A DNA stretch of 24,741 nucleotides from a virus. The position numbers and the translations under genes were made by a program. The stretch is taken from the IMG/VR virus record IMGVR_UViG_3300042860_001172, positions 1 to 24,741 of that record; one strand, written 5' to 3'. The notes below the pieces were generated by a model that did no database searches, was not told where the DNA came from, and worked only from the letters and a program-made list of their open reading frames with translations. This document shows positions 1-24,741 of the stretch, in pieces (the first letter of the stretch is position 1; each line of letters begins with the position of its first letter).

Positions 1-147
1 GCCAACTTCCGCGACACCTACTACCCGGAGCTACTTGATCGGGTGTGCGCCGCGATGGATGCCACCGGCTCGGTGATGACGCAGAAGCAGGCGCAGCAGG
101 CCATTGAGGTGTGCCGCCAGCAGCTGCTCGGGGAGCGTTGGCGGTGA
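1..147 (+). CDS. Hypothetical protein, C-terminal part only (5' end outside window)
   Basis: An open frame enters from the left edge and runs 48 codons to TGA at 145-147. The visible part starts ANFRDTYYPELL and ends QQLLGERWR. It is mostly charged and helical-looking, with no motif I recognise. The next gene begins at GTG 144, overlapping this stop (GTGA), as in the other tightly coupled genes of this plus-strand run. It is probably a phage early gene by context only; the function cannot be stated. Confidence 0.55.
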   Translation, partial: ANFRDTYYPELLDRVCAAMDATGSVMTQKQAQQAIEVCRQQLLGERWR

Positions 148-467
148 AGACCGACACGTTCACAGCGCCCGGCCTGCTGGTGGTCCGTCAGTGGGACCGC
201 TGGAACGGTGCGCTGTTCATCGCGTGGAAGCCGAGCGTGAGCATGGCGTTTCGCGCGCGGAAGGAGCTGCTGAAGTTCGTGGCCTGGCCAGCCAAGACAC
301 CGACCGGCGATCGCTTCCGCGATTGGCTGAACAGCTTTGAGGAGCCGGCGGCAGCTGAGGCACCTCCAGCGCAGCCGCTATCGCCTGAGCTGCTGGCCAC
401 TGGTTTCGGCCCGGAGTGCCACCTGGATGAGTCCGACCCCAACTACAACACCCGCACGGTGATCTGA
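144..467 (+). CDS. Hypothetical phage protein (107 aa)
   Basis: I chose GTG 144 because it overlaps the previous stop as GTGA; an ATG at 111 in the same frame would overlap the upstream gene by 37 bases. The protein starts MKTDTFTAPGLLVVRQWDRW. It has a basic, Trp-rich first half (about residues 14-60) and a Pro/Ala-rich linker near residues 67-80. The stop at 465-467 overlaps the ATG of the DUF3310 gene (TGATG), implying translational coupling. No domain is recognised. It belongs to the early-type operon 1-1574. Confidence 0.6.
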   Translation: MKTDTFTAPGLLVVRQWDRWNGALFIAWKPSVSMAFRARKELLKFVAWPAKTPTGDRFRDWLNSFEEPAAAEAPPAQPLSPELLATGFGPECHLDESDPNYNTRTVI

Positions 468-700
468 TGAGTGATCCAGTCAACCAGCCGCCGCACTATC
501 GGCAAGGCGAGATCGAGTGCATCGAAGCCATCGAGGCTGCTCTGACGCCTGAGGAGTTCCGCGGCTACTGCAAAGGCAACGTGATCAAGTACACCTGGCG
601 CGAGCGCCACAAAGGCGGCGGTGAGTCGCTCGCCACAGCGCTGTGGTATCTCCGCCGACTTCTCGCCAAACTGGAGCCATGTTCTACCTCGCAGGGCTGA
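467..700 (+). CDS. DUF3310 family protein
   Basis: This 77-residue protein carries the signature of the DUF3310 family (SaV-like). It has a QPPHYRQGEIECIEAIEAAL start, then the block GYCKGNVIKYTWRERHKGG (residues 33-51) and ATALWYLRRLL near the end. The family is common in phages and is small and acidic/basic mixed. Some members have been described as nucleotide kinases, but most are uncharacterised, so no reaction is assigned. Length is normal for the family. Its start overlaps the previous stop (TGATG) and its last 22 bases overlap the next gene. It is the best evidence that the left end of the window is phage DNA. Confidence 0.88.
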   Translation: MSDPVNQPPHYRQGEIECIEAIEAALTPEEFRGYCKGNVIKYTWRERHKGGGESLATALWYLRRLLAKLEPCSTSQG

Positions 701-909
701 ATCTGATCGAGCGGCTGGCGCTGTGGATCCTGTGCCGCAGCCCGCGCACCAGCTTGGTGGTGGTGAAGGAGCACGCCTGGCCGTCGGTGTTTGTCGCCAG
801 TGATCCGCGCGATCCGGTGGCGGCGCATGTCACCAATGGCGAGGTCGAGCCGCTTTCGATGCAGCTCGAGCGGTTGTACCACCAGCCGTCTTACGGGGAG
901 GAGGAATGA
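679..909 (+). CDS. Hypothetical phage protein (76 aa)
   Basis: ATG 679 is chosen because it overlaps the DUF3310 stop modestly and has a GGAG-like sequence (ctggag, 671-676) just upstream. An ATG at 643 in the same frame would lie deep inside the DUF3310 gene. The protein begins MFYLAGLNLIERLALWILC, a hydrophobic stretch that could be a weak membrane segment or amphipathic helix. It ends with an acidic tail, YGEEE. Its TGA (907-909) is embedded in the ATGA that starts the next gene. No family is recognised. Confidence 0.55.
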   Translation: MFYLAGLNLIERLALWILCRSPRTSLVVVKEHAWPSVFVASDPRDPVAAHVTNGEVEPLSMQLERLYHQPSYGEEE

Positions 910-1241
910 TCAGCCTGCACGCCGGCCGCCTGCTGCTGGTGTGCAGCCGCTCCAGCCGCACATGGCACGCGCATGTGGTGCTTGGGCCGAAGCCTGAATA
1001 CCAGCTCGAAGCCGACACCAGCACCTCGAAGCTCTATGAGGCGCTGCAACGTGCGCAGGTGATCTACCAGGAGGCGATGGCCAGCATCCGGCCAGCCGAC
1101 AGCCAGCGGATGTGCTGGGACTGCATTCAATGGGATCCGCGGTGCAACTGCTGCGAGCTGGGCATCCCAGAGTGCCGGCGCAGCGGCGGCCGGTTCGCGC
1201 CACGATGCGAGATGTTCCAGTCATGCCGCGCGAATGGGTGA
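906..1241 (+). CDS. Cys-rich hypothetical protein, possible metal-binding C-terminus
   Basis: This 111-aa protein starts at ATG 906, sharing ATGA with the previous stop, after a good Shine-Dalgarno run (ggggaggagg, 896-905). The first 70 residues contain no motif I know. The last 45 are Cys-rich: CWDC near residues 69-72, then CNCCELGIPEC, then CEMFQSC. The spacing of CxxC and CxCC pairs suggests a zinc-binding fold or disulphide-bonded knob; neither is proven. It overlaps the next gene by about 19 bases. It is one of the chain of small early-type genes here. Confidence 0.6.
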   Translation: MISLHAGRLLLVCSRSSRTWHAHVVLGPKPEYQLEADTSTSKLYEALQRAQVIYQEAMASIRPADSQRMCWDCIQWDPRCNCCELGIPECRRSGGRFAPRCEMFQSCRANG

Positions 1242-1414
1242 CAGCCACGCGCGAGCCGTGGTGTGTGCTGATCCACCAGGCGGTGATGGCGATCGACCGG
1301 CACAACAGTCTGTTCTTTCAGACAGGCGACCGTTGGCATCTGCTGCAAGCTGAACGGCTGCGGCAGTATGTGATCGAGCTGAAGGACTGGATCAGCAGCC
1401 ATGAGCGAGCCTGA
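1223..1414 (+). CDS. Hypothetical phage protein (63 aa)
   Basis: I take ATG 1223 (MPREWVTATREPWCVL) as the start, because upstream codons of this frame lie inside the Cys-rich gene. ATG 1205 is an alternative, and neither has a strong ribosome site. The protein is amphipathic and helical-looking, with a C-terminal stretch ERLRQYVIELKDWISSHERA. No domain is recognised. It overlaps both neighbours, as the rest of this gene run does. Confidence 0.5.
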   Translation: MPREWVTATREPWCVLIHQAVMAIDRHNSLFFQTGDRWHLLQAERLRQYVIELKDWISSHERA

Positions 1415-1574
1415 AGTGATCAGCCGGCTCGATCGCGACGGCGGCTACATCGAGACGCTAGAGCCTGCTGGTGGCGGCGAGCTGTACTACAGGAGCTGCG
1501 CGAGCGGTTACTGCCGGTACAGCTCGGACCTGTGGCAGGCAGAGCTGTACCTGACCCACCTGCTGGCGCGATAG
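1401..1574 (+). CDS. Small hypothetical protein (57 aa)
   Basis: A short frame from ATG 1401 to TAG 1572-1574 encodes MSEPEVISRLDRDGGYIETL and ends LWQAELYLTHLLAR. It overlaps the previous gene by 14 bases and continues its chain of coupled genes. It is rich in Tyr and acidic residues, with two Cys near the middle (SCASGYC). No family is recognised. Its stop is directly adjacent to the stop of the convergent HNH gene, making the palindrome TAGCTA at 1572-1577. It is the last gene of the left plus-strand operon. Confidence 0.5.
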   Translation: MSEPEVISRLDRDGGYIETLEPAGGGELYYRSCASGYCRYSSDLWQAELYLTHLLAR

Positions 1575-1880
1575 CTAGCACTCACCGGCGACCCAGCGCG
1601 CGATTGCCCATTCGCGAACAGCGAACCAGAACGGCTGGGCGCGATACCAGTCAATCCACGGCTTGTGGCCCTTCTGGCTGTTGCACATGAGGCAGCAGCT
1701 GACGAGGTTCTCGCGCACGGTCAGGCCGCCGTGCACCTTGGGGATGACGTGATCGAGGGTCGGACTGCGGCCGAGCGGATCGCCGCAGTAGGCGCACTCG
1801 TAGTTCCAGGCAAGGTGGATCTGATCGCGCGCGGAGCGGCGTGTGACCAGGCGGGTCTCGTCAATGTGGTGCTGATCCAC
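1575..1880 (-). CDS. HNH endonuclease
   Basis: This 101-residue protein has the HNH nuclease layout: a first zinc pair CAYCG (about residues 30-34), the core LDHVIPKVHGGLTVRENLV (about 43-61) with Asp-His and the central Asn, then a second zinc pair CLMCNSQKG (about 64-72). These residues bind zinc and the catalytic metal in the family, so it should be an active DNA nicking or cutting enzyme. The start is GTG at 1878-1880; no in-frame ATG precedes the domain. In many phages a small HNH protein assists terminase, but no terminase gene is visible here. It could equally be a free-standing selfish nuclease. It reads against the early operon. Confidence 0.85.
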   Translation of the reverse strand: MDQHHIDETRLVTRRSARDQIHLAWNYECAYCGDPLGRSPTLDHVIPKVHGGLTVRENLVSCCLMCNSQKGHKPWIDWYRAQPFWFAVREWAIARWVAGEC

Positions 1881-2046
1881 TGAGGTCGGCTGGCAGGGGA
1901 ACGGCGTGGACTTCGAGGTCCAGGAGGTCGTCGTCGTTGCGGATGAACTCAGCGATCTGGCTGTAGATGTCTGCGGGCAGCTCCTCGGGGTCGGTGTCGG
2001 AGCGGATGATCAGCTTGGCGCTGATCTCCACGATGTAAGCCCGCAT
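1861..2046 (-). CDS. Hypothetical protein (61 aa)
   Basis: ATG at 2044-2046 gives MRAYIVEISAKLIIRSDTDP, an acidic protein ending HAVPLPADLSGSAPH. The pattern of a beta strand (YIVEISAKLIIRS) followed by an Asp/Glu-rich helix is visible, but I do not recognise a family. It overlaps the HNH start by 20 bases, so the two are probably co-transcribed leftwards from the divergent region at 2047-2183. A longer frame reaching to 2175 has a low-complexity Arg-rich beginning that covers the regulatory region, so the shorter start is preferred. Confidence 0.55.
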   Translation of the reverse strand: MRAYIVEISAKLIIRSDTDPEELPADIYSQIAEFIRNDDDLLDLEVHAVPLPADLSGSAPH

Positions 2047-2183
2047 GGGAGCGGCCCGGCTTGGCCAACGGTAGCGGGTGCGACGGGTGCGCCCCGTGTG
2101 ACAGTTTGCAAAGGTGCCCCGCATCCGGGGCAGGGTGCCCTGTGGGCGGGGTATAGTTAGGACATCGACAGCCACCCACTCCG
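2047..2183. promoter_or_regulatory. Divergent intergenic control region with inverted and direct repeats
   Basis: This 137-bp gap separates a leftward and a rightward gene. It holds ACGGG/CCCGT arms (2083-2087 and 2093-2097), TGCCCCG/CGGGGCA arms (2115-2121 and 2126-2132) and CAGGG/CCCTG arms (2131-2135 and 2138-2142). GGTGCCC is repeated directly at 2113-2119 and 2134-2140, 21 bp apart, about two helical turns. A -10-like box follows at 2152. This is what operators for a dimeric regulator look like, but the regulator is not in the window and the role is inferred. Confidence 0.45.
2152..2157 (+). promoter_or_regulatory. Possible -10 box TATAGT
   Basis: TATAGT matches the sigma70-type -10 consensus at five of six positions and lies 27 bases before the ATG of the next gene. 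No convincing -35 box is found 16-18 bases upstream, where the GGTGCCC repeats and palindromes lie instead. The promoter may therefore depend on an activator or be covered by a repressor. It stands out in this GC-rich stretch. Confidence 0.35.
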
Positions 2184-2315
2184 ATGCTCACCACCTACCA
2201 GCGCGAAACCCTTACCGCCCTCTACGCTTCCCTCGACTACCTCACCTGCAACGATCTGCCCGGCCAAGCCGAGATCCAAGCTGCAATCCAAGCCATCGAA
2301 AAGCAGGCCGCCTGA
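2184..2315 (+). CDS. Small hypothetical protein (43 aa)
   Basis: ATG 2184 opens a 43-codon frame, MLTTYQRETLTALYASLDYL, ending IQAAIQAIEKQAA and TGA at 2313-2315. It is strongly helical in composition with a single Cys. There is no clear Shine-Dalgarno site, but it sits directly downstream of the -10-like box at 2152 and the operator-like repeats. It could be a small regulator; nothing in the sequence proves this. Confidence 0.45.
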   Translation: MLTTYQRETLTALYASLDYLTCNDLPGQAEIQAAIQAIEKQAA

Positions 2316-2337
2316 GCGGCCCTCCTACCATCCACCC

Positions 2338-2577
2338 ATGACCTACATCCTCCGCATCGGACCGTGGCACGTCGGGCCATTCCCGACCCACATCGCGGCC
2401 CAGCATTTCGCCGAGACGCACGGGTGCGACGACTTCACCCTGGTCCCGCTTGATGACCCTGCAGAGGCGCCCGGTCGGATCCACCGCCTGCGGATGGCGG
2501 AGCTGAAGCACCCGATGGCGCAGTCTGCGCGAATAGTGCGCGAACGGCCGTGGCCCCATAACGAAAGCGCCCGCTAA
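2338..2577 (+). CDS. Hypothetical protein (79 aa)
   Basis: The frame starts at ATG 2338 with MTYILRIGPWHVGPFPTHIA and contains a mixed alpha/beta-looking first half (FTLVPLDDPAEAPG around residues 33-46). No family is recognised. The 3' end is unusual: the bases coding for its last residues also hold the left pair of TGCGCGAA repeats (2526-2547). Its TAA (2575-2577) also overlaps the stem of the hairpin at 2568-2596. The gene therefore runs into the left arm of the candidate phage attachment site. Confidence 0.5.
   Translation: MTYILRIGPWHVGPFPTHIAAQHFAETHGCDDFTLVPLDDPAEAPGRIHRLRMAELKHPMAQSARIVRERPWPHNESAR
2526..2547 (+). repeat. Left arm-type repeat unit (two TGCGCGAA copies)
   Basis: Two TGCGCGAA octamers start 11 bases apart (2526 and 2537). 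The whole 22-bp unit matches the one at 2765-2786 at 19 positions. It lies inside the 3' end of the 79-aa gene. It is the proposed left (P-arm) integrase site. Confidence 0.65.
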
Positions 2578-2596
2578 GTCATTGACCTAGCGGGCG
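2568..2596 (-). terminator. Terminator-like hairpin downstream of the tRNA fragment
   Basis: A perfect 9-bp stem pairs 2568-2576 (CGCCCGCTA) with 2588-2596 (TAGCGGGCG) around an 11-base loop. Read on the minus strand it lies just after the tRNA CCA end and is followed by a T-rich stretch (gctttcgtt), so it could end transcription of the tRNA restored after integration. On the plus strand there is no T-run, so it would be at most a weak barrier after the 79-aa gene. Confidence 0.6.
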
Positions 2597-2600
2597 AATC

Positions 2601-2648
2601 TGGTTGCGGGGACAGGATTTGAACCTGTGACCTTCAGGTTATGAGCCT
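2601..2648 (-). pseudogene. 3' fragment of an initiator tRNA-Met (CAT), attachment core
   Basis: Read on the minus strand, this holds the anticodon loop CTCATAA (2639-2645; anticodon 2641-2643), the 3' side of the anticodon stem, the variable loop and an intact T arm (ACAGG, loop TTCAAAT, CCTGT). The 3' acceptor strand CCCCGCA, discriminator A and encoded CCA end at 2601. The CCCCGCA-ACCA end resembles bacterial initiator tRNA. No D arm or 5' acceptor strand follows upstream, so it is not a functional tRNA gene. It fits the part a phage carries to rebuild the host gene upon integration. Confidence 0.8.
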
Positions 2649-2764
2649 CACTGCTGCGGCTCCTGAAGGTTCACGCTGCTTCCCTAAACCTCTGCGCGCT
2701 CAATGATTTCCCGCTTGACCCGTTCCCGGTCGTTCGCGCAAGATCCCGGCCGTTCTGGGGTTTT

Positions 2765-2786
2765 TGCGCGAAAGGTGCGCGAATGG
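2765..2786 (+). repeat. Right arm-type repeat unit overlapping the integrase start
   Basis: Two TGCGCGAA octamers start at 2765 and 2776, and the unit ends with the integrase ATG (2783-2785). A further inverted copy (TTCGCGCA) is at 2733-2740. Binding here would cover the integrase translation start and leader, which suggests self-regulation. This is inferred from position only. Confidence 0.65.
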
Positions 2787-3895
2787 CAAAGCAGTGGATC
2801 GCTGATCGAAAGGTGCCGGGCCTTGGCCTGATGGTGCTGCCGTCAGGCGTGCGCACCTGGTATCTGCGCTACCGGGAGCCGAGCGGCAAGCAGCAGCACC
2901 ACCGCATCGGCCGGGCCGACTCGGTGAACGTCACCACCGCGCGCGAGCAGGCCCACAAGATCCTTGCGGCCGTCGCCACCGGCCAGGCACCCACCAGCGC
3001 CCGCCAGGAGCGCCGCAGGGCGCCGACCGTTGCTCAGCTGCTGGAGCGCATCAAGCGCGAGCACTGGCGCAAGCTGAGGCCTGGCAGCGTGGTGAACAAC
3101 GAGCTGATCTGGCGCCGCCACCTGCTGCCCGAGTTTGGCGCCTTGAAGGTGTCAGAGCTCCAGCAGCGCCACGTGGCGGACTGGTTCCACCGCGCCAGCC
3201 TCGAGCGGCCGGTGCGTGCCAATCGCTGCCTGGAGGTGCTTAGCAAGGCGATGAATCTGGCCGAGCTGTGGGAGCTGCGGCCCGCCGGTTCCAACCCTTG
3301 CGTGCGGCTCAATGCCAACAGCGAACGCAAGCGCCGGCGATACCTGACCAGGGAGGAGCTCAAGCGGCTGCTGGCCGCATTGGACACGTTCGCCGAGGCC
3401 GGTGTGCGGTGGCGGTTTGCGCAGCTGATCCGGCTGCTGCTGGTCACCGGCTGCCGCGTGCGGGAGGTGATGTGCGCGCGATGGGACTGGCTCGATCTCG
3501 ATGCAGCGGTGCTGCTGGTGCCGGCCGAGGCCCACAAGACCGGACAGGATGGCAACGATCGCAAAGTGCATCTACCACCCGCGGCCGTTCAGATCCTACG
3601 AGAGCTGCGGCAGCGGTCCAACAGCGCCTGGGTGATCGCCGGCGATGATGACAGCCACCTGGTCGGCTACTGGCGGATGTGGGACGACCTGCTGGCCGCG
3701 GCCGAGATCCGCAACCTGCGGGTGCATGACCTGCGCCACAACTTCGCCAGCCTCGGTGTGAGCGCCGGGCTGAGCCTGCCGCAGATCGGCGGCCTGCTGG
3801 GCCATGCCAGCCCGCAGACCACCCAGCGGTATGCGCACCTGATCGACGAGGCTGCAGCGGCCGCCGCGGCCAAGGTGGCGGCGCTGGTGGGCTAG
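2783..3895 (+). CDS. int: Tyrosine-family site-specific integrase
   Basis: This 370-aa protein is a phage integrase. Residues 1-75 look like an arm-binding/DUF4102-like N-domain (GLGLMVLPSGVRTWYLRY). Residues 80-175 are the SAM-like core-binding domain, and about 185-370 the catalytic domain. Catalytic residues are visible: R225 in TGCRVREV, a basic residue around K252/K261, H315 and R318 in HDLRHNFAS, H341 in LLGHAS, and the nucleophile Y350 in TTQRYAHL. It should cut and rejoin attP and a host tRNA attB. ATG 2783 is the natural start, with AAAGGT a little upstream. It reads toward the late operon and its TAG overlaps the stop of the dCTP deaminase-like gene. Confidence 0.95.
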   Translation: MAKQWIADRKVPGLGLMVLPSGVRTWYLRYREPSGKQQHHRIGRADSVNVTTAREQAHKILAAVATGQAPTSARQERRRAPTVAQLLERIKREHWRKLRPGSVVNNELIWRRHLLPEFGALKVSELQQRHVADWFHRASLERPVRANRCLEVLSKAMNLAELWELRPAGSNPCVRLNANSERKRRRYLTREELKRLLAALDTFAEAGVRWRFAQLIRLLLVTGCRVREVMCARWDWLDLDAAVLLVPAEAHKTGQDGNDRKVHLPPAAVQILRELRQRSNSAWVIAGDDDSHLVGYWRMWDDLLAAAEIRNLRVHDLRHNFASLGVSAGLSLPQIGGLLGHASPQTTQRYAHLIDEAAAAAAAKVAALVG

Positions 3896-4407
3896 CCCTT
3901 GCTGGCGGTGACGGCTGCGTCCTGGTTGTAGCGGCCGGTGACCGCATAGCTGCGCGCCGGGATGCCCTCCATCTTGTGGAAGACCATCTGCCCGATCTTC
4001 ATGCCGGGCCATAGCGCGATCGGGTGCATCCGCCGCGCGTTCTGCAGCTCCAGCGTCAACCGGCTGCCATGCCACCCTGGATCGCAGTAGCCGGCCAGCA
4101 GGTGCTCCAGGCCCTCGCGGGCGCGGCTGGACTTGAGCACGAACTGCGCGGCGATGAAGTCCGGCAGGTTGAAGATCTCGCGCGTCTCCGCCAGGCAGAA
4201 CTCACCCGGCTGCAGCCAGTAGGGATCCTCGGCCGTGTGGCCGCTGATGCCATGGATCTGCAGCTCGGGGCTCTCAGCCACCTCGATCATGATCCGATCG
4301 CCCAGCAGCACGTCGATGCTGGCCGGGTTCACCAGCTCAGGATCGAACGGCAGCACCATCGCGTGCTTCTTGCACAGGTGGTGAATCTCGTAGTCGGGGA
4401 GAGGCAC
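3892..4407 (-). CDS. dcd: dCTP deaminase / dUTPase-family protein
   Basis: With a GTG start at 4405-4407 this is 171 aa, near the usual family length. The N-terminus (LPDYEIHHL, then LPFDPELVNPASIDVLLGDR at 19-38) matches dCTP deaminase. It is followed by KSSRAREGLEHL (92-103) and DPGWHGSRLTLELQN (109-123); E120 is in the position of the general-base Glu. The trimeric family turns dCTP into dUTP, and some members also or only hydrolyse dUTP, keeping uracil out of DNA and feeding dTTP synthesis. A longer frame upstream overlaps the endolysin gene and is an artefact. It is the last gene of the late operon, 7 bases after the endolysin stop, which is an odd place for a nucleotide-metabolism gene. 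Confidence 0.88.
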   Translation of the reverse strand: MPLPDYEIHHLCKKHAMVLPFDPELVNPASIDVLLGDRIMIEVAESPELQIHGISGHTAEDPYWLQPGEFCLAETREIFNLPDFIAAQFVLKSSRAREGLEHLLAGYCDPGWHGSRLTLELQNARRMHPIALWPGMKIGQMVFHKMEGIPARSYAVTGRYNQDAAVTASKG

Positions 4408-4414
4408 GCGGTCG

Positions 4415-5497
4415 TCAGTAAATCCAACGCACCCTAGGGCTGCCCTGACGAATGCCAAGGTGCACAAAGCCCTTGGGTGCGCCGTAGCCCAGCGAGTAGG
4501 GCCACTGCCTGTCGCACCAGTCCTGCACCGCGTTGATGTCCACGCCGTCAATGAGGAAATCCACCGCACCGACGCCAGGCGCGTCGTAGAGGTGCTCCGA
4601 CTGGCTGGCGCCACCCACGGCCCGGTTGATGGCTGCGGGCCGGTAGCCGGAGGTGATGATCACCGCCTTACCGTCGAACCGTGCGCGCGCCTTCTCGAGG
4701 AACTGCGCCAGCTTCACCGCGGTGTCGCACTGATGCTGGTGATCAAAGCGCCGCGCCTCCTGGTTCAGCGCGAACTCGCCGTAGGTGATGTGCGGCGTGA
4801 TCTTGAAGCTGAAGGGCGACTCGGGCGTGAACGTCGCCTCGATCGGCCCGGTGGTCTGCCGCTCTCGGCCCCACAGATCGCCCTCAGCGATGCGGCGCCG
4901 CTTCAGGCCGGCCTCCACGTTGGTGCCGGGGTTGCGGTAGAGCAGCAGGGCATCAGGCACGCCGGGCCAGTCCTTCTCGCGCAACCGCTTGCTGATGGTC
5001 TCGAAGCCCTTGGCGCCGTAGAACCCGCTGCCGAGGTTGTAGGCGAAGCTGATCAGCGCGCACTTCTGATGGTCCGCCATCTCGCCCCAGTGCGGCACCG
5101 TGGCGCGCAGTTTGTCAGCGATCCGATCCACCTCCTGCCGCAGCAGCATGTCGGCTTCGACGGCGTTGATCCTGTCGCCGCGCTTGACCGGCCGGCCGTC
5201 GCCGTAGCGGGTGGTGCCGTAGCCGATCGTCCACGGATCACCACCGCTGGCCGGGTCAGGGTAGGCGTCGAGGTGGCACCCCTCGAACTGCTGGATCATG
5301 CTCAGCGCCGCGCTGAGGTCTGCCTGTTTGCCGCCCTGGCTCCAGGTGTTGAACCACGCCCGATCACGCCGCATGGCCGCGGCGTAGCCGTTCACCGCCA
5401 GGTCTTGCTCCAGCTGGCCGATGGCCGCGGCCTGATGCGGCGCGCCCTTGAAGTAGCGGAACAGCTGCTCCAGTGTGATCGGGGCGGCGTTGGCCAT
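4415..5497 (-). CDS. Modular endolysin: GH24 lysozyme plus M15 peptidase
   Basis: This 360-aa protein joins two cell-wall enzymes. Residues 1-60 form an N-terminal segment of unknown role (LFRYFKGAPHQAAAIGQLE). Residues about 62-215 are a T4-type lysozyme (GH24): E72 in QQFEG, D81 in DAYPDP and T90 in WTIGYGTT occupy the catalytic positions. Residues about 230-350 are an M15-type carboxypeptidase: TSGYRP at 282-287, H302 and D313 in the zinc motif, and H346 in GFVHLG. It should cut both glycan strands and peptide stems of murein at the end of infection. No signal peptide is seen, so export needs a holin. It starts 3 bases after the 49-aa membrane-protein stop. Confidence 0.92.
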   Translation of the reverse strand: MANAAPITLEQLFRYFKGAPHQAAAIGQLEQDLAVNGYAAAMRRDRAWFNTWSQGGKQADLSAALSMIQQFEGCHLDAYPDPASGGDPWTIGYGTTRYGDGRPVKRGDRINAVEADMLLRQEVDRIADKLRATVPHWGEMADHQKCALISFAYNLGSGFYGAKGFETISKRLREKDWPGVPDALLLYRNPGTNVEAGLKRRRIAEGDLWGRERQTTGPIEATFTPESPFSFKITPHITYGEFALNQEARRFDHQHQCDTAVKLAQFLEKARARFDGKAVIITSGYRPAAINRAVGGASQSEHLYDAPGVGAVDFLIDGVDINAVQDWCDRQWPYSLGYGAPKGFVHLGIRQGSPRVRWIY

Positions 5498-5500
5498 TGC

Positions 5501-5650
5501 TCAGCGGCGCTTGGGGAACATCATCCGGCCAGCCTGCAGCAGCAGCTGCAGCCAGCTGTTGGACTTGAGCGGGCTGAGTGCAATGATCTCGCTGCCGGCA
5601 GCGATGACGATGGCGATGATCGCGGCGGTTTCGGGGCTCATGATGTCCAT
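5501..5650 (-). CDS. Small membrane protein, holin candidate (49 aa)
   Basis: ATG 5648-5650 with GAGG upstream starts MDIMSPETAAIIAIVIAAGS. One hydrophobic segment spans residues 9-25. A conserved-looking SPLKSNSWLQLLLQ follows, then a basic end (FPKRR). Size, single membrane span, basic tail and position directly before the endolysin suggest a holin or other lysis accessory protein. I recall similar short proteins in cyanobacterial and cyanophage genomes, but this is memory, not a search. Confidence 0.65.
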   Translation of the reverse strand: MDIMSPETAAIIAIVIAAGSEIIALSPLKSNSWLQLLLQAGRMMFPKRR

Positions 5651-5665
5651 GGCGATGCCCTCAGG

Positions 5666-5899
5666 TTACTTGCGCATTTCAAGAGCACGAACGCGCTGAT
5701 CGAGCTGTGCCAGCTCGGCCTTGCTGTCGTTCTTCAGCTCCTCGACGGCGCGGGCCATCTGCTGAACGGTGGCCTCGACGCGCGCGAACTGCACCTGCAT
5801 GGAGATGAGCAGGGCGCCGATGGCGAACATGCCGGCGCCGAGTGCTGCCGGGAGGGAAGCAGCGAACACGCCGCCGACCGTCTTAGGTTCGTCCGCCAT
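5666..5899 (-). CDS. Membrane protein with coiled coil, holin/lysis accessory candidate
   Basis: The preferred start (5897-5899) gives 77 aa beginning MADEPKTVGGVFAASLPAAL. A membrane segment covers residues 9-33 (FAASLPAALGAGMFAIGALL). A heptad-like coiled coil follows (VEATVQQMARAVEELK, then LAQLDQRVRALEMRK). Two Met codons further upstream (5923, 5965) would extend it into the neighbouring gene. The short start overlaps that gene by 17 bases, as is usual here. With the 49-aa protein it makes two adjacent small membrane proteins, a common holin plus partner arrangement; which is which cannot be told. Confidence 0.65.
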   Translation of the reverse strand: MADEPKTVGGVFAASLPAALGAGMFAIGALLISMQVQFARVEATVQQMARAVEELKNDSKAELAQLDQRVRALEMRK

Positions 5900-6056
5900 C
5901 GGCTGATCCGGGCACGCTTCCATCGTAACGATCGAAGGGATCAGGCCTTCCAGCGAGGATGGCAAGAGCGCGTCGATAGTAGTGGTTCTCAGTCTGTCCC
6001 ACGGCTTTGAGGTGGTCGCGGATCTTGCGCCAGTTTTCGAGCGTGTCGCGGTCCAT
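5883..6056 (-). CDS. Small conserved-looking hypothetical protein (57 aa)
   Basis: The start ATG (6054-6056) shares its A with the stop of the next gene upstream (TAATG). It encodes MDRDTLENWRKIRDHLKAVG followed by HYYRRALAILAGRPDPF. It is a basic, helical protein with a Tyr pair and a Pro/Gly-rich tail. No domain is recognised. It lies in the lysis region between the tail fibres and the membrane proteins, and overlaps the start of the coiled-coil membrane protein, implying coupled translation. Confidence 0.6.
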   Translation of the reverse strand: MDRDTLENWRKIRDHLKAVGQTENHYYRRALAILAGRPDPFDRYDGSVPGSADGGRT

Positions 6057-6193
6057 TACCGCCCCTGCCCTCTGAGCGGCTTGCGTCCCCGGCGGCGGGG
6101 CCTGCTGTGGGCACCGAATCCTTGGCGGGTGGTCTTCGGCGGGCCGGGCTGGTGATCAATCCGGGCGGTGCCGGTCTTGGATTTGACGACCAT
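6056..6193 (-). CDS. Small very basic protein (45 aa)
   Basis: The frame from ATG 6191-6193 begins MVVKSKTGTARIDHQPGPPK and ends RPRRRGRKPLRGQGR. Nearly a third of the residues are Lys or Arg, and Gly/Pro are frequent, so it is probably unfolded alone and might bind nucleic acid or a surface. Its ATG overlaps the fibre stop (TGATG) and its TAA overlaps the next start (TAATG). Overlaps at both ends and sense-strand context argue that it is real. Function unknown. Confidence 0.6.
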   Translation of the reverse strand: MVVKSKTGTARIDHQPGPPKTTRQGFGAHSRPRRRGRKPLRGQGR

Positions 6194-7050
6194 CAGCCTT
6201 CGTAGAGGATGTTCACAGAGCCGGCGTCAAAAGTGTCGGTGCCGTTGGCGGTGGTGAGGCGCACACGGTCCAGTGTGCCAGATAGGGTCTTGGTGCCGGA
6301 AGTAATGACCACAGACGGAATGTTGACCGAGAAGAGGCCAGTACCCACCCACGTGCCAGTGCTGGGATCTTGCTGCACCAGCGTCAACGTTCCGCTGATG
6401 ATGTTGGCCGCCAGGCTTGAATAGAGCTGCCAGCCGTTTGTGTAGTTGGTTGTTAGGTTTGCTCCGGTCGTGATGCTTGTGGTGTTTGCGGAGTAGCCAG
6501 TTGATTGCACGCCGCCACTGGTCCCCAACTGGATTGTGGGCTGTGCCGTTCCGTTTGTGCTGACGCCATTAAGCACGATCGTGATCCGCTTCGCCCAGCT
6601 CGGAATGCCGGTGAAGTCCACGGCAGTGCCGCTGGTGCTGGCCTTGGCAGTCTCTTGAATGATGCGCCCTGCGGCTGCCGCCAGGTCATACGCCACCTTC
6701 ACAGCGCTCGGCGTGGCCGCCAGCGTGGTGCTGGTTGAGCTGGTCGAGGTGCTCAGCTGCACGATGCCGGCGGCCGAGGTGGTCGCCGGGGTGGTGGCTG
6801 CGTCGTAGGCCGACTTCACCGCGCTCGGTGTCGCGGCCAGCGTGGTGCTGGTGCTTGAGGTGCTGGTGCTCAGCTGCACCACCCCGGCGGCGCCAGTGGT
6901 GGCTGCGCTCAGGCCTTTGGTGAGGTCACTGAGCGTCAGCTTCTTGTTCTGGTTGGACGGCAGCGCTTCGGTGAGATCCACCGCCGGCACCAAGGTGTTG
7001 GCGGTGGGAGCCGTGAGCGCTGTTAGGTCGGTGGTCTTGCGTGCGGCCAC
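6193..7050 (-). CDS. Tail fibre protein with phage fibre repeats
   Basis: This 285-aa protein begins MAARKTTDLTALTAPTANTL, a short N-terminal motif often seen in phage fibres. Two copies of the phage tail-fibre repeat (GVVQLSTSTSSTSTTLAATP type) lie at residues 53-85 and 92-125. The rest is a Thr/Ser/Asn/Gly-rich beta domain (about 135-285), likely the distal receptor-contact part. It lies 6 bases after the S74 fibre gene and just before the lysis genes. Fibres like this are trimers on the outside of the tail tip; the receptor cannot be inferred. The Ser/Thr-rich repeat region has lower GC than the J gene. Confidence 0.82.
   Translation of the reverse strand: MAARKTTDLTALTAPTANTLVPAVDLTEALPSNQNKKLTLSDLTKGLSAATTGAAGVVQLSTSTSSTSTTLAATPSAVKSAYDAATTPATTSAAGIVQLSTSTSSTSTTLAATPSAVKVAYDLAAAAGRIIQETAKASTSGTAVDFTGIPSWAKRITIVLNGVSTNGTAQPTIQLGTSGGVQSTGYSANTTSITTGANLTTNYTNGWQLYSSLAANIISGTLTLVQQDPSTGTWVGTGLFSVNIPSVVITSGTKTLSGTLDRVRLTTANGTDTFDAGSVNILYEG
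6676..6894 (-). repeat. Two tandem tail-fibre repeats (period 39 residues)
   Basis: Residues 53-85 and 92-125 of the fibre are nearly identical (AAG-I/V-VQLSTSTSS...SAVK-x-AYD). The DNA shows the same duplication with scattered silent changes. This repeat is typical of trimeric phage fibre shafts and is a site where length changes by recombination. Confidence 0.8.
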
Positions 7051-7056
7051 GGTTTC

Positions 7057-9081
7057 TTATGCGAGTTGCTGTTTGAGCTGCTCAACTTCGGCCGAGAGCT
7101 GCTGCACGGCCTTGATCAGCGGTGCAATCAGCTCCTCGTAGCCAATAGAGAGAACGTCTTCGCCGCCTTTGAGGCTGTGGTCTTGATAGCCGCCAAAATC
7201 GACCCCGGTCGCATCACAGGCCGCTTTCACCTCTTGGGCGATTAAGCCGTGATGAAAACGTGAACGCTTCTTGGAGCCATCGTGCTGAAGGTTGTCGAGG
7301 GCATTTGCCTCGCGCCACTCTTGCAGGGCTTGGCTATGAGCAGCACGCTCTTCTTTCGTCGCATCATCTGCCGGCGGTTCAGGGGGTGTTGAACGATAGT
7401 CGTCCCGCAAGTCCCAGCGGAAATCGACCGGGCGCAGAGCGTTGATGAAATCGAGGCCAAGTGCCGTGTCTTGAATGTCTGCCTTATCTCTGGCGTCTGA
7501 ACGGTTTTGGACGGTGCCGTAGACGTAGGTGGTCGTGCTGGCGTTGCCTAGCTGAATCTGGTTGCTTCCTGTAACGGTCGCCTGATAGCCGAACATCGAC
7601 GTGTTGGTATAGGCAGCGCCGCCGACTGTTCCAGTGCCAACGGCAGTGTTGTAATCGCCAGTCGTGACTGCGCTGAGCGACTGCTCGCCAATAGCAGTGT
7701 TTCCAGCACCAGTTGTATTCAACTGTGCAGCAAACCGACCAATGAAAACGTTGTTGAAGCCAGTGCTTAGGACGCTTCCCGAGCTGACGCCAATCGAGAC
7801 GTTTTGATAGCCGGTGGTAATGTTTCCTGATGCGTTATTGCCAACGGCAACGTTGTTGCTTCCGGTGATAGCAGTGCCAGACCCAACCATGGCATCGTTG
7901 CCAATGGCGGTGTTGCCGCTGCCGGTGGTGATCCCGCTGCCGGCTCGCCTGCCAACAGCGACCGCGGATGCGCCCGTCGTCGCCGACCCAAGGGCTGCTG
8001 AACCAATAGCGATGTTGTAGAGACCGGTAGAGGATGGTGCCGACAGCGCCTGGTGACCGATGGCAACACTGTCGTTGCCGGTGTGCTGCTGGCCGGCCTG
8101 CGTGCCGATTGCAATGGTCCGGTTGACTCCGGTAGAAACGCCAATCGCTTGATCGCCAATGGCAACATTGTCGTCTCCAGTCGTGAGCGATGTAAGCGCT
8201 CCGTTTCCAATGGCAGTGTTGTCGCTGCCAGTTGAGTATTGGAGAGCCTGAACGCCGATCGCGGTGTTGTAGTTGCCCGTGACGTTTGTATAAAGAGCAA
8301 ACGGCCCTATTGCAGTATTATAAAAACCGGTTGTGTTTGAGTAGAGGGCCTGCGCTCCGATGGCAGTTTGACGGCGTCCCGTTGTATTTGACGTGAGCGC
8401 ATAATTGCCAAACGCAGTGTTGAAGTTGCCTGATGCCCATGTCAGCGTTGAAGAGCTGTGCTGCTTGGGAATGTAAGTGTTAGCCGCAAGTGCCCCGTAG
8501 CCGTAGGCCTCGTTAGCTGGTTGATCGTCAGTGCTGGCGGGTGCAAGGGTCAGCAGGCCGTTGCGAACGCCCCAGCCATTTGGGACAGTCGTCACCCGGT
8601 AGCTCTTGCCTGCTAAGTCAATAGAGGTGTTTGAGAACGCGGCACGCACGGCAGCCATTGCCGAGGTGTCATCGGTGCTGTTGTTACCAACTGCGCCAAA
8701 ATCAGCAGGACTTACTGTGTCCTTGAGCTTGGCATCTACCGTGCGAGCACTGCCGCCAGACTGAGTGAAACTCAGTTTGCTGGCGACGATGCCTGCGCTG
8801 GCATTGACATCGGCGTTGACGATGCTGCCGCTGCCCGCTGGGATCAGACCCAAGTTCGCGGTGTCCAGCTGGCCGATCGTGAGCCAGGCGTTGTTGGCGC
8901 TGTTGCGCTGCTTCAGCGTTGCCGGGCTGCTGCTGGTGTCAACCCAGTATTGATAGGCGAAGGTGGTGCTCGGGGCCGATGCGCCGCTGTTGCCGCTGAC
9001 GATCGCGGCCAGCGCGTTGTTCAGGTCAGCACGGAACGCCTGGCCGGACTGGTTGGCGATGTTGTAGTCGTGCTGAGCCAT
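7057..9081 (-). CDS. Tail fibre with YadA-like repeats and S74 self-cleaving chaperone
   Basis: This 674-aa fibre begins MAQHDYNIANQSGQAFRADL, a phage N-terminal attachment-type segment. VSPADFGAVGNNSTDDTSAM (123-142) matches the start of pectate-lyase-like tailspikes. About 16 short repeats, (N)TAIG..AL...TTG, at 218-495 resemble the heads of trimeric autotransporter adhesins. The C-terminus (about 525-674) is an intramolecular chaperone peptidase S74: S528 in NRSDARDK with K533 as the likely Ser-Lys pair, GLIAQEV near 612-618 and a final coiled coil (IKAVQQLSAEVEQLKQQLA). In this family the chaperone folds the trimer and then cuts itself off before S528. It overlaps J by TGATG. GC is markedly lower than in its neighbours. 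Confidence 0.9.
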   Translation of the reverse strand: MAQHDYNIANQSGQAFRADLNNALAAIVSGNSGASAPSTTFAYQYWVDTSSSPATLKQRNSANNAWLTIGQLDTANLGLIPAGSGSIVNADVNASAGIVASKLSFTQSGGSARTVDAKLKDTVSPADFGAVGNNSTDDTSAMAAVRAAFSNTSIDLAGKSYRVTTVPNGWGVRNGLLTLAPASTDDQPANEAYGYGALAANTYIPKQHSSSTLTWASGNFNTAFGNYALTSNTTGRRQTAIGAQALYSNTTGFYNTAIGPFALYTNVTGNYNTAIGVQALQYSTGSDNTAIGNGALTSLTTGDDNVAIGDQAIGVSTGVNRTIAIGTQAGQQHTGNDSVAIGHQALSAPSSTGLYNIAIGSAALGSATTGASAVAVGRRAGSGITTGSGNTAIGNDAMVGSGTAITGSNNVAVGNNASGNITTGYQNVSIGVSSGSVLSTGFNNVFIGRFAAQLNTTGAGNTAIGEQSLSAVTTGDYNTAVGTGTVGGAAYTNTSMFGYQATVTGSNQIQLGNASTTTYVYGTVQNRSDARDKADIQDTALGLDFINALRPVDFRWDLRDDYRSTPPEPPADDATKEERAAHSQALQEWREANALDNLQHDGSKKRSRFHHGLIAQEVKAACDATGVDFGGYQDHSLKGGEDVLSIGYEELIAPLIKAVQQLSAEVEQLKQQLA
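7597..8430 (-). repeat. About 16 YadA-head-like repeats in the S74 fibre
   Basis: Units of roughly 16-20 residues keep the core TAIG or VAIG, a hydrophobic/Ala position and a closing TTG/STG. DNA units share GCCAATGGC-type words. Such repeats form a left-handed beta-roll in trimeric adhesins; copy number is likely to vary between relatives. Confidence 0.8.
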
Positions 9082-12000
9082 CAGACGATCTCCCGGCCGT
9101 AGCCGATTGCAGTGTAGGTGAACTGGCGGCTCACGGCGGTCCCGCCACTGTTCCTAAAGGTTACCTGTAATCCCGTGCGCGTCACGGAGCCGATCGTGAA
9201 GTAGTCAGCGGTGCCCATGTCGTAGCCCGTCACTCCAATGCTAGGGGGTTGGTAGAAAGCCTCGGCGAAGGTCACCGAATAGGTGCCGGCGCCACTGGTC
9301 AGCGTGGCCGACTGCTCGGTGCGCTGCTGCAGCTCCACCATGCAGCCGAGCTCGTCGATCAGGATGTTGACGTTGGGGTCGTTGCTGGTGGCGATCGTCT
9401 TGAACTGGAAGCCGCGGCCGCGCACGATCGCGTTGGCGAACTCGCGCCAGGTGCTCCAGGTGGGGGTGCCGGCCGGGTTGTCAGTGGTGCTGCGCACGTA
9501 GAGGCGCGCGTTCACCGAGTCGATGTTGCCGTCGTCGATCTCGGACCAGCTGTCGATCAGCTCGACCTTCTCATCCCAGAGCCCGGTCAGCAGGATCGCG
9601 CGGGTCAGGAAGCGCCGCTGCAAGTTGATGTCGAACACGCCGCCCATGTCCAACGTCGAGCCGAACTCGTACTCGCCGTATTCCGGTGGCAGCGGGCTGT
9701 CGATCGTGGTCAGGCCGTCCCAGTTGCCGGCCTGGCCTTCGTTGAGGATCTGGTCGCCATCCTCAAGCAGCAGGGCATCACCGTCTTCCTGCGCCAGGTT
9801 GTCGTTGCCAGCGCCGGGCGGGGCGAGGTCATCAACCAGCGGGCCGGTGCTGATCACCAGGCCGTCCAGCTCCTCGTTGTAGAACATGTCCACGACGTTG
9901 CCCGAGAACGGCGGCGTCTCCTGATCTTCCGCGTAGGTCTGCACCAGCAGGCGCGGCAGCGGCGTCGGCAGGTCGGCCACGATCAGAGTGGCGTTGGGAG
10001 ACCGGCGCCCCCCGTCATCCTCGAACTTGAGCAGGTAGGTGCCCTCAAGCAGCGGCACCTGCTTCTGGGTCTGGTTGCCGGAAGCGGCCGGCACGATCTC
10101 GACGGTGTCTTCCCAGATGGCGCCGACCAAGAGCGGCGTGTGGCGGATCAGCACCTTGCCGCCGATCTTGACGTCGAGCTCGGTTGAGGCCGTCCAGCTG
10201 ATGATCGCGCTGGCCTGGTCGATCGGCACCAGCGAGACGCCGGTCACATCAGCCGGCGAGGCCGTCTTGCCGAAGACGTTGAATGTGAGCTTGGCCGGCA
10301 ACACCGACGAGCGCAGCCCGGCGTTGACGCTGTAGACCTCGATCTCGTAGCGGCCTGGCGTGGTGTCGAAGATCTCGAAATCAGGCCGCTGCTGCGTGGA
10401 CGTTGACCAGTTGCCGTTCTGCAGCCGCCAGCGGTAGCGGTACTGGTTGACGCCGACCACCGGCTGCCAGCTCACGACCAGCTTGGACAGCACCCGGCCG
10501 TTGCTCTCGTAGAGCGCCTCAACGGCCTGCAGGTTGATGGGTGCTTCGGGGATGACGTTGAGGTCGGTGATGTCGCGCTGCGCCAGCGGCCGGCCGCGCT
10601 CGATGTAGTCGTACTTCGAGGCGTTGTAGGCGAGCGCCGTGATCTGGTACTGCGCCTGATCCTGCTCGGCCACGCTGAGCACCCGCCAGGTCGAGGCCTG
10701 GATGTTGGAGGTCTCGTAGACCCAGATGCTGTTCGCGTTCGGAGCAGACGGCAGCGCCGATGTGAGCGTGACCGTGGTTCCGACGATGCTGGCCACGCCG
10801 CGGCTCTGCACCGTGCCGTCGGACAGGATCACCGAAAGAGTGCCGCCTGATGGCGATAGGTCGGTGGCGTTGTCCACCGTGATCGTGGTGGTGGTTGCGG
10901 CTGCAATCCGGCCGCCGCGTCGAGCACCGGCGCGCATCGGGTCGGAGATGTTGATCACCTGGCCGGGGCGCACCAGCACGCCGGCGTCGATCGAAGCGGT
11001 GAACGTCACCACCTCGGATTCGTTCTGCTCGGAGTAGAGCAGCCATTCGCCGATGCGCGAAGCCTGCCCGCGGGAGGTGCAGGCAAAGGCCGACACCTCG
11101 GTGGTCACCACGCCGTACTTGGCGATTGCGGTCTGATCCTCGACAACCTCGTAGGCAATGTCGCGCAGGCTCAGGTCGAGGTAGCTGACCACTGCCACGG
11201 TCGGGCGTGTCTTGAGGCTGCCGCCCTGGTAGCTGAACCCGTCATCAGAGACGTTGGCCAGCGTGAACAGGTAGGCCGGGTCCGACGGCTTGTCCTGGCT
11301 GATGGTCAGCGCGCCGGTGCTCCAGTAGGGCATCGCCCGGAAGGTGGAGCACAGATCGTTGATGAGCTTGTAGGCCTCCTCGGCGGTCTGGATGTTGACG
11401 TTGCAGGAGAAGCGCGGCTCGGTGCCGCCAAAGCCGTTGGGCACCAGCTCGGAGGCGTACTGGCTCGCGGCATAGAACGCCCACTTGTCGAGCTGCGCGG
11501 CCTGGATGTGATCGCCCAAGCCGTAGCGGGTCGAGGTGAGCAGATCCCACAGGATCCAGGCGGGGTCTGAACACCACTGCGCAGCGCCGAAGCTGCCGTT
11601 CCAGATGCCGGCGTAGATCAACCGGCCGGTGGCCGCGTCCACCGTGGCGTTGTTCGGGATCCGAACCTTGATGCCGCGCACCAGGTAGGTGCGCGCCGGG
11701 ATCGAGTTGAACTGCTCGGCATCCACCCGCACCGCCACCAATGCGCTGTTGGGGTAGCGCAGCTTCGCGTAGGTGATCTCGGTGAAGCTTGACCAGCTGA
11801 AGGCATTGATCAGCTTTGCGCTGTTGCTATCCGCCGTGATCCGCGTCACCCGGATGTTCACCGGGAAGGCGCCTGACAGACTCACCAGGTAGTCGCGCTG
11901 ATACTGATCACCCGTGCGGCCAGCAATCGTGTCGTCGATCACGGTGCCGTAGCCGCCGCCGTTGTACTGCACGGCAATCTGCAGGCGCACATCGGTGCCC

Positions 12001-12869
12001 TCGATGTCGCCCTTGTCAGTGAACAGCTGCAGCGCTGGCACGGTGATCGTCACGCGCGCGGCGTTCACCGTGGTGTCGGTGATGCTGCGCACCACAGGCG
12101 TGGCCTGCTGCACCGTGACGTTGACGCCAACCTCGTTCTCAACGTCGGCAGCGATCGGCACGTAGCTCTGGTTCTGCGTGCCGTTGCGCGTGTAGACGAG
12201 AATGTTCTGGAAGTTGTAGCTGCCATCCGGGTTCTGCAGCGGCGTGTTGTCGATGAAGACCGACTTGTAGCCGTCTTTCAGGCCCTCGATCTCGCCTTCG
12301 CTGATGAGATCCACCAGGTTGGCGTATTGCGTCGAGTTGAGGCTGTCGGCTGCCTCAGTTGGCGTGTAGGTTTCGCCGCCGCCGCCGCCTTTGCCGCCGC
12401 CGCCACCACCGCCTGCGCCAGCAATGCCGAGGCCGAGGCCGGCGTTGTGAACCCGGATCCCACCGGCGATGAAGGTGTGATGCCCCTCGACGGTCAGGTT
12501 GTAGACGGTGCCGACGCAGAACTCAGCGCGGTCCACGATCGGGCGCAGGTGGCCGTTCTCATCCACCAGGCAATCGTCGGGGCCGAGCGTGTCGATCTCC
12601 ACGAAGGCGTTGAACTGGTTCAGCACCCAGTGGTTGGCCGTGGCATCCAAGACGGCACCGCCCCAGAGGCGGTAGCGGTTCACCCGCTCGCCTTCGTGCA
12701 CGTGCACCTTGAGGATCTTGGCGTGATGCAGCTTGCCGCGATCGTCGAAGCTGACCACTAGGTCGCCAGGCTGCAGCGCCTCGATCGGACGCTGCCCGTC
12801 AGGCGTGCGAATCAGCGTGTGCCCGAGAAAGCATCCGCCACCACCACCAGCACCGACGATCCTGCTCAT
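9081..12869 (-). CDS. J: Tail tip attachment protein J with an embedded Hint domain
   Basis: This 1262-aa protein is a lambda gpJ homologue: the central hub of the tail tip that contacts the host receptor. From about residue 165 it follows gpJ closely (EAADSLNSTQYANLVDLISE, YPNSALVAVRVDAEQF, ELVPNGFGGTEPRFSCNV, TSRGQASRIGEWL). Two fibronectin-III-like segments lie around 775-855 and 870-960. The last 200 residues are a beta-rich tip domain (SVTFAEAFYQPPSIGVTGYD) seen in many phage tail proteins. Uniquely, residues 13-142 are an intein-like Hint domain between glycine runs, listed separately. ATG overlaps the gpI stop (ATGA). The gene is very GC-rich, unlike the fibre gene that follows. Confidence 0.93.
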   Translation of the reverse strand: MSRIVGAGGGGGCFLGHTLIRTPDGQRPIEALQPGDLVVSFDDRGKLHHAKILKVHVHEGERVNRYRLWGGAVLDATANHWVLNQFNAFVEIDTLGPDDCLVDENGHLRPIVDRAEFCVGTVYNLTVEGHHTFIAGGIRVHNAGLGLGIAGAGGGGGGGKGGGGGETYTPTEAADSLNSTQYANLVDLISEGEIEGLKDGYKSVFIDNTPLQNPDGSYNFQNILVYTRNGTQNQSYVPIAADVENEVGVNVTVQQATPVVRSITDTTVNAARVTITVPALQLFTDKGDIEGTDVRLQIAVQYNGGGYGTVIDDTIAGRTGDQYQRDYLVSLSGAFPVNIRVTRITADSNSAKLINAFSWSSFTEITYAKLRYPNSALVAVRVDAEQFNSIPARTYLVRGIKVRIPNNATVDAATGRLIYAGIWNGSFGAAQWCSDPAWILWDLLTSTRYGLGDHIQAAQLDKWAFYAASQYASELVPNGFGGTEPRFSCNVNIQTAEEAYKLINDLCSTFRAMPYWSTGALTISQDKPSDPAYLFTLANVSDDGFSYQGGSLKTRPTVAVVSYLDLSLRDIAYEVVEDQTAIAKYGVVTTEVSAFACTSRGQASRIGEWLLYSEQNESEVVTFTASIDAGVLVRPGQVINISDPMRAGARRGGRIAAATTTTITVDNATDLSPSGGTLSVILSDGTVQSRGVASIVGTTVTLTSALPSAPNANSIWVYETSNIQASTWRVLSVAEQDQAQYQITALAYNASKYDYIERGRPLAQRDITDLNVIPEAPINLQAVEALYESNGRVLSKLVVSWQPVVGVNQYRYRWRLQNGNWSTSTQQRPDFEIFDTTPGRYEIEVYSVNAGLRSSVLPAKLTFNVFGKTASPADVTGVSLVPIDQASAIISWTASTELDVKIGGKVLIRHTPLLVGAIWEDTVEIVPAASGNQTQKQVPLLEGTYLLKFEDDGGRRSPNATLIVADLPTPLPRLLVQTYAEDQETPPFSGNVVDMFYNEELDGLVISTGPLVDDLAPPGAGNDNLAQEDGDALLLEDGDQILNEGQAGNWDGLTTIDSPLPPEYGEYEFGSTLDMGGVFDINLQRRFLTRAILLTGLWDEKVELIDSWSEIDDGNIDSVNARLYVRSTTDNPAGTPTWSTWREFANAIVRGRGFQFKTIATSNDPNVNILIDELGCMVELQQRTEQSATLTSGAGTYSVTFAEAFYQPPSIGVTGYDMGTADYFTIGSVTRTGLQVTFRNSGGTAVSRQFTYTAIGYGREIV
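12444..12833 (-). other. Hint (intein-like, BIL-type) domain inside J
   Basis: Residues 13-142 of J have the Hint fold signature. Cys13 starts block A (CFLGHTLIRTPDGQRPIEAL and QPGDLVVS). T77-x-x-H80 in DATANHW fits block B. VYNLTVEGHHTF and the ending VHN (141-142) fit blocks F and G. There is no homing-endonuclease insert. The residue after Asn142 is Ala, not Cys/Ser/Thr, so standard splicing is unlikely; bacterial intein-like domains use this arrangement for cleavage or alternative splicing. Gly runs on both sides (residues 7-12 and 152-165) make flexible junctions. Activity is inferred, not shown. Confidence 0.85.
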
Positions 12870-13441
12870 CCGGCCACCTGCACGGTGTCAATGCCGGCCG
12901 AGATCACCACCGAGCCCACAAGGGTCTCGCCGTAGACGATCGGCACAGGCAGGCCCTGGCGGCTGGTGTTCTGGATGCCTGAGAAGCTGTAGCTCTTGCG
13001 GGGATCTTTCACCGTGTCGCTGGTGGAGCCTGGCGGCACTGTTCGCGGCACGGGCGTGAGCAGCTGTGCAACGCCGCCGAGCACCAAGCTGGCGCCCACG
13101 CCGACCAGCAGCTGAACACCCAAGGCGCCAATGCCGGGCACCAGAAAGCCAATGGCAAGCAACGCCACGCCCGCAATGATCCGACCCACCGCGCCAGCGC
13201 CGGCGACGACGGGAACGATCTTGATTTCCTGCAGGCCGGCCGGGTCGTGCAGTTCATCCACGGCCAGGTCGTAGCTGCCCACGCTCACCCGGTAATGCTG
13301 GTCGGCCATGTGCTGCTCCAGCTGCGGGAAGTTGGCCAGCAGGAAGCGCACGGCCTCAGCCGCGCTGCTCACCTCGGCCTCAAACTTCCGGCGCTTCAGG
13401 AACTTTGCCAGGCGCCCGTAGATGCGGATCGTGCGCAACAT
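12866..13441 (-). CDS. I: Tail assembly protein I (lambda gpI family)
   Basis: With the start at ATG 13439-13441, overlapping the K stop (TGATG), the protein is 191 aa: [20 protein letters not shown] and on. Residues 1-85 form the ubiquitin-like domain of gpI (AAEAVRFLLANFPQLEQHM, YRVSVGSYDL). A long Gly/Ala/Val hydrophobic stretch at about 80-128 follows (AGAGAVGRIIAGVALLAIGF). The C-terminus (SYSFSGIQNTSRQGLPVPIV) is the conserved gpI tail. In lambda, gpI is needed for tail tip assembly but is absent from finished virions. The order K-I-J is as in lambda, and its TGA overlaps the J ATG. Confidence 0.9.
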   Translation of the reverse strand: MLRTIRIYGRLAKFLKRRKFEAEVSSAAEAVRFLLANFPQLEQHMADQHYRVSVGSYDLAVDELHDPAGLQEIKIVPVVAGAGAVGRIIAGVALLAIGFLVPGIGALGVQLLVGVGASLVLGGVAQLLTPVPRTVPPGSTSDTVKDPRKSYSFSGIQNTSRQGLPVPIVYGETLVGSVVISAGIDTVQVAG

Positions 13442-14166
13442 CACGCCAGCCCTAGCCTCCCTGCATCGTAATGGCGAAGCCTGCGCCCGGTGCATTTCAT
13501 CAGCCAGCCGCCGTAGAGGTCACGGCTGCTGAGCCGGCCGCGGATGTGATGGAGCACCAGCTGGTCGCCGATGTAGATGCCGACATGGTTCAGGCCCGGC
13601 CCGCTGATGCTCATCAGCACCGCATCGCCCGGTTGCAGCTCATCGTCTTCGTTGAGCTCGCGGAATCCGGCATCGCGCCAGAACCGATCGAACAGCGGCT
13701 CGGCCTCGAACTGCTCCGGCGTCAGTGGGCGCTCCCAGTCCGGCAGCTGCAGGCCTTGCTCGGCGTACCAGTCACGCGTCAGCGTCCAGCAGTCGGTGAG
13801 CCCCCACACCCATTCGCGACCGATCAGGGGCGCCTTGTAACCGGTGGGACGCAGCTCGGGACTCCATGCCTCGGTCTTCGGGTTGACGATCCACCAGGGG
13901 AGGCCGGTGCGCTCGATCGCCACCAGATCGGCTTGGCTGGGCTGCGGTGCAGTGCGCGGGTGGCTGTGAACCACCGCCATGATTTCGCCGGCATCCTCGG
14001 CCGCGGCGTAGTCGATCGGGTCGAGGATGAACTGCTCGACGCCGGCCGCCAGGTTGCGGCAGGGCCAGTAACGCTCGCGGCCCTTGACCACCACCAGCAG
14101 GCCGCAAGCCTCTCGGGGATCCTCGGCCTGGGCGTGCTCGAGTGCTGCTGTGCGCCAGTCGGTCAT
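13441..14166 (-). CDS. K: Tail tip protein K: JAMM and NlpC/P60 peptidases
   Basis: The start ATG 14164-14166 overlaps the HNH stop (ATGA) and gives 241 aa; the longer frame upstream is an Arg/Pro-rich shadow of the HNH gene. Residues 1-95 are a JAMM/Mov34 metalloprotease with E19, the HSHP motif H67/H69, S77 and D80 all present. Residues 115-235 are an NlpC/P60 cysteine peptidase with C126 (TDCWTL) and H194 (NHVGIYIG). gpK proteins with this layout act in tail tip assembly and may cut peptidoglycan stems during DNA entry. Both catalytic sets look intact. Confidence 0.9.
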
Positions 14167-14801
14167 GCCGCCCTCCGCTGCCGCCGCGATGGCATCGTCA
14201 GGGCCAGCGATGGGGCCATGCCGGAGTTCAGCCTGTTGATCACGGTAGACGGCTTGACACCTAGACGCCGGCACCATTCCGACATGTGCAGGACTTGGCC
14301 TTCGTGCTGGATCATGCGGTTGCTGCGCTTGTTGGCGCCCTGCTCTGCCGGTGTGGCCCACCTGCAGTTCTCTGGGCAGTAATCGCCGTTTGGGTCGATG
14401 CGGTCCAGTGAGCAACCCTCTGGCTTCTCTGCCATGTCTTCAGCAAAGTTCCGAACATCCATCCAGCGTTCGCAGACTTTTACTCCTCTGCCTCCGTACA
14501 GAGGAAAGTCCTTTGCTTCTGAATTGGTGCAGCGACGAATCATGCCCTGCCATACCTTCATGCCGGAGTAGCGGCTGAGGCCATGCGTCAGAAGCACCGG
14601 CGGCTTGCATTCGCGTTTTAGGCAGCCACAAGACTTCGTGCTGCCTGATTTGAGAACAGAGGTGAGCAAAGGCTTCACGACACCGCAATCGCACTGACAT
14701 TCCCAAGCAAGCTGCCGCCCGTAGATGCGCGTCTCGCTTTTGCCCAGCACGACAAGCCGCCCAAAACGCTGGCCTGTAAGGTCGATTGACTTGGCACCCA
14801 T
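14163..14801 (-). CDS. HNH endonuclease of the homing type, lodged between L and K
   Basis: ATG 14799-14801 has AGAGGAA about 11 bases upstream and gives 212 aa, [20 protein letters not shown]. Residues about 20-60 contain Cys pairs (CQCDCG, CGCLK) likely to hold zinc. The nuclease core follows ([41 protein letters not shown]) with Asp, Arg and Asn at the HNH positions. The C-terminus has a small helix-turn-helix-like DNA-binding part ([19 protein letters not shown]). In lambda-type phages L and K are adjacent, so this is an intruder. GC is about half in places (30 of 60 bases at 14461-14520), lower than L or K. It is likely a selfish free-standing endonuclease. Confidence 0.85.
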
Positions 14802-14829
14802 GAAATAAAAAGTTCCTCTGCCGATCATC

Positions 14830-15552
14830 TTACGTGAAGAACGTACCCACACCCGGATAGCTTCCGAACGGCAGCTCGGCAGTGGTGCCGAATCGTGCCT
14901 TGCAGCTGCTCAGCCGCTTGCCGCACACGTCAGCCGCAAGGGTGGCCACGGATTGATCGTTCTCGTTGAAGTAGCTGGTGCCCACGTAGCCGCACTCGGC
15001 TGAGCGGTACTTCCACTGGCAGATGTTGCTGATGCACTGGCGCTTTGGAGCCCGCACGCCGGCGAGATCGAAGGAAGCCGCCAGCTCGAACTCCACCACG
15101 TCGCGCGTCTCGGTGGACTTGCGGTCCACGTAGTAGATCTCACGCGGGAACTCGGCCGTCGGGTCCGGCGTGCCGTAGGGGTTCACGCTGCCGGGGAAGT
15201 TCACCGCGTCGAGGTAGCGGGCCAACGTGCGGATGCGTGTCACCTTGGCGCCCGAGAGGCCGTCAGGCAGGCTCAGCAGCAGCGCTGTGATGGTGCCCAA
15301 CACGTTACTGCAGCGGATTTTCGGCCGCGGCAGCGTGCCCTTGCCCTCATAGGTGAAGCCATCAGCCTCAACCGGAAACCGCAGATAGTTGTTGCCAGCC
15401 CAGACCACTTCGCCGTTGGCGTTGAGGTTGACGCCGGCGTGGAAGCGGTAGGTGTCGTTCACGCCGTGCTGCAGCGTGTTCAGCTCCAGCACGAACAGCT
15501 CGATGACAGCGCTGGGCGCAATCGCCTGAAGATCTGAGACGGGAACTGCCAT
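14830..15552 (-). CDS. L: Minor tail tip protein L (Fe-S cluster family)
   Basis: This 240-aa protein is a gpL homologue. The N-domain (1-160) holds VIELFVLELNTLQHGVN and WAGNNYLRFPVEADGF. The C-domain holds the conserved cysteines C173, C178, C187, C210 and C217 (RQCISNICQWKYRSAECGY, CGKRLSSCKARFG), followed by LPFGSYPG. In lambda gpL the C-domain binds a [4Fe-4S] cluster at the tail tip, and the same cysteine pattern is visible here. It starts just after gene M and is followed by 28 bases before the HNH start. Confidence 0.92.
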   Translation of the reverse strand: MAVPVSDLQAIAPSAVIELFVLELNTLQHGVNDTYRFHAGVNLNANGEVVWAGNNYLRFPVEADGFTYEGKGTLPRPKIRCSNVLGTITALLLSLPDGLSGAKVTRIRTLARYLDAVNFPGSVNPYGTPDPTAEFPREIYYVDRKSTETRDVVEFELAASFDLAGVRAPKRQCISNICQWKYRSAECGYVGTSYFNENDQSVATLAADVCGKRLSSCKARFGTTAELPFGSYPGVGTFFT

Positions 15553-15554
15553 CG

Positions 15555-15890
15555 CTACGGCTCAAACACCTGGCGGAACTTGGCGCGGATCGTGTTGAAG
15601 TTGCAGGAGCGCAAGGTCACCTGCCAGCTCTCGCACACGTACTTCCCGGCGCTGCCACGGGGTGGCGTCCAGTCGAAAGATTCCACGCCGCCGCGGGCGT
15701 CCAAGAACGCGGTGATCAGATCGCGCTCAGAATCGGTGCGCTCGCTGAAGGTTAGGTCCCACTCTTTCGGGTTGGTGTTCAGGCCGAAGCGGATGCGCTG
15801 CTCATAGCCGTCGCCGGCCTGGAACTTGCGCACCCGAGGCTGGCTGCTCTCGGTGGCCTCGAACGAGGGTGTATAGGTGAAGGTCGCCAT
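15555..15890 (-). CDS. M: Minor tail protein M
   Basis: This 111-aa protein matches the phage minor tail family of lambda gpM: MATFTYTPSFEATESSQPRV, GDGYEQRIRFGLNTNPKEWD, FSERTDSERDLITAFLDARG and ESFDWTPP are typical blocks. gpM binds the end of the tape measure/tube to form the tail tip ring. The length is normal. It starts 3 bases after the tape-measure stop, and L starts within 3 bases of its own stop. Confidence 0.92.
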   Translation of the reverse strand: MATFTYTPSFEATESSQPRVRKFQAGDGYEQRIRFGLNTNPKEWDLTFSERTDSERDLITAFLDARGGVESFDWTPPRGSAGKYVCESWQVTLRSCNFNTIRAKFRQVFEP

Positions 15891-15893
15891 GGG

Positions 15894-18800
15894 TTACGCC
15901 GCCAGGAGGCCGCCAGGCCGCTTCTGCTTGACCAATTCTGCCTGCACCGCCTGCGAGATCGCACGGCCCAGCTGCTCGCCGCGGCCTGCGTCGCCCTGCA
16001 CCTGGCTGCCCGAAGCGTCCACGTTCACCACCACGTTGGTGCCACCGCCGCCGCCCTTCATCGCCACGGGGATCCGCCGGCCATCAGGCAGGGGCACGTA
16101 GGCCTCGGGCATCGAGCCCTCGCCGAACATGGCCAGCTGCGGGCTGTTGGCGATGCCGCCGCCGGCGTACTTGCGCAGGGGCAGCGGGCCGTCGCTGGTC
16201 ATGATGCCGCCGTCGGCGAAGCCGAACGCCGAGGTGATGCCCTTCACGATCGGCGCCACCACCATGGTCTGCGCGATCTGCCGTGCGATGTCCTTCAGCA
16301 CGCCAGCCGCAATGCTGCGCAGGCTGTCGCCCCAGTTGTCGGTGCCGTCGATCAGCAGGTCGATCGCGCTGCCGATGCCGTTGCCGATCGAGTTGGCGAT
16401 GCCTTGCACCAGCTGCTTCTTCTCCTCGTAGGCCAGCTTGAGGCGCTCGAGCGCCTGCTCCTCGGTGTTGAGGCCATCGAGGATGCCGGGCTGAGAAGCC
16501 AGTCGGCCCTGCGTGGCCTTCAGGATGGCCTCGAGATTCGCACGCTGCTCGGCAGTGATGTCCTTGCTTTGCAGGTCCAGCACCAGCTGCTGCTGCAGCG
16601 CCTGCAGGCTGGCTGTTTCGGCCGTTGCGGCCCGCTCACGCTCTACGGTCTGCCGGGCCAGCTCAGGGCTCAGCCCACTGCGCTGCAGCTCCAGCAGCCG
16701 CTCGAAATCTTCCCGCTGCTCACGCACCGACTTGCGCTGTTGATCCAGCTGGCTGGTGATGGTGCCGAGCTCGGCCTGGCGGCTGTTGACCAGCTCACCG
16801 GCAGCCGCGGCCAGGCTGGCCGAGCGATTGGCGCCAGATGCTGCATCGAGCCGCCTGCCTGCCGCATCGATGCCGCTCATGCTGACGCCAGAAGCCGCTG
16901 CAGCAGCCGCACCGGGCCGGCCGATCAGCTGCCGTGCGCTGCCCACCGGACGGGCCGCAGAGCCGCCCTGCAGGTGCAGGAGCCGCATCCGGCCCTCGGG
17001 GGTGTCGATCTCCACCGCGTAGCCGCCGGCGCCGGTGAAGCCCAGATCACGCAGCAGGCTCGCGCCGCCCTTGAGGCTGACGCCGCTGCCGCTGGGCGTG
17101 CCGAAGTCGATGCCGGCATGGAAGTTGCGGCCGAACAGGCTGCGCGGGCCGTAGCCGCTGGTGACGCCAAAGCTAGAGGGGCTGCGGCCGTTCACGCTCA
17201 GGTAGCGATCGGCATCAGCAGCCGTGATCCGCCGGCCATCAGCCCAGCGCGCGTCAAGGTGCGGGCCGGTGCTCTGTCCCGTGCTGCCGGTGCGGGCGAT
17301 GATGCCGCCCGGTGCCATCGGAACGCCCATGGCACCAGCAGCGCCGCGCGCACCTTCGCGCATCTTGGCCGCCATCTTCTCGGCGCCGTCCACCAAGATG
17401 TCCCGGATCCCGCGCGCCACGTTCAGCTTGTAATCCTCGATCGTGCGCTCCAGCTGCACCTTCCGATCGGTGGCGCTTTGCTCGATCTGGATCTTCTGCT
17501 CGGTGAAGCGGCGGGTGGCTTCGTTCAGCCGCGCCTGCGTCTCCAGCGCATCGGTGCCAAGCCCAGCGCCGCGCAGCCGCTGCCGTTCGCGTTCAAACGC
17601 CGCATCCTGCTCCTGCGCCGCAATCCGCCGGCGGGTTTCGGCGGTGTCGCGCTCCAACTGCAGGCGCTGGTCGCCTAGGTCACGCTCAAGGTCGGCCGCG
17701 CGGCGGATCGACTGCTCGCGGAAGTCCGCCAGCCGCTTCTCCATGTCTTCGCGGATCTTCAGCTGATCGGCCAGGTTCTTCTTGGCCTTCTCCATCGCTG
17801 ACCGCTCTGCGGCAGATGCGCGCTCGCGGGCCGCCCGTTCCTGCGCCTCCCGCTGGCTGGCGCTGACCTGATCCGCCGGCCGCGTCTGCTGCTGCAGCAG
17901 CTCCTGGAAGATCTCCTGCTCGCGCTTCAGCAGGAACTGGTTTTTCGAGCCCTGCTGGAAGAAGGAGAACACCCCGAACTTGTCGTTGGTCTCGCGCGCC
18001 GCCTGTTGGTTGGCCTGCACCCGCAGCTGCGCACGCCGGCCTGCTTCGCCGTTGCCGGTGATACCGCCGAGCACGTCGCTGGCTTCCTTCAGTGCCCCGG
18101 TGAAGTTGCGCAGCAGGCTGATCGCCGTAGGCCCGAAGATCCGCGCCAGCTCGATGCCGAGCTCCTGCGTGGCAACCTGGAAATCCTTGATCGCCTGCTG
18201 GCCGGTCTGGAACTGTTCGTTGAGCTTGCCCAGCTGGGTGTCGTTGAGCTTGCCCAGCGCGCGCAGCACCACGTCGGTGGTGACCTTGCCCTCGGCAGCC
18301 AGATCTTTCAGCTCGCCGATCGTGACGCCGAGCTCTTTCGCGATCGCCTGCGCTGCCAGCGGCGCCTGCTCGCGGATCGCGCGCAGCTCTTCACCCTGCA
18401 GCACGCCGGAGGCCAGGCCCTGCTTCAGCTGGATCAGCGCGTTGCTGGTCTCCTGCGCCGTGGCGCCGCTGTTGCGGGCCGCAGCAGAGAAACCGATGAA
18501 GGCCTTCTCAAGCTCGGCCAGCGTGATGCCAGTGGGGCGCAGCGAGGCGTAGAGGCTGGCGAAGCTCTGCTCCGCTTCGGTGTTGCTCAGCCGCAGCGTC
18601 TTGGCAATGCGGTCGGTGGCTGCCAGCGCCGCGTTGTATTCGCCAAACTCATTGGCGAGCGCGCGCAGGCGCACCCGCGAGCTTTCTGCGTCCAGACCCA
18701 CCTGCCCGATGCCCTGCACGCCGCGCCTGGCCAGATCAGCGCCCTGCACCGCCAAAGCGCCCGCGACGCCACCTGCAGCGCCCGCCAGCAAGGCCCCGCC

Positions 18801-19136
18801 GCGTGATAGGCCGCCCGATGACGATGCAGTGCTCTGGAAGCGCTGCAGCCGCCGCTCAGCGGCCTCGATGTCATTGGTCAGCAGCTTGAACTTCCGGCTG
18901 CCAAACTCAGCGTTATCGCGCAGCGCCTTCAGCGCGCCGACAGTCCGCTGCAGACCCGCGACGGTGTTGTTCGAGGCGCTGCCGAGCGCCTTGGTGGCGG
19001 TGTAGAGCTGATCAAGCGATCGCTTGCTGACGTTGCTCTGCTGGCTCAGCCCTTGCAGGTTGCGCTTCAGCTGGTCGAGCCCCGTGCCCTCCAGCTTTGC
19101 GGTGAACTTGATCGCCGTGTCGAGGGTCATCGCCAT
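15894..19136 (-). CDS. H: Tape measure protein with a LytM-like segment
   Basis: This 1080-aa protein sets tail length. Residues 1-105 are helical (LDQLKRNLQGLSQQ). A small Gly/Ala hydrophobic patch lies at 115-135. Residues 150-300 match the tape-measure N-domain family (SGVLQGEELRAIREQAPLAA, LGVTIGELKDLAAEGKVTTD). Long charged coiled coils cover 400-600 and 780-960. A LytM/M23-like segment at about 606-735 is described as a finding. The C-terminus (FADGGIMTSDG, FGEGSMPEAYVPLPDGRR) is the usual end. By the rough 1.5 angstrom per residue rule the tail would be about 160 nm; this is an estimate only. Confidence 0.93.
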   Translation of the reverse strand: MAMTLDTAIKFTAKLEGTGLDQLKRNLQGLSQQSNVSKRSLDQLYTATKALGSASNNTVAGLQRTVGALKALRDNAEFGSRKFKLLTNDIEAAERRLQRFQSTASSSGGLSRGGALLAGAAGGVAGALAVQGADLARRGVQGIGQVGLDAESSRVRLRALANEFGEYNAALAATDRIAKTLRLSNTEAEQSFASLYASLRPTGITLAELEKAFIGFSAAARNSGATAQETSNALIQLKQGLASGVLQGEELRAIREQAPLAAQAIAKELGVTIGELKDLAAEGKVTTDVVLRALGKLNDTQLGKLNEQFQTGQQAIKDFQVATQELGIELARIFGPTAISLLRNFTGALKEASDVLGGITGNGEAGRRAQLRVQANQQAARETNDKFGVFSFFQQGSKNQFLLKREQEIFQELLQQQTRPADQVSASQREAQERAARERASAAERSAMEKAKKNLADQLKIREDMEKRLADFREQSIRRAADLERDLGDQRLQLERDTAETRRRIAAQEQDAAFERERQRLRGAGLGTDALETQARLNEATRRFTEQKIQIEQSATDRKVQLERTIEDYKLNVARGIRDILVDGAEKMAAKMREGARGAAGAMGVPMAPGGIIARTGSTGQSTGPHLDARWADGRRITAADADRYLSVNGRSPSSFGVTSGYGPRSLFGRNFHAGIDFGTPSGSGVSLKGGASLLRDLGFTGAGGYAVEIDTPEGRMRLLHLQGGSAARPVGSARQLIGRPGAAAAAASGVSMSGIDAAGRRLDAASGANRSASLAAAAGELVNSRQAELGTITSQLDQQRKSVREQREDFERLLELQRSGLSPELARQTVERERAATAETASLQALQQQLVLDLQSKDITAEQRANLEAILKATQGRLASQPGILDGLNTEEQALERLKLAYEEKKQLVQGIANSIGNGIGSAIDLLIDGTDNWGDSLRSIAAGVLKDIARQIAQTMVVAPIVKGITSAFGFADGGIMTSDGPLPLRKYAGGGIANSPQLAMFGEGSMPEAYVPLPDGRRIPVAMKGGGGGTNVVVNVDASGSQVQGDAGRGEQLGRAISQAVQAELVKQKRPGGLLAA

Positions 19137-19139
19137 GGC

Positions 19140-19804
19140 TCAGCCCTCCCGGTTCATCGCTGCCAGCGCCGCGCCTTCCATCACCTGCAGATCCTCCAGG
19201 AGCGCGCGCTGGTCTTGCACTGAGTACATCTTAAAGAGCCAGGCCAGCACCGAGTAATCGAGGCCGATGGCCCCGCCAGCACTGGTGCGCCATTGCGTCT
19301 GCACCCGGCACCACATGTCGATCGCGTCCCAGTTCTCCGGCCACACCTCGAACTCATCCCGCTCCGGCTCCTCGATGATCACGCCGAACGCGGCCGCGTC
19401 ATCGTCCAGCTGCTTGCCGCTGTCTTTCCCGCCGCCGGCCCAATGCTCGGCGGCGGCTATCAGTTTTTTCTCTTGCCCTTGCTGAGGCTGTCGAGCCAGC
19501 TGCTGACGACGGCCGCGGCCACCAGCGGCACGTTCAGCAGGTCGGCCTTGGCCTTCTCGCTGTAGGGCACCTCGCCGCCCTTGCCGTCCTGGATGCCGGA
19601 CCAGCCGACCAGCACCTGATCGCAGAGCTCATCGTCGGTCAGGTCGCCCGACTGGATCTGATCCCAGATCTCGCGGATCCGCGCCTGTGGCAGCCGCTTG
19701 AACTCGGCGTCGAAGGTCTGTTTGTCGAACCGGCCACCGTCGATGGGGAACTCGACGGTGACCGGCCAGGTGTACGACTCGCTCTGAGACAGAACGAATG
19801 CCAT
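19140..19804 (-). CDS. GT fusion tail assembly chaperone made by -1 frameshift
   Basis: The downstream frame (19140-19463, DUF1799-type) has no ATG or ribosome site. It continues gene G if ribosomes slip back one base on A-AAA-AAC at 19463-19469. The fusion is about 221 aa: all of G plus 107 residues beginning LIAAAEHWAGGG and including FEVWPENWDAIDMWCRVQTQ and TSAGGAIGLDYSVLAWLFKM. In lambda the same trick makes gpGT, which coats the tape measure and recruits tube protein, and neither G nor GT stays in the virion. The frame arithmetic fits -1 exactly. Confidence 0.9.
19429..19469 (-). promoter_or_regulatory. Programmed -1 ribosomal frameshift signal
   Basis: On the minus strand the slippery heptamer A-AAA-AAC (19469 to 19463) is in the reading frame of G. 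It is followed by a 6-base spacer (TGATAG, 19462-19457) that contains the G stop. A perfect 9-bp stem comes next: CCGCCGCCG (19456-19448) pairs with CGGCGGCGG (19437-19429) around a 10-base loop. Heptamer, spacer length and GC-only stem all match known stimulated -1 signals. Confidence 0.92.
19460..19804 (-). CDS. G: Tail assembly chaperone G
   Basis: This 114-aa product begins MAFVLSQSESYTWPVTVEFP, preceded by a strong AGGAG site. It is acidic with a basic end (SLSKGKRKN), and its TGA at 19460-19462 follows the slippery sequence directly. Position between the tail tube and the tape measure, length, and the built-in frameshift identify it as the lambda gpG equivalent. It contains VEFPIDGGRFDKQTFDAEFK, typical of this chaperone family. 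Confidence 0.88.
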   Translation of the reverse strand: MAFVLSQSESYTWPVTVEFPIDGGRFDKQTFDAEFKRLPQARIREIWDQIQSGDLTDDELCDQVLVGWSGIQDGKGGEVPYSEKAKADLLNVPLVAAAVVSSWLDSLSKGKRKN

Positions 19805-19816
19805 GCAGGGCTCCTA

Positions 19817-20749
19817 TCAGGTGAAGGCCAGGCTGAACTCGTTGTTGCCGGCCGTGGTGGGCAGCGAAACGTAGGGGATGCTGAGCATCTGAACGCCGTC
19901 GCTTTCCGAATAGGTCGGCTGAGTCACGTCAGACTGGGGCGAGCTGAAGGTTACTCGGTTGCCGGCAGTCGTGCCATGCAGGAACGTCAGGTTGCCGGTG
20001 GTGCTACCAAGAGCATCCGTGAAGTAGTTCTTGGTGGCCAAGGTCACCGCCTCAATCATCACAGTGCCGGCAGGCTTGCGATCAGTCACAAGAACCTCCT
20101 TGGTGCAACCAATCAGCTCGCGATACACGATGTCATTCGCCAGGTTGAAGTCCACCGACATGAGGCAGCCGGAGTAGCTCATGAAGGAGAACGCCGATGT
20201 GTTACCGTCGCGGAAGATCAGCGGAGTGGCCTGCGCCGCATAAGTCACAGCCGGCTGTGCTGTATCCGTCGGGTTGTTGTAGATGCCGGTCATCTCAAAC
20301 TGCAGCGTCGGGATTTGACCGAGCTGGCAGTTCATCGTGAAGGTGCCACGGCAGCCAGTCAGAACATGCTGCACACCGTCCACGTTGTAGAGGATGGTGC
20401 AGCTGCTGAAGGCGCTGCTCACCGGCGCGTAGGTCACCGAAGTCGATGCCACGGTGGTCGCGGCAGTGCCACAGGCCAGCAGCAGCGGACCGAAGCGGGG
20501 CGCCGTGCCAGCAGTGCCGGAGCCGGCCATTTCCACCTCGCAGGAGATGCGCACGCGAGGGTTGGCAAGCAGCGCGTCGCTGTTGCCGTAGTAAGGGCGG
20601 ATCAGGTCGCGGGTCACCACATCCGACTCAAGCGGAGTGATTTCGAGGTTGCGAACCAGAACCGCGTCGGTGCCAGCAGGGGTGCTGTTGGTGCCGTAGG
20701 TGGCTTCAGTTTTCGCCAGGATCAGGCGTTTGCGGCTCAGGAGCGGCAT
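19817..20749 (-). CDS. Major tail tube protein
   Basis: This 310-aa protein begins MPLLSRKRLILAKTEATYGT and matches the phage tail tube family (PAGTDAVLVRNLEITPLESD, RDLIRPYYGNSDALLANPRV). Beta-rich Thr/Ser sequence follows to the end. It is the equivalent of lambda gpV: hexamer rings that stack around the tape measure. A GAGG-type site precedes ATG 20747-20749. It lies just before the G/GT genes, as expected. Its end CACCTGATAGGAG (double stop plus ribosome site) recurs after the capsid gene. Confidence 0.88.
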   Translation of the reverse strand: MPLLSRKRLILAKTEATYGTNSTPAGTDAVLVRNLEITPLESDVVTRDLIRPYYGNSDALLANPRVRISCEVEMAGSGTAGTAPRFGPLLLACGTAATTVASTSVTYAPVSSAFSSCTILYNVDGVQHVLTGCRGTFTMNCQLGQIPTLQFEMTGIYNNPTDTAQPAVTYAAQATPLIFRDGNTSAFSFMSYSGCLMSVDFNLANDIVYRELIGCTKEVLVTDRKPAGTVMIEAVTLATKNYFTDALGSTTGNLTFLHGTTAGNRVTFSSPQSDVTQPTYSESDGVQMLSIPYVSLPTTAGNNEFSLAFT

Positions 20750-20879
20750 TGCTCTCTACCTCGTCAGGTTGGGAGGGTTGGGCCGGCTCCGTCCGCTCGA
20801 TGAGCTTCCGCTTGCCGGTTTTGGGGTCCAGCAGGTATTCGCCGCCTTGTCCCCAGTATTCGTCCACCATCGTAGCCAT
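20706..20879 (-). CDS. Small hypothetical protein between tail terminator and tube (57 aa)
   Basis: ATG 20877-20879 starts 2 bases after the tail-terminator stop and gives MATMVDEYWGQGGEYLLDPK, then TGKRKLIERTE and a Pro/Glu-rich tail. The last 44 bases overlap the tube gene in another frame. The compact YWGQGGEYLLDP-TGKR motif looks conserved rather than random. The longer frame to 20933 is not needed. It may be an assembly accessory factor; role unknown. Confidence 0.6.
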   Translation of the reverse strand: MATMVDEYWGQGGEYLLDPKTGKRKLIERTEPAQPSQPDEVESNAAPEPQTPDPGEN

Positions 20880-20881
20880 GA

Positions 20882-21307
20882 TCAGCTCGCGAGATTTGTG
20901 ACAGAGGTCCGATACAGCACACGATAGTCGCACTGGATCTCACCGGCTGCGCCATCAGCCTCGGTGAAGACGAAGGTGACATTCGTGGGTTGAACGTCGA
21001 TCGCGTAGCCGCCCAGCGTCAGGTCGGCCATCAGCTTGCTGTGCAGGCTTTCGATGATCGGGTCGGCCTGCTGGTCCGGGATGGCCCCGCGCACGATCAC
21101 ACTGACCCGCACCGTCATCGACCAGTCGAGCGTTGGCAGGCTGGTGTTCTGCTGCGCCGTGTCGCTGATCGGCTCCACCACGATCGCCGGGCTCTCCTCA
21201 CGCGCGATTGGTTCCACCCGCGTGCGGTAGATCCGCGTGCCGACGCCCGTGGTGTCGGTAAGCGCCGTGCGGACGGCAGCCAGGATGGTCTCGCGGCGGG
21301 TTGTCAT
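20882..21307 (-). CDS. Tail terminator-like protein (gpU/minor tail family)
   Basis: This 141-aa protein begins MTTRRETILAAVRTALTDTT and continues VGTRIYRTRVEPIAREESPA, then an alpha/beta region (LDWSMTVRVSVIVRG, ESLHSKLMADLTLGGYAIDV). This layout is that of phage tail terminators, rings that stop tube growth and join the tail to the head. Position immediately upstream of the tube gene supports the call. The family is loosely conserved, so gpZ-like or head-tail roles remain possible. It starts in TGATG overlap with the fibre-like gene. Confidence 0.72.
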   Translation of the reverse strand: MTTRRETILAAVRTALTDTTGVGTRIYRTRVEPIAREESPAIVVEPISDTAQQNTSLPTLDWSMTVRVSVIVRGAIPDQQADPIIESLHSKLMADLTLGGYAIDVQPTNVTFVFTEADGAAGEIQCDYRVLYRTSVTNLAS

Positions 21308-22374
21308 CAGTAGTCGGTCTCCAGGTAGCAGCTCATCAGGGCGATGCCGATGACGCTGCTGGTGCCGCCGACGCTCATCCAGCCACGCTGGGTCAGGAGC
21401 GTGGTGGTGGTTGGCATGTTGGTGTTGATCGTGCCAGAAGCCGTGGCTCCGGTGCCGAGATCGGTCACGGTGTAGCTCACCGATTGCGTACTGCCGGGGG
21501 GTGAGAACATCACCAGCTCATAAGCCTTGGTGCGGTCTGTTGTTGGCACGGGGAAGCTGGCGCCGAGGTTGACCTTGGTGATTGCAGCAGTGCCCCGGTG
21601 CATGATCTGGATGTTGGCGTCTGCCGCGTCCCAGCCCATGCCGACGATGTTGGTGATCGTGCTCGGCTCAACGTCGGTCGGCGCGGCAGTAGTGTTGGCC
21701 ATGCCGACAAAGGCACGGTTCGTGGTTGTTGCCACGCCGGTGGCTGGCCCCCAGCGGCAGACGTAAAAGAAGCCGCCTTCGTTCGCAGCAGCGCCGCCAA
21801 CAGTCCAGCCCAGGTTGGGGTAGCGCCAGCCGGCAACCGCTGTAGTGGCTGCGGTGGTGACGAGATACTCAAGGCGCTGCGTTCGCGTCTGCCTGTTGGT
21901 GGTGGCGATGTTGGCGGATGTTGCGGTGCCTGTTGCAGTGAGCGTGGCGGTGCCGATGACGACAGGAGCGTTCGATCCAGAGGCGCCCTGCCAGATGCTC
22001 ACGCGGTTCTGAGCAAATGTCGGCTGCAGTGCAGCAGCGGCCGATGTGGAGCTGTTCTTGAAGCTCGGCATGGAGCGGCCGCCGATTGACAGCGCCGCGA
22101 GCTTGCTGCCTGCTCCCGGTGCGGTCGCTGCAGCGTTGTCCGCAAGAACCAGATCGCCCTCGTGGATCGTGACATCACCAGCGCCAGCCAGAGCGCCGGC
22201 GTTGTTGAACTGCACCTGACCCGTGCTGCCGCCCGCGCCAGCAGCTGGAGCGGATGCCCAGGTCGGGATTGCGCCAGCGCCGGCTGATTGCAGCACCTGG
22301 CCGGATGTGCCAGCAGAACCGCTTAGCTCAAGCGGGCCACGGAAGTTCGCGCCTGTGAGGAGGTTGACGGTCAT
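21307..22374 (-). CDS. Fibre-like structural protein (355 aa)
   Basis: The protein begins MTVNLLTGANFRGPLELSGS, then low-complexity fibre segments (GSAGTSGQVLQSAGAGAIPT and GSTGQVQFNNAGALAGAGDV) typical of phage fibre stalks. A large Thr/Ala/Gly-rich beta domain (about 125-355) may be a binding head. It is one of three fibre-type proteins placed between the capsid and the tail terminator, where lambda has Z. It is therefore a candidate neck, head or side fibre. No enzymatic motif is seen. It joins both neighbours by TGATG overlaps. Confidence 0.65.
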   Translation of the reverse strand: MTVNLLTGANFRGPLELSGSAGTSGQVLQSAGAGAIPTWASAPAAGAGGSTGQVQFNNAGALAGAGDVTIHEGDLVLADNAAATAPGAGSKLAALSIGGRSMPSFKNSSTSAAAALQPTFAQNRVSIWQGASGSNAPVVIGTATLTATGTATSANIATTNRQTRTQRLEYLVTTAATTAVAGWRYPNLGWTVGGAAANEGGFFYVCRWGPATGVATTTNRAFVGMANTTAAPTDVEPSTITNIVGMGWDAADANIQIMHRGTAAITKVNLGASFPVPTTDRTKAYELVMFSPPGSTQSVSYTVTDLGTGATASGTINTNMPTTTTLLTQRGWMSVGGTSSVIGIALMSCYLETDY

Positions 22375-23162
22375 CAGCCAACCACCACGACGCGGTAGGC
22401 GTTAGAGGCAGGGGCAGAGGCGAACACGACCGTCAGCGTGTTCACCGTGGCGTGTGTCACATCGGTGATCACTTCCTCGCCGTTGCTGTTCTGGAAAACC
22501 GTCACAGCCACATCAAGGCTGTTGAGGTTGTGCGTCACCGTGTAGCTGGTGTTCGTGCCGTCGCCGATGCTGACCGCGAACTTCCTGATCCGGCCAGACC
22601 AGCTGGCCAGCTTCAGCGGTGTGACAAACCGCAGATCGTCGGTGCCGGTGTTGACCTCGGCCTGCGTGGCGATCTCAGCGATGCCGGCGGTGGTCTCACT
22701 TGCAGCAGGCGCGGAGGTGCCGAACGTGACCCAGCTGATGTTGCTGGAACCGATCGTGCCGTTGATCTGATCCTGCCGGTAGGTCGTGGCGGCGCTGGTG
22801 CCTTCCTCGACCGTTGTGACGGCTTGCTCCAGCTCGGGGAAGGTGCTGGCGTCCAGCGAGCGCGTAGCAGCGCTGGCGGCCCCGTTCCAGATGTAGATGC
22901 CGTTTTCTGATGCTGTCGATTGAGCCCGCACCAGGATGCGGTCGCCCGACGCCATCGTGATGCCGTCGATCGTGGCACCAGGGCTGGCCAGGTTCAGGTT
23001 CGACTGGGTGGCGACTCGGCAGCCGTCCTTCCATGCCAAGCCTTCAACCAGCGAGTCCACATAGGACTTCGGCACCGCGTCGCCTGTAGCTGACGGGCTG
23101 GGCAGGTTGATGACTTTGGAGACCGACTGGAAGTCGAAGTCTGTGAAGATCTTCTTAGGCAT
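22374..23162 (-). CDS. Fibre-like structural protein with shared C-terminal domain (262 aa)
   Basis: Residues 1-40 include VPKSYVDSLVEGLAWKDGCR, a typical phage fibre start. Residues 45-150 form a beta domain (RVATQSNLNLASPGATIDGI, MASGDRILVRAQSTASENGI). ETTAGIAEIATQAEVNTGTD (156-175) is a fibre repeat like those in large phage fibres. Residues about 190-262 form a domain (YTVTHNLNSLDVAVTVFQNS, then TDVTHATVNTLTVVF) that closely resembles the end of the neighbouring connector protein. Probably a neck or head fibre. Confidence 0.7.
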   Translation of the reverse strand: MPKKIFTDFDFQSVSKVINLPSPSATGDAVPKSYVDSLVEGLAWKDGCRVATQSNLNLASPGATIDGITMASGDRILVRAQSTASENGIYIWNGAASAATRSLDASTFPELEQAVTTVEEGTSAATTYRQDQINGTIGSSNISWVTFGTSAPAASETTAGIAEIATQAEVNTGTDDLRFVTPLKLASWSGRIRKFAVSIGDGTNTSYTVTHNLNSLDVAVTVFQNSNGEEVITDVTHATVNTLTVVFASAPASNAYRVVVVG

Positions 23163-23163
23163 C

Positions 23164-23772
23164 TCAGATCAGCCTCGCGAAGCCAGCGACGGGGACTGCA
23201 AACACGATAACCGTGGTGTTCACGCTGGGATGCGACACATCGGCTTCAATCTCCTGGCTGCCGCTGTCAAACACCTCCACCGACGGAACCACGCCGCGGT
23301 TGTGGTTGATCGTCCAGGTTGCGGCCGGCGATGACTGCGTGAACACGTAGGCGGCGCCTTCGTCCTGGCCATCCACCCATTGCGCGCCGTCGTACTTCAG
23401 CACCTCGCCGGCTGTGGGACTGGTCAGCTCCACATCGGTCAGATCTGACAGGCCGAATGTCCGCGGGTTCTGGCCCGGTGCGGTGCTGCTCGGCGCCAAG
23501 CGCTGCAGGCCGATCTCGACCATGGCGCCATCGTCCAGCTTGCGCACCTCGCGCACCTGGTAGTTGACCCCATCCACCGTGATGCCGTCGCCGAACAGCA
23601 GCCCTCCGAAATCAGCAGCGCGCGCCGTCAGCGAATAGTCGGTGGTCAGCACCATGTCGCCGGAGATGACCTGGCTGGGCATGTCGAGGATGCCCAATGC
23701 CGAAATGGCGCCAGCCGTGCAGCTGACGCCAAAATCGTTCAGGAACACCGTCAGGTCTTCACTGATCGCCAT
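23164..23772 (-). CDS. Head-tail connector (gpFII-like) fused to a fibre-type C-terminus
   Basis: Residues 1-92 (MAISEDLTVFLNDFGVSCTA, TVDGVNYQVREVRKLDDGAM) look like the lambda gpFII/phage attachment family, which closes the portal channel and joins head to tail. Residues 106-132 (FGLSDLTDVELTSPTAGEVL, KYDGAQWV) are a collar/fibre linker motif. Residues 140-202 are a beta domain (TWTINHNRGVVPSVEVF, ADVSHPSVNTTVIVF) like the end of the next protein. gpFII proteins are normally only about 120 aa, so this is a fusion. An AAGGTG site precedes ATG 23770-23772. Confidence 0.72.
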   Translation of the reverse strand: MAISEDLTVFLNDFGVSCTAGAISALGILDMPSQVISGDMVLTTDYSLTARAADFGGLLFGDGITVDGVNYQVREVRKLDDGAMVEIGLQRLAPSSTAPGQNPRTFGLSDLTDVELTSPTAGEVLKYDGAQWVDGQDEGAAYVFTQSSPAATWTINHNRGVVPSVEVFDSGSQEIEADVSHPSVNTTVIVFAVPVAGFARLI

Positions 23773-23938
23773 CGGCTTTCACCTTGCGCGCGCGTGGCTT
23801 GATCTCCTCGGCCGGCGCCTCGACAGCGCGGCCCATGCGCAGCAGCTCGGCAGCCACGTCGCTGTCCAGTTCGTAGACCTTGCCGGCCTCGAGGTATTCG
23901 CCCCGAGCGGCGCAGTCGCTTTCGATCAGAACCTTCAT
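23759..23938 (-). CDS. Small hypothetical protein after the capsid gene (59 aa)
   Basis: ATG 23936-23938 opens MKVLIESDCAARGEYLEAGK, then VYELDSDVAAELLRMGRAVE and a basic tail. It is short and alpha/beta-like; its place between capsid and connector matches lambda FI-type or small head genes, but the sequence is not recognised. It has no normal ribosome site: the T-run of the capsid terminator ends only 3 bases before the ATG. It overlaps the connector start by 14 bases. Confidence 0.6.
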   Translation of the reverse strand: MKVLIESDCAARGEYLEAGKVYELDSDVAAELLRMGRAVEAPAEEIKPRARKVKADGDQ

Positions 23939-23941
23939 GAG

Positions 23942-23967
23942 AAAAAAAGGGGGCGGTTGCCCGCCCC
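23942..23967 (-). terminator. Rho-independent terminator after the capsid gene
   Basis: On the minus strand GGGGCGG (23967-23961), loop GCAA and CCGCCCC (23956-23950) make a perfect 7-bp GC stem with a stable GNRA loop, followed by C and seven T. It lies 8 bases after the capsid stop. It should end a share of transcripts, giving more capsid than tail message. Confidence 0.9.
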
Positions 23968-23975
23968 GTCTCCTA

Positions 23976-24741
23976 TCAGGTGGTGATGTCCAGGATGGCG
24001 GCGAAGCTCTTGGGATCGCGCACGGCCACGTCGTAGGTGACGATGCCGCGGACGCTGGTCAGAGCCTTGCTGAAGTCGTCGCTGTCCTCGCCCACGGTGA
24101 TCTCGAGGCCGTTGCCCCAGAAGCCAACCATGGCCTGGCTGAAGTCGCCCATCAGCAGGGCCGAGCACACGCCAGAGCTGGAGCCCTTGGTGAGGGTGCT
24201 GGGCACCTGGTTGGAGGCGGCCAGGGGGTAGCCGTTCAGCGTGCCGGGGGTGGGGCCGCGGCCGATGCGAGCAGCGTCAGCGTTGAACAGGAAGGGGCCG
24301 TCGCCGGTGGTGGAACCGCCAGCACGCAGCTTCTTCAGGGCTGCCATCACCTTGTAGTTGGTGAGGTAGGCCACGGAGCCGGGGTTGACGGCGCCGTTCA
24401 CGGTCATCACCGCAGTCTCCAGATCCACCACCTTCTCGAGGGTGATGGCGCCACCGTTGGTGCCCATGGCCACCGAGCCGATGCCGGCGGTCTGCATGAT
24501 GCCGGTGGGCTGGCCGGCGGAACCGGAGCCGTTCAGGATGCCCAGGTCGATGGCCAGGTTGATGCCATCGGTCAGGTCACGACGCACCAGCTCCTCAATG
24601 CCAGGGGTGCCCTGCAGCAGGGTCTGGCGGCTGTACTTGGACAGGGCGGCCAGGTTCTTGGGAGCCATGGTCACCTGGTCGAAGGTGGACTCCGACTGGG
24701 TGATCGCGGTGGTCTGGCTGCTCAGGTAGTAGGTCGAGGCC
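23976..24741 (-). CDS. Major capsid protein, HK97 type, C-terminal part (5' end outside window)
   Basis: The frame runs off the right edge; about 255 codons are visible, ending TTYDVAVRDPKSFAAILDITT-like before TGA at 23976-23978. Visible blocks are typical of HK97-fold capsids: MAPKNLAALSKYSRQTLLQG, DLTDGINLAIDLGILNGSGS, GQPTGIMQTAGIGS, then SVAYLTNYKVMAALKKLRAG and LLMGDFSQAMVGFWG near the end. It forms the icosahedral shell. The upstream part (with any delta domain or fused protease) is outside the window. A double stop (TGA TAG), AGGAG and a terminator follow. Confidence 0.92.
   Translation of the reverse strand, partial: ASTYYLSSQTTAITQSESTFDQVTMAPKNLAALSKYSRQTLLQGTPGIEELVRRDLTDGINLAIDLGILNGSGSAGQPTGIMQTAGIGSVAMGTNGGAITLEKVVDLETAVMTVNGAVNPGSVAYLTNYKVMAALKKLRAGGSTTGDGPFLFNADAARIGRGPTPGTLNGYPLAASNQVPSTLTKGSSSGVCSALLMGDFSQAMVGFWGNGLEITVGEDSDDFSKALTSVRGIVTYDVAVRDPKSFAAILDITT

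What the first reader, a model, noticed from the sequence alone, without database searches (positions are those of the whole stretch)
12444..12833. Intein-like Hint (BIL-type) domain inside the tail-tip protein J
Seen: residues 13-142 carry the Hint blocks (Cys13, TxxH80, VYNLTVEGHHTF, terminal His141-Asn142), flanked by glycine runs, in front of an otherwise complete gpJ. Known: bacterial intein-like domains end in His-Asn without a Cys/Ser/Thr at +1 and cleave or splice by alternative routes. Inference: processing would release a 12-residue N-terminal piece, or ligate the two Gly-rich flanks, leaving a normal gpJ N-terminus beginning AGLGLGIAG. Timing such processing to assembly at the tail hub would be a new use of a Hint domain in phage morphogenesis.
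Basis: partly seen in the sequence, partly recalled or inferred. Interest (0 to 1): 0.85.

Follow-up and report, generated by a model that had tools for sequence, protein, structure and literature searches.

The report
Self-cutting domain heads phage tail-tip protein
Many uncultured phages carry an intein-like domain, predicted to cut itself off, at the very front of the protein that tips their tails, together with what looks like a replacement front end for that protein, a use of such domains that I could not find described.

Summary
Residues 13-142 of gpJ (window 12444-12833, minus strand) are a complete Hint domain by sequence and predicted fold. It belongs to a family: one viral-contig scan gave 458 relatives, 80 kept. 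In 168 distinct sequences from 259 Hint-bearing loci, Cys1 and His-Asn are invariant and +1 is always Ala or Gly, never Cys/Ser/Thr. Sister phages lack it. In one pair (flanking DNA 97% and 94% identical) the insert is the Hint plus about 12 residues, AGLGLG.IAGAGG, in the glycine run at J's start. Those residues act like a replacement N-terminus: measured from Asn|Ala to a J landmark, Hint+ proteins are as long as empty J (medians 32 and 32), while spliced products (44) fall outside the empty range; a second J clade agrees broadly (34, 30, 48). I favour self-cleavage at Asn142|Ala143 over splicing. Assembly timing is unsupported: close relatives do without the domain, and it is exchanged separately from J. 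No chemistry or virion data.

The parts
9081..12869 (-). gpJ gene, 1262 aa, central tail fibre / tail-tip hub protein with N-terminal Hint cassette
12834..12869 (-). leader (residues 1-12, MSRIVGAGGGGG); like the start of J in empty alleles such as L227
12444..12833 (-). Hint domain (A-type-like bacterial intein-like domain), residues 13-142
12831..12833 (-). Cys13 = Hint Cys1 (nucleophile of the N-S acyl shift by family knowledge)
   Evidence: sequence; Cys in 168 of 168
12630..12641 (-). T77-x-x-H80 (block B, name recalled)
   Evidence: sequence; T77, N79, H80 invariant in the 30 rows
12471..12506 (-). VYNLTVEGHHTF, residues 122-133 (block F, name recalled)
   Evidence: sequence; N124 and H131 invariant in the 30 rows
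12444..12449 (-). His141-Asn142; predicted scissile bond Asn142|Ala143 at 12444/12443
   Evidence: sequence; HN 168 of 168, +1 Ala 147 / Gly 21
12408..12443 (-). replacement N-terminus AGLGLGIAGAGG (residues 143-154) that comes in with the Hint
12375..12407 (-). Gly-Lys run of J (residues 155-165), right-hand arm of the insertion site
   Evidence: lambda J residue 2 aligns at about this place (profile position 161)
9081..12374 (-). J body
12866..13441 (-). gpI (Ub-like plus plug protein by its literature), overlaps J's start by 4 bases; start codon at 13441 chosen by me inside ORF 12866-13495
   Evidence: phrog_32; role from passages of PMC1779556 and PMC10721106

Best explanation
A self-cleaving N-terminal cassette on gpJ. 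The cassette is a Hint domain of the bacterial intein-like kind followed by a roughly 12-residue replacement N-terminus, inserted in the glycine run just after J's start. After folding, the Hint domain cuts at Asn142|Ala143 by Asn cyclisation (helped by His141), and may also release the 12-residue leader through a thioester at Gly12-Cys13. J is left starting AGLGLGIAGAGGGGGGGKGGGG, of the length and with the motif of a native J N-terminus. Shown: sequence family, predicted fold, conserved catalytic residues, insertion site, replacement piece, length match, purifying selection, presence/absence and separate exchange. Inferred: that it cuts, where, and that cleavage rather than splicing is the main reaction. 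Why phages keep it is open; a semi-selfish exchangeable cassette fits the distribution better than an essential assembly timer.
For: Hint fold: 124 of 205 residues at pLDDT >= 90; VIA Z 21.9 to 1mi8 (133 aligned, 1.4 A), Z 20.6 to BIL 2lwy (132 aligned, 1.5 A). Of 168 distinct sequences Cys1 168, HN 168, -1 Gly 167, +1 Ala 147 or Gly 21, +2 Gly 168; J follows in 255 of 259 Hint loci, the other 4 too short to tell. Published BILs, lacking a +1 nucleophile, give predominantly cleaved products (PMC7664689, passages). Empty site and close pair L227/L043, 563/580 and 828/885 identical bases on the two sides. Length to a J landmark, first clade (loci): empty median 32 (26-35, n=22 distinct); Hint+ from Asn|Ala median 32 (n=28, 25 inside the empty range); spliced median 44, 0 of 28 inside. 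All Hint+ together, n=133: 32, 113 inside; spliced 46, 0 inside. Second clade: empty 30 (25-39, n=26), cleaved 34 (27-37, n=25, all inside), spliced 48 (43-52, 0 inside). dN/dS median 0.112 for the Hint, 0.271 for the start of the J body. No in-frame ATG/GTG/TTG from 30 codons before to 42 after the cut site in the window, so J does not simply start behind the Hint there.
Against: No biochemistry. In the second clade cleaved and empty lengths differ a little (medians 34 and 30, Mann-Whitney p 0.026). The leader keeps the IxGAGGG look, as if it also mattered; allele exchange with empty phages explains this, but so would splicing. A paper known to me only by its title in a reference list reports ligation by a BIL without nucleophilic side chains. 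Extra N-terminal domains on gpJ-like proteins occur (Jersey gp32, predicted model, PMC13243795, passages), so retention is possible. The loci are related and ranked by similarity, so the counts are not independent and decayed copies would be under-sampled.
Confidence: 0.62

Rival explanations
1. Protein splicing without a +1 nucleophile: the Hint leaves and the two glycine-rich flanks are joined.
For: The leader keeps a J-like motif in the lineages aligned; a BIL trans-splicing paper is cited by title in PMC7664689.
Against: +1 is Cys/Ser/Thr in 0 of 168. Splicing would add the leader (10-19 residues), putting 0 of 133 and 0 of 25 products within the empty length range, and would make the AGLGLG piece a pointless scar.
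Confidence: 0.18
2. Retained domain: the Hint stays on the virion tip as an exposed module, or cuts only on host contact.
For: J's N-terminus lies where lambda divides the single-chain hub, described as a focus of hypervariability with N-terminal additions to gpJ (PMC13243795, passages).
Against: Strict conservation of both catalytic ends and low dN/dS are more than a passive module needs.
Confidence: 0.08
3. Acyl transfer: the Gly12-Cys13 thioester passes the leader to another tail protein, or the freed Ala/Gly end is joined to one (for example the Ub-like gpI), in the manner of BUBL polyubiquitin loci.
For: Best Foldseek matches are the BIL2 of a BUBL locus; neighbouring genes are the Ub-like gpI and a JAB peptidase (PMC1779556 passages).
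Against: No Ub-like domain is fused to this Hint; genes K and L are found beside both kinds of J (209 Hint+ and 35 empty loci with both), so nothing ties them to the Hint.
Confidence: 0.05
4. Selfish mini-intein proper, spread by a homing nuclease and harmless because excised by splicing.
For: Patchy on the J tree (8 changes, at least 4 forced by well supported branches); Hint exchanged between phages; an HNH gene at 14163-14852.
Against: No endonuclease inside (130 residues); HNH relatives in 11 of 257 Hint+ and 2 of 43 empty loci, or 9 of 209 and 2 of 35 where both L and K are in view; brings a replacement N-terminus that a splicing intein would not need. The selfish part may be right, the intein part less so.
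Confidence: 0.07

Closest known systems
A-type bacterial intein-like (BIL) domains; solved example of a BIL: CthBIL4, PDB 2lwy
   Same: Hint fold (Z 20.6 to 2lwy); VYN in block F where the RecA intein has YD (alignments); conserved His-Asn end and no +1 nucleophile, as reviews describe A-type or BIL domains (PMC7765530, PMC7664689, passages)
   Different: Known ones are described in hypervariable regions of non-conserved bacterial proteins; this one sits at a fixed site at the front of a virion protein and carries a replacement N-terminus. The last residues of 2lwy itself were not compared
BIL2 of the Tetrahymena thermophila BUBL1 locus (PDB 6y75, 6tmm)
   Same: Best Foldseek match, E 1.2e-11, 23% identity
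   Different: There the domain lies between ubiquitin-like domains (PMC9200820, passages); here behind a 12-residue leader
Phage and bacterial mini-inteins (e.g. gp41-1, 6qaz; DnaB, 1mi8)
   Same: Fold (Z 20.1 and 21.9); Hint copies in phage helicase and terminase genes are 28-36% identical
   Different: No Cys/Ser/Thr at +1 here, and the insert is not traceless
lambda gpJ (PDB 8iyk and others)
   Same: Residues 2-44 align at profile positions 161-203 of the family
   Different: lambda J starts about where the Gly-Lys run behind the Hint is; no Hint
Ub-like gpI / JAB gpK tail-tip gene pair (Iyer et al. 2006, PMC1779556, passages)
   Same: Same operon; processing of the neighbour protein has been proposed there
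   Different: The word intein does not occur in that text

Membership tests
Hint superfamily | Hint horseshoe fold | tested here: met
   AF2 model and PDB matches; Pfam
A-type BIL | nucleophile (Cys) at position 1 (feature recalled) | tested here: met
   168 of 168 Cys
A-type BIL | conserved C-terminal His-Asn (PMC7765530, passage) | tested here: met
   168 of 168
A-type BIL | no nucleophilic +1 residue (PMC7664689, passage) | tested here: met
   +1 Ala 147, Gly 21 of 168
A-type BIL | lies in hypervariable regions of non-conserved bacterial proteins (PMC7765530, passage) | tested here: not met
   in front of J in 255 of 259 Hint loci, 4 too short to tell. A context feature, not a catalytic one; hence A-type-like, not filed as a plain member
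A-type BIL | autocleavage | not testable with these tools
   needs bench work
Canonical (class 1) intein | Cys/Ser/Thr at +1 | tested here: not met
   0 of 168
Canonical (class 1) intein | traceless insertion (removal restores the empty allele's protein) | tested here: not met
   insert holds about 12 extra residues; spliced length outside the empty range in 133 of 133 and 25 of 25
Hedgehog (Hog) domain | sterol-recognition region and cholesterol transfer | not tested
   the fold matches hedgehog too, but no such region was sought

The most novel reading that the evidence does not exclude
A new way of life for a Hint element: 'cut and replace' instead of 'splice'. The cassette enters the start of a gene, cuts itself and the old N-terminus off, and supplies a substitute N-terminus of the right length and motif, so it never needs a +1 nucleophile or a ligation step, and it moves between phages by recombination in the glycine-rich arms.
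Probability: 0.3. Interest if true: 0.78.

Novelty: new variant of a known kind. Interest (0 to 1): 0.62.

Why it matters
It puts an intein-like domain, predicted to process itself, into the hub protein of lambda-like tails in many uncultured phages (458 contig stretches from one seed, of which 80 were kept and read), with empty and occupied sister alleles at hand. That makes two questions testable: whether J's N-terminus must be freed for the tip to assemble, and whether BIL-type domains can live as exchangeable cassettes that cleave rather than splice. The natural +1 Ala/Gly series may also be useful for protein engineering.

Tried and rejected
HNH endonuclease as homing partner: not linked (11 of 257 Hint+, 2 of 43 empty; 9 of 209 and 2 of 35 where both L and K are in view). 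Co-variation of the motif on the two flanks (GAG/GSG/GSK): 80 of 128 match, 169 of 2000 shuffles as high, so not shown. Internal start behind the Hint: the window part was read one base out of frame and is void; redone (window: none from -30 to +42 codons; 254 loci: an ATG in codons -5 to +30 in 6, any of ATG/GTG/TTG in 74, so GTG or TTG starts are not excluded in those). Phage records (50,697): tblastn of three Hint seeds found copies at 28-36% identity in genes annotated as helicase, terminase, P-loop NTPase or hypothetical protein, and one record without annotation; the hypothetical ones were not opened, and none comes near the 44% of the most distant Hint-J locus that I recovered. Cellular genomes: 6 of 294 and 5 of 300 family genomes match, but over the full query only the seed genome itself each time. 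Near-DNA match of window 8000-18000 to phage records: none. J-seeded scan from L083: 11 loci, one Hint+ (the contig of L244), nine without a Hint, several of them with other N-termini, one not readable. In one search the script filed L374 as empty although its cut end shows a Hint tail; one search leaves it out. Rows dropped in the length test: Hint+ loci without an ATG within 24 codons or without the landmark, and duplicates. Searches gave no usable counts through my own regular expressions; one search stopped on a missing file.

Literature: ten searches of an open-licence library, seen as listings; passages read in PMC11101478, PMC7664689, PMC7765530, PMC3556154, PMC1779556, PMC9200820, PMC10721106, PMC13243795, PMC7468147, PMC6293099 and PMC3706429. 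I met no Hint domain in gpJ in these, but most subscription papers are not held and I read no paper whole, so novelty in print is provisional.

Full report
What is there. The window is a 24,741-base virus record. The tail genes run on the minus strand: tape measure, M, L, an HNH gene, K (JAB + NlpC/P60), I, J, then a tail spike. gpJ is 9081-12869 (-), 1262 aa.

Fold. An AlphaFold2 model of residues 1-205 from 30 aligned natural homologues has 124 residues at pLDDT >= 90; stretches under 50 are residues 1-10, 144-193 and 195-205. Foldseek's best PDB hits are the BIL2 domain of a Tetrahymena BUBL locus (E 1.2e-11), DnaB mini-inteins, gp41-1 and CthBIL4. VIA-align, a second look at Foldseek's own matches, gives Z 20.1-21.9 with 126-141 residues at 1.3-2.5 A for the top 21 rows, hedgehog included. 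In the viral library the best hit is 'Putative gp62' of an uncultured virus, 1016 residues, 37% identical over 166 columns; it may be a deposited relative, which I could not open.

A family, not a single case. One Hint-seeded scan of viral contigs gave 458 relatives (best 80 kept); other seeds gave 451 and 108 (80 kept each, overlapping). In the genome collection 13 loci came back. Four have the domain in front of J: a cyanobacterial MAG, a betaproteobacterial MAG, a 'Chloroflexi' MAG and an Oxalobacter genome (seen again). Of the other nine, weaker ones I read five (L086-L089, L093), all in other proteins. Of 319 loci then held, 259 carry the domain in frame (some are one contig fetched twice); three were cut at an end; the rest give 168 distinct Hint-plus-flank sequences. 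Cys1 is Cys in 168, the end is His-Asn in 168, -1 is Gly in 167 and Ser in one, +1 is Ala in 147 and Gly in 21, +2 is Gly in 168. A J landmark follows in 255 of 259, and 4 are too short to tell. The script found the domain by NHWVLN, a Phe after position 1 and an H.F block, not by Cys1, HN or the flanks, and the scan peptides do not cover Cys1 or HN. But the kept loci are the most similar ones, so decayed copies would be under-sampled, and many loci are near-copies. Identity to the window's stretch falls to 40-52% in the distant rows.

The empty site. A scan seeded with the J body alone, so blind to the Hint, gave 80 loci: 35 with the Hint, 43 without, 2 cut. Empty alleles begin like MSRIVGAGGGGGGGKGGGGG..RTPTEA. 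A second J-body scan, from another clade (seed L275), gave 35 occupied and 37 empty of 80 read by the script, the other 8 cut or not parsed. In the closest pair, L227 (empty) and L043 (occupied), 563 of 580 bases upstream and 828 of 885 downstream are identical; the occupied allele has, within the glycine run, the Hint plus AGLGLGAIAGAGG. Lambda J (8iyk) residue 2 aligns at profile position 161, about the Gly-Lys run behind the Hint, so what lies before it is extra to a lambda-type J.

Cleavage or splicing. If the Hint spliced, the mature protein would be leader + AGLGLG.. + J. If it only cut behind Asn142, it would start AGLGLG. I measured the distance to a fixed landmark in J. First clade (loci): empty median 32, range 26-35, n=22 distinct; Hint+ from Asn|Ala median 32, n=28, 25 inside the empty range; spliced median 44, 0 inside. 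All Hint+ together (n=133, overlapping the other sets): 32, range 25-41, 113 inside; spliced 46, 0 inside. Second clade: empty 30 (25-39, n=26), cleaved 34 (27-37, n=25, all inside), spliced 48 (43-52, none inside); there the cleaved and empty lengths differ a little (p 0.026). None of 43 and none of 37 empty alleles shows the AG[LI]G/GGHR/GGYR piece, so it belongs to the cassette. The simplest reading is that it replaces the N-terminus lost with the leader. This is inference from sequence, not a demonstration. It agrees with the lack of a +1 nucleophile, for which BILs are said to give predominantly cleaved products (PMC7664689, passages); a review says that A-type BILs can cleave their C-terminus through Asn but cannot ligate (PMC7765530, passages), while a paper title reports ligation by one BIL.

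Selection and exchange. Median dN/dS is 0.112 for the Hint (1437 pairs kept at dS 0.2-1.5 of 4000 drawn) and 0.271 for the start of the J body (113 kept of 700 drawn). GC3 of Hint and J in the same phage correlate (r 0.89, 242 loci, not independent), so the domain looks long resident. On a J tree of 62 distinct sequences (31 with, 31 without) the trait needs 8 changes, at least 4 forced by well supported branches; shuffled labels need 21 on average, so the trait is clustered but changes hands. The Hint moves apart from its neighbours: window against L171 is 95.5% in gpI (532/557), 76.4% and 86.2% in the two Hint halves (149/195, 168/195), 91.2% in the linker (73/80) and 92-95% in J; the other way round, L130 and L153 share 90.5% of Hint bases but 65.4% of J residues, part of which may only show that the Hint evolves more slowly. 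Ordinary phage mosaicism in conserved arms can do this; no nuclease is needed, and the HNH gene is not linked.

Function. Close relatives presumably build tails without the cassette, so it is not a general need. Once present it seems to have to work, since no copy without Cys1 or HN was met among the 168. Either J needs its N-terminus freed, or the cut end does something. In lambda the gpL, gpI and N-terminal gpJ chains together are said to correspond to the single-chain hub protein of T5 (PMC10721106, passages), and the place where the chain is divided is called a focus of hypervariability with N-terminal extensions on gpJ (PMC13243795, passages); that is where this domain sits. In some prophages TAPI is fused to TAPJ, and the JAB peptidase next door is thought to process the Ub-like TAPI (PMC1779556, passages), so processing at this place has precedent as an idea.

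Novelty. Hint domains, BILs and phage inteins are known, and so are BILs that cleave without a +1 nucleophile. What I did not find is a Hint domain at the start of gpJ, its spread in uncultured phages, and the cassette with its own replacement N-terminus. The literature library is partial, so this is provisional. I file it as a new variant of a known kind.

Noticed in passing
14163-14852 (-): HNH endonuclease gene between L and K (PHROG 374, E 5.5e-67); relatives in 11 of 257 Hint+ and 2 of 43 empty loci.
   Followed up: yes
7057-9081 (-): Tail spike gene after J carries a Peptidase_S74 (chaperone of endosialidase) domain, a family known (recalled) to cut itself off, so two neighbouring tail genes may both self-process.
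   Followed up: no
13441-14415 (-) and 12866-13495 (-): JAB + NlpC/P60 gpK next to gpI, as in the Ub-like/JAB tail-tip pair of PMC1779556.
   Followed up: partly
2783-3895 (+): Integrase (PHROG 1, E 7.6e-64), on the other strand from the tail genes: perhaps temperate.
   Followed up: no
window against L178 and L180, J bases 470-900 after the Hint start: J drops to about 68% identity in a 430-base stretch between much more similar parts: probably a recombined segment, reaching into the FNIII-A domain.
   Followed up: no
viral structure library: Hint-like folds in phage proteins named for fibronectin III and collagen repeats (A0A6J5NYB8, A0A6J5QMR4): Hint domains in other phage structural proteins may deserve a survey.
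   Followed up: no
G332, G356, G369, G408 (L331-L337): Genomes of the family of L082's genome hold other proteins that match the first part of this Hint (query residues 9-59).
   Followed up: no

Follow-up and report, generated by a model that had tools for sequence, protein, structure and literature searches.

The 24,741-nucleotide stretch of DNA from a cyanophage-like virus analysed here (IMG/VR record IMGVR_UViG_3300042860_001172, positions 1 to 24,741), referred to below as the window, very probably carries a conserved programmed −1 frameshift of the lambda type that yields the tail assembly chaperones G and GT, as judged from comparison with related loci. The initial annotation had proposed a GT chaperone made by −1 slippage without giving a strand; the signal is found on the minus strand, and the comparative evidence supports the proposal. 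The genes concerned are the following.

20882–21307, minus strand: tail terminator (phrog_4204, tail terminator, 4.8e-38)
19817–20749, minus strand: tail tube protein, the next gene upstream of G (PF18906, Phage_tube_2, 4.9e-23)
19460–19804, minus strand: zero-frame ORF G, putative tail assembly chaperone, 114 aa, ending R-K-N-stop
19140–19466, minus strand: T (DUF1799), the extension in the −1 frame; 107 residues follow the slip, then the stop
15894–19136, minus strand: tape measure protein, the next gene downstream (PF20155, TMP_3, 2.3e-34)

G and T, in this order, stand between the tail tube and the tape measure gene, the classic arrangement for a G/GT pair, and 3 nt separate the stop of T from the tape measure ATG. 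Among the PHROGs, G is matched by phrog_569 (1.8e-18) and by phrog_313, "Tail assembly chaperone" (5.5e-6). No Pfam match at E<1 was found for the window's own G (P0002), so its assignment as a probable tail assembly chaperone rests on the PHROGs and on its relatives, 12 of which, among the 21 aligned, match Pfam PF08748 (Phage_TAC_4, best 2e-37). The predicted fold of G (pLDDT 83.5) was searched against viral structures, where it matches models named "Tape measure chaperone" from Serratia phage Scapp and from Enterobacter phage Ec_L1. Searched against the PDB, the same fold gave no significant match and matched no solved structure of a tail assembly chaperone, and a sequence search of G and T against solved structures returned nothing meaningful. 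T reads KLIAAAEHWAGGG...MNREG in the −1 frame, with K-LIAAAEHW at the slip, and runs to the stop at 19142–19140. It matches PF08809 (DUF1799) at 4.3e-20, with 72.2 bits against a Pfam gathering cut-off of 26, and phrog_680 at 5e-32; the predicted model of the T domain is of moderate quality (pLDDT 77). A further family, phrog_17368 (213 positions), matches T in its last third and also matches several G relatives, which suggests a family whose entries are fusions. Both phrog_680 and phrog_569 carry the label "tail length tape measure protein".

The putative shift site at the end of G consists of three adjoining elements.

19463–19469, minus strand: slippery heptamer A_AAA_AAC, carried by 111 of 111 distinct relatives
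19457–19462, minus strand: spacer TGATAG, 6 nt, with TGA directly 3' of the heptamer and then TAG
19429–19456, minus strand: putative stimulatory hairpin, 9 GC pairs, two further pairs inside, then the loop

The 3' end of the G ORF reads GGC AAG AGA AAA AAC TGA TAG, and the heptamer, made up of the last two codons and one preceding base of the 114-aa ORF, stands in the X_XXY_YYZ phase relative to 19804–19460, as the initial annotation had stated. The 6-base spacer described there as holding the stop in fact holds two, the zero-frame TGA and then a TAG. The stem starts 6 nt 3' of the heptamer, and its arms, CCGCCGCCG (19456–19448) and CGGCGGCGG (19437–19429), form the GC-only 9-bp stem that had been noticed; RNA folding places two extra pairs inside it. 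The hairpin segment has a minimum free energy (MFE) of −25.4 kcal/mol (z −3.2 against dinucleotide shuffles), and none of 200 shuffles was equally stable. A rho-independent terminator was considered as the reason for the hairpin, and no terminator-like site was found. The downstream frame is in the −1 phase, as claimed, and stays open to 19142–19140. AAAAAAC occurs once in the whole window, at 19469–19463. Its presence alone proves nothing, since 30 of 100 shuffled windows contain one somewhere; what decided the matter was conservation, and a chance origin is ruled out by the frame and position kept in all 111 distinct loci.

The site would work as follows. Most ribosomes would end translation at TGA after the 114 aa of G. 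A few would be delayed by the GC hairpin, and perhaps also by the adjoining stop, and the two tRNAs on AAA and AAC would re-pair one base back, onto AAA AAA. The slipped ribosomes would then read CTG ATA GCC... into T, and their product, GT, would be about 221 aa long and have ...KGKRK(N/K)-LIAAAEHW at the fusion point. The whole of T would be reached by slippage only. By analogy with lambda, many G and few GT molecules would coat the tape measure protein, T would recruit tail tube subunits, and G and GT would leave before the tail is completed.

Related loci were collected by scanning viral contigs with T and with G, and three Synechococcus phages were added. Both halves were found at 111 distinct loci, which group into 46 clusters at 85% identity. 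Bacterial genomes yielded pattern matches to possible prophage relatives, none of which was confirmed. At each of the 111 loci the heptamer A_AAA_AAC is in phase, the distance to the zero-frame stop is 0 nt and T follows in the −1 phase. One G-based search pattern spanned the heptamer, but the T-based scan contained no peptide spanning it, so the invariance is not an artefact of the search. Neighbouring ORFs in different frames can also come about through a sequencing error or a mutation that splits one frame, T then being a relic. This has a vanishingly small probability here, since phase, heptamer and stop are identical at all 111 distinct loci and recur in other phage genomes, and protein-level constraint on T persists; the comparison already refutes it.

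The shift site is conserved beyond the constraint of the protein, as a comparison of synonymous codons in the 46 clusters demonstrates. Elsewhere in the G genes of the cluster representatives, lysine is encoded by AAA in 24% of cases (76/312) and by AAG in 76%, asparagine is AAC in 80%, and codons ending in A make up 9.5%. From this codon usage the heptamer would be expected by codon choice alone in about 2% per locus. The product of the per-locus probabilities is too extreme a figure, because the clusters are related, but its direction is not in doubt.

A run of six A's is also a substrate for polymerase slippage, and one added A in the mRNA would give the same fusion. We consider it exceedingly improbable that RNA polymerase adds or removes an A here and so fuses the frames: the run is just six A's, it is never longer or shifted in the relatives, and the closing C and the preceding A are kept. 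In more distant homologues, the phages PS-1 and RcWaterboi, G_GGA_AAC directly before the stop replaces A_AAA_AAC and brings no long homopolymer with it. The finding of another canonical heptamer at the same spot argues strongly that slipperiness and not a particular sequence is kept, and argues against polymerase slippage. The conserved downstream hairpin, moreover, is a need of ribosomal slippage.

A stable hairpin is kept beyond codon constraint in the relatives. For the 50 nt 3' of the heptamer at 82 distinct loci, the mean MFE is −21.4 kcal/mol as compared with −13.4 kcal/mol for synonymous recodings that keep the −1 protein and the codon usage. The mean z is −2.4; 82% of the loci reach p<=0.05, and 99% beat the mean of their own recodings. 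The MFE minimum along the gene coincides exactly with the shift site. Among the representatives of the 46 clusters, most main stems start 5–8 nt after the heptamer and have 7–12 pairs, and in S-LBS1 this position is taken by a long stem that differs in sequence. Covariation in a fixed register is weak (a consensus of 6 pairs, 1 with a double-sided change) because the stem slides between lineages, hence the use of synonymous recoding instead. At some loci, namely L074, L082, L084, L118 and that of phage RobRod40, the hairpin is poor. The few members with weak hairpins suggest that the structure is a stimulator that varies; in lambda-type G/GT frameshifts generally, a downstream structure is not obligatory for every member.

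Could T be translated separately, from a start inside its frame or through reinitiation once G has ended, with the overlap being incidental? The initial annotation had stated that the downstream frame has no start of its own. This holds for the conserved N-terminal part, but further in there is an internal GTG (19382), 29 codons past the heptamer, which would yield most of the DUF1799 domain. The domain match begins at −1-frame residue 30, beside this first GTG at codon 29, and T is entered as a gene of its own in the public records of S-CBS1, S-CBS3, S-LBS1 and HK578; both observations speak for separate translation. However, the GTG is not accompanied by a Shine-Dalgarno-like motif, and the position of the first start after the slip varies by lineage, from 5 to 52 codons on. 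Nine of the 46 representatives lack a start within 35 codons after the slip, and a Shine-Dalgarno-like motif accompanies the T start within this distance in 7 of 46, as opposed to 36 of 43 tape measure starts. Starts so variable and so rarely preceded by such a motif make independent translation of T unlikely.

Upstream of the heptamer the same frame offers little: between the preceding stop and the heptamer it contains no ATG, GTG or TTG in 86 of 111 loci, and in close relatives with an identical junction (e.g. L007) none occurs in the 162 open nt. The residues directly after the slip (LIAAAEHW...) are kept as a −1-frame protein. Diversity by −1-frame codon position is 0.14/0.23/0.43 in the codons just after the slip, as for coding in that frame, and just upstream of the heptamer the most variable position is the zero-frame third. 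An internal start does not explain the invariant heptamer, and we regard it as very improbable; entry into T by ribosomal frameshifting is the preferred reading.

The only departure from the lambda picture concerns the stop codon, which lies 15 nt past the heptamer in lambda and 0 nt past it in the window's group. The zero distance holds in 111 of 111 relatives and also in T1, HK578, Kenya-K19, PHB17, RobRod40, PS-1 and RcWaterboi. At the exit from the heptamer, leucine is encoded by CTA in 14 of 46 clusters (30%) as compared with 32 of 477 leucine codons (6.7%) elsewhere in T (Fisher p 7e-6), and this rare CTA always preserves a stop. The codon choice at the abutting stop looks selected. A coupling of the shift to termination has been considered for this group of tail chaperones: if release is slow while the stop occupies the A site, the tRNA on AAA (E site) and the one on AAC (P site) could slip back. 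Such coupling is rather unlikely in our estimation, and the abutting stop could equally just end G at that residue. If the coupling were true, the G:GT ratio would respond to the supply of release factor.

G/GT frameshifting has been established experimentally in lambda and is widely conserved among long-tailed phages (PMC5009743). As in lambda gpG/gpGT, the window's pair lies between the tail tube and tape measure genes and carries, close to the 3' end of G, an X_XXY_YYZ heptamer for a −1 shift; the lambda heptamer is GGGAAAG, and the window's T domain is DUF1799. A parallel to the whole layout is coliphage T1 (AAP49960/AAP50000; Drexlerviridae), which has a homologous T domain, the same gene order, a downstream hairpin and A_AAA_AAC|TAA, the same heptamer directly before the zero-frame stop. 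Its record annotates the pair as "tape measure chaperone, frameshift product". T1 infects a different host, however, and its G is only about 25% identical to that of the window. A conserved frameshift in T1-like chaperones was also noted in the Stevie genome paper (PMC4319613). HK578, Kenya-K19 and PHB17 likewise have A_AAA_AAC|TAA with a hairpin, and RobRod40 shares the heptamer and stop, followed by a weak hairpin. A_AAA_AAC is also the g-t site of one haloarchaeal virus (PMC5009743). The initial annotation had called the design textbook. The word is slightly generous for a bacterial host, since in E. coli tests A_AAA_AAC induced less shifting than A_AAA_AAG (PMC5009743).

HK97 gp13/gp14 is also a chaperone pair between the tail tube and tape measure genes with an annotated −1 frameshift, but without a strict X_XXY_YYZ heptamer near the stop. 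Chaperone genes of the HK97-like cluster gave 6–7% frameshifting in reporter tests (PMC3711429). The same chaperone pair was seen in two Klebsiella phages, Shelby (L162 ~1340–1365; junction GCAAAAGTT TAA) and phiKp_7-1 (L161 ~1460–1475; junction CCAAAAGCAC TAA), both without an X_XXY_YYZ heptamer. The Shelby record annotates a frameshift fusion despite the missing heptamer, which points to a different or weaker shift site.

The nearest cultured relatives of the window's pair are the Synechococcus phages S-CBS1, S-CBS3 and S-LBS1, in which T is 38–46% and G 35–52% identical and the heptamer, stop and phase are as in the window, with a hairpin. The warning that annotation as two genes would hide the fusion proved well founded in these phages, whose records give two separate genes and no fusion. 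The S-LBS1 G (ATS93190.1; L003 2127–2507) carries the name of an ABC-transporter ATPase (FepC), evidently in error. In the collection of papers searched, none linked DUF1799 or S-CBS1 with frameshifting, and none reported a tail-chaperone frameshift for phages near the cyanobacterial ones.

Other genes in the window include a tyrosine integrase (2783–3895, plus strand), from which the virus is probably temperate, and the structural and lysis genes are mostly on the minus strand. The latter strand carries a small HNH endonuclease and a dCTP deaminase-like gene (1575–1880 and 3892–4614), a lysis protein with a phage lysozyme domain and a Peptidase M15 domain (4415–5497), and a tail-fibre-like protein (7057–9081) that contains many AIG-type repeats and has a self-cleaving chaperone domain, Peptidase_S74, at its C-terminus. 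The gpJ-like tail tip protein (9081–12869, minus strand) has a Hint/intein-like domain (residues ~12–145) preceding its FNIII-A_GpJ domain. The Hint/intein-like domain reads CFLGHT...VHN|A, and with Ala and not Cys, Ser or Thr after HN it may cleave rather than splice. A 229-aa ORF (14163–14852, minus strand) between the gpL-like and gpK-like genes overlaps the long gpK-like ORF (JAB + NlpC/P60), whose true start is probably later than listed. No Pfam or NCBIfam match was found for the 229-aa ORF, which by eye resembles a homing-endonuclease-type protein.

Frameshift signals of this kind have been familiar for a long time in phages, lambda and T1 among them, and the window's member is a new and unannotated one. 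It provides a well-supported candidate for tail-chaperone frameshifting in phages whose closest relatives in culture are phages of cyanobacteria, and ties DUF1799, phrog_680 and phrog_569 to the probable T and G halves of the chaperone. For a widespread group of aquatic viruses the annotation would thereby be corrected: the cultured Synechococcus siphophages carry the labels of two unrelated genes at this locus, and the same annotation would be given to at least 108 distinct loci from the environment.
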